Under the pieces are notes generated by a model. That model did not search any database, was not told the origin of the DNA, and saw only the letters and a program-made list of their open reading frames with translations. Positions 1 through 64,000 of a stretch of 64,000 nucleotides of DNA are shown piece by piece (the stretch's first letter is position 1; the number at the start of each line of letters is the position of its first letter). This DNA comes from Nautilia sp. PV-1 (GTDB taxonomy: Bacteria > Campylobacterota > Campylobacteria > Campylobacterales > Nautiliaceae): positions 734,501 through 798,500 of the forward strand of contig NZ_CP026530.1 of assembly GCF_004006315.1 (NCBI RefSeq), in the 5' to 3' direction. The position numbers were made by a program, and so were the translations under genes.

Positions 1-1
1 T

Positions 2-853
2 GAAGATTTTTACAAAGGCCTTAACATTATAAAAGGAGAGCCGAGCTTCAATAACCTCACAGACATTAACGGTGCCGTAAAAATTGCGGTGAGTCTGGGA
101 GAAGGCGCTATAAGTATCATCAAACACGCAAACCCGTGCGGAGCAGCGAAAAAAGACGACCTTGTTACAACATGGCAAAAAGCTCTTGAATGTGACCCTA
201 TCAGTGCTTACGGAGGGGTTGTTGCGGTTAACGGCGTAGTTACGAAAGAACTTGCGGAGGAGATTAACAAAATTTTCGTAGAAGTGCTTATTGCGGGTAC
301 TATTACGGATGAAGCCGTTAAAGTGTTTGAAAAGAAAAAAAGAATCAAACTATTCGATTTAAGAAAATCTAAACTCGAAATTCCGGGAGATGTATGGGAT
401 TTCAAACACATTGAAGGCGGATTTGTATTCCAGGATGCGGATGTAGTAACTGAAGATGAGGTTGCTCAGGCTAAATGCGTTACTAAAGTATGCGTGGAAG
501 ATAAAAAAGATCTTGAAATGGCGTGGAAAATTGCAGCTCTTACGAAATCAAACTGCGTTGTATTCGTAAAAGACTCTCAAATGGTGGCAATCGGCATGGG
601 AATGACCAGCAGGGTTGACGCAACAAGATGTGCCGTTGAAAAAGCAAAATCACTTGGACTTGACATTACGGGAAGCTCACTTGCGAGTGAAGCGTTCTTC
701 CCGTTCCGTGACAGCGTAGATTACGCGGCTGAAGTAGGGGTAAAAGCTATTATTCAGCCGGGCGGCAGTATCAGAGACGATGAAGTTATAGAGGCGGCTG
801 ACGAAGCAGGAATCGCTATGTATTTCACAGGAAAAAGACACTTCCTTCATTAG
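2..853 (+). CDS. purH: PurH, AICAR transformylase/IMP cyclohydrolase (C-terminal part)
   Basis: Bifunctional cytosolic enzyme for the last two steps of de novo IMP synthesis. The window starts inside the gene: the frame is open from base 2, so about 283 C-terminal residues of a protein usually near 510 are visible, essentially the AICAR formyltransferase domain. The KHANPCGAA motif near the start carries the conserved Lys-His of the transformylase active site, and the protein ends in the typical GKRHFLH. A GTG at 89 lies inside the domain and is not the real start. The stop overlaps the stop of the convergent permease gene by three bases. Confidence 0.96.
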   Translation, partial: EDFYKGLNIIKGEPSFNNLTDINGAVKIAVSLGEGAISIIKHANPCGAAKKDDLVTTWQKALECDPISAYGGVVAVNGVVTKELAEEINKIFVEVLIAGTITDEAVKVFEKKKRIKLFDLRKSKLEIPGDVWDFKHIEGGFVFQDADVVTEDEVAQAKCVTKVCVEDKKDLEMAWKIAALTKSNCVVFVKDSQMVAIGMGMTSRVDATRCAVEKAKSLGLDITGSSLASEAFFPFRDSVDYAAEVGVKAIIQPGGSIRDDEVIEAADEAGIAMYFTGKRHFLH

Positions 854-2001
854 TCTTTTTCTTTGAATTTTTTACACTCTTCCATGTTTTTAGGAAGTCC
901 GCTCTCTTCTGAAAGACAAGGGGCGTTAAACAGATATCCGCTCCATATACCCGGCAGAGTTTTAAAAAATACGATAAACCAGAATGTCAGAAGCTGGACG
1001 GTAAAAATGTATCCTAATATTTTGAATATTTCATATCCGGTAAGGTTGTATATCGCATAAGTAGATGCGGTAAATACTCCCACAGGGAATGTAAACGCCC
1101 ACCATCCCATACTAAACGGCAGTCCTTCTTTAAAATATTTTAAAGTAATAAGCCATGACATAATCCACCACCAAAGAGCGTATCCCCATATTAAAATACC
1201 GGTAATTATTCCAAAATGGTTTAAAAATTCTCCAAAATTTTCATGCAGTTTTATATCTGACGCGTGACCTAAAAGCAGCAGCGAAAGAGCGCCCGTCCCA
1301 AGAGGTCCCAAAGTCAGCCAGCTTGTCGTCGCCATTGCAATGTCGGGCAGTTTGTGCGTGACAAGCCTCAAAAAAAGTATTACAAGCACCGAAAAAGCCA
1401 AAGGAACGGAAAAACTCCACAACACATAGCTTGAAAAAATAAGAACTTTAGCAGTATGAATATTAAAATAAGGTGCCAAAAAACCTCCGGCGGACGCCGT
1501 TACCTCGCAGGCAACTATCGGTAAAAGCCATACCGCGGTCATGTTTTTGAGTGAATGTTCTTTTTGAATCGTAAACATTAAAAATACGACGCCAAGTCCT
1601 ATTGTAACCGCGAGAAACGCATCAAACCACCATAAAAAAAGAGATACATTTAAATAATGAATGCCCGGCAGATTAACTTTAAAAACGGTAAAACCTTCCA
1701 GTATAGGCACCAGTCCCATAGGAATAGCACCTAAAAACATAGACTGGACGGGATGTTTAAGCATAAGTTTGACTGTTTCGGGGAAAAATATAATTCTGCT
1801 TAAAAACAGTATGGAAAATAACAGAAAAAAGAATATGTCCATAACCCAGAAACTTTTAAGAATAATATTTTCATACGGAAAATTTATTCTAGTGTTATGC
1901 ATAATTAAAAACGAAATTCCGGTACCCATATTCAGGGTAAACCAGTTGGGTGTAAAATTTTTGACTATTTCTTTGAGATTCTTGTGCTTAAACGGTTTCA
2001 T
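850..2001 (-). CDS. TDT/SLAC1-family permease (TehA/Ssu1-like anion or sulfite exporter)
   Basis: Integral membrane protein of 383 residues with about ten hydrophobic segments. The N-terminal NWFTLNMGTGI is the hallmark of the tellurite-resistance/dicarboxylate transporter family, which includes TehA, Mae1 and the Ssu1 sulfite pump. The ATG at 2001 has an AAGGAG ribosome site at good spacing. It is transcribed divergently from a LysR regulator, the usual layout for a regulated transporter. A TauE/SafE exporter and a rhodanese nearby make export of sulfite or a related oxyanion the best guess; substrate is inferred from context only, and C4-dicarboxylate transport is the alternative. Confidence 0.85.
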   Translation of the reverse strand: MKPFKHKNLKEIVKNFTPNWFTLNMGTGISFLIMHNTRINFPYENIILKSFWVMDIFFFLLFSILFLSRIIFFPETVKLMLKHPVQSMFLGAIPMGLVPILEGFTVFKVNLPGIHYLNVSLFLWWFDAFLAVTIGLGVVFLMFTIQKEHSLKNMTAVWLLPIVACEVTASAGGFLAPYFNIHTAKVLIFSSYVLWSFSVPLAFSVLVILFLRLVTHKLPDIAMATTSWLTLGPLGTGALSLLLLGHASDIKLHENFGEFLNHFGIITGILIWGYALWWWIMSWLITLKYFKEGLPFSMGWWAFTFPVGVFTASTYAIYNLTGYEIFKILGYIFTVQLLTFWFIVFFKTLPGIWSGYLFNAPCLSEESGLPKNMEECKKFKEKD

Positions 2002-2068
2002 TATGCTCCTTTTTATTTTTTGAGAGTATAGTTAAATGAATTTAATTTAAAAAATTTATAAAATTTAA

Positions 2069-2074
2069 TATAAT
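2069..2074 (+). promoter_or_regulatory. -10 box of the LysR gene in the divergent control region
   Basis: A perfect TATAAT lies 27 bases before the LysR start codon. The 99-base gap between the two divergent genes is almost pure A/T and would hold the promoters of both and presumably the LysR site. I could not pick out a convincing T-N11-A operator against that background. Confidence 0.5.
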
Positions 2075-2100
2075 AATAAAAAAAACAAATAAGGCTTAAT

Positions 2101-2979
2101 ATGACCCTCAAAGAACTTGAAATATTTTATAAACTTGCCAAATACAATCATATGGGAAAAACGGCAAAAGAGCTTGGGATAACACAGTCGGCGGTTTCAC
2201 TGGCTATTAAATCACTTGAAAACAGTGTCGGTGAGAAACTGTTTGAAAGAATAGGCAAAAAAGTCGTATTAAACGAATACGGCAGAAGGTTTTACGAAGA
2301 AACGGTTTTTTGTTACGAAGCTCTTACTGATGCTGAGAAAATGTTTGACAAAAACAAAATATCCGGACATTTAAAAATAGTAACGAGCAAAAGTTTCGGA
2401 AATTTTTTAATGCCTGAGCTTATTATCAGATTTCTTAATAAATACAAAGACGTTAAAATATCGCATTTTATAAGAAACTCTTCGCAGATTATACAGATGA
2501 TTAATAACGGCGAAATCGATTTGGGTATTATTGAGACTGAAATAAACGAAATAGATATAATCAAAGAAAAAATAGGCAGCGATAAACTGATTATAGTAAG
2601 CAGCAATGAAAAACTTTCAAACAAAGAGGTGTTTATTGATACGCTTTTTGATAAAAAGTGGATTTTGAGGGAGAAAGGATCGGGTACCAGAGAAATGTTT
2701 ATAAAGGCTCTGGGCGAACTTAAAAAAGATATAAATCTGTTTTTGGAATGCAGCGAGTTTGACGAAATTAAAAACTTTCTGCTTAAAGACAGCGATATGG
2801 TAACCTGCATTTCCGAATATGCTGTTAAAAAAGAGCTGAAAGAAAAAAAGCTCTTTGAAATAAAGGTGAAAAATATAGATTTAAAAAGAAATTTTTATAT
2901 CGTTTATCATAAAAATAAATATAAAAGCAAACTTTTAAACGAATTTATAAAATGTATCAAATCCGGTCATAAAAATTAA
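2101..2979 (+). CDS. LysR-family transcriptional regulator
   Basis: A 292-residue cytosolic regulator. Residues 1-60 form the winged helix-turn-helix typical of LysR proteins (ELEIFYKLAKYNHMGKTAKELG, then TQSAVSLAIKSLE), followed by a periplasmic-binding-protein-like effector domain with the GEIDLGIIE segment common to the CysB/CbbR branch. The ATG is preceded by AAGG five bases upstream. It lies divergent from the TDT permease and its end overlaps the end of the TauE/SafE gene. By LysR convention it probably controls the divergent permease, perhaps in response to a sulfur or carbon metabolite; the ligand cannot be read from sequence. Confidence 0.9.
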   Translation: MTLKELEIFYKLAKYNHMGKTAKELGITQSAVSLAIKSLENSVGEKLFERIGKKVVLNEYGRRFYEETVFCYEALTDAEKMFDKNKISGHLKIVTSKSFGNFLMPELIIRFLNKYKDVKISHFIRNSSQIIQMINNGEIDLGIIETEINEIDIIKEKIGSDKLIIVSSNEKLSNKEVFIDTLFDKKWILREKGSGTREMFIKALGELKKDINLFLECSEFDEIKNFLLKDSDMVTCISEYAVKKELKEKKLFEIKVKNIDLKRNFYIVYHKNKYKSKLLNEFIKCIKSGHKN

Positions 2980-3734
2980 ATCAGTTTGAAAATGTTTTCC
3001 AAAAATATAAATACCGCCATAGCCATCGTAAAATAAGCGAATATCAGTCTTAATTTTTCCTGATTAAGATTTTCTCCTATTTTTGCACCAATAAAACCTC
3101 CAAGCGTTCCTCCTATAACGAAAACGGCGCTGATAAGGAAATTAACCTCTCTGTGCTGTAATATATAACTTGTCATTCCGAAAAGTCCGAACAGAAAAAT
3201 AATAAATAAAGATGTTCCGACTGATTCTTTCATGCTCAGATTTGCACCCATATACAAAGCCGGAACGAGTAAAAACCCTCCTCCTACACCGAAAAGTCCG
3301 CTGGCAAATCCTACAATAAAGCCCAAAACGATAATTTTTAAATAATTTTTTTTCTGAACTGTTTTTTCAGGCGTTTTTCTTTTTTTGGTCATTCTGTAGC
3401 CGATGTAAAACATTAAAAACGAAAACAGAACAAGCAAAAGATGACCGTTAAGGTGTCTATTTACGAGTGAGCCCAGATAAGTGCTCAGAAGTCCCGGAGC
3501 CGCCATTAAAAACGCTGTTTTAAAGCGCACGAGATTATCTTTCATATATGTAATCGATGAAATTAATGATGTGGCTCCTACGGCAATCAGAGACGTTACA
3601 ATAGCCAGATGTATATTTTCTCCCACCAGGTAGACCAATAGCGGTACCGCCAGTATAGAACCGCCTCCGCCGGTCAGTCCGAGGGCGAGGCCGGAGAGCA
3701 ATCCGCTGAAAACCGTCAGAATGTATGTTTCCAT
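2976..3734 (-). CDS. TauE/SafE-family sulfite/organosulfonate exporter
   Basis: A 252-residue membrane protein with roughly eight hydrophobic segments in two halves. Each half starts with a glycine-rich loop characteristic of the family (GLALGLTGGGGSILAVPLL near residue 15 and GFASGLFGVGGGFLLVPAL near residue 140), the internal repeat of TauE/SafE (DUF81) carriers. Start ATG at 3734 follows AAGGAG. It is nine bases downstream of the rhodanese gene and surely cotranscribed with it. Family members export sulfite, sulfoacetate or take up sulfur compounds; pairing with a rhodanese favours inorganic sulfur, by inference. Confidence 0.9.
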   Translation of the reverse strand: METYILTVFSGLLSGLALGLTGGGGSILAVPLLVYLVGENIHLAIVTSLIAVGATSLISSITYMKDNLVRFKTAFLMAAPGLLSTYLGSLVNRHLNGHLLLVLFSFLMFYIGYRMTKKRKTPEKTVQKKNYLKIIVLGFIVGFASGLFGVGGGFLLVPALYMGANLSMKESVGTSLFIIFLFGLFGMTSYILQHREVNFLISAVFVIGGTLGGFIGAKIGENLNQEKLRLIFAYFTMAMAVFIFLENIFKLI

Positions 3735-3743
3735 ATTTTCTCC

Positions 3744-4145
3744 TTACGGTTTCACTGCGTCTGCAAACGCTGCAATTCCGCCTTCAAGGGATTTTGAATT
3801 TTCAATGCCTAAAAGATGTAAAAACGCTGTAGCTACGATAGTTCTGGCTCCGCTGTGACAGCTTACTATTATTGTATGGTCTTTATACTGAAGTAGTTTT
3901 TCTATGTTTTCTTCTTCAAACAGTTTATTTAAAGGTATATTTAAAGTATTTTTGTATGTATATCCTACCAGAGAAGTTTCGTATTCGGTTCTGATATCTA
4001 AAATAAGTATTTTTTCGTCGTTTTTTATTTTTTCAATTACTTCTTCCACTTTAATTCTGCAGGGTTTAAGTTTTAAAAACTCCTGGTCAAAATGTTTGAA
4101 ATGTTCGTTGATTTTATTTAATAGTATCAAATCTATATTTTCCAT
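3744..4145 (-). CDS. Single-domain rhodanese-like sulfurtransferase
   Basis: A 133-residue protein with a 45-residue helical N-terminal extension and one rhodanese domain. The substrate-side motif ILDIRTEYE and the catalytic loop SCHSGARTI, with the persulfide-forming cysteine, are intact. There is no signal peptide, so it acts in the cytosol, moving sulfane sulfur between thiosulfate or polysulfide and an acceptor. The ATG at 4145 has a strong AAGGAG. It is the first gene of a two-gene operon with the TauE/SafE exporter, a pairing common in sulfur-metabolising bacteria; the product could be the exported species. Confidence 0.88.
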   Translation of the reverse strand: MENIDLILLNKINEHFKHFDQEFLKLKPCRIKVEEVIEKIKNDEKILILDIRTEYETSLVGYTYKNTLNIPLNKLFEEENIEKLLQYKDHTIIVSCHSGARTIVATAFLHLLGIENSKSLEGGIAAFADAVKP

Positions 4146-4266
4146 ATACGCTCCTTAAAAATTTTTCGAACTTTTAATGATATTTTTTTTATTTGATAAA
4201 TTAAATTTTTTCAATATAATAATAAATATTATTTATATGACCTCAATTTTGATTAAAAGGAAAGAA

Positions 4267-4698
4267 ATGCTTGCACCGATTATAGAGCATCAGAAAGATA
4301 TAAAAGAAATTTATAAAAAAATGGAGTTTTTGAGAGACAATTTTATTCCCGGGCAGAATGCTTTTTTTGAAGAACTGGAAGAACTGGCAAAAAATATGAA
4401 AGAAGAAATCGAATATCATTTTAATCTTCAGATTCATTCCGTTGGAACAAATCTGAAAACCGAACATCTTGTAAAAGAAAATCTGCTTGTAAGGGACATA
4501 TTGTTCAGAATGCTTGATTTTATCGTATTAAAATCAAAAGAAAATTCAATGGACGCTTTTTTGAAATTTGACGATTTTGATGAAATATTAAGAGCTTACC
4601 TTAAAAAAGAAAAAGGGCTGTTTATACAAAATATCGAGTCTGAACTGGATGAAAAAGGGATAAAAGAGATTGAAGAAAAGCTTCTTACACTAGTATAG
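4267..4698 (+). CDS. Hemerythrin-like helical protein with incomplete metal ligands
   Basis: I place the start at ATG 4267, after AAAAGGAAAG, giving 143 residues; the longer frame from 4177 would add a very hydrophobic, AT-rich stretch without a ribosome site. The predicted protein is all helical. Its helices (IIEHQKDIKEIY, EEIEYHFNLQIHS, EILRAYLKKEKGLFIQNIE) run in the order of a hemerythrin-like four-helix bundle, but the last helix has Tyr-Leu where the family normally has a metal-binding His. It may be a degenerate hemerythrin or DUF438-type relative. It stands alone; function unknown. Confidence 0.6.
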   Translation: MLAPIIEHQKDIKEIYKKMEFLRDNFIPGQNAFFEELEELAKNMKEEIEYHFNLQIHSVGTNLKTEHLVKENLLVRDILFRMLDFIVLKSKENSMDAFLKFDDFDEILRAYLKKEKGLFIQNIESELDEKGIKEIEEKLLTLV

Positions 4699-4710
4699 AG
4701 ACATAAACGA

Positions 4711-4764
4711 GCTGTTATTTTCTAAATTATAACAGCGGACGGTTTTATTTTAGTGAACCGTTTT
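4711..4764 (+). terminator. Two tandem hairpins, second one terminator-like
   Basis: GCTGTTAT (4711-4718) pairs with ATAACAGC (4729-4736). Just after it, ACGGTT (4739-4744) pairs with AACCGT (4756-4761), which runs into four T. The second hairpin looks like a weak intrinsic terminator for the hemerythrin-like gene. The role of the first is not clear. Confidence 0.45.
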
Positions 4765-4834
4765 CATGTTGAAATGAAAGATTTATTCTTGCAAAAATTG
4801 TTATTTTATGATAAATTGCGCCAAAAAAGGAGAT

Positions 4835-5101
4835 ATGATGGATTGGTTTGACGAAAGTAAAAGTCCTAAAGATAAATTTTTTGAAATAGTGTACCACGCA
4901 AACAGAAATCTGGTAATCGAAGAGCTTGAAGACGTGTTTAAAAGACTTGCGGCACTTGAAATAATAGCTGAAGAGTGTTTAGGCGACGAGGTGGATCAGA
5001 AAATTAACGAAATAGTTTTTAACAGAAGCTCTGAGCTTGAAGCGGTGGAAACAGACTTGTATATTCACACAATGTCAAATATACTTACGAAAAATGAATA
5101 A
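4835..5101 (+). CDS. Small conserved-looking hypothetical protein (88 aa)
   Basis: No function recognised. Two adjacent ATG codons at 4835 and 4838 follow AAGGAGA, so translation starts at one of them; an earlier TTG-type start lacks a ribosome site. The protein is acidic, soluble and helical (MMDWFDESKSPKDKFFEIV then long amphipathic helices) with no signal peptide. Its last codons overlap the first eight bases of the following secreted protein, implying translational coupling. It heads a run with that protein, the polyprenyl synthase and the deaminase. Confidence 0.7.
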   Translation: MMDWFDESKSPKDKFFEIVYHANRNLVIEELEDVFKRLAALEIIAEECLGDEVDQKINEIVFNRSSELEAVETDLYIHTMSNILTKNE

Positions 5102-5477
5102 GCTTTTTATTTTTTTTCTCCCCGTTTTATTACTGGCTGAATTTTGGAATTTTCCTCATCAGATTCAGCTTAAAAAAGATCAGACTGCAAATTTCGACGT
5201 TTATTACAACGGCGAAGTTTATCCTTTTAAATTCAGATGGACCCTTTACATTAACGATATATTGACCGTTCTTTACAGATATGACAATTTTCCCAGACAG
5301 ATTACCCTTTATAAAGATCCTCCTTTAAATACATTTAAAGTGCCCGTTGCAAAAATTAAGCAGATATATCCGTATTTTTATATAGAATTTAAAGATTTTA
5401 ATGGTAAAATAGCAACATTCGATATATATTTAAAAAACGGGGGCGGGGTAAAAGTCGATTTTAAAGGTAAAAAATGA
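5094..5477 (+). CDS. Secreted/periplasmic hypothetical protein (127 aa)
   Basis: The start at ATG 5094 gives an N-terminal signal peptide (MNKLFIFFLPVLLLAEF), which the upstream in-frame alternative at 5037 would bury; this decides the start. The mature part is rich in aromatic residues and beta-prone segments, suggesting a small beta-sandwich periplasmic protein. I do not recognise a family. Its stop overlaps the next start (ATGA at 5474-5477), so it is translationally coupled to the polyprenyl synthase. No evidence links it functionally to isoprenoids beyond position. Confidence 0.65.
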   Translation: MNKLFIFFLPVLLLAEFWNFPHQIQLKKDQTANFDVYYNGEVYPFKFRWTLYINDILTVLYRYDNFPRQITLYKDPPLNTFKVPVAKIKQIYPYFYIEFKDFNGKIATFDIYLKNGGGVKVDFKGKK

Positions 5478-6337
5478 GATATTTCGAAATAATGGACAAT
5501 ATGTTTGAAAAATTTGAAGAATATAAAGACATACAAAAAGGCAAAGGAATCAGAGGCAAATTAATTACAATTATAAACCCCGAAGCTGATAAACTTGCCG
5601 CTGTCGTAGAATCCATTCATCTTGCAAGTCTTCTTCACGACGATGTAATCGACGAAGCGGACAGCAGAAGAGGAGTTCAGTCAATCAATTCAAAATATGG
5701 AGATTTTACAGCTGTAATGCTTGGAGATATCGTATATTCAAAAGCTTTTTACGAATTGATAGATTTCGGAAAAGAAATTGCCAAAACTGTTTCAAACGCT
5801 GTATTTTTACTCTCTCAGGGAGAACTTGAAGATGTTAAACTCAGTAAGGAAATCAATCTGGACAAACAGAAATATATGGATATGATCTATAAAAAAACCG
5901 CTTCGCTTATAGAAGCTTCGTGTAAAGCGGCGGCGATCAGCGCAGGATTTGATTCCGATAAATTTGCGCTTTACGGTAAAAACATTGGAATAGCTTTTCA
6001 GATTATAGACGATCTGCTCGATATTACACAGGATGAGCAGACACTCGGAAAACCGGCAATGCATGATTTTTATGAAGGTAAAACCACACTTCCTTATATA
6101 TATCTTTTCGAATCTTTAAACGGCAGTGACAAGGAAAAATTAAGAAGTCTTTATAAAAAGAAACTCTCAAAAGAAGAAACAGAGTGGATAAGAGATAAAA
6201 TGAAAGAAAACGGAATTATTCAAAAGTGTTACGCCGAATCCAAAAAGCTTGTAGAAGAGGCAAAAGAAGCAATAAAAGAATATAATATAGCGGCATTGGA
6301 CGTTATTGCAAATAAAGTGGTTGAGAGGGAGTTTTAA
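5474..6337 (+). CDS. Polyprenyl (trans-isoprenyl) diphosphate synthase
   Basis: Cytosolic enzyme that condenses isopentenyl diphosphate onto an allylic diphosphate, probably to make the quinone or undecaprenyl side-chain precursor. Both aspartate-rich Mg-binding motifs are visible: LLHDDVIDEAD near residue 55 and QIIDDLLDI near residue 178. At 287 residues it is shorter than E. coli IspB (about 320), mainly at the N-terminus, which begins only about 50 residues before the first motif. It sits inside a tightly overlapping four-gene run. Chain length (octaprenyl, heptaprenyl or farnesyl) cannot be fixed by eye. Confidence 0.88.
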   Translation: MRYFEIMDNMFEKFEEYKDIQKGKGIRGKLITIINPEADKLAAVVESIHLASLLHDDVIDEADSRRGVQSINSKYGDFTAVMLGDIVYSKAFYELIDFGKEIAKTVSNAVFLLSQGELEDVKLSKEINLDKQKYMDMIYKKTASLIEASCKAAAISAGFDSDKFALYGKNIGIAFQIIDDLLDITQDEQTLGKPAMHDFYEGKTTLPYIYLFESLNGSDKEKLRSLYKKKLSKEETEWIRDKMKENGIIQKCYAESKKLVEEAKEAIKEYNIAALDVIANKVVEREF

Positions 6338-6798
6338 TGTATAAATTTATGCTTGAAGCTCTCAAAGAAGCCAAAAAAGGTGTAGAGTCCGGGGACGGAG
6401 GGCCTTTTGGAGCTGTAATAGTAAAAGACGGAAAAATAGTCGGAAGAGGCCATAATCAGGTAGTAGGTCTTAAAGATCCGACTGCACACGCCGAAATTCA
6501 GGCCATAAGAGACGCAAGCAGGAATTTAAACGATTTTTCTTTAAAAGGGTGTGTTTTATATGTAACGGCCGAACCTTGTCCTATGTGTTTCGGTGCGATA
6601 CACTGGGCCAGGTTAGACAAGGTTGTTTACGGAGCGACAAGAAAAGACGCAGCCGAGATAGGTTTTGACGACAGTCTGATTTATGACATTATACAGGGCA
6701 AAACTGAAGACAATGTTGAATTTATACAGAAATACAGGGACGAATGTCTGGAAGTTTTTAAAGAGTGGTACAATAAAAAGGACAAAGTCCCTTATTAA
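6337..6798 (+). CDS. guaD: Guanine deaminase-type nucleoside/nucleobase deaminase
   Basis: A 153-residue zinc-dependent cytidine-deaminase-fold enzyme. It has the HAE motif (TAHAEIQAI; zinc His and catalytic Glu) and the PCPMC motif (EPCPMCFGAIHWA; two zinc Cys). The GGPFGAVIVKDG start, GFDDSLIY region and C-terminal Lys-Val-Pro-Tyr end resemble Bacillus subtilis GuaD more than TadA, so guanine to xanthine deamination is the likely reaction. The ATG overlaps the stop of the upstream synthase by one base. tRNA deaminase (TadA) is the alternative, less likely given the C-terminus. Confidence 0.82.
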   Translation: MYKFMLEALKEAKKGVESGDGGPFGAVIVKDGKIVGRGHNQVVGLKDPTAHAEIQAIRDASRNLNDFSLKGCVLYVTAEPCPMCFGAIHWARLDKVVYGATRKDAAEIGFDDSLIYDIIQGKTEDNVEFIQKYRDECLEVFKEWYNKKDKVPY

Positions 6799-7457
6799 AC
6801 TATTTCGTTAAAAAGTTTTTCATATCTTTTCGCCTCTTGAGAATGTGGAAATCTTTCTACGACGCTCATCTTTTCAAACGACATTGATTCAATAATATTG
6901 CTTTTAGGTATATAAGTGTTAAGATATTGAGATTTAGGCAGTTTAAGTATTGTCTGGATTATTTTTTTATGTGCGGGTTTGTTTTCATAGCCGTTTACGA
7001 ACAGTTTTATGTTTTTTGCCAGTTTCGTTTTAAGTATCTGGTTGTATGTTCTGAGGGAAAGTATATTCGGAAGCACGGGTACTATAATAATATCCGAATT
7101 TTTAAGAAGGTCTCTTGTGAGCTGGTTAAGTGTGGCAGGCGCGTCTAAAATGATAAAATCGTATCTTTTTTTCAGGATACTTAAAAGATCCTTCATTTCG
7201 TTTTTGTATTTTTCAAGTTTGGTATCCGCTGGAATTATATCTATGTTTTCATATTGGGTGGCTTTTATTATTTTTTCCGCCGGTTTTTGAAATATATATC
7301 TTTTTTTGGGCTTTTTATTGAAAAAATAACTGCTGGCTCCCTGAATATCCAAATCCCAAAGAAGCGTTTTGCCTCTTTTTGAAGCAACACTTGCAAGATT
7401 TACTGATGTGGATGTTTTACCCACGCCTCCTTTGATGTTATATAATGATATTATCAT
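6795..7457 (-). CDS. Orphan ParA/MinD-family ATPase
   Basis: A 220-residue P-loop ATPase with the deviant Walker A motif KGGVGKTSTS at the N-terminus, a DLDIQGASSYF switch segment and a FIILDAPA Walker B-like strand. There is no parB gene or parS-like array nearby, so it is an orphan ParA that more likely positions a cellular cargo than the chromosome. It is convergent with the deaminase (stops overlap) and divergent from ppk2. A perfect palindrome covers its start codon, which could allow autoregulation. Confidence 0.88.
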   Translation of the reverse strand: MIISLYNIKGGVGKTSTSVNLASVASKRGKTLLWDLDIQGASSYFFNKKPKKRYIFQKPAEKIIKATQYENIDIIPADTKLEKYKNEMKDLLSILKKRYDFIILDAPATLNQLTRDLLKNSDIIIVPVLPNILSLRTYNQILKTKLAKNIKLFVNGYENKPAHKKIIQTILKLPKSQYLNTYIPKSNIIESMSFEKMSVVERFPHSQEAKRYEKLFNEIV

Positions 7458-7514
7458 TTTCTTCCTTCGGATATTCGCACTTTATAATTGCTTACTTTTG
7501 ATATAATATCAAAA
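7444..7514. promoter_or_regulatory. Paired palindromes in the parA/ppk2 divergent region
   Basis: AATGATA-T-TATCATT (7444-7458) covers the parA start, and TTTTGATAT-A-ATATCAAAA (7496-7514) covers a TATAAT-like -10 box for ppk2. Both are perfect and share the core TGATAT/ATATCA. They may be binding sites of one regulator. AT-rich chance palindromes are the alternative. Confidence 0.4.
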
Positions 7515-7531
7515 AGCATGCGGAGTTTCAA

Positions 7532-8437
7532 ATGAAAGAGATAAATATAAACGAACTGCAAAATCCGGAATACGTACTTGTCGGGAATAAAAAGATGCCT
7601 CTTAACGATCTTATAAACGAATATGTCGATTTAAAAAAAGTAAATAAAAAAGCTATAAGAAAATATTTACAGGAGCAGGAATTAAAGCCTTACCAGGCCG
7701 AGCTGATTAAAATGCAAAAATATCTTGAAGACAATCAAAAAAGAATGGTTGTTCTTTTTGAAGGAAGAGACGCGGCAGGCAAGGGCGGAACCATAAGAAG
7801 AATAGTCAGATATATGAATGAAAAACACTACAGAGTCGTGGCACTCGGAAAGCCGAGCGACGTGCAGAAAACACAATGGTATTTCCAGAGATACGTAGAA
7901 CAGCTGCCTCACGGAGGAGAAGTGGTGCTGTTTGACAGAAGCTGGTACAACAGGGCGATGGTGGAACCTGTTTTCGGGTTTTGCACTCCTGAGCAGTATG
8001 AAACGTTCATGCAGGAAGTCCCTATGTTTGAAAAATCTCTTGTAATGGAAGGGTCTATTCTGGTTAAAATTTATCTTTCTATTTCAAAAGAGGAACAGGC
8101 AAGAAGATTTGACAAAAGAAGAAGGGATCCTTTAAGACAGTGGAAACTCAGCGAAATAGACCTGCAGGCACAGGATAAATGGGATGAGTTTACAGAAATG
8201 AAATATAAAATGCTAAAAGCCACCCATACGCATTTCGCTCCTTGGACTGTAATAAGAAGCGACAACAAACATTTAGCCCGTCTTAACGCTATGAAAGTTA
8301 TTTTAAATGCGGTGGACTACCCTGACAGAAACGAAGAACTTGATTACGTACCTGATGACGGAATAGTTGTCAGCGGCGCGAGGGAAATAGAAATTATGGA
8401 AGCCGACAGAATAAGAAGCGGTAAATTCGTTAGTTAA
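7532..8437 (+). CDS. ppk2: Polyphosphate kinase 2 (PPK2), first copy
   Basis: A 301-residue cytosolic enzyme that transfers phosphate between polyphosphate and nucleotides, usually making GTP or ATP from the diphosphate. It has the Walker A loop EGRDAAGKGGTIRR near residue 80, the Walker B/lid region FDRSWYNRA near residue 135 and PVFGFCTPEQYE just after, all conserved in single-domain PPK2. A paralogue lies at 46540-47448. It is followed 19 bases later by trpD, whose own ribosome site suggests a loose operon. Nucleotide preference (class I, II or III) is not assigned. Confidence 0.93.
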   Translation: MKEININELQNPEYVLVGNKKMPLNDLINEYVDLKKVNKKAIRKYLQEQELKPYQAELIKMQKYLEDNQKRMVVLFEGRDAAGKGGTIRRIVRYMNEKHYRVVALGKPSDVQKTQWYFQRYVEQLPHGGEVVLFDRSWYNRAMVEPVFGFCTPEQYETFMQEVPMFEKSLVMEGSILVKIYLSISKEEQARRFDKRRRDPLRQWKLSEIDLQAQDKWDEFTEMKYKMLKATHTHFAPWTVIRSDNKHLARLNAMKVILNAVDYPDRNEELDYVPDDGIVVSGAREIEIMEADRIRSGKFVS

Positions 8438-8456
8438 TTTATTTTAAGGAGAGTTG

Positions 8457-9440
8457 ATGATTTACAGTGAAGCAAGAGAGAAATTTGAAAAGCTTTTTAA
8501 TAATGAATTAAGCGAGGAAGAAGCGAAAAATCTTCTTGTAAGTTTATACGAAAAAGGTGAAGAGGCAGCTGAGATTGCGGCGGCGGCGGATGTAATGAGG
8601 GAACACAGCATTAAACTTCCGGTAAGCGAAGAGCATAGGGAGAAATTAATAGACGTAGTCGGAACGGGAGGAGACAAATCCAACAGCTTTAATATATCAT
8701 CCACAACGGCTTTATTATTAGCGGCGGCAGGGAGCTATGTCGCTAAACACGGAAACAGAAGCATAACTTCCAAGTCAGGAAGCGCCGACATGCTTGAAGC
8801 TCTCGGAATCAATCTGAATTTGAGCCCGGAAAATCAGGTGAAAATGTTAGAAGAGGTCGGATTTACGTTTATATTTGCGATTAACCATCATCCTGCAATG
8901 AAATATATTATGCCGATAAGAAAATCCCTGCCTCACAGAACAATATTCAATATTTTAGGTCCGCTGACCAATCCTGCAGGGGCCAGAAAATATCTTTTAG
9001 GCGTTTTTTCACCGGATTTTGTTGAAAAAATCGCAGCGGCGCTCAGTTTGATGGACGTAAAAAGCGCTATGGTCGTAAGCTCTTTAGACGGAATGGATGA
9101 AATAAGCGTGGAAGAACCTACAAAAGCCGTTTATTATAACGGTATCATTCTTAAAGGCTTGCTTATCAGACCGGAAAGTTTCGGTCTTAAAGGCAGGAAA
9201 GAAAATCTTATAGGAGGAGACGCCCCGGAAAATGCGAAGATCACCAGAGGAATATTAAGCGGTGAGATAAAAGACGACAAAAGAAAAGCCGTACTGTTAA
9301 ACGCCGCAGCGGCATTATATGTAGACGGCAAGGTTAATTCGATGGAAGACGGTACAGCTATGGCCGCTGAGGTTATAGACAGCGGAAAAGCGTTGAAACA
9401 TCTTGAAAAAATTATTGAAATCAGCAATAAACTGAATTGA
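8457..9440 (+). CDS. trpD: Anthranilate phosphoribosyltransferase
   Basis: Second step of tryptophan synthesis: anthranilate plus PRPP gives phosphoribosyl anthranilate. The PRPP-binding motif GTGGDKSNSFN (near residue 70), KHGNRSITSKSGSAD (near 98) and NILGPLTNP are intact; 327 residues is normal. I choose ATG 8457, four bases after AAGGAGAG, over the in-frame TTG at 8454. No other trp genes are in the window, so the pathway is dispersed or split. It is followed by tsaE after a block of 7-base repeats. Confidence 0.95.
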   Translation: MIYSEAREKFEKLFNNELSEEEAKNLLVSLYEKGEEAAEIAAAADVMREHSIKLPVSEEHREKLIDVVGTGGDKSNSFNISSTTALLLAAAGSYVAKHGNRSITSKSGSADMLEALGINLNLSPENQVKMLEEVGFTFIFAINHHPAMKYIMPIRKSLPHRTIFNILGPLTNPAGARKYLLGVFSPDFVEKIAAALSLMDVKSAMVVSSLDGMDEISVEEPTKAVYYNGIILKGLLIRPESFGLKGRKENLIGGDAPENAKITRGILSGEIKDDKRKAVLLNAAAALYVDGKVNSMEDGTAMAAEVIDSGKALKHLEKIIEISNKLN

Positions 9441-9471
9441 AAATGGAGAGTTGAGAATTGAGAATAGAGGT
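9437..9471 (+). repeat. 7-base repeat array supplying the tsaE ribosome site and start
   Basis: Five in-register heptads: TTGAAAA, TGGAGAG, TTGAGAA, TTGAGAA, TAGAGGT. The second holds the Shine-Dalgarno GGAG and the fourth begins with the TTG start codon of tsaE. The first overlaps the trpD stop codon. Related arrays occur at 31148-31182 and 42612-42632. Confidence 0.65.
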
Positions 9472-9859
9472 AAACAGTTTAGAAGATTTGAATAAAGTTA
9501 CGGAATGTATAAAAAAGAGCGGTAAAAATATTGTAATCCTCAGCGGAACGCTCGGAAGCGGAAAAACAACGCTTGTTAAGGAGTTTGTAAAGAACGAAGG
9601 GTTAAACGACACTGTTACATCTCCTACATTCGCTATTCAGAATATATACGCCGACACTGTATACCATTATGATTTGTATAACAAGGGAAGCGGGGAGTTT
9701 TTGGCTCTCGGGATGCTTGAAGAGCTGGAAAAAGACGGATGGCATTTTCTGGAATGGGGAGAAGGGCTTGAAGAAGTTTTAAAAACTTACGGACTTGATT
9801 ATTTGAAAATAAAAATTACGATAGACGGTAATAAAAGGGTATATGAATGTCTAAATTAG
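9458..9859 (+). CDS. tsaE: tRNA threonylcarbamoyladenosine biosynthesis ATPase TsaE
   Basis: A 133-residue P-loop ATPase that works with TsaB and TsaD to install t6A37 on ANN-decoding tRNAs. Visible motifs are the Walker A GTLGSGKTTLVKEF near residue 30, TSPTFAI, and HYDLYN with the essential Asp. The start is TTG 9458, nine bases after a GGAG in the heptad repeat. The 3' end overlaps the lptB start by 13 bases. The order tsaE-lptB-rpoN matches Campylobacter. Confidence 0.92.
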   Translation: MRIEVNSLEDLNKVTECIKKSGKNIVILSGTLGSGKTTLVKEFVKNEGLNDTVTSPTFAIQNIYADTVYHYDLYNKGSGEFLALGMLEELEKDGWHFLEWGEGLEEVLKTYGLDYLKIKITIDGNKRVYECLN

Positions 9860-10566
9860 TTGCGGAAAATTTAAAAAAAGCATTTAAAAAAACACTTATA
9901 ATAAAAGGAGTTTCCCTAAATGTAAGAAGAGGGGAAGTTGTAGGACTGCTTGGTCCGAACGGTGCAGGGAAAACGACTTCGTTTTATCTTATCTGCGGTC
10001 TTTTACAGCCTGATGAGGGCAGGGTTCTGATGGACGGGAAAGATATTACGAAACTGCCTCTGCATAAAAAAGCGAGGCTCGGTATAGGATATCTGCCTCA
10101 GGAGAGTTCGGTATTCAGGGATTTAAGTGTTGAGGACAATCTTTATATAGTGGCCGAACAGTATTATGATAAGAAAACTCAAAACGAAATAGTTGAAGAT
10201 CTGCTTGAAAAATTCAATATTGAGCCTATAAGAAAAAGAAAAGGAATAAATCTCAGCGGAGGGGAAAGAAGAAGGGTTGAGATTGCCAGAGCGCTTGTAC
10301 CCAAACCTAAATTTCTGTTTTTGGACGAACCGTTTGCCGGTGTCGACCCCGTAAACGTTAATGATATTAAAAATCTCGTAGAACTGCTGGCTAAAGAAAA
10401 TATCGGTGTAATTATCACCGATCATAACGTCAGAGAAACCCTTTCCATATGCCACAGGGCATATGTATTAAAAGACGGTATGATTTTAACACACGGAGAC
10501 GCCGAACATATCGTTAATCATCCGGAAGTAAAAAAATCTTATTTGGGGGAAGATTTTAAACTATGA
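9847..10566 (+). CDS. lptB: LPS export ABC transporter ATPase LptB
   Basis: Cytosolic ATPase of the LptB2FG complex that extracts lipopolysaccharide from the inner membrane. The 239-residue protein has Walker A (GPNGAGKTTS) near residue 38, the Q-loop in GYLPQESSVFRDLSVEDN, the signature LSGGERRRVEIARAL, Walker B FLFLDEPFAGVDP and the switch His in ITDHNVRET, all near-diagnostic for LptB. It overlaps tsaE and rpoN at its two ends, so the three are translationally coupled. Confidence 0.95.
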   Translation: MSKLVAENLKKAFKKTLIIKGVSLNVRRGEVVGLLGPNGAGKTTSFYLICGLLQPDEGRVLMDGKDITKLPLHKKARLGIGYLPQESSVFRDLSVEDNLYIVAEQYYDKKTQNEIVEDLLEKFNIEPIRKRKGINLSGGERRRVEIARALVPKPKFLFLDEPFAGVDPVNVNDIKNLVELLAKENIGVIITDHNVRETLSICHRAYVLKDGMILTHGDAEHIVNHPEVKKSYLGEDFKL

Positions 10567-11795
10567 AGTTAAAGACAAAAGTAACAAACAAACTTTCCAC
10601 AAAACTTCTCGGTTTTTTGCCTATACTAAAAGCCGGTGTTGACGAGCTTTTTGAAGAAATAAAAGAAATAAGCAAAGAAAATCCGTATATTGAAGTCAGA
10701 AATAAAAGATTTGTTACCGTCAGTAATTTGAAAAACGCAAACGCCGATGAAATAGAAGCTTTGACACTCAGTGAAGAAACGCTGTATGAAGCGCTGCTTA
10801 AACAGATTGAAGAATCCAATCTTTTTCCGACCGAAAAATCGAAAAAAATTGCGTATGAAATTATAGAAGACATTAACAGCGAAGGGTTTTTTGAAGGGGA
10901 TGAGAAGGAAATAGCAAAAAGGCTCGGTGTCGACAGTGAGAAGGTCAGAAAAATCAGAGAAAGATTTATGTATCTAAACCCCGCAGGCGTCGGAGCAAAG
11001 GATTTAAAAGAAAGCATGTATTTTCAGCTTCAAAACATTGATATGCCTGAAGACGTTTACAAACTGGCAACAGAGATGATAATGTATCTTGAAAGAATAG
11101 ACAAATTTACAGAGGAGCCTAAATATCAAGAAGCCATGAAAATTATCAAACAGCTCAAAGTCGTTCCGGCCATGGAGTATATTAAAGATGAGGAAATAAT
11201 ACCTGAAATTATAGTTTTAAATATTGACGGGGAGCTGGAAATAAGAATAAACGACGAGCATTATCCGGAAATAAACGTAAAAGATCCGGAAAATAAAAAC
11301 AGTTTTTCAAAAGAAAAGTTTAAAGAAGCGAGAAATATAATAGATGCGCTTGAAATGAGAAAAGCCACTCTTAAAAAAATAGCTCTTATGATAGTGGAGC
11401 TTCAGTATGAGTTTTTTCAGGGCGGGATTATAAAACCTATGAAAATTAAAGACCTCGCAGATGAGCTTGAATATGCGCCTTCTACGATAAGCAGGGCGAT
11501 TTCAAATAAATATCTTCTTTGTGACAGAGGTATAATTCCTTTAAAAAACTTTTTCTCGGTAGCACTTGACGAAGATACTTCTTCCAATCAGATTAAAGAA
11601 GAAATAAAAAGCCTTATAAAAAACGAAGACAAAAACAAACCTTTAAGCGATGATAAACTAACTGAAATTATTAATCAGAAATATAATTTGAACCTCGTAA
11701 GACGTACGATATCCAAATACAGGGATCAGCTTAAAATCCCGACAAGCAGGGAAAGAAAAAGAATTTATAAAGTCGGAGGCGAAATAAGCTTTTAA
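10563..11795 (+). CDS. rpoN: RNA polymerase sigma-54 factor RpoN
   Basis: Alternative sigma factor that needs an enhancer-binding ATPase; in Campylobacterota it drives mid-class flagellar genes. The 410-residue protein has the activator-interacting region at the N-terminus (LGFLPILKAGVDELFEEIKE), a core-binding middle, the helix-turn-helix YAPSTISRAISNK and a C-terminal RpoN box RRTISKYRDQL. The N-terminal region is less glutamine-rich than the enterobacterial form. Its start overlaps the lptB stop. A matching GGAA-N6-TTGCTT promoter lies at 58338, before the second fliW. Confidence 0.95.
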   Translation: MKLKTKVTNKLSTKLLGFLPILKAGVDELFEEIKEISKENPYIEVRNKRFVTVSNLKNANADEIEALTLSEETLYEALLKQIEESNLFPTEKSKKIAYEIIEDINSEGFFEGDEKEIAKRLGVDSEKVRKIRERFMYLNPAGVGAKDLKESMYFQLQNIDMPEDVYKLATEMIMYLERIDKFTEEPKYQEAMKIIKQLKVVPAMEYIKDEEIIPEIIVLNIDGELEIRINDEHYPEINVKDPENKNSFSKEKFKEARNIIDALEMRKATLKKIALMIVELQYEFFQGGIIKPMKIKDLADELEYAPSTISRAISNKYLLCDRGIIPLKNFFSVALDEDTSSNQIKEEIKSLIKNEDKNKPLSDDKLTEIINQKYNLNLVRRTISKYRDQLKIPTSRERKRIYKVGGEISF

Positions 11796-12211
11796 TCTTC
11801 GTTTCTAATTATAAGACTTGCTGGAAGGTTCAGTTTTTTGATAATTTCTTCTTCTTTTTTTCTCATTTCTCCATTGTCTGTTTCGTGGTCGTATCCCAAA
11901 AGGTGTAAAAGTCCGTGTAAAAAAAGCAGTTTGATTTCATCATCTGTGTCATGACCGAACTCTTCTGCGCCTTTTTTTGCCGTGTCTATTGAAATTACAA
12001 TACTGCCAAGCGGCATACCAGGCATATCTTCAAGAGGAAAGCTGAGTACGTCCGTTGCTTTGTCCTTGTTTCTGAACTGTCTGTTTATTTCTTTTATTTC
12101 TTCATCGTCTGTTAAAATAAGCTCTATATCTCTGTCTGTGAGCAAATTGTAAATATCGTTTAGTTTATTTGTATCAAATTCGTAAGACGTTCTATTGTCG
12201 AAATCTATCAT
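11792..12211 (-). CDS. ybeY: Endoribonuclease YbeY (16S rRNA maturation)
   Basis: A 139-residue zinc metallohydrolase needed for 16S rRNA 3'-end processing and ribosome quality control. The diagnostic metal motif HGLLHLLGYDHE (three His) lies near residue 105, preceded by the conserved Asn-Arg-Gln-Phe-Arg and DVLSFPLE segments. The start ATG 12211 has AAGGAG six bases before it. It is convergent with rpoN, and the two stop codons overlap by four bases, so no room remains for a separate terminator. Confidence 0.93.
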   Translation of the reverse strand: MIDFDNRTSYEFDTNKLNDIYNLLTDRDIELILTDDEEIKEINRQFRNKDKATDVLSFPLEDMPGMPLGSIVISIDTAKKGAEEFGHDTDDEIKLLFLHGLLHLLGYDHETDNGEMRKKEEEIIKKLNLPASLIIRNED

Positions 12212-12260
12212 TAAGGAGCCTTTTTTAGTAAAATTATAATAAAAAATTATTGATTAAAAA

Positions 12261-12364
12261 TTTTCATAAGAATTATTTTTTCAAACGGCTTCACTACGGT
12301 ACCCGAAATCATAGATTTCGACCGTAACGTTGCAGATATTTTCTCAAAATAATTTTATGCAAAA
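12261..12364. repeat. Long imperfect inverted repeat upstream of queC
   Basis: A roughly 104-base imperfect palindrome. The inner part is strong: TACGGT (12295-12300), a three-base bulge, CGAAATC (12304-12310), loop ATA, GATTTCG (12314-12320), ACCGTA (12321-12326). The outer arms are also complementary with mismatches: TTTTCATAAGAATTATTTT on the left against the reverse complement of AAAATAATTTTATGCAAAA on the right. It fills the ybeY-queC gap. It could be a small mobile (MITE-like) repeat or a structured queC leader; no T-run follows, so it is not a classical terminator. Confidence 0.6.
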
Positions 12365-12382
12365 TTCAAGAAAAGGCGGCAA

Positions 12383-13051
12383 ATGAAAAAAGCGGTAGTC
12401 ATATTAAGCGGCGGTATGGATTCAACGACTGCGGCGTTTATAGCAAAAAGCGAAGGTTACGAGATAATTCCCGTGCACTTTAATTACGGGCAGAGAACCG
12501 AAAAAAGAGAGCTTAAAGCCTTTAACGACATATGTGATTATTTAAATCTGGATAACAGATATATAATCGATATACCGTTTTTTAAGCAGATAGGCGCCAG
12601 CGCTCTTGTGGATGAGAACATTGATGTTCCTGTTGACGGGGTCAAACCCGGTATTCCTGTAACATACGTGCCTTTTAGAAACGGTATTTTTCTTTCCATA
12701 GCAGCGGCAATAGCGGAGAAAGAAGGAGCAGACGCCATATATATCGGTGTAGTCGAAGAGGACTCCAGCGGGTATCCGGACTGCAGGGAAGATTTTATAC
12801 AAAATATGCAAAATGCTATTAATTCCGGAACAAAACCCGAAACGAAAATAGAAATAAAAACGCCTCTTGTGCATCTTAAAAAAGAAGATATTGTAAAAAC
12901 CGCAATAGAATACGGAGTGCCTCTGAATCTTACCTGGAGCTGTTATAAATACGAAGACGAAGCATGCGGGGTGTGCGACAGCTGCAGACTCAGGCTCAAA
13001 GGATTTGAAAAAGCCGGAAGCAAAGACCCTATACCTTATAAAACAAAATAA
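12383..13051 (+). CDS. queC: 7-cyano-7-deazaguanine (preQ0) synthase QueC
   Basis: ATP-dependent enzyme that turns 7-carboxy-7-deazaguanine into preQ0 on the way to queuosine in tRNA. The 222-residue protein starts with the PP-loop SGGMDSTTAA (residue 9 on) and ends with the zinc-binding cysteines SCYKYEDEACGVCDSC. Start ATG 12383 follows AAGGCGG. A large inverted repeat sits just upstream; it does not look like a preQ1 riboswitch aptamer. argB follows 25 bases later with its own ribosome site. Confidence 0.95.
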   Translation: MKKAVVILSGGMDSTTAAFIAKSEGYEIIPVHFNYGQRTEKRELKAFNDICDYLNLDNRYIIDIPFFKQIGASALVDENIDVPVDGVKPGIPVTYVPFRNGIFLSIAAAIAEKEGADAIYIGVVEEDSSGYPDCREDFIQNMQNAINSGTKPETKIEIKTPLVHLKKEDIVKTAIEYGVPLNLTWSCYKYEDEACGVCDSCRLRLKGFEKAGSKDPIPYKTK

Positions 13052-13076
13052 TAAAAACAGTGTAAAAAGGAGAATT

Positions 13077-13919
13077 ATGCAAAAGAAAATAGAAACCGTA
13101 AAAACACTGCTTGACTCGCTCCCGTTTATCAGAAAGTTTTACGGAAAAACAATCGTGATTAAATACGGAGGAGCCGCTCAGATAGATGAAAAGTTGAAAG
13201 AATCGTTTGCAATAGACATTCTTATGCTTTATATGGTAGGTATAAAACCCGTAATAGTTCATGGAGGTGGGAAAAGAATTACAGAAATTTTAACGGCTCT
13301 TAATGTTAAAACAGAATTTAAAGACGGCGTAAGGGTTACTACGGCCGAATCTATAAAAATAGCGGAAATGGTTTTAAGCGGAGAGATAAATAAAGAGATT
13401 GTAAATATGCTTAACCAGCACGGTGCAAAAGCCATAGGAATCAACGGTAAGGATATGAGTTTTATGAAAGCAAAATCGCTTGTAGGCTATACCGGTGAAA
13501 TTACATCAATAGACGGCGTTTTTGTAAATAAACTTTTAAGCGAAAACCTTATACCTGTAATCGCGCCTATTGCAGCGGGAGACAGCGCCACACATCCGGG
13601 ATATAATATAAACGCCGATACCGCCGCAAGTGAGATAGCCGCTGCCATCGATGCAAAAAGGGTTATCTTTTTAACGGATACTCCGGGCGTTCTGGATAAA
13701 GATAAAAACTTAATAAGCTCTTTAAAAAAAGACGAAATAGAAAAACTGAAAAAAGACGGCACTATAGCCGGGGGAATGATACCTAAAGTTGACGCCGCCC
13801 TTAAAGCGGTGGAAAGAGGCGTTGAAAAAGCGCATATAATTGACGGAAGAATTGAACATTCAATACTTCTCGAATTATTGACAAGCGAAGGTATAGGTAC
13901 TGAAATCAAGGAAAACTGA
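13077..13919 (+). CDS. argB: Acetylglutamate kinase
   Basis: Second step of arginine synthesis, phosphorylating N-acetylglutamate. I start at ATG 13077 after AAAAAGGAG, giving 280 residues; a longer frame beginning inside queC has no support. Motifs of the amino-acid kinase fold are visible: IKYGGAAQ, VIVHGGGKRI, the NINADTAASEIAAA nucleotide site and LTDTPGVLDKD. Its TGA stop overlaps the ATG of the decayed antiporter that follows, so that remnant was once coupled to argB. Confidence 0.95.
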   Translation: MQKKIETVKTLLDSLPFIRKFYGKTIVIKYGGAAQIDEKLKESFAIDILMLYMVGIKPVIVHGGGKRITEILTALNVKTEFKDGVRVTTAESIKIAEMVLSGEINKEIVNMLNQHGAKAIGINGKDMSFMKAKSLVGYTGEITSIDGVFVNKLLSENLIPVIAPIAAGDSATHPGYNINADTAASEIAAAIDAKRVIFLTDTPGVLDKDKNLISSLKKDEIEKLKKDGTIAGGMIPKVDAALKAVERGVEKAHIIDGRIEHSILLELLTSEGIGTEIKEN

Positions 13920-14216
13920 TGCATTACATATGGACCGAGCTTTTTTTACTTTTTTTGACGGTGTTTGCAACGAAAATAACAGCTAAAAAACAAACAGCGT
14001 TGATGTTTTGTGGTTTATAATTTTCGAAGCGGTGCTTGGAAATCTCAGTCTTTTCAGCAGGGATCACAGATTAGAGTTTCTGGGTGAGAGAGGTATAGTT
14101 TTGGTAATGTTTGCTCTGGGATTTGAAGAAAATCTGAGCAATTTTTTAAAAGGTGTAAAAAAACCTGGGGAATAGCGGTTATCGGAGCGATTTTTCCTTT
14201 CATTATGTTAAAATAA
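13919..14216 (+). pseudogene. Decayed N-terminal remnant of a NapA/KefB-type cation:proton antiporter
   Basis: Reading across two frameshifts restores about 100 residues of an antiporter N-terminus: MHYIWTELFLLFLTVFATKI, then VDVLWFIIFEAVLGNLSLFS, GERGIVLVMFALGFEENLSN and WGIAVIGAIFPF. Each break is explained by loss of one A in an A-run: A6 at 13985-13990 and A7 at 14157-14163. The rest of a gene normally near 390 codons is missing, and the frame stops at TAA 14214. The ATG overlaps the argB stop. Two frameshifts plus a large 3' deletion make a dead gene far more likely than phase variation. Confidence 0.8.
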
Positions 14217-14239
14217 ACCAAAATCTAAAAGGAGAGAGT

Positions 14240-14602
14240 ATGAAGTTTAAAGTAAAAAAGCCTATTCCGGGATTTGAAAACGTTGAAGAAGTGGAACTTT
14301 CCAAAGTTGACGACACTATAGCTGTATTGAAAGACGGAGAGGGAAGAGTTCTTTTTTCTTTGATTAATCCTTTTGCCCTGAGAGAGTATTCGTTTGATGT
14401 GCCTTCAGATGTAAAAGCCCTGCTGAATATAAACGAAAATTCTAAAATAGAAGTTTATAACAATATCGTAATGAAAGAGCCTGTTACCGAATCTATAGTT
14501 AATTTTAAAGCGCCTTTTTTATTCAATCTAGACAATCAGACCTGTGCTCAGGTTATTTTAGAAAATGAAACTTTTGAAAAAATGGGAGAATTTTTAAATT
14601 AA
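14240..14602 (+). CDS. fliW: Flagellar assembly factor FliW, first copy
   Basis: A 120-residue cytosolic protein of the FliW family, which binds flagellin and antagonises CsrA to couple flagellin translation to assembly. The family pattern is clear: F-x-x-x-x-P-x-x-GFE near the start, FSLINPFALREY near residue 38, and the C-terminal VNFKAPFLFNLDNQTCAQVIL. Start ATG follows AAAAGGAGAGAG. A second copy lies at 58377-58754; two FliW paralogues are also known in Helicobacter. csrA and flagellin are not in the window. Confidence 0.92.
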   Translation: MKFKVKKPIPGFENVEEVELSKVDDTIAVLKDGEGRVLFSLINPFALREYSFDVPSDVKALLNINENSKIEVYNNIVMKEPVTESIVNFKAPFLFNLDNQTCAQVILENETFEKMGEFLN

Positions 14603-14611
14603 TTCTTCCTT

Positions 14612-14620
14612 TGCTACAAT
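14612..14620 (+). promoter_or_regulatory. Extended -10 promoter of the helicase gene
   Basis: TGCTACAAT, an extended -10 (TGn plus TACAAT), lies 28 bases before the helicase ATG, just after the fliW stop. There is no clear -35, as is usual for the housekeeping sigma factor of Campylobacterota. Confidence 0.55.
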
Positions 14621-14647
14621 TCCACTCCAAAACAATCTAAAGGACAT

Positions 14648-16678
14648 ATGTTGCCGCTTTCTAAACTTAATAAAGAACAGCTGCAGGCTGCGACGGCTGA
14701 TCTTGGACACAATCTTGTAATAGCAAGCGCCGGAACAGGCAAGACTTCTACAATAGTGGGAAGAATAGCCTATCTGCTTCAAGAAGGGATAAAACCTGAA
14801 GAAATACTGCTTTTAACGTTTACGAACAAAGCCGCAAACGAAATGAAAGAAAGGGTCGGAAGTTTTTTACCGGAGGCTAAAAATATAGAAGCGGGCACGT
14901 TCCACGCCGTAAGTTACAGATGGCTTAAAAGGCTTAATAAAAATATTGTTTTAAAACAGCCTAAAGATTTGAAAATACTGTTTAAATCTATTTATGACAA
15001 ACGCGATTTTTTGCGTATAAGAGGCGAGGAAAAGCCTTACAGTTCCAATTATCTGTTTGATCTGTATTCGCTTTTTTTAAATTCCAACGCGGATGATTTT
15101 AGTGAATGGCTTGCTCAAAGAGCCCCTTTGCAGGAAGAGTATGCACTGGTTTATGAGAGTATATTCGATGAATATGAGGAAATTAAAAAAGCGCACGGGT
15201 TGGTTGATTTTAATTCGCTTTTGATTAGAATGATTGAAGAGCTTAAAAACGGCATTGAAGTGCCGTTTAAAGAAGTGCTTGTGGATGAATACCAGGATAC
15301 AAACCCCCTGCAAAACGAACTGATTGAAAGCATCAAACAAAGTTCGCTTTTTTGTGTAGGTGATTATGACCAGAGTATTTATGCCTTTAACGGAGCCGAC
15401 ATAAGTATTATTTCCACTTTTGACAAACGCTATCCCGATGCGAACGTTTTTACCCTTAAGAAAAATTACAGAAGTTACGGCGAAATTTTGGAAATCGCAA
15501 ATAAAGTAATAGCGAATAATCCGAGAATTTATCCTAAAAATCTGGAAGTTACAAGGGGATTTTCCGGAGAATGGCCTAAGGTGCTTTATTATAACGATAC
15601 TTTTGAGGAATACAGGGATGTTGCAAACAGAATTCTTAATTCAAGCGTCAGCAGGGACGAAATAGCCGTACTGTTCCGTAATAATTCAAGTGCAGACGCG
15701 ATAGAGGCAATGCTTAGGGAAAAAGGAATTGAGTGCAGAAGAAAAGGCGGGGTCAGTTTTTTTGATTCCAGAGAGATAAAAATTACATTGGATATACTGA
15801 CTTTCATTGTTAATCCAAAGGATATTATGGCATTTATACATATTTTTGAATACGCAAAAGGAGTCGGAAGCGCTATAGCGAATGAAATATTTGAAGCATT
15901 GATGACTCTGGGAGACGGAGACGCAAAAAAAGGCTTTTTAAATCCTGACCTTTCAAAAAAGGTGTTTACAAAGAAAAAAACCTCATACCAGCTGGGACTG
16001 TTTGACGATTTTGCCCAGCTTGGAAGCGTAAGCAAGTTTAAAAGCGTAGGAATGGATGAAGTGTTCCTGGCAAACCCGATACTGAAACATCCGAAACTTT
16101 CTGTTGAAGGAGGGGAGTTTTTATATAATTTTTATAAGCTGCTAAAAAGATTAAATAAACTTAAAAATCCGCATTCCGTTTTTAATGAAATTATTGCCAG
16201 CAAAACGTTTAAACATATAATACAGAATATTGCAAAAGAAAGAAGCAAAGATAAAAACGGTAAAATAATTGAAGAAAAATATCTTGAAGCTCTTGAAAAA
16301 ATAGAAAATAAAGTTAAGGTTTTAGGCAATCTTTTAAGAAATTACAACGATTTGGAAAAATTTTTAAACGCTATGGTTTTAGGAGCAAATGAAATGAGCG
16401 AGGGAAGAGGGGTTAACCTTCTGACTGTTCATGCGAGCAAAGGCCTTGAATTTAAAGAAGTTTATCTTGTGGATTTGATGGAAAAAAGATTTCCGAATAT
16501 AAAACTTTCAAAACCGGCAGGCGGTATTGAAGAAGAAAGGCGTCTGTTTTATGTAGCCGTTACAAGGGCAAAAGACAGGCTGTTTTTATGTCTTGCCAAA
16601 AATGACAGAATCAGAAATCTCTCTTACGAACCAAGCAGATTTTTAAGCGAAGCAGGTTATAAAATAGAAGTAAAATAA
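14648..16678 (+). CDS. UvrD/Rep-family superfamily I DNA helicase
   Basis: A 676-residue 3'-5' DNA helicase. Motifs in order: Q-motif region LNKEQLQAAT, Walker A ASAGTGKTS near residue 30, LTFTNKAANEMKERV, motif II VDEYQDTN, motif III VGDYDQSIYAFNGA, motif IV LKKNYRS, motif V LLTVHASKGLEF and motif VI RRLFYVAVTRAKDRL. It is somewhat shorter than E. coli UvrD (720), mainly at the C-terminus. It probably serves nucleotide-excision and mismatch-type repair or fork restart. Rep, PcrA and UvrD cannot be told apart here. Confidence 0.93.
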   Translation: MLPLSKLNKEQLQAATADLGHNLVIASAGTGKTSTIVGRIAYLLQEGIKPEEILLLTFTNKAANEMKERVGSFLPEAKNIEAGTFHAVSYRWLKRLNKNIVLKQPKDLKILFKSIYDKRDFLRIRGEEKPYSSNYLFDLYSLFLNSNADDFSEWLAQRAPLQEEYALVYESIFDEYEEIKKAHGLVDFNSLLIRMIEELKNGIEVPFKEVLVDEYQDTNPLQNELIESIKQSSLFCVGDYDQSIYAFNGADISIISTFDKRYPDANVFTLKKNYRSYGEILEIANKVIANNPRIYPKNLEVTRGFSGEWPKVLYYNDTFEEYRDVANRILNSSVSRDEIAVLFRNNSSADAIEAMLREKGIECRRKGGVSFFDSREIKITLDILTFIVNPKDIMAFIHIFEYAKGVGSAIANEIFEALMTLGDGDAKKGFLNPDLSKKVFTKKKTSYQLGLFDDFAQLGSVSKFKSVGMDEVFLANPILKHPKLSVEGGEFLYNFYKLLKRLNKLKNPHSVFNEIIASKTFKHIIQNIAKERSKDKNGKIIEEKYLEALEKIENKVKVLGNLLRNYNDLEKFLNAMVLGANEMSEGRGVNLLTVHASKGLEFKEVYLVDLMEKRFPNIKLSKPAGGIEEERRLFYVAVTRAKDRLFLCLAKNDRIRNLSYEPSRFLSEAGYKIEVK

Positions 16679-16774
16679 AAAACTGAATATAAATTCACTA
16701 TAATTAAGTGAAGTTTAAGTTTCAATGAATATAATAAAGAAAATCATTTTGAAAAATGAAATCAAGGATCTAAA

Positions 16775-17110
16775 TTGAAAGTGACAAGATTACTGCTGCT
16801 GCTGGTTTTCGTATCGTCTTTGTTTGCTTTAAGCCCTTATGTCAAAGGATACAGAGACTATATCAGATATATTAAATACAGCTCCGGAAGAGAATTGAAA
16901 TCTCCTTATCTGTTAAGGAAGCTGAATATTGTAACTCCTGAAGAGTTAAACAAATATTTTGAAAACAACGCAACGCTGTTATTAAAAAAAGTTGAAAAAA
17001 TTAATCCTAAAATCGCCGAGGGAATTAAAAAAATTATAAAAAAAGGCGATTTGAAAGACTTAAAAGTCTTTTGGAACAGTATTATCAACGGTAAAATACC
17101 TCCCGGCTGA
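16775..17110 (+). CDS. Secreted hypothetical protein (111 aa)
   Basis: Unrecognised. The start is TTG 16775, six bases after AAGGA; a GTG two codons on is possible. The N-terminus is a clear signal peptide (MKVTRLLLLLVFVSSLFA). The mature part is basic and helical, with a KKIIKKGDLKDLK-type charged helix and a Pro-Pro-Gly end. A probable -10 (CTATAAT) sits about 80 bases upstream. It is isolated between the helicase and the MFS operon, with no context clue to function. Confidence 0.6.
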   Translation: MKVTRLLLLLVFVSSLFALSPYVKGYRDYIRYIKYSSGRELKSPYLLRKLNIVTPEELNKYFENNATLLLKKVEKINPKIAEGIKKIIKKGDLKDLKVFWNSIINGKIPPG

Positions 17111-17124
17111 ATGTAAAAATCAAG

Positions 17125-17139
17125 TGCACAGGCTGTGCA
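17125..17139. promoter_or_regulatory. Perfect palindrome upstream of the MFS operon (operator candidate)
   Basis: TGCACAG-G-CTGTGCA is a perfect inverted repeat with 7-base arms and a one-base centre, too tight for an RNA hairpin loop, so a dimeric DNA-binding protein is the natural reader. It lies about 30 bases upstream of the -10 box at 17171 and is GC-richer than its surroundings. Confidence 0.55.
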
Positions 17140-17170
17140 TTAACTAAATATTGAGAGTTTCTTTCCTTTT

Positions 17171-17179
17171 TGCTACAAT
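17171..17179 (+). promoter_or_regulatory. Extended -10 promoter of the MFS-DedA-ABC operon
   Basis: TGCTACAAT, the same extended -10 as before the helicase, 21 bases before the TTG start at 17200. Transcription would begin near 17186, giving a very short leader that includes the AAAAAGGA ribosome site. Confidence 0.5.
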
Positions 17180-17199
17180 TCGCTTCAAAAAGGACTTTC

Positions 17200-18408
17200 T
17201 TGTCTCCGAATTATAAAGAAAACAACATTAAAAACGTACTTCACGGTTTTTTTCTTGCCATAGCAATGGCAGTGGCTGAACCGAGTACAATTTTGCCTCT
17301 GATCGTTCATCATTTCAGTCAAAGCGTTATTCTTGTGGGAGTGTTTGCTTCACTGCTTAGAGGAGGGGCGATTGCGGTACAGCTTTTTGCTGCTTTTTAT
17401 GCTCAGGGATATAAAAAAGTAATGCCTTATATGAGAAAAGTCTTTCTTGCAAGGTTTATAAGCTGGTTTATGATAGGACTGGCTATTTTGCTTATCGGGG
17501 ACAAAAATCCTGCCCTTACTCTGTGGGTGTTTGGAATCGGGCTGTTTATTTTCAGTTTTTCCGCAGGATTCGGAAGCATATATTTCAGTGAAATAATTGC
17601 AAAGATTTTCGATAAGACCGAACGCGGAAAATCTATGGCTAACAGACAGTTTTTTGCCGCGATAGCTTCAATAATAAGCGGAGGTATTGCAGGATGGGTG
17701 CTGAGTAATTTCGAACCTCCTAAAAGTTACGCATATCTTTTTATGATAAGCTCTTTTTTGCTCGGACTCGGTCTTTTGGCTTTCGCAACAATAAAAGAGC
17801 CTGTAAAAGAAAATATCAGACATAAAGAAGAGAGCTTTTGGAAGTTTTTAAAAAACGCTTTTAAGTTTTTAAAAATGGATAAAGCGCTTCAGATTCAGAT
17901 AGTGACTATTTTGTTCAGCTACTCTTTTCTTTTTGCTTTTCCTTTTGTAATTCTTAAAGCAAATCAGACCATACATCTGACAGGATGGCTGATAGGGGGG
18001 TTTGTAACCATACAGATGCTTGGAGCGCTTATCGGAAATCTTGTTTGGAAAAAACTGGCGCCGGAATATAAAAAAATTATAATTTTGGCTTTTATAAGTA
18101 TAATCCTTGCTTTTGTGGTGGCTTTATTTGCAAAAAATGCGTATATGTATGCGCTCGTGTTTTTTTTAATAGGTTTTGCTATGGACGGATTTAAAATAAG
18201 CGGGTTAAATCTCTTATTTGAAATAGCTCCCGAAGATAAAAGACCGATATATGTGGCTTTGCAAAACAATCTGACATCCATTGGTCTGTTTTTTGCAATT
18301 CCGGGCGGGTTTATCCTTGAGAAGTTCGGATATAACGTGCTGTATATTTTTACAATAGTAATGCTTTTTATAGGACTGTTTTTTGCAACAAGGCTTAAGG
18401 CTGTATAA
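17200..18408 (+). CDS. Major facilitator superfamily transporter
   Basis: Twelve-segment inner-membrane permease of 402 residues. I start at TTG 17200, five bases after AAAGGA; an upstream TTG at 17170 lies in the promoter. The loop [19 protein letters not shown]-like region after segment 2 and the large central cytoplasmic loop ([14 protein letters not shown]) fit MFS topology. No substrate motif is obvious. Its stop overlaps the dedA start by one base. A palindromic operator candidate upstream suggests regulated expression. Confidence 0.82.
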
Positions 18409-18980
18409 TGAACGAAATCATTTCCTGGATTGTGGCAACTGTAGGAGATATGGGGTATGCGGGAATATTTATAATGATGTTTTTAGAAAGCAGTTTTTTC
18501 CCTTTTCCAAGCGAAATTGTAATGGTGCCTGCGGGATATCTTGCCAGCAGGGGTGAAATGAACATTGTTATTGCTGTACTAGCCGGAACTGCAGGATCCG
18601 TCGCAGGAGCGTGGTTTAATTATCTTTTGGCTGCCAGCGCAGGCAGAAAAGCCGTATCTAAATTTTTAAAAGAACACCATTTGAATAAAATTGAAAAATT
18701 TTTTGAACAGCACGGAGAGATATCCACATTTAACGGGAGACTGATTCCGGGCATCAGACAGTATATATCTTTTCCGGCCGGACTTGCTAAAATGCATCCG
18801 GCAAAATTTACTTTTTATACCGCGCTTGGAGCAGGGATCTGGGTTACTGTTTTGGCTCTTCTGGGATATTATATAGGAGAAAACCAGCAGCTTATACACA
18901 GATATTTAAGAGAAATTACTTTAGCTCTTATAATTTTACTGCTGCTTGGCACTGTAATATATATTAAGAGGAAAAAATGA
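18408..18980 (+). CDS. DedA/VTT-domain membrane protein, first copy
   Basis: A 190-residue inner-membrane protein of the DedA family, whose members act in lipid-carrier (undecaprenyl phosphate or phosphatidylethanolamine) flipping and membrane homeostasis. The re-entrant motifs [20 protein letters not shown] near residue 28 and [20 protein letters not shown] near residue 104 are present, including the conserved Glu and Arg. Several membrane spans follow. The ATG overlaps the MFS stop, and its own end overlaps the ABC ATPase start. A second DedA lies at 43386. Confidence 0.9.
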
Positions 18981-19663
18981 TAGAGCTTGAGTTTAAACAT
19001 CTTTTTTTAGACATAAATCTTCGTGCTGAAGACAGTTTTACCATTTTAGGCCCTAACGGCAGCGGAAAAAGTATTCTTTTGAAAGTAATAACACACGAGC
19101 TGTATCCTCAAAAACTTGTCAAACGCAATATTTTAGGAAATAAACTTACATTAAATGAAGCAAGAAAAATATTCGGTGTTGTAAACAGCGATTTGGAGTA
19201 TTTTTTCAAAAACGAAAATATTACCGTATACGATGCAGTTATTTCAGCGTTTAAAGAAGCGTTGGTTGTATATAAATTTTTTGATTTTACAGATTATGAA
19301 AAAGAAAAAACCGAGCAGCTTTGCAGGATGTTTAAAATTAACGCCTCACAAGATGTTTCCACTCTTTCTTTGGGAGAATTAAAAAAGGTTTTAATAGCAA
19401 GAGCGCTTGTGCACGATCCTGAAATTATCTGTTTTGACGAACCTACAAACGGTCTTGATATTAAAGCCAGATATCAGTTTTATGATTTAATACGGGAACT
19501 GGATAAAAAACTGATTTTAATTACCCATAATTTCGATGAGGTTTTAAAAAATAAAAAAATATTTATGTTAAAAAACGGTCGTATTGTAAAAGAGACTTTT
19601 GAATTGAAAAAAAGCGATTTGAGTTATCTGTTTGATATAGAAGAAGAAAAAATAAGATTATGA
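18977..19663 (+). CDS. Orphan ABC-type ATPase
   Basis: A 228-residue soluble ATPase with Walker [12 protein letters not shown] near residue 27, a modified signature [15 protein letters not shown], Walker [13 protein letters not shown] and switch His in LITHNFDE. The Q-loop is unusual: [16 protein letters not shown] lacks the standard glutamine. It has no permease partner apart from the two membrane proteins it overlaps with. The Ser-Leu-Gly signature and stand-alone form recall ModF/PhrA-type regulators or YbbA-like ATPases. It is the last gene of the MFS-DedA operon, converging on the NifX-like gene. Confidence 0.85.
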
Positions 19664-19670
19664 AAGAGGA

Positions 19671-20264
19671 TTAGTCTTCCCATCCTCTTCCGAATCTCCC
19701 GAAGCCTTGGCCTCTGCCAAAACCAAATCCCTGGCCTCTTCCGAATCCGAAACCTCTTCTTCTTCCAAATCCCTGTCCTCTTCCAAGTCCTGCTCTTCTT
19801 CCAAAACCTTGGCCTCTGCCAAAACCGAAACCTTGTCCTCTTCCGAAACCGTAACCTCTTGATGCCCTTCTTGGAAAATCAAAAGCTTCTGAATTGTACT
19901 GAGTATTCATTTCTCCCTCCTTGATATCGTTAATTATTTCATCGATATTTTTTTTATCAGTGATAACATATCCGATACCTTCGGCTTCAAGGTTTCTGAT
20001 CATTCCTTCTCCGAATTCGTCAGAAACAAGCACGTCAACACCCGCTTCTGCTAACAGAGGAGGAATTATTCTGCCTGTTCCGAAACCTCTGCTGCCTTCA
20101 GGCAGGTCTTTTAAATTAATGTGTTCTTCCTGAATTTTCTCCATTACAGGATTTGTGATATAAAACTGTTCGTTTGTATCGGTGTCTATTACTAAAAACC
20201 CTTTGCATAATCCTATATGCGGTGAAAGTGTTTTTTTATTGTTTGTAGGTATTGCTATTCTCAT
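19671..20264 (-). CDS. NifX/NifB-like Fe-Mo-cofactor-binding-domain protein with an RGQGFG-repeat tail
   Basis: Residues 1-115 form the dinitrogenase iron-molybdenum cofactor (NifX/MTH1175) fold: MRIAIPTNNKKTLSPHIG, GRIIPPLLAEAGVDVLV and GEGMIRNLEAEGIGYVIT. Residues 131-197 are a low-complexity tail rich in Arg, Gly and Phe with five copies of RGQGFG and one RGYGFG, ending in Trp-Glu-Asp. No nif structural genes are near, so it is not for nitrogenase; such proteins bind metal or Fe-S clusters in other contexts. The DUF134 gene lies 22 bases upstream and the two are probably cotranscribed from the operator-flanked promoter at 20587. Confidence 0.85.
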   Translation of the reverse strand: MRIAIPTNNKKTLSPHIGLCKGFLVIDTDTNEQFYITNPVMEKIQEEHINLKDLPEGSRGFGTGRIIPPLLAEAGVDVLVSDEFGEGMIRNLEAEGIGYVITDKKNIDEIINDIKEGEMNTQYNSEAFDFPRRASRGYGFGRGQGFGFGRGQGFGRRAGLGRGQGFGRRRGFGFGRGQGFGFGRGQGFGRFGRGWED

Positions 20265-20286
20265 TTTACCCTCCTTAAAAGTTTTT

Positions 20287-20556
20287 TTATATTAATTCTA
20301 TTGATTTGCCATTTATAATGGCATCGGCTATTTTAGCCCTTGCATTGCTTAAAATTCTTCCGAATGTCGGTCTTGAAACTTCCATTTTGCTGGCTGCTTC
20401 TTCTTGATAAAGACCTTCAAGATCGGCAAGTCTGATTGCTTCTAATTCGTCTTTCGTTAAAGTTACGGTTTGTAAATCATGTGCCGGAATTCCGCACGGT
20501 TTAAAACAGATATTGTTAAAATTTCCCCTGATACGTCTTCTGATTCTTCTTGGCAT
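20287..20556 (-). CDS. DUF134/UPF0251 helix-turn-helix regulator
   Basis: An 89-residue DNA-binding protein. The start [11 protein letters not shown] and the cysteine-containing F-x-P-C-G segment are typical of UPF0251. The second half is a sigma-70-region-4-like helix-turn-helix ([16 protein letters not shown], then [19 protein letters not shown]). In many anaerobes this family is next to NifX/NifB-like and Mrp-like genes, as here. The ATG is preceded by GGAGG. Its own promoter carries two near-identical palindromes, so autoregulation is very likely. The lone cysteine region could bind metal; that is inference. Confidence 0.9.
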
Positions 20557-20566
20557 TTAAACCTCC

Positions 20567-20582
20567 TTGAACATATGCTCAA
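20567..20582. promoter_or_regulatory. Operator candidate O1 (downstream of the DUF134 -10)
   Basis: TTGAACATATGCTCAA reads nearly the same on the other strand (TTGAGCATATGTTCAA), with only one mismatched pair. It lies between the -10 box and the GGAGG ribosome site of the DUF134 gene, a position where a bound repressor would block transcription. Confidence 0.75.
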
Positions 20583-20586
20583 TGAA

Positions 20587-20615
20587 ATTATACAACTTTT
20601 TTGAACATATGTCAA
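20587..20615 (-). promoter_or_regulatory. Consensus sigma-70 promoter of the DUF134-NifX operon
   Basis: Read on the minus strand: TTGACA (20615-20610), a 17-base spacer, TATAAT (20592-20587). Both hexamers are perfect, which is unusual in a genome where most promoters show only an extended -10. Start of transcription would be near 20580, inside operator O1. Such a strong promoter flanked by two palindromes fits tight repression and strong induction. Confidence 0.85.
20601..20615. promoter_or_regulatory. Operator candidate O2 (over the DUF134 -35)
   Basis: TTGAACATATGTCAA, the same element as O1 with one base missing in the right arm. Its right end is the -35 hexamer itself. Start-to-start spacing from O1 is 34 bases, about three helical turns, so the two sites face the same side of the helix. 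Confidence 0.7.
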
Positions 20616-20707
20616 TATATTTTGATAATTTTATCTTATAATTGGTAAATGAAAATAATTTTTTGTTATACTTCGATCGATTTTATAATTTTTAAGGAGA
20701 TAAATTT

Positions 20708-21904
20708 ATGGCTAAAAAAGTTTTAATATTAGGCGGCGGATTTGCAGCTTTGGAAAGTGCGATATGGCTTAAAAAATACGGCTTTGATGTAACTGTTATC
20801 ACAAACAGAAAATATATGTACGTATATCCTATTTCTATTTGGATTCCTACCGGTGAATATACTTTTGAAGACTGTATCATTGACTGGGAGGATTTGAGAA
20901 AAGTCCACGGTTTTGAGGTTAAATACAATAAAGTTGAAAAAATAGATATTAAAAATAAAAAAGTTGTATGTGAAAACGAGCAGCAGCAGTGCGAGTTTGA
21001 CTATCTTATAATCGCCATCGGTGCTGATAAAGTCAAACATAAAGGGAGTGAACATTTTCTGTCTATATGCGGTGCTCCTGAAGAATCTATTAAAATTAAA
21101 GAAAAACTTGACGAACTCATAAAAAGGGGGCATGGAAAGCTGACATTCGGATTTGGAGGAAATCCTAAAGATCCTAGTAACGTAAGAGGCGGTCCTGCTT
21201 TTGAGCTTATGTTTAACGTACATAATAAATTGAAAAAACTTGGAATAAGAGACAAATTCGAAATAACATTTTTTGCACCGATGCCTAAACCGGGCGCAAG
21301 AATGGGACAAAAAGCGCTGGAAATTATGGATATGTGGTTTGAAAGACTTAATATCAAACAGGTCAAAGGCAAAAAAATTACTGAGTTTGTTGAAGACGGA
21401 ATCATTTTTGAAGACGGAAGCAAACTTGAAAGTGATTTAACAATGTTTATTCCGGCCGGAAACGGTCCGGAGCTGTTTAAAGATACAGGTCTTCCGTTAA
21501 ATGAAGCCGGATTTATAAAAGTTAACGAATACTGCGAGGTTAATCATGATTTTGACGAAACAAGCAGCGATGTTTTTCCTGTTTTTGCAATAGGCGACAG
21601 TGCGGCGATTGACGGTCCCGACTGGAGGGCTAAACAGGGACATTTGGCCGAAGTAATGGCAAGGGTTACCGCATTTAATATTAAAATGATGGAAGAAGGA
21701 AAAGAAATCAGAAAAGAATATATTTCTCATATTAATATTTTATGTGTAATGGACAGCGGTGACGGTGCGGCGTTTGTTTTCAGAAACAATAAAAGAGCAA
21801 TACTAATTCCTCTGCCTATTATCGGACACTGGATGAAAAAAGGGTGGGGTTGGTATTTCAAAAATTCAAAATTAAACAGATTTCCTAGAATTCCGGGAAT
21901 GTAG
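20708..21904 (+). CDS. SQR/FCSD-like FAD-dependent oxidoreductase
   Basis: A 398-residue two-dinucleotide-fold flavoprotein with the FAD motif LGGGFAALESAIWLKK at the N-terminus, IIAIGADK near residue 100 and FAIGDSAAIDGPDW near residue 292. The overall pattern is that of sulfide:quinone oxidoreductases. A Cys in ILCVMDSGDGAAF matches the C-terminal redox Cys of SQR, but the second one, which in SQR precedes Gly-Pro-x-Tyr-Glu, is replaced in NVRGGPAFE. It is therefore either an atypical SQR or a related quinone reductase. It is divergent from the DUF134 operon and shares its control region. It probably works at the membrane surface. Confidence 0.8.
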   Translation: MAKKVLILGGGFAALESAIWLKKYGFDVTVITNRKYMYVYPISIWIPTGEYTFEDCIIDWEDLRKVHGFEVKYNKVEKIDIKNKKVVCENEQQQCEFDYLIIAIGADKVKHKGSEHFLSICGAPEESIKIKEKLDELIKRGHGKLTFGFGGNPKDPSNVRGGPAFELMFNVHNKLKKLGIRDKFEITFFAPMPKPGARMGQKALEIMDMWFERLNIKQVKGKKITEFVEDGIIFEDGSKLESDLTMFIPAGNGPELFKDTGLPLNEAGFIKVNEYCEVNHDFDETSSDVFPVFAIGDSAAIDGPDWRAKQGHLAEVMARVTAFNIKMMEEGKEIRKEYISHINILCVMDSGDGAAFVFRNNKRAILIPLPIIGHWMKKGWGWYFKNSKLNRFPRIPGM

Positions 21905-21908
21905 GAAA

Positions 21909-22238
21909 TCAGATAACTTTTTCTATTTCTTTTTCATCAGTAAGTTTGTATTTTATATTATAAACTTCCAGATTATCAAGCATTCCTTCGCCTAGTTTCT
22001 GTGCAATTAAAAGCTCTACATCATAATTTTTAAGCAGGGGAGGGATTATCTCTCCTGTATGAAGAGCGTTTTCACCGCAGTCTCTTTTTTTAATATGTTT
22101 TTCTTTAACTATGTCAAACATAGGGTTGTTTATCAGTTTTTTTTGTTTTGTTTCTGTATCGTAAAGTAAAAAATATTTGCAAAAAGGAATAAATTCACAA
22201 ATAGTTTTTTCATTTGAAGTCGGAACCGCGATTTTCAT
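21909..22238 (-). CDS. NifX/MTH1175-like cofactor-binding domain protein, short form
   Basis: A 109-residue relative of the 19671-20264 product, without the tail: MKIAVPTSNEKTICEFIPF, GEIIPPLLKNYDVELLIA and GEGMLDNLEVYNIKYKLT align with the longer protein. Two extra cysteines near the N-terminus (ICEF, FCKY) and one in RDCGEN could bind metal. The start lies two bases downstream of the cobB stop, so it is cotranscribed with the sirtuin. The paired paralogues flanking the SQR-like gene suggest a shared redox or metal task. Confidence 0.8.
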   Translation of the reverse strand: MKIAVPTSNEKTICEFIPFCKYFLLYDTETKQKKLINNPMFDIVKEKHIKKRDCGENALHTGEIIPPLLKNYDVELLIAQKLGEGMLDNLEVYNIKYKLTDEKEIEKVI

Positions 22239-22239
22239 T

Positions 22240-22977
22240 TCATTCCTCCAATGCTTTTTTTAGATTATTACAAGCAATTGTAGCACGATTTTGAAGAAAA
22301 ATATCTGTTACAGTGTCTGTATAGTTTGATTTTTCTATATTTATTTCGATAATAGAGGCTCCGTTTTGTTTAGCGATTAGAGGAATCTGGCTTGCCGGCT
22401 GAATTTCTCCGGTTGTACCGATTACAATCATACAGTCGCAGTTTTGTGCAAGCTCAAGAGAGTTTTCCAGAGCTTTTTTAGGGATAGGTTCTTTAAAAAA
22501 AACAAAATTCGGCTTTAAAACTCCCCAGCATTTAGGACACAGCGGAGGCAGATCGTTTAAATCTATATCTTTTGAATCGTATTTCTTAAAACAGTTCATA
22601 CATACCAGATTTTTTGCGGTTCCGTGGAATTCTATTACGTTTTTGTTTCCGGCTTCCTGATGGAGATTATCAATATTCTGTGTTATTACTGCTTCTAAAA
22701 GCCCCTTTTTTTCTAAATCCGCCAAAAAATAATGCGCGTCGTTCGGCTTAATATTTTGCATATAATCGTAAAAAATTTCTTTTATTTTTTCCCAGGCTTC
22801 TTTGGGATTTACGGTAAAATAATCTATATCTAGTATTTTTGGATCATATCTGCTCCAAAGTCCGTCAGGTCCTCTGAATGTAGGTATGCCGCTTTCTACT
22901 GAAATGCCGGCACCGGTAAAAGCGATGCATTTTTTGGAATTTTTTATTAATTCTGCAGCTTTTTTGTAATTATCCAT
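22240..22977 (-). CDS. cobB: NAD-dependent protein deacylase (Sir2/CobB)
   Basis: A 245-residue sirtuin. Visible motifs are GAGISVESGIPTFRG (NAD pocket) near residue 21, the catalytic His region TQNIDNLHQEAG and VIEFHG, and a four-Cys zinc site (CMNC and CPKC). It removes acyl groups from lysines with NAD as co-substrate. The Tyr-Arg pair typical of desuccinylases is not evident to me, so deacetylase is the safer call. A TATAAT on the minus strand at 23040-23035 is the likely -10. It is followed directly by the short NifX-like gene. Confidence 0.92.
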   Translation of the reverse strand: MDNYKKAAELIKNSKKCIAFTGAGISVESGIPTFRGPDGLWSRYDPKILDIDYFTVNPKEAWEKIKEIFYDYMQNIKPNDAHYFLADLEKKGLLEAVITQNIDNLHQEAGNKNVIEFHGTAKNLVCMNCFKKYDSKDIDLNDLPPLCPKCWGVLKPNFVFFKEPIPKKALENSLELAQNCDCMIVIGTTGEIQPASQIPLIAKQNGASIIEINIEKSNYTDTVTDIFLQNRATIACNNLKKALEE

Positions 22978-23084
22978 TCTTATATTCCTTTATAAATATT
23001 AATTTAAAAATTTTAGCATAAATACAAATGTTAAATTATAAGACGGATTAGAAAATGAATAAAGTAAAGAAGGGAAAAAAAGAG

Positions 23085-24086
23085 TTATTTTTTGTTTGCT
23101 ATATCTTTTACCGCTCTGTATGCATGGTTAAATGCAAGTGCGATACTTCCCGCGCTTGTAACAACGTCACCGATTACATATAAACCTTCCACGTTGCTTT
23201 CCATTGTTTCTTCATTATATGCAGGCTCTCCCCATTCGTTAAGCTCGATACCGCTGTTTTTAAGAAAATCAACAGGGCTTGTTCCTCCAAGAGCATATAC
23301 AACTCTGTCGTAAACTTCGCTTGTTCCGTCTTTAAAATTAACTTTTACTCTCGGAGGAGTTACACCGTCTTCTTCATAAGGTTCAACGCTCTCAACGTCA
23401 ACACCCAGTTTTGAGTGAAGTTTTCCTTCAGCTATGTATTTTTCTACTATTTCTTTATTTGTAGGGTTCATTCTTGTGATTTCGGCTCTTCTGTAGTTTA
23501 GTGTTACGTCACATCCGATATTCATATCTACAAGTCCGTATGCATATTCTCCGGCTGTATCTCCGCCGCCTACTACCATTACTTTTTCGCCAGGCTGAAC
23601 TTTGTCCAGATTAAAATTAAGTCTCGGTCTGATTTTTCCAGGGAATTTATATCCAGGTTTGTTAGGTTTGCCCATTCTGCCTATCGCGATAATTACTTTT
23701 TTTGCCTGAATTACGCCTAGTTCGTGGTCTGAACCAATTTCAAAAAAACCATTGCTATTTTTTTCTACCGCATATACGTGATGATTATATTTGAATTTGT
23801 CAGCTACTCCGGCATCCTGGATTTTTTTCTCCATCTGCTCAAGGAATTCTTCTTTTGAACATTCTTCAAATGTAACGTTTCCTTCAAATTCGAATTTTTT
23901 ACCCTGCCAGTCTTTATCCACTCTTTTGCCAGGTTTATAAAATTTTCTGATCATATCTGAATGATTGTCTGCTTTTTCCAAAACAATAACTTTTTCAATT
24001 CCTGCAAGTTTTGCTTCTATTACACTTGCAATTCCACCAGGCCCGGCACCTATTACCACTATGTCTAATACTTTATCTAAAGACAT
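23085..24086 (-). CDS. fqrB: NADPH:flavodoxin/quinone reductase FqrB (thioredoxin-reductase-like)
   Basis: I start at ATG 24086 after GGAGT, giving 333 residues; a longer frame to 24119 lacks a ribosome site. The protein has FAD (VIGAGPGGIAS) and NADPH (VVGGGDTAGEYAYGL) motifs and a C-terminal YVIGDVVTSAGS segment, but no CxxC redox pair, so it is not a thioredoxin reductase. The segment RKFYKPGKRVDKDW closely resembles, from memory, H. pylori FqrB (HP1164), which passes electrons between NADPH and flavodoxin at the pyruvate oxidoreductase. A bacillithiol-reductase-like YpdA is the alternative name for this branch. Confidence 0.75.
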   Translation of the reverse strand: MSLDKVLDIVVIGAGPGGIASVIEAKLAGIEKVIVLEKADNHSDMIRKFYKPGKRVDKDWQGKKFEFEGNVTFEECSKEEFLEQMEKKIQDAGVADKFKYNHHVYAVEKNSNGFFEIGSDHELGVIQAKKVIIAIGRMGKPNKPGYKFPGKIRPRLNFNLDKVQPGEKVMVVGGGDTAGEYAYGLVDMNIGCDVTLNYRRAEITRMNPTNKEIVEKYIAEGKLHSKLGVDVESVEPYEEDGVTPPRVKVNFKDGTSEVYDRVVYALGGTSPVDFLKNSGIELNEWGEPAYNEETMESNVEGLYVIGDVVTSAGSIALAFNHAYRAVKDIANKK

Positions 24087-24305
24087 ATAGACTCCTTTTT
24101 TATTTGAATTATAACGCACTATATTCGCATACAGACCTCTTTGTAATAATCAGTTATTTTCTTAAGAAAAAACGTGTAAAAAAGTAACACTAAAAAGAAA
24201 TATTTATAACAAGCATATTATAAATGAATATTTATTCACCATAAATACGATAATATTGTCATTATTCTCTTAATTTGGTAAAATAATATATAAAAAAGGA
24301 AGCAA

Positions 24306-25541
24306 ATGACTGATGTGTTACAAAAAGTAAAAGAAGCGTCCAGAGTAACTGCCACCCTTACAGCTGATGTAAAAAGAAAAGTATTAAATGAAATGGCTGA
24401 AGCTTTGATTGAAAACGCAGCCGAGATTATTGAAGAAAATAAAAAGGACCTTGAGTTTGCAAAATCAAACAATCTCTCATCCGCATTAATAGACAGGCTT
24501 TTACTTGATGAAAAAAGAGTAAACTCCATGGCCGAAGCGTTAAAAGATATTGCTAAGCTTAAAGACCCTGTGGGTAAAATCATAGACGGATGGAAGCTGG
24601 ACAACGGTCTTAGAATTGAAAAGGTAAAAATACCTATCGGAGTTATTGGGATAATATACGAAAGCAGACCTAACGTAACAAGCGACGCCGCGGGGCTATG
24701 TTTTATGAGCGGAAACGCATGTATCCTTAAAGGCGGCAAGGAAGCCATGCATTCCAATATTTCAATAATAAATATTTTACAAAACGTATTAGAAAAAAAT
24801 TCTCTTCCTAAAGAAGCGGTTTCACTGCTTCCGGATTATTCCAGAGAAGGTGTTTATAAACTTATCCAGGAAGATAAATATGTTGATTTGATAATTCCTA
24901 GAGGCGGGGAAAAACTGATTAAATTTGTAAGCGAAAATTCAAAAGTGCCCGTAGTCAAACATGATAAAGGGCTTTGTCATATTTATGTGCATAAAGACGC
25001 GGATATCGAAGAAGCGGTAAAAATCTGCGTAAACGCAAAAGTTCAGCGCCCTGGTGTATGCAATGCCGTTGAAACGCTTTTAATTGATTATGATATAAAA
25101 GATAAAATACTTCCAGAATTAAAAAAAGAGATGGAAAAAGAGGGTGTAGAGCTTAGAGGATGTGAGAAAACACTGGAAGTTATAAATATAAATAAAGCGG
25201 ATGAAGAAGACTGGAATACTGAATATTTAGATAAAATTCTCTCTATAAAAATAGTCGGAGGGGTTGACGAGGCGATTGAACATATTGAAAAATACGGTTC
25301 AGGCCACAGCGATTCTATAATCACTGAAAACTATACGGCCAGCGAAGAGTTTTTAAACAGAGTTGACAGCGCGTGCGTATACGTAAACGCTTCTACAAGA
25401 TTTACGGACGGAGGAGAGTTCGGTTTCGGTGCTGAAGTCGGAATATCGACCAATAAACTTCATGCCAGAGGTCCTATGGGAATTGATGATCTGACAACAT
25501 ATAAATATAAAATATACGGAAACGGCCAGATCAGAAAATAG
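24306..25541 (+). CDS. proA: Gamma-glutamyl phosphate reductase
   Basis: NADPH-dependent second step of proline synthesis. The 411-residue aldehyde-dehydrogenase-fold protein has GVIGIIYESRPNVTSDAA, the catalytic Cys in QRPGVCNAVETLL near residue 250 and the C-terminal GFGAEVGISTNKLHARGP. Start ATG follows AAAAAGGAAG. The 219-base gap to fqrB contains promoters for both directions and a 14-base palindrome TTTTCTTAAGAAAA at 24157. proB is not in the window; proC is at 58751. Confidence 0.96.
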   Translation: MTDVLQKVKEASRVTATLTADVKRKVLNEMAEALIENAAEIIEENKKDLEFAKSNNLSSALIDRLLLDEKRVNSMAEALKDIAKLKDPVGKIIDGWKLDNGLRIEKVKIPIGVIGIIYESRPNVTSDAAGLCFMSGNACILKGGKEAMHSNISIINILQNVLEKNSLPKEAVSLLPDYSREGVYKLIQEDKYVDLIIPRGGEKLIKFVSENSKVPVVKHDKGLCHIYVHKDADIEEAVKICVNAKVQRPGVCNAVETLLIDYDIKDKILPELKKEMEKEGVELRGCEKTLEVININKADEEDWNTEYLDKILSIKIVGGVDEAIEHIEKYGSGHSDSIITENYTASEEFLNRVDSACVYVNASTRFTDGGEFGFGAEVGISTNKLHARGPMGIDDLTTYKYKIYGNGQIRK

Positions 25542-25600
25542 CAGTGAAATGCCGTTTTGGCTGATTTTGTTAAACAAATAATAAATGATAAGGAGAATAA

Positions 25601-26512
25601 GTGGTAGCTATAGATTTAGGCAGCAACACAATCAGAGCCGTTAAATATGACTGTGCGACACATACCAAACTGGACGAATTCGAAAGAATAGTCAAAACCG
25701 CCGATAAACTTGTTAAAACGGACGGTATAACGGATGAAGCAATACAAAGAGTTATTAATGCAATAAACGATATGAAGCAGAGATTTAATATGTCTGAAAA
25801 CGAAAAAATCAGAGCCGTTGCGACTGAAGCTTTAAGAGCGGCCAAAAACAGAGATTATGTACTGGGAAAAATTAAAGAAAAAACCGGAATAGAATTTGAA
25901 ATAATTTCTCCTCAGCAAGAAGCTGAATATACCGCCGTAGCAGTTGAAAAATGTTTGGAGAAATGTGATTATGTTAATTACAATCATTTTCTTTTGGTGG
26001 ATATAGGAGGAGGAAGTACCGAAATTACCGTTAAAAATAAAGAAAACATCGTAAGTGAGAGTTTCAGGCTCGGAATTGTAACCATTACACAAAAACATAA
26101 AACTCCCGAAGCCATTAAATTTGCCGTTAAAAAGAAAGTAAAAGATATTAAAAACTTTCTTGATTTTGCTTTTAATACATTAAGAAAACCTAAACTTTTC
26201 GTTGCGAGCAGCGGAACGCCTACAACGCTTGCCGCTTTGAAACTCGGAATGAACTATTCCACTTACGACGGAAGCAGGGTTAACGGCACTATAGTTACTA
26301 TGGAGGATCTGGATTACTGGGCTGAAAAACTAATGAAAATGGAAATGAAAAAAAGAGAAGAACTTGTAGGAGTCGGGAGAGGGGATTTGATTATCAGCGG
26401 TATTTATATATTTAAAGAAATATTCAAAATTGCGAAATTCAAAGAATGTGTGGTCTGTGACGACGGGCTCAGAGAAGGCGTTGCCATAGAAGAGTGTGAA
26501 AAAAATAAATAA
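25601..26512 (+). CDS. Ppx/GppA-family exopolyphosphatase / pppGpp phosphatase
   Basis: A 303-residue member of the ASKHA phosphotransferase fold, with the phosphate loops AIDLGSNTIRAVKYD at the N-terminus and VDIGGGSTEITV near residue 132. It is the short, two-domain form without the C-terminal HD-like domain of E. coli GppA, as is usual in Campylobacterota. The start is GTG 25601, after AAGGAGAATAA. It hydrolyses polyphosphate and/or pppGpp and so opposes the polyphosphate use by the two PPK2 enzymes of this window. Confidence 0.9.
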   Translation: MVAIDLGSNTIRAVKYDCATHTKLDEFERIVKTADKLVKTDGITDEAIQRVINAINDMKQRFNMSENEKIRAVATEALRAAKNRDYVLGKIKEKTGIEFEIISPQQEAEYTAVAVEKCLEKCDYVNYNHFLLVDIGGGSTEITVKNKENIVSESFRLGIVTITQKHKTPEAIKFAVKKKVKDIKNFLDFAFNTLRKPKLFVASSGTPTTLAALKLGMNYSTYDGSRVNGTIVTMEDLDYWAEKLMKMEMKKREELVGVGRGDLIISGIYIFKEIFKIAKFKECVVCDDGLREGVAIEECEKNK

Positions 26513-26595
26513 TAATATTCGGTATAAAATTGTATTTCAGAAGAATAATTCAAATTAAAATGAAATAAAAATAAAAATAAAAATAACAGCTAATT

Positions 26596-26604
26596 TGCTA
26601 TAAT
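26596..26604 (+). promoter_or_regulatory. Extended -10 promoter of ilvBN
   Basis: TGCTATAAT, a perfect extended -10, 20 bases before the ilvB ATG. Upstream is an A-rich AAAAATAAAAATAAAAATAA run (near 26563-26586) that could act as an UP-like or bent element. No attenuator peptide is visible, so branched-chain amino acid control is not by classical attenuation here. Confidence 0.65.
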
Positions 26605-26624
26605 TTCGACAAAAAGGTTTTTTA

Positions 26625-28322
26625 ATGAAATTGACCGGCGCTCAAATTGTAATAGAAAGTCTTATTAAGGAAAACGTAGAGGTTGTTTTCGGGTATCCCG
26701 GCGGGGCTATTATGAATGTATATGATGAGATATATAAGCAAAATTCATTTAAGCATATATTAGCCAAACATGAACAGGGCGCTGTTCATATGGCTGACGG
26801 ATATGCAAGGGCAAGCGGAAAAGTAGGCGTTGCCATGGTAACAAGCGGACCCGGGCTTACAAACGCCATAACAGGAATTGCCACTGCTTATACGGATTCT
26901 ATTCCTATGGTGATTATTTCGGGGCAGGTTCCTACAACCGCAATCGGTACTGACGCATTTCAGGAAGTTGACGCAGTCGGTGTGACAAGACCCGTAACAA
27001 AACACAATTTTTTGGTTAAAGACGTAAAAGATCTTCCTTTTATTATGAAAGAAGCGTTTTATTTGGCTAAAAGCGGAAGGCCTGGACCGGTTCATATCGA
27101 TATTCCAAAAGACGTAACCGTAGCGAAAACAAAATTCGAATATCCGGAAAAAATAGAATTAATTACATACAAACCGACATACAGAGGAAACAAAAGAGCG
27201 ATTAAAAGAGCTGTAGACGCGATAAAAAGAGCTAAAAAACCTGTATTTTACGTAGGAGGAGGGGCTGTTTTAAGCGGAGCGTACGAACTGGTAAGAGAAG
27301 TTGTAAAACTTACAAAAATACCTGCCGTTGAAACATTGATGGCCAGAGGCGTTTTACGCTATGACTGTCCGTATCTTTTAGGAATGGTTGGGATGCACGG
27401 TACATATGCCGCTAATATGGCTATGAACGATGCGGATTTGATTATTTCACTAGGAGCCAGATTTGACGACAGGGTTACGGGTAAACTCGACGAATTTGCA
27501 AAAAACGCCGATATCGTACATATTGATATAGACCCGAGCCAAATCGGAAAAGTAGTCAATACCAAATATCCTATAGTGGGTGATTTGAAAAATGTTTTAG
27601 AAGATATGCTGCCTTTACTTATTGAGAGTATAGAGCCGGAAAGATATGAAGAATGGAGAGAGGTTTTAAACAGATATCAGGAACTTTATCCTTTAAAATA
27701 TAATGACGACGATACTGTTATAAAACCTCAGTGGGCTATACAAAAAGCAGGTGAAATAGCTCCGGAGGATACTGTCATTTCTACTGATGTCGGACAGCAT
27801 CAGATGTGGACGGCACAGTTCTATCCGTTTACATATCCTAGACAGCTTTTAACGAGCGGAGGACTGGGAACTATGGGATTCGGTTTTCCTGCAGCGCTTG
27901 GAGCTAAAAGAGCGGTTGAAGACAGACTTGTAATAAACTTTACGGGTGACGGAAGTATAATGATGAATATCCAGGAAGTCCTTACGGGCTACAAATATAA
28001 ACTTCCTGTCATAAATATTATATTAAACAACAATTATCTTGGAATGGTAAGACAGTGGCAGACAATGTTTTATGACGACAGGCTAAGTGAAACAGACCTA
28101 AGCGACGTTCAGCCTGATTTTGTTAAACTTGCTGAAAGTATGGGGGGAATCGGCTTCAGGGTTAAAACAAAAGATGAGTTTGAAAAAGCCCTCAAAGAAG
28201 CTATTGAAGCGAAAAAAGTAGCGTTTATAGACGTTCAGGTTGACAGGCGTGAAGACGTTTTACCGATGGTACCGCCTAATTCACCGCTTAAAAATATGCT
28301 TATATTCAAGGAAGACAAATGA
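26625..28322 (+). CDS. ilvB: Acetolactate synthase, large (catalytic) subunit
   Basis: Thiamine-diphosphate enzyme making acetolactate or acetohydroxybutyrate for valine, leucine and isoleucine. The 565-residue protein has the catalytic Glu in KHEQGAVHMADGYAR near residue 48, the GARFDDRVTGK FAD-region motif, and the ThDP site GDGSIMMNIQEVLT followed by NNNYLGMVRQWQ near residue 455. ilvN overlaps its stop by four bases, ensuring balanced subunit synthesis. The order ilvB-ilvN-lpxD matches C. jejuni. Confidence 0.97.
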   Translation: MKLTGAQIVIESLIKENVEVVFGYPGGAIMNVYDEIYKQNSFKHILAKHEQGAVHMADGYARASGKVGVAMVTSGPGLTNAITGIATAYTDSIPMVIISGQVPTTAIGTDAFQEVDAVGVTRPVTKHNFLVKDVKDLPFIMKEAFYLAKSGRPGPVHIDIPKDVTVAKTKFEYPEKIELITYKPTYRGNKRAIKRAVDAIKRAKKPVFYVGGGAVLSGAYELVREVVKLTKIPAVETLMARGVLRYDCPYLLGMVGMHGTYAANMAMNDADLIISLGARFDDRVTGKLDEFAKNADIVHIDIDPSQIGKVVNTKYPIVGDLKNVLEDMLPLLIESIEPERYEEWREVLNRYQELYPLKYNDDDTVIKPQWAIQKAGEIAPEDTVISTDVGQHQMWTAQFYPFTYPRQLLTSGGLGTMGFGFPAALGAKRAVEDRLVINFTGDGSIMMNIQEVLTGYKYKLPVINIILNNNYLGMVRQWQTMFYDDRLSETDLSDVQPDFVKLAESMGGIGFRVKTKDEFEKALKEAIEAKKVAFIDVQVDRREDVLPMVPPNSPLKNMLIFKEDK

Positions 28323-28780
28323 AAAGAATAATATCAGTAATAGTCGAAAACGAACACGGTGTATTGGCCAGAATAGTAAATATGTTCGCAGGGCGCGGGT
28401 ATAATATTACGTCTTTAACGGTTGCGCCAATTCCCAGCAGCGAATTTTCAAGAATGACAATAGTGAGCGAAGGCGATCCGAAAGTTTTTGAACAGATAGT
28501 TAAACAGCTTCATAAGCTTATTCCCGTATATAAGGTAATAGAAAGCGACGATTTTATAGAAAAAGAAATGGCGATGGTCAAGTTTCCTATAGAAAACCAT
28601 CTGGCAGACATAGACGCTCTTGCAAGATGTTATAACGGCAGTATAAGCAATGTGGGTGAAAAACACGTAATAGTCAGCGTAGTTGACAGACCTGCGAGAA
28701 TTGACAACTTTTTAAAAGCGATAAAAAAATATAAACCTATTGAGATAGTAAGAAGCGGGGCAAGCGTTATCGAAAGATAA
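28319..28780 (+). CDS. ilvN: Acetolactate synthase, small regulatory subunit
   Basis: A 153-residue regulatory subunit that activates IlvB and confers valine feedback. The N-terminal ACT domain starts ISVIVENEHGVLARIVNMFAGRGYNI-like (residues 4-30), followed by the ALS C-terminal domain with VDRPARIDNFLKAI. The length is that of the IlvH type. The stop codon is inside the stem of the intrinsic terminator that follows. Confidence 0.96.
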   Translation: MKRIISVIVENEHGVLARIVNMFAGRGYNITSLTVAPIPSSEFSRMTIVSEGDPKVFEQIVKQLHKLIPVYKVIESDDFIEKEMAMVKFPIENHLADIDALARCYNGSISNVGEKHVIVSVVDRPARIDNFLKAIKKYKPIEIVRSGASVIER

Positions 28781-28794
28781 CGTTTTGCTTTTTT
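28765..28794 (+). terminator. Intrinsic terminator of ilvBN
   Basis: CGTTATC (28765-28771), a GAAA tetraloop, GATAACG (28776-28782), then a T-rich tail ending in six T. The stem is perfect and includes the ilvN TAA, so termination is coupled closely to the end of translation. Confidence 0.85.
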
Positions 28795-28934
28795 GTTGTT
28801 TATATTGGTGTCTGGCCCTAATAAATTGAGAAACTGACAGTTTATTATTTATTGTTTTCTAAATAAAATTACATATGTAAGAATAGTTGATAATTATATT
28901 TATTGTATAATAAAAAAAATTGAAAAGGTTTATA

Positions 28935-29909
28935 ATGTGCGAGAGAAATCAGTCCAAAAAAACATACACATTAAAAGAAATAGCGAAATATTTGGATTTA
29001 CAATGTGATAAAGATATTGAAATTACTGGAATTAATACACTTCAGGATGCCGGTGAGACGGAAATCAGCTTTTTAGAAAATCCTAAATATGAAAAGTATC
29101 TTCCTAATACAAAAGCGGCGGCCGTTTTAATCAGAAAAGAAGACGCCGGCAAGCTTCCTGAAAATACTATAGCGCTTATTACGGATGAACCGTATTTGAA
29201 ACTGGCTTATTTAACAAAGCTTTTTGCAAAAGAGCCTTGGGAAGACGGAGGCTATCAGGTGGCGTTCAGTGCAAAAGTACATCCGGGTGTTACACTCGGA
29301 AAAGGTGCCAGAATCGGTAAAAATACGGTAATTATGCCGGGATGTGTAATAGGTCCTGATGTTGATATAGGCGAAAACTGCGTTATTTATCCTAATGTTA
29401 CCGTTTACAGAGATACCAAAATCGGAAACAACGTAAGAATACATGCCGGCACTGTTATCGGAAGCGACGGTTTCGGATATGCTCATACGAAAGACGGCAG
29501 ACATGTAAAAATATATCATTTAGGATATGTTGAAATAGAAGATGACGTCGAAATAGGTGCAAATACGGCCGTTGACAGGGGCGTGTTCGGTAAAACGATT
29601 ATAAAAAAAGGCACTATTATCGATAATCTCGTTCAGATTGGACATAACTGCGAAGTCGGTGAATGCTCTATAATGGTCGGGCAGTCAGGTCTGGCGGGCA
29701 GTACCAAGCTCGGAAGAAATGTAATTATGGGCGGACAGGCTGCTACGGCCGGACATTTGGAAATTGCCGATTTTACAACTATTGCGGCAAGAGGAGGAGT
29801 GTCTAAAAGTATCAAAAAACCGGGTGTTTATTCAGGGTTTCCGTTAATGCCTCACAAACAGTGGCTTAAACTTCAGGGCGTATTAAGCAGACTTCTTAAA
29901 AAATCTTGA
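28935..29909 (+). CDS. lpxD: UDP-3-O-acylglucosamine N-acyltransferase LpxD
   Basis: Third committed step of lipid A synthesis. I start at ATG 28935, after AAAAGG, rather than TTG 28920, giving 324 residues. An N-terminal uridine-binding domain (TYTLKEIAKYLDL to FAKEPW) is followed by a left-handed beta-helix of hexapeptide repeats from about residue 105 (VHPGVTLGKGARIGKNTVI and on) and a C-terminal helix. The catalytic His lies in LVQIGHNCEVGE. The 150-base gap upstream holds a TATAAT at about 28900 and a short GTGTCTGGCCC segment that resembles a repeat remnant. Confidence 0.95.
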   Translation: MCERNQSKKTYTLKEIAKYLDLQCDKDIEITGINTLQDAGETEISFLENPKYEKYLPNTKAAAVLIRKEDAGKLPENTIALITDEPYLKLAYLTKLFAKEPWEDGGYQVAFSAKVHPGVTLGKGARIGKNTVIMPGCVIGPDVDIGENCVIYPNVTVYRDTKIGNNVRIHAGTVIGSDGFGYAHTKDGRHVKIYHLGYVEIEDDVEIGANTAVDRGVFGKTIIKKGTIIDNLVQIGHNCEVGECSIMVGQSGLAGSTKLGRNVIMGGQAATAGHLEIADFTTIAARGGVSKSIKKPGVYSGFPLMPHKQWLKLQGVLSRLLKKS

Positions 29910-29973
29910 TATATATCAATCTTTTTTTTTCTTCTTTCGCTAAAATTAATCAAAAATATTTAAAGGTGTCGAT

Positions 29974-31146
29974 ATGATGGTCTATTTAGATAACAATTCA
30001 ACTACTCCTATGGATGATAAAGTTAAAGATGTTTACTGTAAAAGTACAGATTTGTTCGGAAACGTAAACGTTATTTATCAATTAGGAATAGAAGCCAGAA
30101 AAGCGATGAACGACGCGTATGATATTTTATATCCTGGGATTGGCGCGGCAGACGAAGACGATATTATTATTACTTCGTCAACGAGCGAAGGTAACAATAC
30201 GGTAATAAAGACTTTTATTGACGCCTATCTTAAAGGAAACGGTAAAAAGCATATCATTACCACTGTCAGTGAACATTCGTCAATTAAAGCCCCGTGCGCA
30301 TATGCCAAAACACTCGGTATGGAAGTTACTTATCTTTATACGGATGAAAACGGAAGAATCGATCCTAAAGAGCTTGAAAATGCAATAAGAGAAGATACGG
30401 CTCTTATAAGCGTGCTATTAGCTAGTAACGAAAGCGGTGCCATTCAGCCGATTAAGGAAATAAGCGAAATTGCAAGAAGACATAATATACCTTTTCACTG
30501 TGACGGAGCTCAGGCTATCGGAAAAGTAAAAGTAAACGTAAGGGATCTCGGGGTTGATTATTTTACGTTCGCAGCTCATAAATTTCACGGACCTAAAGGA
30601 GTAGGAGCGCTTTATGTCAGAGATGGGGCTCCTTACGTCAACCTTATTCACGGCGGAAACCAGATGGGAGGAAAAAGAGGCGGAAGCGTATATCTCAACG
30701 GTATGATAGCCATGGCCGAAGCTCTTAAGCTGGCTAACGAACACCTGGATGAAATGAATACGAGAGTTGCAAAATTAAGGGATAAACTGGAAGAAGCGAT
30801 ACTGAAAATTCCGGATACAAAAAGCTATGTGGATAAAAAATACAGACTTCCTAATACGGTTGTTGCTTCTTTCAAAGGAATTGAGGGTGAATCCATGCTG
30901 TGGGATTTAAACGTTAACGGAATATATGCCGCAACGGGCAGCAGCTGTTCGAGTGAAAGACTTGAGGGAAGCGAAGTCCTCGAAGCGCTGGGTGAAGATC
31001 CTGAAATAGCACATACGGGGATAATATTTTCACTCAGCCGTTTTACTACGGAAGAAGAAATAGATTACGTCATTGAAAAACTTCCGGGAATTGTTGAGAG
31101 ATTAAGAGCTATATCAATGACTTACGCCAAGGTTGCGCCTAAATAA
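29974..31146 (+). CDS. nifS: Cysteine desulfurase NifS (NIF-type)
   Basis: PLP enzyme that takes sulfur from cysteine as a persulfide for Fe-S assembly. The 390-residue protein has YLDNNSTTPM at the start, SEHSSIKAPC, the PLP-lysine motif AAHKFHGPKGVG near residue 207, and the active-site Cys loop GSSCSSERLEGSEVL near residue 328. Two ATGs (29974, 29977) follow AAAGGTG. In Campylobacterota NifS/NifU replace the Isc system for general Fe-S assembly, so no link to nitrogen fixation is implied. Confidence 0.95.
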   Translation: MMVYLDNNSTTPMDDKVKDVYCKSTDLFGNVNVIYQLGIEARKAMNDAYDILYPGIGAADEDDIIITSSTSEGNNTVIKTFIDAYLKGNGKKHIITTVSEHSSIKAPCAYAKTLGMEVTYLYTDENGRIDPKELENAIREDTALISVLLASNESGAIQPIKEISEIARRHNIPFHCDGAQAIGKVKVNVRDLGVDYFTFAAHKFHGPKGVGALYVRDGAPYVNLIHGGNQMGGKRGGSVYLNGMIAMAEALKLANEHLDEMNTRVAKLRDKLEEAILKIPDTKSYVDKKYRLPNTVVASFKGIEGESMLWDLNVNGIYAATGSSCSSERLEGSEVLEALGEDPEIAHTGIIFSLSRFTTEEEIDYVIEKLPGIVERLRAISMTYAKVAPK

Positions 31147-31147
31147 A

Positions 31148-31182
31148 TTGAGAATGTAGAATTGAGAATTAGAAACTTAAAA
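31148..31182 (+). repeat. 7-base repeat array between nifS and nifU
   Basis: In-register heptads TTGAGAA, TGTAGAA, TTGAGAA, TTAGAAA, CTTAAAA, directly after the nifS stop. They match the array before tsaE, but here the nifU ribosome site (AAGGAGA) lies downstream of the array and is separate from it. Confidence 0.6.
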
Positions 31183-31222
31183 ACTTTAAAACCTTAATAA
31201 CTTATAAATACAAGGAGATAAA

Positions 31223-32188
31223 ATGGGAAGAAACGATTTAATAACAGGAAACGTGTGGGAACAATATTCGAATAAAGTAATCGAAAGAATGAACAATCCG
31301 AAGTATCTCGGAGAATTTACCGAAGAAGACGCCAAAAAAAGAGGACTTAAGCTTGTAGTTGCCGATTTCGGAAGCGAAGCGTGCGGGGACGCAGTAAGGC
31401 TTTACTGGCTGGTGGATCCTAAAACCGATAAAATAGTGGACGCAAGATTTAAAAGTTTCGGATGCGGAACCGCAATAGCGTCTTCTGATATGATGACGGA
31501 GCTTACTATCGGAAAAACAGTAGACGAAGCCATGAAAATAACAAATCTTGACGTTGAAAAAGCTTTAAGGGACGATCCGAATACGCCTGCGTTTCCTCCT
31601 CAGAAAATGCACTGCAGCGTAATGGCATATGACGTAATTATTGAAGCAGCGGCAAAATATAAAGGTAAAAACGCGGACGAATTAAGAGACAATGAAATCG
31701 TATGCGAATGTGCAAGGGTTACGAGAAAAGAAATAGAAGATATTATAAGAAAACACAATGTCAAAACCGTTGAAGAACTTCAGAAATACACTGATGCCGG
31801 TAAATACTGCAAAAGCTGCGTGGCACCGGGCGGACATGAAGAAAAACCGGTATATCTTGTGGATATCATTAAAGAAGTTCAGGAACAGATGAAAAAAGAA
31901 AACTTAAAACAGGCCGCCGAAACGGAAGATTTTGAAAAAATGAGCCTGATTAAAAAAATAAAAGCGATTGAAGAGTTTTTGGATACGAAAATCAAGCCTA
32001 TGCTTGCAATGGACGGGGGAAGCCTCGAACTTGTCGATATCAGGGAAGAAGACGGAATTACGAAAGTATATATAAGATACATGGGAGCGTGTGCGACATG
32101 CGCAAGCGGAGGCGTTACGCTTCTTGCCATTGAAGACGAATTAAGAAAACACTTCAAAACGGATAAAATCAAAATCGAACAGATTTGA
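31223..32188 (+). CDS. nifU: Fe-S cluster scaffold NifU (three-domain)
   Basis: Scaffold on which NifS-derived sulfur and iron form clusters. The 321-residue protein has an IscU-like domain (residues 1-130; Cys in SEACGDAV, SFGCGTAI and KMHCSVMAY), a central permanent [2Fe-2S] BFD-like domain (IVCECARVTRKEIED and KYCKSCVAPG) and a C-terminal Nfu domain with the CxxC in GACATCASGGVT. This full-length architecture is the NIF type. Start ATG 31223 follows AAGGAGATAAA. Confidence 0.96.
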   Translation: MGRNDLITGNVWEQYSNKVIERMNNPKYLGEFTEEDAKKRGLKLVVADFGSEACGDAVRLYWLVDPKTDKIVDARFKSFGCGTAIASSDMMTELTIGKTVDEAMKITNLDVEKALRDDPNTPAFPPQKMHCSVMAYDVIIEAAAKYKGKNADELRDNEIVCECARVTRKEIEDIIRKHNVKTVEELQKYTDAGKYCKSCVAPGGHEEKPVYLVDIIKEVQEQMKKENLKQAAETEDFEKMSLIKKIKAIEEFLDTKIKPMLAMDGGSLELVDIREEDGITKVYIRYMGACATCASGGVTLLAIEDELRKHFKTDKIKIEQI

Positions 32189-32316
32189 TTTTCTAACTTT
32201 CTTTTTCTTCAGCTTTTTCTTAATAACTTTTAAAAACTTCTTTAAATAATCCTTTAAAATAAAAGTTTACTTTTTAATATTTTAGGTGTATAATATTAAT
32301 GTAAAATTAAATTTAC

Positions 32317-32322
32317 TATAAT
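32317..32322 (+). promoter_or_regulatory. -10 box of the autotransporter leader
   Basis: A perfect TATAAT 67 bases before the autotransporter start; another lies at 32289-32294. The 195-base gap between nifU and the autotransporter is AT-rich and holds these two boxes and the minigene described next. Confidence 0.5.
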
Positions 32323-32330
32323 TATTAATT

Positions 32331-32352
32331 AAGGAGTCGAAAGATGAAATAA
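32331..32352 (+). promoter_or_regulatory. Leader minigene AUG-AAA-UAA with a strong ribosome site
   Basis: AAGGAG (32331-32336) stands seven bases before an ATG whose frame is only ATG AAA TAA (32344-32352). The autotransporter ATG AAA begins 31 bases later with only a weak GTGAG-type site. Ribosomes loaded at the strong site would stop at once and may reinitiate, or the minigene may dampen expression. The similar first two codons suggest duplication of the start region. Function is inferred. Confidence 0.5.
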
Positions 32353-32383
32353 TTAATCGTTATAGAAAAGAAAGTGAGTTGTT

Positions 32384-35300
32384 ATGAAAAATTCTTTTGA
32401 TTATAAATCAAGGTTTAGAATTTTAAAAGGCGGTAAAATATCGCTTGTTGTATCTGCGATGGTTTTAAATACTCTTGTGATGTCTCCGTTAAATGCGGCA
32501 ATAAGTATTAAATCTCTTGTTTCATTAGATGATAGTAATGCTACTTTTACCCTTCAAAATCCATTAACATATTGTGGTGAAACAATTACAAATGTAGTGG
32601 GTATAGGATTTTCAAGTCAGATTGCTAATCATAATATTGTAATAGGAAAAGACGTTTATGTTAATCTGCATAATGATGCAGACAGCGGTAATATAGGGGT
32701 ATTATACAGTGCATACGGAGTTACGAATACTACAATAACCAATAAGGGGATTCTAAACAGTTCTTCTTCCGACGGAAATGCGGTAGGAATATTCTTGGAA
32801 AACGACGTAAACACTTCGGTTTTAAACAATGAAAATAAAATTAATATAACTGCCAACGATTGGGCAGTAGCGATGTTTGGGAAGAATTTAAATTCTTCTT
32901 CAATTCAAAACAGCGGTGAAATCAATGTTCTTTCATCAACCGGTGAAGAGGTTAGAGGAATAGACACAGTTAATATGAACGGCTCAACTATTTCAAATTC
33001 CGGTGACATTACTTTGAAATACGTTAACAGCGGATCTTATAACAGCGATGAGGATTATAACTTAAGCGCTGTGGTTGTGGAAAAAAACGCGACTGCCTCT
33101 TCAATAATAAATAATGGAAATATTTCCGTTGCCACGTTTGAACGCCTGACGCTGGTTTCGGGGATTAAAATAGGCGGAAATATTTCCGGAAGTTCGGTTT
33201 TAAACACTGGAAATATAAATTTAAACGGATACAACGTTTTGGGATTCTTTTTTAACGGAGACGTTGAAAACACCGTAGTTGAAAATAGACAGACAATAAA
33301 CATTCTCAGCAGCGATTCAGGTATCGGAGTGGAAAGTGACGGTAATTTTTTTAATTCTAAATTTATAAATTCCGCAAAAATTATTATCAACGGTGAGAAT
33401 GCCATAGGAATGTACGCAACGGAAATCAACTCTTCAGTAATTTCAAATACAGGGACTGTCATTTTAAATTCAAGAAGCAGGTCAGCGACTTCCGGAGGTA
33501 TAGTTGTTGACGATTTAAATAACCGTTCAATAATATTGAATACAGGTGATATTAATTTAAGTGCCAACGAAACGGGAGGCGGTTATTCTTACGGACTTGA
33601 AGCTGATTGGATAAGCGGGGGGTCTAAAATTATAAACGACGGCAAGATTACTGTTGTAAATCATAAGTCTGTTTCAGGAACGACCGCGGGAATAATGGTT
33701 GATAATTTCAAGCCCCTTCCTGCTTCATACGACAATATTTATTATCTTATCAATAGAGGGACAATCAGTATAGGTGTAGATACGAACGCGAGTCTGGTTT
33801 TAGGTATAGGTTCCGCTCAGGATTTGGAGCAGAATTCGTATATTTCCAACAGCGGAAGTATGGTAATTAATGCGGACGATAACGCGAGTTTGATTGCAGG
33901 TATAAGCGTTAACGGCGGCATGGATGACGATTCGTATATATCAAACAGCGGCAGTATAGAATTTAATGCAAACAACAATACAAATGTGGCTTCCGGAATT
34001 TATATAGAAAAGAGCATGAGCGGAAGCTCGTTTATAAGAAACAGAGGCACGATTACCGGTAATATTGTAAGCGGAGCGAAAATTGACGGAATAGGCGTTT
34101 ACAGTTTAACGGAAAATTCAAGTGTCGTTAACGACGGAAACATTATACTAACCGAAACAAATTCTTCCGATTCAGATAATTATTTTGACGGTATAGATAT
34201 TGGAAGGATGGAAGATAACGCGTCCGTTTACAATAACGGTCTTATATCTTTGAATTTAACGCAAAACAGTGTAAGCGGGGAAGCTACGGGTATATTTATT
34301 TTTGAGAACAGATATAATTATGCAACACAGCTTGTTAATAACGGTAAAATAGAAATAAGCGCTGAAAGCAAAGACGAAGATTCGTATTTTTATTTGTCCG
34401 GATTGTATAAAGAGAATACGATAGGGTATGATAAAATAATAAACAAAGGTCTTATTTCAATAAACTCAAAAGCCGCAGATATGGATATCGAAGGTATATA
34501 CGCCGGGGATGTAACTGGTATTGCAACGGTTGAAAATAAGGGATATATAATGATTAGTACGGATTATATAATCCCAGCTTCAGCTGCGGCAAATATCCTT
34601 ACAATTGAGCCGGAAGACAATCTGGGTAAAAACATAGGAATCAGTATATACCATTTGGAAAACAATGCCGGTATAATCAACAGCGGAGGGATTTATTTTT
34701 CCACTTCGCAAGAAAGTATAGGCGGGACTATGACGGGAATTGAGATATTAAGTGCAATAGAGGAGAGTTTTATTTTAAACAGCGGCGATATCGTAATGAA
34801 TACCAAAACCGACTTAAATGATTCACAGTTGAGACTCGGCGGAATTTTAATTGAAAGAGGACTCGACGACAATTCAGTATTAACAAACAGCGGTAATATT
34901 ATAATAAACGCAAAAGCTGACTATACCGATATAAAAGGTATAAGTATCGAACGCGGTATGAAATCAAACGCTTCCGTCGGAAACGGAGGACTTGTAAGTA
35001 TAAATGTTAATTCCTTGTCTTCGGACAATGTAATAGGAATAAACACGAATGATTTGCGTGACGATACAAAAGTCGAAAACAGCGGAAAAATAAGCGTTGA
35101 CGTAAACAGTGACGGAGCTAATATAATAGCGGGTATATATGTTGACGATATGAGCGATAACGCGCAGGTCGTAAACACCGGCTCAATTAATATCAATACG
35201 CATTCAACAAAATCCAAAGCTATTAACGGAATATATATCGACAGTATGAAATCAAACAACAGTATAATAAACAGCGGTTCGATTACGGTTGATTCAGGAG

Positions 35301-36967
35301 TAGGTTTGTATGCCGCAGGTGTTTATGTAAACGGTGCGGAAGAAGGTGCTTATTTTGAAAATAGAGGAAGTATCATAAGCAGTGCTTATTCGGTTTTTGT
35401 AGACAGAGACTCAAACTTTTCATTAAACAATACGGGTTATATGAGCGGGTTAATTTATGCTCCGCTGACGGAGATAGACAACGGAAAAAACGGTGAGGTT
35501 TCTTTATCCTCGCCAGGTGAATCCGAGGTAAAGGATTTCTACAACGAAGAGGGAGCGGTATTGGAGTTTAATGTAAACACGGAAGATAACGGCAGTGTGA
35601 AATATGCGAAACTAAACGCTTCTGATAAAGTAGTGGTTTCAAATAATTCAACGTTAGGTTTTAAAGTTGATTCCGGTTTTTATTCAAGCACTACCGACGG
35701 CGAAGTTTTAAACGAAATAGTAAAAACACCCGAAATGGATATCAATACGTCTAAAGTAAACGTTACCGACAATTCCCTGCTTTTAGATTTTGAAATAGAA
35801 AAAGGCGTTTCTTCTGACGGCAATGAAACATTAAACGCAAAAGTTGTAAAACATACACTTAAAGATGTTATGCAGACTATAAATACCAATACCAATTCTG
35901 TTGCAAAAGTTTTAGACACAAAATTTGCCACAGCAACGGGGGAATTGAAAAGATATCTTGATAATCTGGTAACAATATCCAGCTCTTCGGGAATGAACAA
36001 TGCAGTAAGAGAAGCACAACCCGTAACGGCTGCAAATGTGTCGAGAGTTTCCGTTGCGGCTGTAAATTCTATGTGTAATGTAATTCAAAGCAGACAAACA
36101 GCTGCAAGAGGTTTGAACTCAGGTGATACAGTTTTTAGCAATAAACATATATGGTTTAAACCTTTTGGATCTCATACCACTCAGGATGATATAGACGGAA
36201 AAAACGGTTACAGCGCAAATACATACGGATTTGGAATAGGAATTGACGGAGAATATGATGAGGCAAAAACCGCAGGAATATCATTTTTCTATGCAAGGCT
36301 GAAATCAGACACCAATGATATTGATCAGGAAAGCACCGGAAACATTTTCAGTTTGATTGCATACGGAAATAAACCTGTTATGGATAATAAAACAACTATT
36401 TATTATCAATTAGGCTTTACCAGACAAAACATCGAATCAAGAAGAAACATTACAACAGCTGCTGTAACAGCAACTGCAAATTATCACACAAATTCAATTT
36501 TAGCGAACATGGCCGTAGAGAAAATATATGAATTTAAAAACAGATGGAACATCAAACCAAAATTTAGATTATCATACCAGTATGCATATACTCCTGGCTA
36601 CAGTGAAAGCGGTGCGGGCAATTTAGATTTAAATGTAAATTCATATCATGCAAAATCTTTTATTGCAGGAATCGGCAGTACATTTAGTTATTTAACCGAG
36701 AATAATATCAGATTTATGATGAATTTTGCGTTGGATTACGATTTTAATGCTAAAGGACAGAGTATTGATTCAAGTTTCCAAGACGGTGAAGGTGCTGTAT
36801 TTACAACTCAGGGAATTGATAAAGACCCGTTGATTTACAATGTCGGAATGGGTATGCATGAGAATTTAAACAAAAATCTTACTTTTGAGTTGAAATACGA
36901 TTATAAAGGAAGAAGCAGCGGATTTGCAAATCATTCGTTGTATGGATTGTTTAATTATAAATTCTAA
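32384..36967 (+). CDS. Large autotransporter (type Va) with a repetitive beta-helix passenger
   Basis: A 1527-residue outer-membrane/secreted protein. Residues 1-39 are an extended signal peptide (MKNSFDYKSRFRILKGGK, then a hydrophobic core ending in Leu-Asn-Ala-Ala). Residues 40 to about 1080 consist of many degenerate 35-45-residue repeats with a core like Ser-x-Ile-x-Asn-Ser-Gly-x-Ile-x-Ile and a partner Gly-Ile-x-Ile-x-x-Met, typical of a right-handed beta-helix. A linker follows, then a C-terminal beta-barrel (about 1250-1527; HIWFKPFGSHTTQ to LYGLFNYKF) ending in the expected aromatic Phe. It is likely an adhesin or surface layer protein. The passenger has almost no Cys and many Asn, Ser and Asp. 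Confidence 0.92.
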   Translation: MKNSFDYKSRFRILKGGKISLVVSAMVLNTLVMSPLNAAISIKSLVSLDDSNATFTLQNPLTYCGETITNVVGIGFSSQIANHNIVIGKDVYVNLHNDADSGNIGVLYSAYGVTNTTITNKGILNSSSSDGNAVGIFLENDVNTSVLNNENKINITANDWAVAMFGKNLNSSSIQNSGEINVLSSTGEEVRGIDTVNMNGSTISNSGDITLKYVNSGSYNSDEDYNLSAVVVEKNATASSIINNGNISVATFERLTLVSGIKIGGNISGSSVLNTGNINLNGYNVLGFFFNGDVENTVVENRQTINILSSDSGIGVESDGNFFNSKFINSAKIIINGENAIGMYATEINSSVISNTGTVILNSRSRSATSGGIVVDDLNNRSIILNTGDINLSANETGGGYSYGLEADWISGGSKIINDGKITVVNHKSVSGTTAGIMVDNFKPLPASYDNIYYLINRGTISIGVDTNASLVLGIGSAQDLEQNSYISNSGSMVINADDNASLIAGISVNGGMDDDSYISNSGSIEFNANNNTNVASGIYIEKSMSGSSFIRNRGTITGNIVSGAKIDGIGVYSLTENSSVVNDGNIILTETNSSDSDNYFDGIDIGRMEDNASVYNNGLISLNLTQNSVSGEATGIFIFENRYNYATQLVNNGKIEISAESKDEDSYFYLSGLYKENTIGYDKIINKGLISINSKAADMDIEGIYAGDVTGIATVENKGYIMISTDYIIPASAAANILTIEPEDNLGKNIGISIYHLENNAGIINSGGIYFSTSQESIGGTMTGIEILSAIEESFILNSGDIVMNTKTDLNDSQLRLGGILIERGLDDNSVLTNSGNIIINAKADYTDIKGISIERGMKSNASVGNGGLVSINVNSLSSDNVIGINTNDLRDDTKVENSGKISVDVNSDGANIIAGIYVDDMSDNAQVVNTGSININTHSTKSKAINGIYIDSMKSNNSIINSGSITVDSGVGLYAAGVYVNGAEEGAYFENRGSIISSAYSVFVDRDSNFSLNNTGYMSGLIYAPLTEIDNGKNGEVSLSSPGESEVKDFYNEEGAVLEFNVNTEDNGSVKYAKLNASDKVVVSNNSTLGFKVDSGFYSSTTDGEVLNEIVKTPEMDINTSKVNVTDNSLLLDFEIEKGVSSDGNETLNAKVVKHTLKDVMQTINTNTNSVAKVLDTKFATATGELKRYLDNLVTISSSSGMNNAVREAQPVTAANVSRVSVAAVNSMCNVIQSRQTAARGLNSGDTVFSNKHIWFKPFGSHTTQDDIDGKNGYSANTYGFGIGIDGEYDEAKTAGISFFYARLKSDTNDIDQESTGNIFSLIAYGNKPVMDNKTTIYYQLGFTRQNIESRRNITTAAVTATANYHTNSILANMAVEKIYEFKNRWNIKPKFRLSYQYAYTPGYSESGAGNLDLNVNSYHAKSFIAGIGSTFSYLTENNIRFMMNFALDYDFNAKGQSIDSSFQDGEGAVFTTQGIDKDPLIYNVGMGMHENLNKNLTFELKYDYKGRSSGFANHSLYGLFNYKF

Positions 36968-36976
36968 TTTAAAATG

Positions 36977-37035
36977 TTTTTAAGAAAGAAAAGAAATGTG
37001 GTAAGTCGCGAATAATTCTTTTCTTTTTTTTAAAA
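36977..37035 (+). terminator. Hairpin with T-rich arm after the autotransporter
   Basis: AAAGAAAAGAA (36985-36995) pairs with TTCTTTTCTTT (37016-37026), extended outward with mismatches to a TTTTTAA/TTTTAAAA base, around a 20-base loop. The right arm ends in eight T. It is likely an intrinsic terminator although the stem is only A-T and G-C poor. Confidence 0.55.
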
Positions 37036-37096
37036 CACATTAAAGACACATAAAAAGAGTATAATAATATATCAATTTGTCTTTTTAGGTGTTAAT

Positions 37097-39007
37097 ATGA
37101 ATATAAGCGAACTTTTAAAACAGAAACTGTTAAACGACGAAATAGTAAAAAATTCTTATAATGCCGATGATTTAGAGCGAGTCTCCGGTATATTGGAAGA
37201 ATATCTCTCTTCAGAAACTATTGATGAAGAAGTGTGTTATAACTTCTATAAGGAAATGAAACTTCCTTATTCAATAGTTTACCGTTCTTTTGGTCTTATT
37301 AAAGAGGAAATAAAAGACAATGAAATTAAAAGAAAACTAAACAAATTATTAAATATAACTGCCAAAGTTTATATAAAAAAAGAAATATCTTCTTTAAAAA
37401 CGCTTTTACTACAAAAACAAAAGCATGATTTTTTACTTTTTAAAGCCCATGAAGAGTGGATTGAAAAAATAGTTGTTTCCGTCAAAAATGATGATTTGGA
37501 CAGTTTTCCTCTCGTTGAAGCAAAAAATTGTAAATTTAAGAAATATCTTTCATATCTGGAATCTTTAATGATATGTCTTGATGTTAATTTATGTGTTTAT
37601 ATTCATGATCTTCATAATTTAATACACACTCTGGCCAATTCTTTTTATATTTTTTATAAAAGAGGGTATTATGCCGAGTCTTATTTTGTTTTTAGGGACT
37701 TAAAAGAACAGATTTTAAAATTTTATAATACATTAAACGAACTATATATGGCTACATTTACCAATACGGAGAAAAGTTTTTTCGATTTAATTGAAATTTT
37801 AGTCAAAAGCAAAACATTGTTTGTTGCGGTTATAGATTTGAAAAATCTAAAAACAATGAATAGTGTTTTTAATGAAAATACCGTTACCAACGCTAAAATA
37901 GTCTTATTTAACAAGCTTCATAACCTGTATAAAGATAAAAAAAACTTCTTGCTCATACAAGGTTCAAGTAATGACTTTTATTTTATAGGAACCGATATCG
38001 ATTTTGAAATTTTTCAAAAAGAAATAGACCATATACACGATATAATTTGTGAGACAATTGATATAAACGGTGAAAAAATAAATTTTGACGGAGCAATATT
38101 CGGTATTAAATTAGATAAATACACACAGATACAAATAAAAGATTTAATTAATTATTTCCGTTTTTTAAAACAAGCAGCAAAAAAAGAACATAAAAATATA
38201 ATTTTAAACAATAAAGAAAATCATCTTGAAGAGTGGATTAAAAATCAAATTGATATTAAATTTATCAAAGAAAAAATTGAAAAAAAAGAAATAGACGTTA
38301 TGTTTCAGCCGATTTTTAATTCAAAAGACAATACGGTGTTTTCTTTGGAAGTTTTAGGCAGAATATCTGATAACGGAAAACTTATACCGGCCGGAATGTT
38401 TATAGACCACATATATGCAATGAATAAAATAGCCGAATTTGATATAGTGGTGTTGGATAAAATACTGGAAAAAGAATATTTAATAAAACAGATTACAAAC
38501 AGAATTTTTCTTAATATCTCTTTTGAAGCTTTAAAAAATGAAAAATATATAAAAAAACTGTATCAGGTAATAAAAAAAATAGATGTTGATATTGTTTTGG
38601 AACTTACAGAACAGCGTTTTGTGGAAAATCTGGAATTAATTGAAAAAATACATAAAAAAAACGATACATATTTTGCCGTAGACGATTTTGGGAGCGGTTA
38701 TTCGTCTATACTGCTTGTTATAAATCTTTTGAGAAAAAACATGATAAGAGTGCTTAAAATTGACGGAACTCTGGTAAAAGGTATAAAAAATGATGAATAT
38801 CTTAAAAAAGCGATAAAAATAATTGCAGGGTTTAGAAAAGAGTTTGATTTAAATCTGGTGGCGGAATTTGTGGAAGATAAAGAAACTATGGATTTTTTGA
38901 AAGAATCAGGTGTGAATTTGTTACAGGGGTTTTATCTGTCTATGCCTAAAACTATCGAAGAGCTTTTAATAGAAAAAGAAGAAAGAATAAGAGAAATTGT
39001 TAATTGA
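37097..39007 (+). CDS. CZB zinc-sensor / degenerate GGDEF / EAL protein (probable c-di-GMP phosphodiesterase)
   Basis: A 636-residue soluble protein. Residues 1-105 are helical and unrecognised. Residues 110-185 match the chemoreceptor zinc-binding domain: His118 (KAHEEW), Cys145 (NCKFKKYL) and His173/His177 (HNLIH), the 3His-1Cys set of E. coli DgcZ. Residues 240-370 look like a GGDEF domain whose signature is ruined (GSSNDF at 289-294). Residues 385-620 are an EAL domain with SLEVLGR (E418), N473, E502, DDFGSGYSS (D529, D530), K554, E590 and Q610, so catalysis looks possible. Zinc control of c-di-GMP breakdown is inferred. ATG follows a TTTTTAGGTG site. Confidence 0.85.
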   Translation: MNISELLKQKLLNDEIVKNSYNADDLERVSGILEEYLSSETIDEEVCYNFYKEMKLPYSIVYRSFGLIKEEIKDNEIKRKLNKLLNITAKVYIKKEISSLKTLLLQKQKHDFLLFKAHEEWIEKIVVSVKNDDLDSFPLVEAKNCKFKKYLSYLESLMICLDVNLCVYIHDLHNLIHTLANSFYIFYKRGYYAESYFVFRDLKEQILKFYNTLNELYMATFTNTEKSFFDLIEILVKSKTLFVAVIDLKNLKTMNSVFNENTVTNAKIVLFNKLHNLYKDKKNFLLIQGSSNDFYFIGTDIDFEIFQKEIDHIHDIICETIDINGEKINFDGAIFGIKLDKYTQIQIKDLINYFRFLKQAAKKEHKNIILNNKENHLEEWIKNQIDIKFIKEKIEKKEIDVMFQPIFNSKDNTVFSLEVLGRISDNGKLIPAGMFIDHIYAMNKIAEFDIVVLDKILEKEYLIKQITNRIFLNISFEALKNEKYIKKLYQVIKKIDVDIVLELTEQRFVENLELIEKIHKKNDTYFAVDDFGSGYSSILLVINLLRKNMIRVLKIDGTLVKGIKNDEYLKKAIKIIAGFRKEFDLNLVAEFVEDKETMDFLKESGVNLLQGFYLSMPKTIEELLIEKEERIREIVN

Positions 39008-40550
39008 GTTTTGTATAAGTATGATGTAAAAATGCGTGGTCGCTTTCAGGGTAATCAAGTCTGAAATGAGCGCCTCTGCTTTCTTCCCTGTCAAGTGCGG
39101 CTTTTGCGATAGCCGTTGCAATGTCTAGACCGTTTATTAGTTCAATTTTTTCCTGGATAGAAGAGTCTTTTTCGCTTTGAAGATTGTTTTTCATATCATT
39201 AAGAGTTTCAAGAACTTTTTTAAGCTGATAGCCGTTTCTTATAATGCCTACTTTTTGAAATAGAAGGTCTCCTAATTTATGTTTAATTTCTTTAGTGTCA
39301 ATTTTAGTGTTTTGTAATCTGTTAAGAAACTCTTTGTCTTTTTCTATCTGTTCTTTTGGCAGATCAACATATGTTTTTTGTCTGTGAGAATATTTTACGG
39401 CCTGATAACCCGCTATTTTTCCAAAGACCGCACCTTCGCTAAGAGAGTTTCCTCCGAGTCTGTTTGCACCGTTAACACCGTTGTTTCCTGCTTCTCCCGC
39501 ATAAAACAGACCCTCAATGTCTGTAACACAGTACGTGTCTGTTTTAATGCCTCCCATTGTATAGTGTGCAAGAGGAGTGATAGGAATTGGCTCTTTTGCT
39601 ATATCTATGCCTTTTAGAGATTTTACTCTTTTTTTAAGGTTTACAAGCTTGGTGTTAATAATCTCTTCAGGTATGTCCGTTAAATCTAAATAAACTTTTT
39701 TCCCTTTTTGGAGCTGTTTTACAATTGCTCTTGTTACGAAATCCCTGGTATTAAGTTCGTCGACAAATTCTTTGCCTTCGCTGTTAACCAGTTTTCCTCC
39801 TTCTCCTCTGGCGGCTTCGCTAATCAGATAATTGCTGCCTTCAAGTCCGGTAGGGTGGAACTGAATGAATTCCATATCCATTCCTTCAAGGCCGGCTCTG
39901 AGTCCCATTGCTACGCCGTCGCCGGTTGCGTCGTTAACGTTTGTCGTAAATCCTTTATATAATCCTGCATACCCTCCGGTTGCCACGATTACGGCTTTTG
40001 CCTGAACGGCTTTGAGTTCGTTTGTTTTTTCGTCCAGAAACGTAACTCCCGCTATTTTGCCGTCTTTAACCAGCAGATTGACGGCAAGGTGGTTTTTAAT
40101 TACGTCTATACCTAAATCTTTAAGAGCTTTGTTTAACGCTTTCATAATAGCCGGGCCGGTTGCATCTGCAGCGTAGACCGTTCTTTTGAATTTCGTTCCG
40201 CCAAAAGGCCTTTGGGCCAGTTTGCCGTTTGGGAGTGTATTAAAAGGCACTTTAAATCTTCTGTAAAGCTCTCTTACTACCTGAGGAGCCTGTTCGCAGA
40301 AGATTCTGACGGCTTCTTCATCGGCAATTCCGACACCGCCCTTTAACGTGTCCTGTATGTGGTGTTCTATAGAGTCACCGTCTTCCATATTGTTAAGCGC
40401 TGCGTTGATCCCGCCTTTAGCCATAAAAGAGTTATTGGCCATTGGTGATTTTTTTGTAACGATTGCAATGTTGCTTCCAAGCTCTTTTGCTTCAATCGCA
40501 GCCATCATTCCGGCAATTCCGCTTCCGATTACCAAAATATCATATTTCAT
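39000..40550 (-). CDS. Orphan fumarate reductase/succinate dehydrogenase/NadB-family flavoprotein
   Basis: A 516-residue FAD enzyme with VIGSGIAGMMAAIEAKELG at the start, the flavin-attachment region MAKGGINAALNN (no obvious His just before it for covalent FAD), the substrate region QFHPTGL, TRDFVTRAI (active-site Arg) and HYTMGGIKTD, and the C-terminal EESRGAHFRLDYP. No iron-sulfur or membrane subunit gene is adjacent, and the length fits L-aspartate oxidase (NadB) or a soluble fumarate reductase better than SdhA/FrdA (570-650). It could start quinolinate/NAD synthesis. The start ATG 40550 has AGGA. Its 3' end overlaps the EAL gene end. Confidence 0.75.
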   Translation of the reverse strand: MKYDILVIGSGIAGMMAAIEAKELGSNIAIVTKKSPMANNSFMAKGGINAALNNMEDGDSIEHHIQDTLKGGVGIADEEAVRIFCEQAPQVVRELYRRFKVPFNTLPNGKLAQRPFGGTKFKRTVYAADATGPAIMKALNKALKDLGIDVIKNHLAVNLLVKDGKIAGVTFLDEKTNELKAVQAKAVIVATGGYAGLYKGFTTNVNDATGDGVAMGLRAGLEGMDMEFIQFHPTGLEGSNYLISEAARGEGGKLVNSEGKEFVDELNTRDFVTRAIVKQLQKGKKVYLDLTDIPEEIINTKLVNLKKRVKSLKGIDIAKEPIPITPLAHYTMGGIKTDTYCVTDIEGLFYAGEAGNNGVNGANRLGGNSLSEGAVFGKIAGYQAVKYSHRQKTYVDLPKEQIEKDKEFLNRLQNTKIDTKEIKHKLGDLLFQKVGIIRNGYQLKKVLETLNDMKNNLQSEKDSSIQEKIELINGLDIATAIAKAALDREESRGAHFRLDYPESDHAFLHHTYTKLN

Positions 40551-40594
40551 TAATGTCCTTTTTGATATAATTGTATCAAAAAAGAGGAATGCCT

Positions 40595-41218
40595 ATGAGA
40601 TGGTTTGTTTTTTTGATATTCGCAGTACTTTTAAATGCTTATGATGTTACTATTACCAATGTAAATTCTGATGTTGCCACGCTTGACAAATATGTAAAAA
40701 AAGGCGTAAGCGGTGTGGTTCTCTGTCCATATAACGGGAAAAACATAATATGCGCTAGAGCTGTATGCTACGGAAAAAAAGCTAAGCTTTTGGTTTATAA
40801 GGAATTAAAAAACGACGCTTTTGCACTTCCGGTTGTTTTACCTAAAAAGGGAGATAAAATACTTCTTGCCAAAGATTATGACAGAATTTTGATTATTGCC
40901 CCTAATCAGCTTGAATATTTAAAAATGAAAGAAAAATATAAAAACGCTACCGTTATCAGTTCTGATAATTTTGCGGCGTTTTTAGAAGGTATACCGAGCA
41001 GGGAGAATTTTATAAATTTTGCAAAAAAACTGAATATAGGGAGAATTATATTCGTATTGGATAAAATATACGAAGTGGACGCAAACAGCTTTTATGCCGT
41101 TAAAAAATACGGCAGTATTAATGCCAAATATAAAGAAATATTCTTTACAACATATCCTAAATTCGATATAAAAGGCAAAAATATTATCGCATATTATAAA
41201 AGTCTTATAAAGGAATGA
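40595..41218 (+). CDS. PgbA N-terminal-domain-like periplasmic protein
   Basis: I start at ATG 40595, seven bases after AAAAGAGG, giving a 207-residue protein with a signal peptide (MRWFVFLIFAVLLNAYDV). The mature protein resembles the N-terminal domain of H. pylori plasminogen-binding protein PgbA: GVSGVVLCPYNGKNI, LPKKGDKILLAKDYDRILIIAPN, and a phenylalanine-rich half ending in the DKIYEVDANSFYAV segment. The lysine-rich C-terminal part that binds plasminogen in pathogens is absent, so in this organism the domain must have another, unknown role. It is two bases upstream of the glcD-like gene. Confidence 0.6.
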   Translation: MRWFVFLIFAVLLNAYDVTITNVNSDVATLDKYVKKGVSGVVLCPYNGKNIICARAVCYGKKAKLLVYKELKNDAFALPVVLPKKGDKILLAKDYDRILIIAPNQLEYLKMKEKYKNATVISSDNFAAFLEGIPSRENFINFAKKLNIGRIIFVLDKIYEVDANSFYAVKKYGSINAKYKEIFFTTYPKFDIKGKNIIAYYKSLIKE

Positions 41219-41219
41219 T

Positions 41220-42602
41220 ATGATAGATGCAAAACATATTGAATTTTTAAAAAATATAGTCGGTGAAGAAGACGTCAAAATTGACAAGCCTCATTTAAGA
41301 GCGTATTCGTATGACGCCACTAAAGAGCATTATGAGCCCGATGCGGTTGTGTTTCCTGCCGATGAAGAGGAAGTGAGCAGAATTTTAAAATACTGTAACG
41401 ATAATAAAATAGCTATCGTTCCAAGAGGTGCGGGAAGTGGCTTTACAGGAGGCGCTCTTCCGGTAAACGGAGGTATCGTTCTTGCTTTGGAAAAATACAT
41501 GAATAAAATTTTAGAGATTGATGAGAAAGACATGGTCGCTGTTGTTCAGCCGGGTGTAATTAACGCCGACTTGCAAAAAGCAGTAGAAGAAAAAGGGCTT
41601 TTTTATCCTCCTGATCCTGCAAGTATGGACTATTCTACAATCGGAGGAAACGTGAGTGAAAATGCCGGAGGTATGAGAGCGGCTAAATACGGTCTTACAA
41701 AAGATTATGTAATGAGTCTTAAAGCGGTGCTTCCGAACGGAGATATCATAAGAGCCGGGAAAAGAACGATTAAAGACGTTGCGGGTTATAATGTGGCCGG
41801 GATATTGATCGCGAGTGAAGGAACGCTTGCGGTAATTACGGAAATCACTATGAAGCTTCTTCCCAAACCTAAACTTAAAAAAACTTATATGGGTATTTTT
41901 GAAAACGTAGAACAGGCGATGAATGCCGTATATAAATCACTTGCAGGCGGGGCAATGCCAGTAGCAATGGAATTTATGGATGCATTAGTCGTAAAAGCGC
42001 TTAGGGAAAAACTTGGAGTAAATCTGCCTGACTGGGCCGGAGCTCTGTTAGTGGGCGATGTTGACGGCAATGTTGAAGAAGAAATAAACTATCAGCTTCA
42101 TATTCTTGAAAAAAGCTTCAAAGAAGAAGGGGCTAAAGAATTTAAAATAGCCGCTAACGATGAAGAAGCAAATGAAATATGGTATGCAAGAAGAAATGCG
42201 TCTCCGTCTATTACAATGTATGGAACCAAAAAAATTAATGAAGACATTTCAGTTCCTAGAAGCAAACTTCCGGATGCCTTAAACGGTATATACGCAATAG
42301 CTGAAAAATATAACGTTTTAGCTCCATGTTTCGGACATGCAGGTGACGGAAACATTCACGTAAACGTAATGGTTGACGGAAGCAAAGAAGATGAGGTAAA
42401 AAGAGGGTATGAGGCAGTCGAGGAAATATTTAAGCTGGTTGTTGACCTTGGAGGAACGCTAAGCGGAGAACACGGAATAGGTTTAAGCAAAGCGCCTTTT
42501 ATGAAACTTGCTTTCAGCGATGCGGAATTGAATCTTTTCAGAAAAATAAAAAACGCATTTGATCCGAACGGAATACTTAATCCAGGTAAAATGGGACTTT
42601 AA
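41220..42602 (+). CDS. glcD: FAD-linked glycolate/D-lactate dehydrogenase (GlcD-like)
   Basis: A 460-residue flavoprotein oxidising a 2-hydroxy acid, probably D-lactate or glycolate, into the quinone pool. The PCMH-type FAD motif is clear (VPRGAGSGFTGGALPVNGG, then STIGGNVSENAGGMRAAKYG near residue 140). The C-terminal domain has GHAGDGNIHVNVM and SGEHGIGLSKAPFM with metal-binding His residues. ATG 41220 has AAGGA at good spacing, one base after the previous stop. A GlcE/GlcF partner is not adjacent, as in Campylobacter. Confidence 0.9.
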   Translation: MIDAKHIEFLKNIVGEEDVKIDKPHLRAYSYDATKEHYEPDAVVFPADEEEVSRILKYCNDNKIAIVPRGAGSGFTGGALPVNGGIVLALEKYMNKILEIDEKDMVAVVQPGVINADLQKAVEEKGLFYPPDPASMDYSTIGGNVSENAGGMRAAKYGLTKDYVMSLKAVLPNGDIIRAGKRTIKDVAGYNVAGILIASEGTLAVITEITMKLLPKPKLKKTYMGIFENVEQAMNAVYKSLAGGAMPVAMEFMDALVVKALREKLGVNLPDWAGALLVGDVDGNVEEEINYQLHILEKSFKEEGAKEFKIAANDEEANEIWYARRNASPSITMYGTKKINEDISVPRSKLPDALNGIYAIAEKYNVLAPCFGHAGDGNIHVNVMVDGSKEDEVKRGYEAVEEIFKLVVDLGGTLSGEHGIGLSKAPFMKLAFSDAELNLFRKIKNAFDPNGILNPGKMGL

Positions 42603-42611
42603 AATATAAAA

Positions 42612-42632
42612 TGGAGAAATGAAAGTTGAAAA
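42612..42632 (+). repeat. Three heptads supplying the xth ribosome site and start
   Basis: TGGAGAA, ATGAAAG, TTGAAAA in register. The first carries the Shine-Dalgarno GGAG, the second is the spacer and the third begins with the TTG start codon, the same arrangement as before tsaE. Confidence 0.55.
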
Positions 42633-43378
42633 TTTGCACGTTTAATGTTAATTCCATAAGAAGCAGACTGGAAATTGTTCAAAATTTAATTAATGAATAC
42701 GGAATTGATATATTATGCATACAGGAAATTAAAGTAGAAGAGGAAAAATTTCCTAAAATCGATAATGACTTCGAATGTGTAATACACGGACAGAAAAAAT
42801 TAAACGGAGTTGCAACTTGCTCCAGGCTCCCTATAGAAAAATATCAAAAAGGTTTCGACGGAGAATTGGAAGAAGCAAGATTTTTGTATACTCTTATTGA
42901 CGATATACATATTATAAACGTATATGTGCCTTTAGGGGATAATTACGGTGAAAGATTCGAATATAAAATGTATTTCTATGAAAAACTGTTTGAATTTTTA
43001 AAAAAATTTGACTTAAACAAAGATAAAGTGGTTTTATGTGGAGATATGAATGTGGCTTTTAGCGATTTGGATGTATGGGATCCGGAAATATGGGAAGGGG
43101 AGGTTACTTTTCTTCCTGAAGAAAAAGCTATGATAAATACTCTTTTAAATATGGGATTTATAGATGTTATCAGAGAATTTCATAAAAATGAAAGAGTTTA
43201 TACTTTCTATGATTACAGAGGCGCCAAAGTATATAAAAATGAAGGTATGAGGCTAGATTATTTTCTGCTGAGTCCCGCCGTGGCAAAAGAAGTGTCTAAT
43301 GTCGAAATACTTACACAGGTAAGAAGAAAAAGAAAACCCACTCCTTCGGACCATGTTCCGGTAATAATTGAATTGTGA
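42626..43378 (+). CDS. xth: Exodeoxyribonuclease III / AP endonuclease
   Basis: A 250-residue DNA-repair nuclease that cuts at abasic sites and removes 3' blocks. Motifs: TFNVNSIRSR at the start, LCIQEIKVEEEKFP with the metal-binding Glu near residue 33, VVLCGDMNVAF near residue 137, and the C-terminal LDYFLLSP and PSDHVPVII with the catalytic His. The start is TTG 42626; the ATG at 42619 is out of frame. The dedA gene starts seven bases after the stop. Confidence 0.93.
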   Translation: MKICTFNVNSIRSRLEIVQNLINEYGIDILCIQEIKVEEEKFPKIDNDFECVIHGQKKLNGVATCSRLPIEKYQKGFDGELEEARFLYTLIDDIHIINVYVPLGDNYGERFEYKMYFYEKLFEFLKKFDLNKDKVVLCGDMNVAFSDLDVWDPEIWEGEVTFLPEEKAMINTLLNMGFIDVIREFHKNERVYTFYDYRGAKVYKNEGMRLDYFLLSPAVAKEVSNVEILTQVRRKRKPTPSDHVPVIIEL

Positions 43379-43385
43379 GGTTGTA

Positions 43386-43967
43386 ATGTTTAATGAAATA
43401 GTGAATTTTTTAGTACATTTTTGTAATTCCATCGGATATTTGGGAGTATATGTGTATATGCTGCTTGTAGGTACTTTTATACCTGTACCGAGTGAATTGG
43501 TACTGCTGCCTGCAGGATATCTGGCGGCTACCGGACAAAAACATCTTCTGCTTTTATGGCTGGTAGGCTCTTTAGGCTCTTTGACAGGAGCTCTTATAAA
43601 CTATTTTTTAGCTAAATATCTTGTAAATAAACTTTTAAAAGATAAGCCGATTATAGAAAAAGTCAATAAATTCTGGAAAAGACACGGAAAAATTTCCGCT
43701 TTTTTGGCACCTCTTACTCCGGGACTTGGACAGTATATTTCAATTCCTGCCGGGCTTTCGCATATGCCTCTTCGCTGGTTTATACCTTTGACTTACAGTG
43801 CCAATTTAATCTGGGTAGGTTTTATGCTTATGATAGGTTATCTTTTCGGGACCGGAGAGAGCGCTCATAAAGAGGTGGTTTACGGCAGCCTTTTTTTACT
43901 CGGAGGGGTAATTGTTGTTGCAAGTATTTATGTTTTTATGGATTTGAGAAAAGATAAAAACAGCTGA
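43386..43967 (+). CDS. DedA/VTT-domain membrane protein, second copy
   Basis: Paralogue of the 18408 gene; 193 residues from ATG 43386, preceded by GAGG (an in-frame TTG at 43368 lies inside xth). It has GTFIPVPSELVLLPAGYLAA near residue 27 and LAPLTPGLGQYISIPAGLS near residue 103, the paired re-entrant motifs. The arginine of the second motif seen in the other copy (RLIPGIRQY) is replaced by Thr-Pro-Gly-Leu-Gly, so the two copies may have different substrates or activity. Confidence 0.88.
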   Translation: MFNEIVNFLVHFCNSIGYLGVYVYMLLVGTFIPVPSELVLLPAGYLAATGQKHLLLLWLVGSLGSLTGALINYFLAKYLVNKLLKDKPIIEKVNKFWKRHGKISAFLAPLTPGLGQYISIPAGLSHMPLRWFIPLTYSANLIWVGFMLMIGYLFGTGESAHKEVVYGSLFLLGGVIVVASIYVFMDLRKDKNS

Positions 43968-43968
43968 A

Positions 43969-45009
43969 TTATTTACTGATAATAACTCTGTCTTTTCCTT
44001 TTCTTTTTGCTTCATAAACCGCTTCGTCAACTCTTTCTATAAATGAGAACATGCCTTCTCCGTCATAAGTTCCGACGCCCATACTTACAGTTACCGGTTT
44101 TGATTTTATTTTTATTTTGTTTTTGATGCTTTCTCTCAGTCTTTCCGCAATCTGATAAGCTTCATAAAGCTCTGTTTCAGGAAGAATTATTACTATTTCT
44201 TCGCCTCCGTATCTGAAAGCCAGATCGGTGTTTCTTAATTCATGCATTATGTGTTTTGAGAGGTTAATTAATATTTCATCACCTTTTTGGTGGCCGTATG
44301 TATCGTTTATCTGTTTGAAATTGTCAATGTCCAGAAAAATAATTGAAAACGGTCTTTTATATCTTTCATATAGATCAATAAAATAGTTAAAATTATCAAT
44401 AAAATGTCTTCTGTTGTACAGTTTAGTAAGAGGATCAATAATTTTTTCTTTTTCAAGACCTTTTTTTATCATAAAATATACGAAGAATATTATCAATAGT
44501 ATCAAAAATGCGGTTGCAAGAGTAATGTAAGTCACTTTTTTAAGAAGTTTGTTTTTTTTGTATTCGGATACCTGCTCAGCATAATTTGTAAGATTATTAG
44601 CTTCACTCCAACAGTTTTCGCTGGTTATCAAAATAGATTCTTTGCTTTTTTCTTTTTTAAGTTCATCCCAGTCATGTTTTACTTTTTTTAAAAGATACAA
44701 AAAATGAGGTTTTTTAGCATCAGGTATATAATTTTGTTTAACGAACTGGTTAATAATATTAAAATCGTTTTCTATCTGTTCTTTAACGAAATCAGCTGAT
44801 ATGTTGTTCAGTTTGAGTTTGGCGTATCTTTGTATTGAACCTCTAATTTGGCCTAATTTATTAACTAAAAAAGCATCTTGGTAAATAGAGTTTTTTAAGG
44901 ATTTAGTAAGCAGATATCCGTTAAAAAGAGTTATGGATAATATTAAAATTAATAAAACTAAAATAGGGCTTGAGGCGGTCATGCCTCTTTTTTTTAATCT
45001 GATTAACAT
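43969..45009 (-). CDS. Membrane-bound diguanylate cyclase (GGDEF)
   Basis: A 346-residue enzyme making c-di-GMP. Two membrane spans (about 13-35 and 158-181) enclose a helical periplasmic sensor of about 120 residues, reminiscent of a PilJ/NIT-like bundle. The C-terminal GGDEF domain (from about 190) has LTKLYNRRHF, the active-site loop GGEEI (268-272) and an intact inhibitory RxxD site (RNTD, 259-262) at the canonical five-residue distance, so product feedback is expected. The ATG 45009 is three bases after the Dabb-gene stop, and AAGG provides the ribosome site. Confidence 0.92.
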   Translation of the reverse strand: MLIRLKKRGMTASSPILVLLILILSITLFNGYLLTKSLKNSIYQDAFLVNKLGQIRGSIQRYAKLKLNNISADFVKEQIENDFNIINQFVKQNYIPDAKKPHFLYLLKKVKHDWDELKKEKSKESILITSENCWSEANNLTNYAEQVSEYKKNKLLKKVTYITLATAFLILLIIFFVYFMIKKGLEKEKIIDPLTKLYNRRHFIDNFNYFIDLYERYKRPFSIIFLDIDNFKQINDTYGHQKGDEILINLSKHIMHELRNTDLAFRYGGEEIVIILPETELYEAYQIAERLRESIKNKIKIKSKPVTVSMGVGTYDGEGMFSFIERVDEAVYEAKRKGKDRVIISK

Positions 45010-45011
45010 TT

Positions 45012-45293
45012 TTATACCTTAAAGTCTACTACTTTCCTTTCCGTTATATATGGTTTAATAAAAGATATTACTTCTAAATGATCCGGATGATTTGCATAAA
45101 TTTCTAAATCTTTTATATTTTTTACATCCGTTATTACACAGAAATCGGAAGAATTAGGGTCAAACTTAATATCCAGACCTACATTTATATTAAGAATTTC
45201 AGGTATTTTGTGTTTTAAGTTTTCTATTTTTTCCTTAAAAAGAGGCAAAGGGGCACCTTCTTTGGTTTTAAAAAGCACAACGTGTCTAATCAT
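45012..45293 (-). CDS. Dabb (stress-responsive alpha/beta barrel) domain protein
   Basis: A 93-residue dimeric alpha/beta-barrel protein. The start MIRHVVLFKTKEGA and the conserved pattern to LEIYANHPDHLEVISFIKPYI (with the central His residues) are diagnostic of the Dabb family. Function is generally unknown; some members act as small cyclases or stress proteins. The start overlaps the aminotransferase gene end by eight bases, so it is cotranslated with it and followed directly by the cyclase. Confidence 0.85.
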   Translation of the reverse strand: MIRHVVLFKTKEGAPLPLFKEKIENLKHKIPEILNINVGLDIKFDPNSSDFCVITDVKNIKDLEIYANHPDHLEVISFIKPYITERKVVDFKV

Positions 45294-46455
45294 TCAGTCC
45301 CTTTACAAACTCAGTAATTCTTTCAATTCCGGCTTTAATTGTGTCTATATCTGTTGCAAATGAAAATCTGAAATATCCTTCGCTTCCGAAACCTATGCCA
45401 GGAACAACGGCAACACCTTTTTCTTCAAGCAGTGTTAATGCAAATGCCATTGACTCTTCCATTATTTCTTTGTGGTTAACGTAAATATAAAAAGCTCCCT
45501 GAGGTTTTGCGGCACTTAGTCCAGGGATTTTATTAAATTGTTCATATACGAAATCTCTTCTTTTTTTGAATTCTTTTCTCATCATTTCAACATCGTTATC
45601 AGCTTTTCCTAAAAGAGCTGGTATTGCCGCTTTTTGTGTTATTGAGTTAATATTTGAAGTCATTTGTGACTGGAGTTTGGTCATTGCTTTTACCAAATCT
45701 TTATTTTTTGTTGCAAGATAACCGAATCTCCATCCTGTCATTGCATGAGATTTGCTTAAGCCGTTTACCGTAATGGTTCTTTGAAGCATGTCTTCGTTTA
45801 TACTGGCAGTTGCACAGAATTCGCCTTCATAAATAAGTTTTTCATACATTTCATCGCTTACGACCCATATATCTGTGTCTTTAAGCACTTCCGCAAGAGC
45901 CGAAAGCTCTTCTTTAGAATAAACTGCTCCTGTAGGATTGCTAGGAGAAGTTAAAATAAGCATTTTTGTTTTTGGTGTAATTGTATTTTTAAGCATTTCA
46001 GGGGTTATTTTGAAATTTGTCTCTTCAGTTGTATGAATTGAAACGGGAACACCGTCGTGGTATTTGACAAGTTCGGGATATGTAACCCAGTACGGTGCAG
46101 GAATTATTACTTCATCGTCTTTTTCAATAAGACAGGCCATAATATTGTATAAAGACTGTTTTGCGCCGTTGCTGACAATGATTTCGTCTGTTGAATAATC
46201 AAGCCCGTTATCTCTTTTTAATTTTATTTTTATCGCTTCTAAAAGTTCTGGAATACCGGCAACGGCAGTATATTTGGTAAATCCTTCGTTTATTGCTTTT
46301 ATCGCTTCTTCTTTTATTATTTCAGGAGTGTCAAAATCTGGTTCTCCGGCACTAAAAGCAAGCACGTCCCTTCCGGATGCTTTAAGGTCTCTGGCTTTTT
46401 GGGATATGGCTATAGTCAGAGAGGGAGAGAGTTTTTCAATTCTTTTGCTAAACAT
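45286..46455 (-). CDS. aspB: Aspartate aminotransferase (class I/II, PLP)
   Basis: A 389-residue PLP enzyme interconverting aspartate/2-oxoglutarate and oxaloacetate/glutamate. Visible are SAGEPDFDTP near residue 36, NGAKQSLYN, TSPSNPTGAVYS, the PLP lysine in GLSKSHAMTGWRFGY near residue 235, and the C-terminal FRFSFA with the substrate Arg. This is the Campylobacter AspB type (I-gamma). In C. jejuni aspB is next to cysE; here a PPK2 and an MCP gene lie between them. ATG 46455 follows AAGGGT. Confidence 0.92.
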   Translation of the reverse strand: MFSKRIEKLSPSLTIAISQKARDLKASGRDVLAFSAGEPDFDTPEIIKEEAIKAINEGFTKYTAVAGIPELLEAIKIKLKRDNGLDYSTDEIIVSNGAKQSLYNIMACLIEKDDEVIIPAPYWVTYPELVKYHDGVPVSIHTTEETNFKITPEMLKNTITPKTKMLILTSPSNPTGAVYSKEELSALAEVLKDTDIWVVSDEMYEKLIYEGEFCATASINEDMLQRTITVNGLSKSHAMTGWRFGYLATKNKDLVKAMTKLQSQMTSNINSITQKAAIPALLGKADNDVEMMRKEFKKRRDFVYEQFNKIPGLSAAKPQGAFYIYVNHKEIMEESMAFALTLLEEKGVAVVPGIGFGSEGYFRFSFATDIDTIKAGIERITEFVKGLND

Positions 46456-46539
46456 TCTTAACCCTTATATTTTTACCATAATTATATAATATTTTTTTGA
46501 TTTTGCCGATTTATTATAAAATTAAATAAAAGGTAATAC

Positions 46540-47448
46540 ATGAAAACACTGTTCAATACGATTAACGATTTAAAAAAAGAAATTAAAAACGAAGAGTTGC
46601 AGAAAAAACTTGATTTTTTGGAAGAAGCTTTTAGAAAACTTCGAACAAAAACGGGTTTAAAAGGACTTGTAAGAAAAAAGAAACTGCGAAAAGTTTTAAG
46701 AGATGTGGAATATGAAGAAGAACTGATAAGACTTCAAATAGAATTAATTAAACTGCAAAATTGGGTTTTCGAAAATAAAAAAAGAGTGATGATAATTTAC
46801 GAAGGACGTGATGCCGCAGGAAAAGGCGGGGCCATAAAAAGATTTACCGAACATTTGAATCCTCGTAAATACAGAGTAGTGGCACTTCCTAAGCCTACAG
46901 AAGTTGAAACGGGCCAGTTTTATTTTCAGAGATATTTCAAACATCTTCCGGATCCGGGAGAGGTTGTTTTCTTCGACAGAAGCTGGTATAACAGGGCTAT
47001 AGTCGAACCGGTGTTTGGGTTCTGTACGCCTGAGCAATATGAAAAATTTATGATGGAAGTACCTGAAATCGAACATGCCTTAATTGATGATGGAATGATT
47101 ATGATTAAATTCTGGTTCAGCATTTCAAAAGAAACGCAGAAAAAAAGATTTGAAGAGAGAATGAAGAACCCTTTAAAACAGTGGAAGCTTTCGCCGGTGG
47201 ACAAAAAAGCCCAGGAATTGTGGGATGAAATAACACATTACAAAGAGGAAATGTTTAGTAAAACGCATACGAGTTATTCGCCATGGATTATTGTTAATTC
47301 AAACGACAAAAAAACGGCGAGACTTGAAAGTATAAGATATGTTCTTTCTCAGATACCTTATGACGGTAAAAAAGACGCAAAAGTATCTCTGCATCCTGAC
47401 CCTGATATAGTGCAGAGATATCATAGAAAAAATTTACAAATAGATTAA
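46540..47448 (+). CDS. ppk2: Polyphosphate kinase 2 (PPK2), second copy
   Basis: A 302-residue paralogue of the 7532 gene, with the same core: YEGRDAAGKGGAIKR Walker A near residue 88, FDRSWYNRAIVEPVFGFCTPEQYE near residue 146 and an identical lid context. The N-terminal 60 residues are different: a lysine-rich coiled segment (TGLKGLVRKKKLRKVLRD) absent from the first copy. The two may prefer different nucleotides or direction. The ATG follows AAAAGGTAATAC. It stands between divergent aspB and the MCP gene. Confidence 0.92.
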   Translation: MKTLFNTINDLKKEIKNEELQKKLDFLEEAFRKLRTKTGLKGLVRKKKLRKVLRDVEYEEELIRLQIELIKLQNWVFENKKRVMIIYEGRDAAGKGGAIKRFTEHLNPRKYRVVALPKPTEVETGQFYFQRYFKHLPDPGEVVFFDRSWYNRAIVEPVFGFCTPEQYEKFMMEVPEIEHALIDDGMIMIKFWFSISKETQKKRFEERMKNPLKQWKLSPVDKKAQELWDEITHYKEEMFSKTHTSYSPWIIVNSNDKKTARLESIRYVLSQIPYDGKKDAKVSLHPDPDIVQRYHRKNLQID

Positions 47449-47482
47449 AATATGATAAAATCAATCTTAAAAAAGGCTTTTA

Positions 47483-49840
47483 ATGTTTAAAAATCTCAGT
47501 ATACGACAGAAATTACTAATAGCGGTAGGAGTGCCGTTAACATTTGTTGTGCTTTTTGCAAGCTATTTGATTTATTCCCAATATTCTAAACTTACTAGAC
47601 AAAAAACATATCAGAAAATTGTTGTTTTAACTGTTAATTATATGTCTAATGCTTTGGTTGAACTTCAAAAAGAAAGGGGACTTAGTACTGCTTACATAGC
47701 AAATCATGGAAAAAAATTTGCTTTGCAGCTTAAAGAGCAAAGAAAAAAAACTGATAAAAAAATTGCTGAATTAGAACATTATATTGAAAAAATTCAGCTT
47801 AAAAAATTAGATGAAAATATATATAAAAGATATGAAGAAGCTTTTGAAAAGCTTGATAAACTGCCTATAATCCGTCAAGAAGTCGATAATTTAAAAATTA
47901 ATGTGTTAAATGAAATAAAATATTATTCTGATATAGACAAAGCATTTTTGGAAACAAAAGATGAAGTTGCAAAATATTACATAAACGAAGAACTTAATGA
48001 TAAAATGAATAAATATTTTAAAATATTAATACTTACAGAAAACGCTGGTAAAGAAAGAGCGTATATTGCTTATATGCTAAGTACTGGAAATTTGGATCAG
48101 ACAATTTTAACCGCTTGGAACTTTACAATTGTTAATCAAAAAAATCTTTTAGAAGAACTTCCTGATTTGAATGCAAAAACCAGAATATATTCACAAAAAG
48201 TAGCGGAAATCAGAAAAGAATTTCAGGTTATACCTTTAAAACTTGCCATAGTTTCTAAAATGAAAGATTTAGCCGGATACGGCGGACTGATTCACAATTT
48301 TAAAAATTATGTTTTAAGAGGTAAAGAGAAATATGAAAAAAGATTTAACAGAGACTATAAACAGCTGTTAAAAGAAATTCAGGAGTATAAAAAATACGGA
48401 ACTTCTAAAATTGAAGAAGCTGAGCTTAAAAAAATACACGATGTATTTACACAATATTACAACGGATTGCCTGAAGTTGTAAAAGCATATAAAGAGGGAA
48501 TGAGTATAAAACAGCTTGATAAAATCGTAAAAGTAAATGATTCTCCGGCTATTAACGCATTTAAAACTCTTAGTAATGGGAAACATATAAATATTATAAG
48601 TGTTGCAGATTGGATAAAAATTTCTACCCAAAGAATAAATGCATTTAAGAAAATTGCAGATAATATTGGTCAGCAACTTTTAAAAAACATAGATGAAGTT
48701 ATTTCTAAAACTTACGTTTTCATTATTACTATCAGTGTATTGACATTATTGCTGGTAATTCTCATTTTATATATTGGTGTATCTATTTCTAAAAATCTTG
48801 TTGAATCTGTTGAAAAGCTTAAAAATGGACTTTTGGAATTCTTTAAATTTTTAAACAGAGAAACGAATGAAGCAAAAAAAATAGATATAGAATCAAATGA
48901 TGAACTAGGTGTAATGGCTAAAAACATCAATGAAAATATATCTAAAATAGAAGAAAATTTAATGCAGGACGCTAATATGATTAGCGGTCTGGTAAGAGAA
49001 GTTGAAAAGATGAAAAGAGGAGTTTTAGAAGGCAGAATTACAGAAAAAGCTGCAAATCCTGAACTTGAAAGAGTGAGAGTGTTATTTAATGAAATGCAGG
49101 ATGCTTTGGAAAAAATAATTGGTATTGATGTTAATAAAACAGTTGTTGTACTTGACAGTGCGATGAATAAAGATTTTACTAAAAGAATACAAAATGCAAT
49201 AGGAAAAGTAGAAATTGCCGTTAACAGTGTTATTGATACAATAGTGGATATTTTAAAAATAAATAAAGACAATGGAGAAATTCTGACGCTTAAATCTTCA
49301 GAATTAAAAGAAAAAATGGATTACTTAAAAGAAGTTGCTAAAAACTCATCAGAAGAACTTTCTCATCTGTCAGCGGTAATGCAAAATTTAAATAATGAAA
49401 TTATTGATATTTCAAATCAGACAAGAACAGTTGTTGATCAGTCTCAGGATATTAAAAATGTTGTAAATGTTATTCAGGAAATAGCTGATCAGACAAACCT
49501 TCTTGCACTTAATGCCGCAATAGAAGCTGCAAGAGCAGGGGAACATGGTAGAGGATTTGCTGTTGTAGCCGATGAAGTAAGAAAGCTTGCTGAAAAAACA
49601 CAAAAATCTTTAAGCGAGATTGATGCTAATATTAATATTCTTACCCAGTCTATTACAAGTATAGGTGATGCTATAATTAAACAGACTGATGAAATTTCTT
49701 CTGCTACTGCAAAAATTGAAGAAGTAAATCAAAAAACCCATGAAATGGAAGGTCTTGTTTCGGAAGTTGACAATGTGGCTGATGAAGTAAAAGAAATGGC
49801 CGATACAATGCTTAAAAACGTAGAACGAAATAAGTTCTAA
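47483..49840 (+). CDS. Methyl-accepting chemotaxis protein with a periplasmic NIT domain
   Basis: A 785-residue chemoreceptor. It has a transmembrane helix at about 10-32, a large periplasmic nitrate/nitrite-sensing (NIT) domain ([18 protein letters not shown] near residue 55, and the repeated [19 protein letters not shown] near 190), a second membrane helix at about 410-435, a HAMP-like region, and a signalling hairpin with the tip [20 protein letters not shown] and [16 protein letters not shown] (about 665-710). No C-terminal CheR/CheB pentapeptide is present. Lower use of GC-rich codons than neighbours is noticeable. It may sense nitrate, the likely electron acceptor, but the ligand is inferred from the domain name only. 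Confidence 0.92.
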
Positions 49841-49847
49841 CGTTTTT
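49814..49847. terminator. Bidirectional terminator shared by the MCP and cysE genes
   Basis: AAAAACGTAGAAC (49814-49826), a seven-base loop, GTTCTAACGTTTTT (49834-49847), one bulged base. A-run on one side and T-run on the other let it work in both directions. It contains the MCP stop codon and reaches the cysE stop. Confidence 0.85.
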
Positions 49848-50547
49848 ATTTATATTTTAACGCTTCAAGGTAATCTCTGTATTTTTTCTCTATTTCTTCA
49901 TCTTTTTCTATAATGTCTTTATCGTTATTTGTAATCGCTTCTTCAAGCACCTTAATTCTGTCCATTAAGTATTCAAAAAGCTCTTTTTCTATATCGGGAA
50001 GTTTATTATGCGCAAGAGGCGAATAATCCTGTCTTTTTATTATTTTACCAGGAATTCCTACAACGGTTGAATAAGGGGGTACATCTTTTACTACAACGGA
50101 GTTAGCACCTATTTTGCTGCCTTTTCCTATAGTTATATCTCCGAGTATTTTTGCGCCTGCTCCTATTGTTACGTCATCTTCTATGGTAGGGTGTCTTTTG
50201 CCGGGACTAAGACTTACACCTCCTAATGTAACACCCTGATAAATCGTTACGTTGTTGCCGATAATGGCGGTTTCTCCTATTACAACGCCGATTCCGTGGT
50301 CTATAAATACATTTTCTCCTATATTTGCTCCGGGATGTATATCCATATTTGTCAAAAACTGATTTATTGACATAATAAAGCGGGCAAATCTTTTAAAGCC
50401 CTTTTTATATATTTTGTTGGCAATTCTGTAATTTACAAGAGCCCATACTCCCGGATATGCGTATAAAAGTTCTACTTTGTTTTTAAAAGCCGGGTCTCTG
50501 TTTTTGACGGCTTCAAAATCCTTTTTAATCAATGTCCATATACTCAC
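49846..50547 (-). CDS. cysE: Serine O-acetyltransferase CysE
   Basis: First step of cysteine synthesis, making O-acetylserine. The 233-residue protein has the helical N-terminal part (RDPAFKNKVELLYAYPGVWAL) and a left-handed beta-helix with MDIHPGANIGENVFIDHG, GVVIGETA, and YQGVTLGGVSLSPGKRHPT (catalytic His region). A charged C-terminal coiled segment (NNDKDIIEKDEEIEKKYRD) is longer than usual and may affect the complex with CysK. The start is GTG 50547 with AAAGGTG upstream, inside the end of tmk. Confidence 0.93.
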   Translation of the reverse strand: MSIWTLIKKDFEAVKNRDPAFKNKVELLYAYPGVWALVNYRIANKIYKKGFKRFARFIMSINQFLTNMDIHPGANIGENVFIDHGIGVVIGETAIIGNNVTIYQGVTLGGVSLSPGKRHPTIEDDVTIGAGAKILGDITIGKGSKIGANSVVVKDVPPYSTVVGIPGKIIKRQDYSPLAHNKLPDIEKELFEYLMDRIKVLEEAITNNDKDIIEKDEEIEKKYRDYLEALKYK

Positions 50548-51109
50548 TGATCACCTTTTTTATCCTGAAATTGATCTCATCTACCGGTTTTGAAGCATCC
50601 AGCAGCAGATATGGAATTTCCAGTCTGTTGCAGGCTTCTACCATGTTGTCCTGAATATTTAACAGATATTCAATTCCTCTTTTCTCAATATTGTCGTGAT
50701 TTTTTTGAGAAAGTCTGAACGACAATGTTTCTTTATCTAATTTTAAAATTATAACAAGCTCCGGAAATATTCCGTCTGTAGCGAATTTATTAAGGTTTAC
50801 TAGCATATTAAAATCAAAAAACTCCATTGCATATGCAATACCGCTTATTACGCTTCTGTCGCTTATAATTTTTTTATTTAAATTAGGTTTAATTACCGTC
50901 TCTAACGTTTCTGCCCTGTCTGCCAGGAATAAAAACAGTTCCGTTTTTTTAGATATGTTGTCGTTAAAAATTATATTTCTTATTTTTTCACCGAATTTTG
51001 TAAACCCGGGTTCTTTAATAAAAATGATGTTTTTTTCATATTCTTGTTTTAACAGTTCTATCTGCGTAGATTTACCGGCAGTGTCGATTCCTTCTATAGC
51101 TATATACAT
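50525..51109 (-). CDS. tmk: Thymidylate kinase
   Basis: Phosphorylates dTMP to dTDP. The 194-residue P-loop kinase has YIAIEGIDTAGKSTQIELL at the N-terminus, the EPG motif (FIKEPGFTKFG), the DR(Y/S) segment ISDRSVISGIAY and a lid region LSFRLSQKNHDN. It overlaps coaD by one base (TAATG) upstream and cysE by 23 bases downstream. The order cysE, tmk, coaD, ubiX, flgA resembles C. jejuni. Confidence 0.93.
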   Translation of the reverse strand: MYIAIEGIDTAGKSTQIELLKQEYEKNIIFIKEPGFTKFGEKIRNIIFNDNISKKTELFLFLADRAETLETVIKPNLNKKIISDRSVISGIAYAMEFFDFNMLVNLNKFATDGIFPELVIILKLDKETLSFRLSQKNHDNIEKRGIEYLLNIQDNMVEACNRLEIPYLLLDASKPVDEINFRIKKVISEYMDID

Positions 51110-51573
51110 TATAAATCCTTAATAATTTCTTTAGGTATGAGATGGGATATGTCACCGTTATATTTTAAAATACTTCTCACAACGCTGGAAGATATAAAAG
51201 CGTTTTCAAGATTAGGCATAAGATATATAGTGTCAATTTCAGTGTCTAGACTTTTGTTGGCATAACCCATTTGCAGTTCATATTCAAAGTCGCTTACCGC
51301 CCTTAAGCCTCTTATAATTATTTTACACTCTTTTTCTTTTGCAAAATCTACCAGCAGGGAATTAAAACTGTCTACTTCTATTTTAGGCATATCGGCAGTC
51401 GCTTTTTTCATAAGTTCCACTCTTTTTTCAAGAGAGTACATTGTGTTTTTGTCTTTATTGTCCGCAACGGCGACTATAATTTTATCAAACATTTTACAGG
51501 CTCTTTTTATAATATCCAAATGACCGTTTGTCACGGGGTCAAATGTGCCCGGATAAATCGCTTTTGTATACAC
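51109..51573 (-). CDS. coaD: Phosphopantetheine adenylyltransferase CoaD
   Basis: Penultimate step of coenzyme A synthesis. I choose GTG 51573 (five bases after AGGTGG, and overlapping the ubiX TAG as TAGTG) over GTG 51582, giving 154 residues starting [18 protein letters not shown]. The T/HxGH nucleotidyl motif ([13 protein letters not shown]), [17 protein letters not shown] and the C-terminal ISSSVVRSI are all present and normal for the family. Confidence 0.94.
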
Positions 51574-52088
51574 TATTTCCACCTTTTGAATAAATTATTT
51601 TCGATTCCGGCAAGGTCAAACCATTTGCCTATCATAAACATTTCAATATCTTCTATTGATTTCGGATTATTATAATAAGCCAGTACAGGCGGTGCAATTA
51701 TAACATTTTGAAAACGAGAGAGTTTTAGCATGTGTTCGAGATAAATCTCACTAAAAGGCATTTCCCTCGGTGCGATAATCAGCTTTTTTTTCTCTTTAAT
51801 AGCCACTTGGGCGCTTCTGGTAATTAAATTATCGGTTATGCCTAAAGCTATTTTTGCAAGAGTGTTCATACTGCAGGGCACGACAAACGTAATGTCTATT
51901 CCGAAGCTGCCGCTTGCCGGAGCAGCGGCAATATCATTGTCTAAAAAAATATTTTCTTCTTTTTCAAATACGGTTTTTGCATTTTCGCTGAGGACTAAAA
52001 ACCTTTCATGTTCGGAAGGGATCAGATTATATAATTTAAGTCCTAAATTTACACCGCTTGCTCCGCTAATACATACTAATATTTTCAT
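51573..52088 (-). CDS. ubiX: Flavin prenyltransferase UbiX
   Basis: Makes the prenylated FMN cofactor of UbiD-type decarboxylases, here probably for menaquinone or futalosine-route chemistry. The 171-residue protein has the N-terminal [15 protein letters not shown] and the [21 protein letters not shown] and RAAQV-like [25 protein letters not shown] segments typical of UbiX. Start ATG 52088 lies 12 bases after the flgA stop. Confidence 0.92.
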
Positions 52089-52100
52089 GTATGGCCTTGT

Positions 52101-52697
52101 TTATTTTATTATCACGTTTCCGTTTTTATCGACTGTTCCTTCATATATTTTACCATTAATTTTTACTTTTTCCGGCTCTCCCGCGTTTGCATCATGCAAA
52201 GCGGTTCCTTTTGCGTAAATTTCAATATTTTTATCTTCAAACAATACACTTACCGATTGTCCCGCAAGGACGGTAGGTCTTATTTTTGTATTGGATTTGT
52301 TTATTACCGAATTTTTGGAAATAATTTTAGATGCGACTAAATCAGATGTGATTTTGGTAAGGGGCTGTGAATAAAAGTTTCTGAATTTTATTGTTTTTTG
52401 TTCAACGTTTGGAAGAATAGGCTGATTGACTCTTATTACATTCACTGCTACATACACTTTTATAAAAGCTTTTATGTTGTAAAAATAATATTTTCCGTCA
52501 ATAATTACGGTAGAAGAGGGCAGTTTATAGTTTGCCAGTCTGAAACTGATTTTTTTATAATGTTTAGGCAGAGGTTTGTTAAAATTAACAGATATTATTT
52601 CAATAGAAGGGTAATGGTTTTTGTAAAACTTTATAATTTCTTCTTTAACAGAAGCAAAAAGAAAAAAAGGAATAAATAAAAATAAAAGTTTTTTCAT
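52101..52697 (-). CDS. flgA: Flagellar P-ring assembly chaperone FlgA
   Basis: Periplasmic chaperone for FlgI in basal-body P-ring formation. The 198-residue protein has a signal peptide (MKKLLFLFIPFFLFASVK), a variable N-terminal region and a C-terminal SAF domain: NKSNTKIRPTVLAGQSVSVLF, then EIYAKGTALHDANAGEPEKV and a final KIYEGTVDKNGNVII. The pattern and the neighbours (flgA-ubiX-coaD as in C. jejuni) agree. No sigma-54 site is visible in the 12-base gap to lon, so it is expressed with the lon run. Confidence 0.88.
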   Translation of the reverse strand: MKKLLFLFIPFFLFASVKEEIIKFYKNHYPSIEIISVNFNKPLPKHYKKISFRLANYKLPSSTVIIDGKYYFYNIKAFIKVYVAVNVIRVNQPILPNVEQKTIKFRNFYSQPLTKITSDLVASKIISKNSVINKSNTKIRPTVLAGQSVSVLFEDKNIEIYAKGTALHDANAGEPEKVKINGKIYEGTVDKNGNVIIK

Positions 52698-52709
52698 TTT
52701 TAATTTCCA

Positions 52710-55034
52710 TTATGTAAGTGCATTTTGTAATACTTCTTCAATTCTTTTAACAGGAATTATTTCCAGTCCTTCTTTAACTTCTTCCGGAATGTCGTCAAGG
52801 TCTCTTTGATAATTTTTTTCAGGTATAAGAACTTTTTTTATTTTAGCTTTATATGCGGCTATAAGTTTTTCTTTAAGCCCGCCTATTGGAAGCACGTCTC
52901 CGGTCAGGGTTATTTCGCCCGTCATTGCTACGTCTGCTTTTACTTTTCTGTTTGTAAACAAACTTGCAATTGCGGTAGTCATTGTAATACCCGCACTTGG
53001 GCCGTCTTTCGGAATGGCGCCTTCAGGCACGTGGATATGGATATTGTATTTTGAATATATCGGATCTTTTGAGCGTTCTGCGACTTTTAATTTTTTATTG
53101 TCTATCAAAACTTTAATAAGGGTATAGGCGATATGAGCCGATTCTTTCATAACGTCACCGAGCTGACCTGTTAAAATAACCTGGCCTCTGCCTCTGTATT
53201 TAACGGCTTCAACCCTTAAAACATCTCCTCCCACAGGAGTCCACGCAAGGCCGTTTACCACGCCCACTTTGTCTTTTTTATCGACGCTGTCGATACCGTA
53301 ATAGCCTTTTTCTAAAAATTCTTCAAGATTTTTAATGCTTATTCTGACTTTTTTCTCACCCTGAATGATTTTTAAGGCGGCTTTTCTCATTATTTTTGCA
53401 ATTACGCGTCTTAAGTTTCTGACTCCTGCTTCTTTGGTGTATTTGTCAATTATTTCCACAAGCGCTTTGTCTGTTATTGTTACTTCGCTTTTTTTAAGAG
53501 AATGTTTTTTAAGCTCCTGAGGAATCAGATATCTTTTTGCAATTTCGAATTTTTCCTGAGGAGTGTAGCTTCCTACGAAAATCATTTCCATTCTGTCTTT
53601 AAGAGGCCCGGGAATTGTACTTGGATCGTTTGCGGTGGCGATAAACAGCACTTTGCTTAAATCCAGATCAAAATTCAGATAAAGGTCTCTAAACGCGCTG
53701 TTTTGTTCTGGGTCTAAAATTTCAAGCAGCACGGCGGTAGGGTCTCCTCTGTATCTTGCGACTTTGTCTATTTCATCTAAAACCATTACGGGATTCATCT
53801 GTTTAGCGTTAATCAGTCCCTGAGCGATTCTTCCCGGCATTGCGCCTATATATGTTCTTCTGTGGCCTCTGAGTTCGTTGACGTCTTCAAGTCCTCCTAA
53901 AGCAATTCTTACAAGCTCTCTGTCGAGGGATTTTGCTATTGAATTTGCCAGTGAGGTTTTACCGACTCCCGGAGGACCAACAAAACATAAAATCGCACCG
54001 TTAAAGTCGTTGTCTCTTAATTTAGCAAGTTCTTTTGCCGCAAAATATTCGACTATTCTTTCTTTAGGTTTTTTAAGGCCGTAATGGTCGGTGTCCAGTC
54101 TGTTTTTGAGCTCTTCTATACTGAATTCTTCTTTTGCGTATTTTCCGAAAGGAATTTCAAGAGTCCACTCTATATAGTTTTGAGTGGTGGTAGCCTCAGC
54201 GCTTTCCGGGTGCATTCTGCTTAGACGGTCAATCTGTTTTTTGATTTCTTTGTATGCGTTTTGAGGCATATAAGGCTTAAGCTCTTCAAGCTTTTCATAA
54301 TATTCTTTTATTTCTTCTTCAAGCTCGTTTGTAATTCCGAGCTCCTGCTGAATTAGTTTAAGCTGCTGTTTTAGCAGATGCTCTCTGTTGGCTTCCTGGA
54401 CCTGTTCCATTACTTTTTTGGATAGTTCGTTTTTAAGCTTTATAGATTCAATTTCTTCAAGAATAAAATGAATTAATTTTACAAGTCTTTCGTGTGTATC
54501 CGTTTCTTTAAAGAGCTCATACCCTTTTTCTACCGGCAGTTTTAAAGAGCTGGCGATTATATCGATAATTCTGTCCGCATCGCTGTTGTTGTCTATTATT
54601 TTGATAAAGTCTTTAGGGAAAAAAGGACTTAAGTCGCTTAATGTTATTATATGTTCTTTAAGCGTTTCGAGCAGGGCGCCTATCTCTTTTTTACTTGCGT
54701 CGGTATGCGCTTCGACTTTGTCTATCAAAGCCATTGTAGGGTTTTTGTCAGTAATTTCAAGTATTTTTCCTCTGACAAGACCCTGGAAAAGGATTTTGAC
54801 TCTGCCTTCAGGCAGTGTAACCTTTCTTATAATAGTACCTATCGTTCCGTATGTTCCGATATCGTCATTTATCGAAACGAAAAGTAAAGAATGATCGTTT
54901 ATAGCTTTTTGAGCGGCAATAATATCGTTTTTGTCTTCTAAAAATATAGGAATAATCATAAAAGGATATATTAATTCTTTTTCTTTTAAAACGGGTATTA
55001 TACTAGGCAGCTTTGCGTAATTTTCTAATGTCAA
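52710..55034 (-). CDS. lon: ATP-dependent protease Lon
   Basis: Cytosolic AAA+ protease for damaged and regulatory proteins. The 774-residue protein has the N-terminal LON substrate-binding domain (residues 1-185), a coiled helical region, Walker [12 protein letters not shown] near residue 345, Walker B MVLDEIDK and the Ser-Lys dyad (S680 in [10 protein letters not shown]721 in IGGLKEK). The start is TTG 55034, five bases after AAGGAG; there is no nearby ATG in frame. lon next to bamD is shared with C. jejuni. Confidence 0.96.
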
Positions 55035-55043
55035 TTTTTCTCC

Positions 55044-55667
55044 TTACCAATAAAATAGTTTTTTGTACCATGGAATAACCGGCGGTTTTGAATCTTTAGG
55101 AATTTTTACTTTATAAAGTTCTGAAGCTTTAGGTTTGTCAAGTTTTTTATATAGTTTACTTATTTTATCATCTAAATATTTATTTGTCAATTCGGCTTTT
55201 GCCAAAACAGTAGATACTTCCGGCGCAAAACTTGAATCGGGATAGTTTAAAAGGTAATTATTGCACATAGTGATAATATTCAGTAATTTTTCCTGGTTTG
55301 TGTATGCGTTCGTATAGCTTAAATAATTTAGTTTTATTTTCTGATATTCTATCCAAGGAATTTCTTTAGGAGAAGCATAACGTTTTTCATATTCGTTTAT
55401 GTAAAACTTTGCAAGGTCGTATTCTTTGTTTGCAAGGTGTGCTAAATACAGGTTAAGCAGATCCGTTTTTATATAAATGGAAGCCGGGTGTTCGGCTTCT
55501 AATGAAATAAAGTCTTCATCGGCCTGGTCTAAGTTTGAATTTTGTATATCTTTATAAATTTTGTAATGCCAGCTAAGCGCTGTAAGATTTTGAGAATGGG
55601 TTACGTTTTTTGTAGAACATCCTAAAAATAAAAAAGGGAGTATCAAAAGGGCTGTTTTTTTAGTCAT
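55044..55667 (-). CDS. bamD: Outer membrane assembly lipoprotein BamD
   Basis: A 207-residue lipoprotein of the BAM complex that folds outer-membrane proteins such as the autotransporter of this window. Residues 1-17 are a lipoprotein signal ending in the lipobox LFLGC, and the mature part is a TPR-like helical array (LSWHYKIYKDIQNSNLDQAD, then AHLANKEYDLAKFYINEYEKRY). It is at the short end for the family. The start overlaps the valS end by eight bases. Confidence 0.88.
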   Translation of the reverse strand: MTKKTALLILPFLFLGCSTKNVTHSQNLTALSWHYKIYKDIQNSNLDQADEDFISLEAEHPASIYIKTDLLNLYLAHLANKEYDLAKFYINEYEKRYASPKEIPWIEYQKIKLNYLSYTNAYTNQEKLLNIITMCNNYLLNYPDSSFAPEVSTVLAKAELTNKYLDDKISKLYKKLDKPKASELYKVKIPKDSKPPVIPWYKKLFYW

Positions 55668-58236
55668 TTAATTTCCTTAATTCTTCTTCGATTTTTTGAA
55701 GTTTTTCTTTAAATTCGTTTAATTCGTTTCTGTTTTTTTCTACAACCTCTTGAGGAGCGCGTTCTACAAAGTTTTTATTTGCAAGTTTTTTCTCAAGTTT
55801 TTCTATTTCTTTATTCAGTTTTTCTTTTTGTTTGGTGAGTCTTTCAATCAGAGGCGTAATGTCCACTTCCTCTTTGCTGACCATAGTTTCGAGATTGTCG
55901 CTTATATCTCTTATGGCGTTTGGAATTTGAGAATTTACAAATTCAACTTCGTTTACACGTGCAAGCTTTTTAATGTATTCTTTTGCAAGTTCCGGAAGGT
56001 CGGCTAATACATATGCTTTTTTGATCTCTTTCGCACCCGTAAGGGCTTTGATTCTTCTGAGGCTTACGATTGCTTCGATAATCATATCGAAATCAGCCGG
56101 TTTTTCAATTTCTTTAACCTGAGGGAAATCTTTTAACATAATAGAATTGTTTTCAATATCTGTTAGTGAAAGCTCCTGATATAAAAACTCTGTAATAAAC
56201 GGCATAAACGGATGAAGAAGTTTCATTGCCTCTTTATAGATGCTTCCAAGCTCTGTAATTGACTCTTTGCTTACTTTGCTAAGCTCGATTCCCCAGTCGC
56301 AGAAATCCTGCCATAAGAATCTGTAAAGCGTCATGGCCGCGTCGTTAAATCTGTATTCGTCAAGCTCGCGTCTAACCTGTTTTGTGGCTTCATTTAGTTT
56401 GTAAAGCATCCATTTTCCAAGGTCTGTTTTAATCTCGGTATTATCCAGATCTTCAAATTTATCCCTGTGCATTTTTAAAAATCTTGCAGCGTTGTATAAT
56501 TTGTTTGTAAAGTTTCTGCTCTCAATCAGTTTTGCTTCGCTGAGTTTAATATCTCTTCCCTGGACCGCAAGAATAGCCAGAGTAAATCTAAGCGCGTCTG
56601 CTGAGTATTTTTCAATCATTTCAAGAGGGTCTATTACGTTTCCTTTAGATTTAGACATTTTCTGTCCGTGTTCGTCCCTGACGAGAGCATGCAGGTATAC
56701 GTCTCTAAACGGCACGTCTTTTAGGAAATGCGTACCCATCATCATCATTCTGGCAACCCAGAAGAAAAGAATGTCAAACCCGGTAATTAAAAGGTTGTTT
56801 GGATAAAATCTCTCAAGGTCTTCAGGCATCCATTTTTCGCCTTTACCCCATTCGCCGTTTTCCCATCCGAGTGTTGAGAATGGCCAGAGTGCCGAGCTGA
56901 ACCAAGTATCGAGTACGTCAGGGTCCTGATGAAAATTTTTGCTTTTACATTTCGGACATTCTGTCGGTTCTTCAACGCTTGCCCACTCATGTCCGCATTC
57001 GTCGCAGTAATATACAGGAATCTGGTGCCCCCACCAAAGCTGTCTGCTTATACACCAGTCTCTGAGCTCCCTCATCCATGCGTCGTAGTTGTTTTTCCAC
57101 TGTTTCGGATGAAACTTCACATCGCCTCTGTTTGCCGCTTCAATCGCAGGGATCGCTACTTCTTTTTTCAAAAACCACTGAGTTGAAACATACGGTTCAA
57201 TTACACTTTTACATCTGTAGCAGTGTCCGACCTGGTGTGTGTGCTCTTCGATTTTTTCAATAAATCCTTCACTTTCAAGTTTTTTAATTATATCTTCTCT
57301 GGCTTCTATTCTGTCGCGTCCTTTGAATTCAAGGGCATGTTCGTTTAAGATACCTTTTTCATCAAATACTTTGATTATTTCAAGGTTGTGTCTGAGTCCT
57401 ACTTCGTAGTCGTTCGGGTCATGTGCGGGAGTAACTTTTACACATCCTGTCCCGAATTCCATATCTACGTATTCATCCGCAATAATAGGAATTTCCCTGT
57501 TTACAAGCGGTAGGATTACTTTTTTGCCTATTAAATGTTTGTATCTTTCGTCTTCCGGATTTACCATAACAGCCGTGTCACCGAAATACGTCTCCGGTCT
57601 TGTAGTGGCAACCACTACAAATTCGTCACTGTCTTTAATAGGGTATTTTATATGTACAAGCTGGCCTTTGTGTGTTTCGTATTCCACTTCTATGTCACTG
57701 AGCGCCCCGTCTTTAGGACACCAGTTAACCATATAGTTGCCTTTTACGATAAGGCCTTCTTCATACAGTTTTTTAAACGCTACCCTTACGGCTCTTTGAA
57801 GACCTTCATCCATTGTAAAACGTTCTCTGCTCCATGCAGGAGAAGCTCCGAGGTGTCTTAATTGCTTGGTGATTGTTCCGCCGCTATACTCTTTCCATTT
57901 CCAGACTCTTTTTAAAAACTCCTCACGTCCGATTTCTTCTTTTGTAATCCCTTCTGCAAGAAGCTGTTTTTCTACAACATTTTGTGTAGCAATTCCCGCA
58001 TGGTCGGTACCGGGCTGCCATAAAGTGGCATATCCGTCCATTCTTTTGTATCTGACCATAATATCCTGCAGTGTAAATGTCAGGGCATGTCCGATATGCA
58101 GGCTTCCTGTTACGTTAGGAGGGGGCATTACGATGCAGAAATTTTTCTTTTTAGAATAATCTACCTTAAAAAAACCTTTATTTTCCCATAAATTATAAAA
58201 ATTCTGTTCAATATCGTGAGGATTATATTCTCTCAT
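55660..58236 (-). CDS. valS: Valyl-tRNA synthetase
   Basis: Class I synthetase charging tRNA-Val. The 858-residue protein has the HIGH signature in PPPNVTGSLHIGHAL near residue 42, a CP1 editing domain (TTRPETYFGDTAVMV), the zinc-like cysteines in YYCDECGHEW and CPKCKSKN, the KMSKS loop in GQKMSKSKGNVIDP and a C-terminal coiled coil (LTKQKEKLNKEIEKLEKKL). ATG 58236 follows AAAGGA, and a minus-strand TATAAT at 58264-58259 is the likely -10. It is inserted between bamD and fliW, which adjoin in C. jejuni as I recall it. Confidence 0.97.
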   Translation of the reverse strand: MREYNPHDIEQNFYNLWENKGFFKVDYSKKKNFCIVMPPPNVTGSLHIGHALTFTLQDIMVRYKRMDGYATLWQPGTDHAGIATQNVVEKQLLAEGITKEEIGREEFLKRVWKWKEYSGGTITKQLRHLGASPAWSRERFTMDEGLQRAVRVAFKKLYEEGLIVKGNYMVNWCPKDGALSDIEVEYETHKGQLVHIKYPIKDSDEFVVVATTRPETYFGDTAVMVNPEDERYKHLIGKKVILPLVNREIPIIADEYVDMEFGTGCVKVTPAHDPNDYEVGLRHNLEIIKVFDEKGILNEHALEFKGRDRIEAREDIIKKLESEGFIEKIEEHTHQVGHCYRCKSVIEPYVSTQWFLKKEVAIPAIEAANRGDVKFHPKQWKNNYDAWMRELRDWCISRQLWWGHQIPVYYCDECGHEWASVEEPTECPKCKSKNFHQDPDVLDTWFSSALWPFSTLGWENGEWGKGEKWMPEDLERFYPNNLLITGFDILFFWVARMMMMGTHFLKDVPFRDVYLHALVRDEHGQKMSKSKGNVIDPLEMIEKYSADALRFTLAILAVQGRDIKLSEAKLIESRNFTNKLYNAARFLKMHRDKFEDLDNTEIKTDLGKWMLYKLNEATKQVRRELDEYRFNDAAMTLYRFLWQDFCDWGIELSKVSKESITELGSIYKEAMKLLHPFMPFITEFLYQELSLTDIENNSIMLKDFPQVKEIEKPADFDMIIEAIVSLRRIKALTGAKEIKKAYVLADLPELAKEYIKKLARVNEVEFVNSQIPNAIRDISDNLETMVSKEEVDITPLIERLTKQKEKLNKEIEKLEKKLANKNFVERAPQEVVEKNRNELNEFKEKLQKIEEELRKLND

Positions 58237-58329
58237 TAATAAATCCTTTTTTCGTGCAATTATACTATAAATAGTTTAGATGTTAAGATTTAAGGCGTTT
58301 AAAGTAAATAATAAAAATTTTTTTTGTGA

Positions 58330-58335
58330 TATAAT
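58330..58335 (+). promoter_or_regulatory. Extended -10 (housekeeping) box before the second fliW
   Basis: TGATATAAT ends at 58335: a TGn-type extended -10 with a perfect TATAAT. It lies 42 bases before the fliW start, just upstream of the sigma-54-type site, so the gene may have two promoters. Confidence 0.5.
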
Positions 58336-58337
58336 TA

Positions 58338-58353
58338 GGAATATCAATTGCTT
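58338..58353 (+). promoter_or_regulatory. Sigma-54-type promoter of fliW2-proC
   Basis: GGAA-TATCAA-TTGCTT fits GG-N10-GC and the GGAA-N6-TTGCTT form described for C. jejuni flagellar genes. A start of transcription about 12 bases after the GC would leave a short leader containing the AAAAAAGG ribosome site. rpoN is present at 10563. Confidence 0.6.
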
Positions 58354-58376
58354 GATTCATTTAAAAAAGGAAAAAA

Positions 58377-58754
58377 ATGAAGTTTGAAGTTGTTTTACCG
58401 GTACTCGGATTCGAAAATATAAAAGAATTCGAATTAGAAAAAATAGATGATAATTTTTATACACTTAAAAACGATAATATCGCATTTACGTTAATAAATC
58501 CGTTTTTAGTCAGAAAAGACTATGATTTTGAAATAAGCGAAAAAGAACAGAAAATATTAGAACTTGACGAAAACAGCAAATTTCTTGTTTTGAATATAAT
58601 GATAGTGAATAAACCGTTTTTAGAATCAACCGTTAATTTTGCCGCTCCTTTGATTTTTAACCTTGATAAAAATAAAATGGGACAGATTATTCTTGAAAAA
58701 TACGGATACGGACTGACCGAACCTTTAAAAAACTTTATAAAGAGCGAAGAATGA
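58377..58754 (+). CDS. fliW: Flagellar assembly factor FliW, second copy
   Basis: A 125-residue paralogue of the 14240 product: LPVLGFENIKEFELEKIDD at the start, FTLINPFLVRKDYDFEI near residue 40 and VNFAAPLIFNLDKNKMGQIIL near the end. Its place directly before proC matches C. jejuni Cj1075, the characterised FliW, so this copy is the better candidate for the true CsrA antagonist. A sigma-54-type promoter lies just upstream. The stop overlaps the proC start by four bases. Confidence 0.93.
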   Translation: MKFEVVLPVLGFENIKEFELEKIDDNFYTLKNDNIAFTLINPFLVRKDYDFEISEKEQKILELDENSKFLVLNIMIVNKPFLESTVNFAAPLIFNLDKNKMGQIILEKYGYGLTEPLKNFIKSEE

Positions 58755-59488
58755 TATATATACTCGGATACGGTTCAATGGCCAGGGCTATTGCTTCCGG
58801 CTTAAAAGGGGAAATGGAATTTGCCGTTGTCGGAAGAGATACGAAAAAGCTTAAGAAATTTGCTGAAGAATTCGGATGCGCTTTTTATGAACTTGACGGT
58901 TTTGATATCACAGGCAAAACGGTTTTGCTTACCGTTAAACCTTACGCGCTTCAGGAAGTATCTATGAGGCTAAAAGGAGAGGCGGATGTACTTATATCTA
59001 TACTTGCAGGCAAAAGTCTTCTGGATCTGCAAAGGATTAAAGCAAAAGCCTATATAAGAGCTATGCCTAATGTCGCTGCAAAATATAAAGCTTCAACTAC
59101 CGCTTTGACAGGAGATTCCGAAGCAAAAGAACTTGCTATAGAAATATTTTCCAAAATAGGCACTGTTGTATGGATGGAAAATGACGATGAGATAGATATG
59201 GCTACTGCAATTATCGGAAGCGGACCGGCTTATCTTGCAATAATTGCGGAAGCGTTTAGTGACGGAGGTGTTTATATAGGGCTTAAAAGAGATAAAGCTG
59301 CGGAGCTGACAAAAGGACTGTTTAAAAGTTTTGCTTCAATTGAGGATAATTTTGCCGAAATTAAAGACTCCGTAATGTCTCCTAAAGGAACAACGGCTGA
59401 AGGTATATATACTCTTGAAAACGAAGGCGTAAGAGGGAAAATAATAAAGGCAGTAAAAAACACTTATGAAAAATCTAAAAATATCTAA
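58751..59488 (+). CDS. proC: Pyrroline-5-carboxylate reductase
   Basis: Last step of proline synthesis. The 245-residue NADPH enzyme has the Rossmann start MIYILGYGSMARAIASGLKG, the segment LLTVKPYALQEV, AYIRAMPNVAAKYKASTTAL and the C-terminal SVMSPKGTTAEGIYTLENEGVR motif that binds substrate. It is slightly short for the family (about 260-280). Its 3' end overlaps the first pseudopilin gene by 23 bases, an overlap shared in kind with Campylobacter. Confidence 0.95.
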   Translation: MIYILGYGSMARAIASGLKGEMEFAVVGRDTKKLKKFAEEFGCAFYELDGFDITGKTVLLTVKPYALQEVSMRLKGEADVLISILAGKSLLDLQRIKAKAYIRAMPNVAAKYKASTTALTGDSEAKELAIEIFSKIGTVVWMENDDEIDMATAIIGSGPAYLAIIAEAFSDGGVYIGLKRDKAAELTKGLFKSFASIEDNFAEIKDSVMSPKGTTAEGIYTLENEGVRGKIIKAVKNTYEKSKNI

Positions 59489-60140
59489 AGGGTTTACTCT
59501 TTTTGAGGTATTAGTATCGATTATTATTTTGGGAATAGTAATGACTACATTCCCTTTTATTTTTCAGACAATGACCGGAGCAAATAAACAGGTAATGAAA
59601 GAAGAGGTGTTTTTTCAGGAATTTACCGTACTTTCATTAATAAACGCAAGATATTTTGACGAAAACAATACCGTCGGCGATAATTTTTATAAAGATTTGA
59701 ACGCCACAGGCGGAGACAGCGAGCTTTTAAATAATCATTCCTCATTATACGCAGGAAAAACAAGCAGAGTAGCAAAGGCTGAATTCAATAACAATATTTT
59801 AAGAAGCGGCACAAATTATACTACTTCCGCTATAGGTCTTGATCCCGGAGAAAACGCTAGCGATCTTTCCACTTATGACGATGTTGACGATTTTAACGGA
59901 TATCATGAAAATTTTTTGAATTACGTTATAAACGTTAATGTCAAATATATAAGCGATAATGCGGATTATTCGGCCCAGGATATGAATTTCAGTTTTAATT
60001 ATTCTGCGCCTGCAAGCAATACGAACATAAAACTTATTACGGTATGGTGTAAAGTAGGGGATACAAATATTACGTTAAGATATCCGACTTCAAACATCGG
60101 TGCGAGCAAATTTTTATCTTTAGAGGAAATAAGCAGATGA
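59466..60140 (+). CDS. Type II secretion/transformation pseudopilin (CtsT-like)
   Basis: A 224-residue protein with the prepilin leader KISKGFTLFEVLVSIIILG: cleavage after Gly, Phe at +1 and Glu at +5, followed by the hydrophobic helix. The rest is a soluble periplasmic head rich in Asn, Asp and Thr. Position after proC matches C. jejuni ctsT, a natural-transformation gene, so a role in DNA uptake is the best inference. Three such genes overlap in series here. Confidence 0.82.
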   Translation: MKNLKISKGFTLFEVLVSIIILGIVMTTFPFIFQTMTGANKQVMKEEVFFQEFTVLSLINARYFDENNTVGDNFYKDLNATGGDSELLNNHSSLYAGKTSRVAKAEFNNNILRSGTNYTTSAIGLDPGENASDLSTYDDVDDFNGYHENFLNYVINVNVKYISDNADYSAQDMNFSFNYSAPASNTNIKLITVWCKVGDTNITLRYPTSNIGASKFLSLEEISR

Positions 60141-61123
60141 GAAAATCATTTACCTTAATGGAATTAATTATTGTTATAGTTATATTAGGTATTTTAGGGA
60201 CTATATCTATAGAAATACTGCAAAACACCTTTCAAAGCTATATAAAAACCAAAGAGCTGAACAAGCTGGCTTTAAAAACGGATATGACTCTTAACATCAT
60301 AGCTTCAAAACTTGAAAACAGAATCAAAAACAGTGTAATAGCCGTAGAATGTAATGCGACGACCAATCAGTGTATTACGAACGGTAATAAAAATTTTATA
60401 GCCATTAGCAGTCTTACACCTGCTAATAGTTATAAATATCCGGTAATAGAATGGCTTTATACTTCCCTGTATTCAAAAAGAGGAATGTGGAATCCGGCTA
60501 AAAAATACGTGCAGCCGGGATGGAGCGGTTTTGTCGATTTAAAAGATACGAAAACCGGAAACGGAGATGAATACAACATAACCACTCCGGACAGCAATTT
60601 TACGGTAGTTCAGCAGATTGACCAGGCATGGATTAACGACTGGGGTGTTCCTAATTCCGGCAATGTATTTAATGACAGGTTTGACGTGCTGGTATTCAGC
60701 GGCAGCGACGGAAGAGGGGATTTTGATGATATAAACAATTCATACGGTTATTACGGACATAGTGCCACGAGGGTGTTTGATATTAACGCGACATCCGATA
60801 CTAAACTTGCTTTAAGGGCGATTACTGAATCTAACTCGACAACGGTATATGAAGGTTATTATATCGTTAGGGGAGCAATGGCCATAGTTCCTGTTTATAA
60901 TGCGGCTACACATGATTATAATCTGACTCTAAGATTTAATTATTTCCCTTGGAATTCGGAAATGTATATGGATGGAAACAGCACTCTTTTGGCTACACAC
61001 GTAACGCAGTTTAAATTTAAAGAAGAGGGAGGGGTTCTCAGACTGTATTTATGTATAACCTCTCCTAGTGCCAAACTGACTGATTACAATCTTACATTAT
61101 GTAAAGAAAAGGTGGTATTTTGA
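60137..61123 (+). CDS. Large pseudopilin-like protein
   Basis: A 328-residue protein with the leader MRKSFTLMELIIVIVILGIL. It lacks the Gly at -1 (Ser-Phe-Thr follows Lys) but keeps Phe at +1 and Glu at +5 and the hydrophobic helix, so prepilin peptidase may still process it. The large head has four cysteines (two in ECNATTNQC) that could form disulfides. Length suggests a GspJ/GspK- or PilW-like minor pilin. It overlaps the genes on both sides by four bases. Confidence 0.78.
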   Translation: MRKSFTLMELIIVIVILGILGTISIEILQNTFQSYIKTKELNKLALKTDMTLNIIASKLENRIKNSVIAVECNATTNQCITNGNKNFIAISSLTPANSYKYPVIEWLYTSLYSKRGMWNPAKKYVQPGWSGFVDLKDTKTGNGDEYNITTPDSNFTVVQQIDQAWINDWGVPNSGNVFNDRFDVLVFSGSDGRGDFDDINNSYGYYGHSATRVFDINATSDTKLALRAITESNSTTVYEGYYIVRGAMAIVPVYNAATHDYNLTLRFNYFPWNSEMYMDGNSTLLATHVTQFKFKEEGGVLRLYLCITSPSAKLTDYNLTLCKEKVVF

Positions 61124-61548
61124 GAAAATCGTTCAGTATGATTATTACGATAGTTTTTATTGTTGTTATGTCTATAATAGGAGTAATGATTCTTAAATTC
61201 AGTTCAGCTTCAAATGTACATGTATCAAGAAGTTTTATGGATACAAGAGCAAATTTAATGCTCAAAAGCGCCACGGAATACGCAATACTTGCTTTGCAGG
61301 GGCATGAAATAAATTCAACAAACAAGTGCCTGAATAAAATACATATGAGTGATAATCTATTTGATATAAACGTCACATATCATTATTTTATAGACGGTAA
61401 CTGTTCTTCGGTAATATGGAGCGGGTGTAAATGCAGTGAAATCAAAACGGCGGATACAAACGGCAGCGTACTGGTTTATGTAACCGTTGCTTCTAAAAAT
61501 CCAAATTTTCACATAAGAAAAGTTCGTTTTACTCTTCAAAATCCTTAA
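61120..61548 (+). CDS. Third pseudopilin-like protein without the prepilin Glu5
   Basis: A 142-residue protein with an N-terminal hydrophobic helix (RKSFSMIITIVFIVVMSIIGV) like its neighbours, but with Ile at the position of the +5 glutamate, as in GspK/PilX-type minor pilins. The head has four cysteines, three within CSSVIWSGCKC. It would cap or initiate the pseudopilus. It overlaps the preceding gene by four bases and ends the operon. Confidence 0.65.
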   Translation: MRKSFSMIITIVFIVVMSIIGVMILKFSSASNVHVSRSFMDTRANLMLKSATEYAILALQGHEINSTNKCLNKIHMSDNLFDINVTYHYFIDGNCSSVIWSGCKCSEIKTADTNGSVLVYVTVASKNPNFHIRKVRFTLQNP

Positions 61549-61557
61549 TATATAGGT

Positions 61558-61594
61558 TATAATTTAAATAACAAACGGTTAGTTTGTTATTTAA
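61558..61594. promoter_or_regulatory. hpf promoter with an adjoining 13-bp-arm palindrome
   Basis: A TATAAT (61558-61563) is followed at once by TTAAATAACAAAC (61564-61576), a GGTTA centre and GTTTGTTATTTAA (61582-61594): a perfect inverted repeat. Transcription would start within the left arm. It could be an operator, or, if read from upstream, a hairpin ending the pseudopilin operon, though no T-run follows. Confidence 0.65.
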
Positions 61595-61609
61595 TTAGAA
61601 AGGAGTACC

Positions 61610-62110
61610 ATGAACGTAACAATAGTTGGTAGGAATGTAGAGCTTACTGAAGCTATGAAAGACCATATTTCAAAAGTAGTAAGCGAAGTAGAAAAATATA
61701 ATTTAGGAATTTTACATTCAATTGTAACAATTGAAAAAGATAAAAGAGATTTCTTTACAGTGGAAATAATTATGAATATTCCTGATAAAGGTACGGCAGT
61801 AGTACATTATAAAGATAAAGATATGTATGCCGCACTTGACAAAGCGAAAGACAAACTTGAAAAACTTCTAAGAAGATATCACGATAAAATCACCGATTAT
61901 CGTAAAAAAGACAGAATCGAAGAGCTGATTGTCGAAGACGAGCAGGATGAAATCGTAGAAATGCCTTTAGATATTGAAAAACCTCTTACAATTGACGAAG
62001 CAAAAGAAGAATTTAAAAACTCAGGTTTATATTTTATGGTATTTAAAGATACTGAAGGAGAAAAAAGAGTTATTTATAGAAGAAAAGACGGAAAATTAGG
62101 ATTATATTGA
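61610..62110 (+). CDS. hpf: Ribosome hibernation-promoting factor (long form)
   Basis: Binds the 30S subunit in stationary phase and dimerises ribosomes into inactive 100S particles. The 166-residue protein has the N-terminal S30AE domain (MNVTIVGRNVELTEAMKDHI to LEKLLRRYHDKI), an acidic linker and a C-terminal dimerisation domain (KPLTIDEAKEEFKNSGLYFMVF, then VIYRRKDGKLGLY). It is a little shorter than Gram-positive long HPF. Start ATG follows AAAGGAGTACC. A strong palindrome covers its promoter, so growth-phase control is likely. Confidence 0.93.
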   Translation: MNVTIVGRNVELTEAMKDHISKVVSEVEKYNLGILHSIVTIEKDKRDFFTVEIIMNIPDKGTAVVHYKDKDMYAALDKAKDKLEKLLRRYHDKITDYRKKDRIEELIVEDEQDEIVEMPLDIEKPLTIDEAKEEFKNSGLYFMVFKDTEGEKRVIYRRKDGKLGLY

Positions 62111-62116
62111 TTTTTT

Positions 62117-62125
62117 TGTTAAAAT
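62117..62125 (+). promoter_or_regulatory. Extended -10 promoter of rpmH
   Basis: TGTTAAAAT lies 24 bases before the rpmH ATG, directly after the hpf stop. It matches the TGn-TAnAAT pattern of the other promoters here. Confidence 0.45.
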
Positions 62126-62148
62126 TCCGTCAAAAAAAAGGAGAATAA

Positions 62149-62283
62149 ATGAAAAGAACTTATCAACCAAGTAAAATCAGAAGAAAAAGAACTCACGGGT
62201 TCAGAGCCAGACTTAAGACTAAAAACGGAAGAAAAGTATTAGCTAGAAGAAGAGCTAAAGGTAGAAAAAGATTAGCGGTTTAA
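62149..62283 (+). CDS. rpmH: Ribosomal protein L34
   Basis: A 44-residue, very basic 50S subunit protein: [20 protein letters not shown], followed by [20 protein letters not shown] and Arg-Leu-Ala-Val. All conserved L34 positions are present. ATG follows AAGGAGAATAA. It opens the conserved rpmH-rnpA-yidD-yidC cluster, and the rnpA frame already runs open inside its last codons. Confidence 0.97.
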
Positions 62284-62303
62284 ATAAAAAAGAAATAAAA
62301 GAT

Positions 62304-62570
62304 GTGTTGAAAAAAGGGAAGAGATTTTATAGCGATAATTTTTTATTGTATTATCTTCCCTCCGACACTTTAAAAGTGTCGCCTATAGTTTCTAAAAAAA
62401 TTTCCAAAAAAGCGGTAATCAGAAATAAAATAAAAAGAAGAATCAGATACATTGCCTATAATTTGTTAAGCAATGGCGGATTTGCAATAGTTGCCAAAAA
62501 AGACATATCGGAATATGATTTTGAAAAACTTTATGAAGAGTTTAAAAAACTTGCCACTAAAATTAATTAG
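62304..62570 (+). CDS. rnpA: Ribonuclease P protein component
   Basis: Protein cofactor of RNase P for tRNA 5' maturation. The RNR motif is clear (KKAVIRNKIKRRIRYIA). The first usual start codon is GTG 62304, giving 88 residues, but the frame is open from 62265 and the residues just before ([10 protein letters not shown]) look like the conserved N-terminal helix of RnpA. No ATG, GTG or TTG starts that part; an ATT at 62271, inside rpmH with AAAGG about ten bases before it, is a possible rare start. The true 5' end is therefore uncertain. The end overlaps yidD. Confidence 0.88.
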   Translation: MLKKGKRFYSDNFLLYYLPSDTLKVSPIVSKKISKKAVIRNKIKRRIRYIAYNLLSNGGFAIVAKKDISEYDFEKLYEEFKKLATKIN

Positions 62571-62865
62571 TTTTTATCAATTGTTTATCAGTCCCTTGCT
62601 GGGCAATAATTGCAGATATTATCCTAGCTGTTCAGAATATGCAAAAATTGAATTAGAAAACGATACTTTTTTAAGGGCTGTTTTTAAATCAACTGTACGC
62701 TTTTTAACGTGTAACCAGTTATTTAAAGGCGGTATAGATTTCCCTGTTGTTAAAAGAAAAATAAAAACAACCTTTTTTATTAAAAAGCCTAAATTAAAAT
62801 ACTGGCTTGTACCTACTAATAAAAAAGATCAATATATAGTAATAAAGGTCGAATATGGAGAATAA
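62533..62865 (+). CDS. yidD: Membrane protein insertion efficiency factor YidD
   Basis: A small membrane-associated protein that assists YidC/Sec insertion. I start at ATG 62533 (110 residues), where homology begins: LKLISFYQLFISPLLGNNCR, then YYPSCSEYA with the conserved Cys and the NQLFKGGIDFPV segment. The earlier TTG at 62491 lies in rnpA. No good ribosome site is visible, so translation is probably coupled to rnpA. The C-terminal 40 residues extend beyond the short form of the family. Confidence 0.9.
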   Translation: MKSLKNLPLKLISFYQLFISPLLGNNCRYYPSCSEYAKIELENDTFLRAVFKSTVRFLTCNQLFKGGIDFPVVKRKIKTTFFIKKPKLKYWLVPTNKKDQYIVIKVEYGE

Positions 62866-64000
62866 CGGACAATTAAAAAGAATATTAATTGCTACAGTCA
62901 TATCTTTTGCGTTTTTTGTTGCATATGATTATTTCGTGTTAACACCGAATCAGAAAGCTGCAGCGCAGATAGAACAGAATAAAACTCAAAAAACTGTCAC
63001 AAACACTAAAACAAACTCAAACGAAACAATTAAAACACAAATTAAAAAACAGCAAAACATAAAAACGGTTGCTACAATAACTTCTAAAAATTTTGAAATC
63101 AAAATAGACGCTTTAGGTAGAATAAGCAGTTTTAAACTTAAACAAAATAAATTTAACACAAAAAACGGTAAACATTTACAGCTTGTTAACTCTAAACTGC
63201 CTAAACCTCTTGAAATCAGATTTGAAAATCAGCAGCTTAACAAACTGGCTTTCACAGTACCTGTAAAAGCCGATAAAAGCAGTATTGTTTTAAATAACAA
63301 ACCTCAGGCATTGACAATTACGCAAAACTTAAAAACATTACAGCTCACAAAAATAATTACATTTTATCCAGACGGGCATTATGATGTAAAAATTAAACTT
63401 TCCAAACCGGCTATATATTATGTTACTCCGGGATACAGACCGAATGTTGCGGTAGACAAACTTACTATTCACGGTCTGGTTGTTAAGAAAAGCGACGGCA
63501 CCCTTACAATTGTAAAGGACGGAGACGCAGAAACTGAAACTATAGATAACGCCGTTGTAACTGCAGAGTTCGACAGATACTATACAACACTTCTGTTTTC
63601 AAAAAAACCTTACAGCGTTGTAATTCAGCCTGATAATGAACAAAATCCTGTTGCCTTTATCAAAGCTGACGACAACAGAGATTTTATAGGTTATATCGGA
63701 CCTAAATTCGTAGATACTTTAAAAGCTATAAATCCTCAGCTTGTAGATGTAGTTCAGTACGGAGTAGGTACATTCTTTGCAAAAAATCTGTTTTTCGTAT
63801 TGGATTTCTTTTATAAAATAGTCGGAAACTGGGGTATTGCAATTATATTACTCGTTATTTTGGTAAGACTTGTTCTGTTCCCTCTAACATATAAGGGAAT
63901 GGTAAGCATGTATAAACTTAAAGAGCTTGCTCCTAAAATGAAAGAAATACAGCAGAAATACAAAAAAGACCCTCAAAAACTTCAGCAGCATATGATGAAG
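62855..64000 (+). CDS. yidC: Membrane protein insertase YidC (5' part, cut by window end)
   Basis: Insertase for inner-membrane proteins. From ATG 62855 (after AAAGG, overlapping yidD by 11 bases) the frame stays open to the window end: 382 codons. The N-terminal membrane anchor (RILIATVISFAFFVAYDYFV) is followed by the periplasmic domain of the Gram-negative form and then the start of the conserved core (VGNWGIAIILLVILVRLVLF and LAPKMKEIQQKYKKDPQKLQ). The remaining membrane segments lie beyond the window. Confidence 0.96.
   Translation, partial: MENNGQLKRILIATVISFAFFVAYDYFVLTPNQKAAAQIEQNKTQKTVTNTKTNSNETIKTQIKKQQNIKTVATITSKNFEIKIDALGRISSFKLKQNKFNTKNGKHLQLVNSKLPKPLEIRFENQQLNKLAFTVPVKADKSSIVLNNKPQALTITQNLKTLQLTKIITFYPDGHYDVKIKLSKPAIYYVTPGYRPNVAVDKLTIHGLVVKKSDGTLTIVKDGDAETETIDNAVVTAEFDRYYTTLLFSKKPYSVVIQPDNEQNPVAFIKADDNRDFIGYIGPKFVDTLKAINPQLVDVVQYGVGTFFAKNLFFVLDFFYKIVGNWGIAIILLVILVRLVLFPLTYKGMVSMYKLKELAPKMKEIQQKYKKDPQKLQQHMMK

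Follow-up and report, generated by a model that had tools for sequence, protein, structure and literature searches.

Predicted operator sites for a DUF134 protein at the promoter of its own operon with a NifX-like gene in Nautilia sp. PV-1

Introduction

Regulators of the SorC/DeoR family use two operator half-sites at a promoter, which are bound by a tetramer. NifX, ORP, and MrpORP proteins (Nitro_FeMo-Co domain) bind metal-sulfur clusters as carriers or scaffolds. In Bacillus subtilis, the dra-nupC-pdp operator of DeoR, a member of the SorC family, is ATTGAACAAAATTTCAATTACCAATTTACATATGTTCAA at -60 to -21, and the second half-operator at its end is TTTACATATGTTCAA (PMC11229326). By count from the published span, this half-operator lies at about -36 to -22 and covers the -35 element.

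DUF134 (UPF0251) is an orphan family with members in archaea and in many phyla of bacteria. No DUF134 operator is reported in the open full-text literature, subscription papers aside. The name DUF134 is rare in open full text, with no paper on the regulator by title and abstract, and UPF0251 appears there in a mutation table only. The exact palindromes described below occur in open full text only in papers that are unrelated, judging by their titles and abstracts.

Here, we analyzed the promoter of a DUF134 gene in a 64-kb stretch of the Nautilia sp. PV-1 genome (the window). The site nearest its -35 element, O1, differs by one base from the DeoR half-operator (TTGACA instead of TTTACA) and lies in the same register. 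The recognition helices are nearly identical (SRPTVSR in DeoR and SRPTFGR in DUF134), and both proteins are associated with palindromic TTGAA half-sites. The systems differ in that DeoR carries a sugar-phosphate effector domain of about 250 residues, whereas the companion of DUF134 is a NifX-type domain, and in the distance between sites, 34 bp for DUF134 versus about 22 bp for DeoR (by count).

Results

The minus-strand gap between the DUF134 gene and the divergent SQR-like gene, read directly, is TTGACATATGTTCAAAAAAGTTGTATAATTTCATTGAGCATATGTTCAAGGAGGTTTAAATG. The first-pass annotation described a consensus promoter with two matching palindromes, and both elements were confirmed: TTGACA, a 17-nt spacer, and TATAAT match the consensus at 12 of 12 positions, one palindrome covers the -35 hexamer, and the other lies between the -10 hexamer and GGAGG (Table 1). 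The CATATG centers are indeed 34 bp apart, but this corresponds to 3.2 helical turns at 10.5 bp per turn rather than exactly three. O1 has one left base fewer than the 16-bp palindrome, and it is this shortening that creates TTGACA. The window site fits the definition of a DUF134 operator, TGArCATATGyTCA within 150 bp upstream of the start of DUF134 or a target gene. Exact TTGANCATATGNTCAA and the O1 motif with at most one mismatch each occur once in the window, compared to 0.01 and 0.02 occurrences in shuffled sequences. The single exact copy of the 14-bp TGARCATATGYTCA in the 1.79-Mb genome is at the DUF134 locus, while a genome scan allowing up to three mismatches was uninformative (232 matches per strand versus 110 in the reversed-pattern control).

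Table 1. Features of the DUF134 locus (positions in the window)
Feature	Position	Strand	Remarks
NifX/ORP-like protein	19671..20264	-	Pfam PF02579 (Nitro_FeMo-Co); second gene of the operon; candidate sensor partner
DUF134/UPF0251 regulator, 89 aa	20287..20556	-	Pfam PF02001; DeoR HTH by profile; sigma4/DeoR fold
Shine-Dalgarno GGAGG of the DUF134 gene	20562..20566	-	abuts O2
Operator O2 (predicted), TTGAGCATATGTTCAA	20567..20582	-	at the transcription start expected from the -10 hexamer, directly before the Shine-Dalgarno
-10 hexamer TATAAT	20587..20592 (20592-20587)	-	17-nt spacer from -35
Operator O1 (predicted), TTGACATATGTTCAA, 15 bp	20601..20615	-	left end is the -35 hexamer TTGACA (20615-20610); conserved in register in Nautiliaceae relatives
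SQR-like flavoprotein	20708..21904	+	divergent neighbor, probably not a target; adjacency not conserved

A DUF134 gene was present in 20 of 41 related genomes and, in a phylum search, in 73 of 397 Campylobacterota genomes; a scan of genome contigs added many other phyla. Loci were chosen by protein and not by DNA motif, and all came from bacterial phyla other than Firmicutes. All 64 palindromic hexamers were counted in the 150 bp upstream of DUF134, after removal of similar upstream regions, and compared to dinucleotide shuffles. CATATG was the top palindromic hexamer in Nautiliaceae (13/13 upstream regions, shuffle mean 0.5), in other Campylobacterota (72/88, shuffle mean 5.1, maximum 11), and in other phyla (21/36, shuffle mean 1.7, maximum 6). 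Almost all Nautiliaceae copies contained both sites in the same register, and the spacing was 34 bp in all 12 upstream regions with two sites. Two sites are thus present here and in most Nautiliaceae, and a single site in most other phyla, where it is a longer palindrome, such as ATTATGAGCATATGCTTATAAT, with an end that also serves as a TATAAT-like element. Among newly fetched Desulfobacterota and Chloroflexota loci, 16 of 47 had the CATATG core, including full sites such as ATTATGAGCATATGCTTATAAT. The motif is therefore found upstream of DUF134 genes across phyla, and its absence from relatives, which had been named as the outcome that would refute the proposed operator, was not observed.

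Exact CATATG was missing upstream of 16/88 Campylobacterota, 15/36 other-phylum, and 31/47 Desulfobacterota and Chloroflexota genes; some of these regions contain near variants or may reflect misplaced starts. Stop codons were observed within the matched frame at L019, L124, and L125, with operators about 230 bp upstream in L019, which suggests that the start sites of some fused DUF134 genes are uncertain.

The palindromes could be imagined as RNA hairpins or as a product of promoter composition, since O2 is within the predicted leader and adjoins GGAGG. This explanation can hardly be credited, because O1 is not transcribed, the single sites of other phyla terminate within the TATAAT-like promoter element, and the enrichment was not reproduced by dinucleotide shuffles.

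Covariation between the recognition helix (pattern S61-R-x-T-F-66-67) and the site was analyzed using one site per locus, picked blind to the tested positions. The base at -4 of the half-sites varied with residue 66: Ser was accompanied by A in 100 cases and by G in 2, Gly by G in 44 and A in 8, Gln by G in 10 and A in 2, and His by A in all 8. Residue 67 corresponded to the base at -6, mostly G for Arg (162/212) and always T for Asn (18/18). Fisher p-values for these associations were 3e-18 and 1e-10 with phylogeny ignored; on a tree computed after masking of the helix, phylogenetically independent pairs were concordant in five of five cases for residue 67, and for residue 66 there were three concordant pairs, no discordant ones, and three ties. 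In Desulfobacterota, TGAACATATGTTCA was seen at Ser66 loci, TGAG or TGGG at Gly66 loci, and TTGGCATATGCTAA at the Gly-Asn locus. Residue 66 of the window protein is Gly, and one half of O2 is TGAG. An exception was L017, with Ser66 and CTCA half-sites. Covariation of the flanking bases with residues 66 and 67 is the strongest reason for the assignment and, at the level of sequence comparison, ties the site to DUF134. Together with cross-phylum conservation, it supports the earlier proposal that TTGArCATATGyTCAA (core TGA-r-CATATG-y-TCA) is the operator of the family.

These results also bear on the idea that DUF134 genes are controlled by another regulator bound to the palindromes, for example an FNR-type protein or a metal sensor of the ArsR/SmtB type. 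The half-sites do resemble some ArsR-family operators (TGAACA-n-TGTTCA), and the targets include a CDF exporter. Nevertheless, we consider such a regulator improbable: the site bases covary with the DUF134 helix, the exact site occurs only once in several other-phylum genomes and, where checked, at the DUF134 gene, and FNR boxes, TTGATnnnnATCAA, differ from these palindromes.

The 89-aa protein matched PF02001 with 70.8 bits (curated cut-off 27) and thus belongs to DUF134/UPF0251. Its recognition helix is formed by S61-R67, and it contains a CFKPC motif (C17, C21). The two cysteines are not regarded as a universal redox switch, since most homologs outside Campylobacterota lack the pair. A DUF134 profile matched the DNA-binding domain of B. 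subtilis DeoR (7bhy, E 4e-6). The AlphaFold model, based on a 62-sequence alignment (mean pLDDT 83), resembled sigmaE region 4 on -35 DNA and the DeoR-DNA complex with a Foldseek probability of 1.00 and an rmsd of about 0.7-1.0 Å over 41-51 residues, with E-values no better than 0.05-0.1, in line with the short length of the domain (DeoR-type HTH: 0.7 Å over 41 residues, E 0.07). The SorC/DeoR C-terminal Rossmann-like effector-binding domain of about 250 residues is absent: Pfam found only DUF134 and sigma-70 r4-like matches in the 89 aa. Because this domain is missing, DUF134 is not a SorC member, though it is predicted to read DNA like one. Similarly, DUF134 shares with sigma factor region 4 its predicted fold and the proposed recognition of a TTGACA-like half-site but, unlike a sigma factor, would read a palindrome, probably as a dimer, and has no RNA polymerase core-binding regions; Pfam and Foldseek found similarity to region 4 only, and neither sigma-70 region 2 nor -10 recognition.

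The sigma-like fold and the -35 hexamer embedded in O1 would also suit an activator, or an activator and repressor in one, aiding RNA polymerase at -35. We give this little credence, because O2 coincides with the expected start site and a promoter that is already a full consensus needs no activator. The positions of the sites, over -35 and at +1, fit repression by DUF134.

The module TTGACATATG-N13-TAnnnT was found in two places in this genome, at the DUF134 operon and before a CDF cation exporter gene (PF01545; G000:C1:321126-321154). All three Nautiliaceae genes of that CDF subtype (G000, G002, and G007) carried the module, the G002 copy with an 18-nt spacer. A second, FieF-like CDF gene had it in G003 and in G009, the latter with both operators; the operator on this CDF type was confined to a few genomes. 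The module also preceded NifX-like operons in G010, G012, and G019 and, with both operators, an operon containing a DUF2202 gene in G007. Across the 41 genomes, the pattern occurred in 30 places compared to 5 for the reversed control. Matches at rhodanese genes in G002 and G007 (L295, L299) were considered coincidental, the site being the Shine-Dalgarno and start codon of a conserved coding sequence, and those in L298, L301, and L296 were discarded as lying inside genes. Control of the SQR-like gene, also suggested by the first-pass annotation, was not supported: SQR is the divergent neighbor at only 2 of 14 Nautiliaceae loci, and O1, at a distance of about 93-107 bp from the SQR start, lies upstream of a promoter that this gene may have for itself.

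A NifX-like gene was located downstream of DUF134 at all 12 assessable Nautiliaceae loci. The frequent neighborhood of these genes noted in the first-pass annotation is an understatement, as the two are fused in many genomes. In many Campylobacterota, the regulator comprises about 196 aa and has a C-terminal domain that is NifX-like. Pfam confirmed the fusion of DUF134 and Nitro_FeMo-Co in L166, L266, L277, and L243; L073 was below the threshold, and in L019 and L099 Pfam recognized no C-terminal domain. NifX is not the partner everywhere: at about 28 Campylobacterota loci, most of them short forms, no NifX gene was detected nearby.

In the fused class, a strong promoter with -35 inside the operator faces the divergent gene, which is cydA (10 loci), a stand-alone NifX, or a SLAC1-type transporter gene. 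In short-form loci, the operator-bearing promoter points toward the regulator, and therefore the operator-promoter module travels with the target gene. Among the proteins encoded downstream of short forms are MinD-like Fe-S ATPases and NifU-like proteins. The cydA genes (cytochrome bd oxidase subunit I) were divergent from DUF134-NifX fusions at L091, L092, L094, L095, L097, L110, L115, L120, L129, and L134; it is possible that fused DUF134 is an unrecognized regulator of cydAB in Campylobacterota. SLAC1/TDT-type transporters recurred as divergent neighbors in both the short and fused classes (L007, L009, L011, L086, L087, and L090), with SLAC1 confirmed by Pfam for L086 only.

The NifX/ORP-like protein of the window weakly matched the C-terminal part of MrpORP. 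It has a long, repetitive Gly/Arg/Phe-rich C-terminal tail (GRGQGFGFGRGQGFGRR...), and comparable small Gly/Arg-rich proteins follow DUF134 in L018, L150, L177, and L188. The window contains a second NifX-like gene (21909-22238), located behind a Sir2 deacylase gene of like orientation (21909-22977 for the pair), and its upstream region has no DUF134 operator site. The nearby MFS transporter at 17170-18408 shares 61% identity with the MFS transporter encoded immediately after DUF134 in L168 and may therefore belong to the same functional group as the DUF134 locus.

Discussion

With a probability of about 0.8, O1 and O2 are binding sites of the DUF134 protein encoded downstream, a predicted SorC/sigma4-type HTH repressor that autoregulates the DUF134-NifX operon, with the NifX-like partner as the probable signal carrier. 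Judging from the sequences compared, the palindromes are very probably sites where DUF134 represses the operon that encodes it, as well as metal-export and NifX-type genes of relatives. Each palindrome is probably bound by a DUF134 dimer, which would contact successive major grooves (TGArCA and TGyTCA). Bound to O1, it would hide the -35 hexamer, and on O2 it would cover the start site, so that with both sites occupied the operon is proposed to shut itself off.

A ligand, either a metal or a metal-sulfur species, would release repression and is probably carried by the NifX-like partner, which is a separate subunit in this genome and is fused to DUF134 in relatives. Fusion and adjacency point to this domain as the probable sensor, and the targets (CDF cation exporters and NifX genes) make a metal or Fe-S signal likely. 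Since the same module precedes a CDF exporter gene in this genome, the response probably concerns metal or Fe-S homeostasis. The domain is of the same kind as in NifX, ORP, and MrpORP, but those proteins are carriers or scaffolds, whereas a role in transcriptional sensing is proposed here for the DUF134-linked NifX domain.

Tentatively, and with somewhat less than even odds, DUF134 and the NifX/ORP domain may represent a new class of metal- or metal-sulfur-sensing repressors, in which a SorC/sigma4 reading head that stands alone and uses a readable two-residue DNA code receives its signal from a detachable or fused NifX-type cluster-binding subunit. Such repressors would control metal export and Fe-S carriers, as well as cytochrome bd oxidase in some Campylobacterota. 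The sites, the two-residue rule linking helix to bases, and the small regulon turn a domain of unknown function into a specific repressor candidate. These findings suggest that NifX/ORP proteins can serve as transcriptional sensors, beyond nitrogen fixation.
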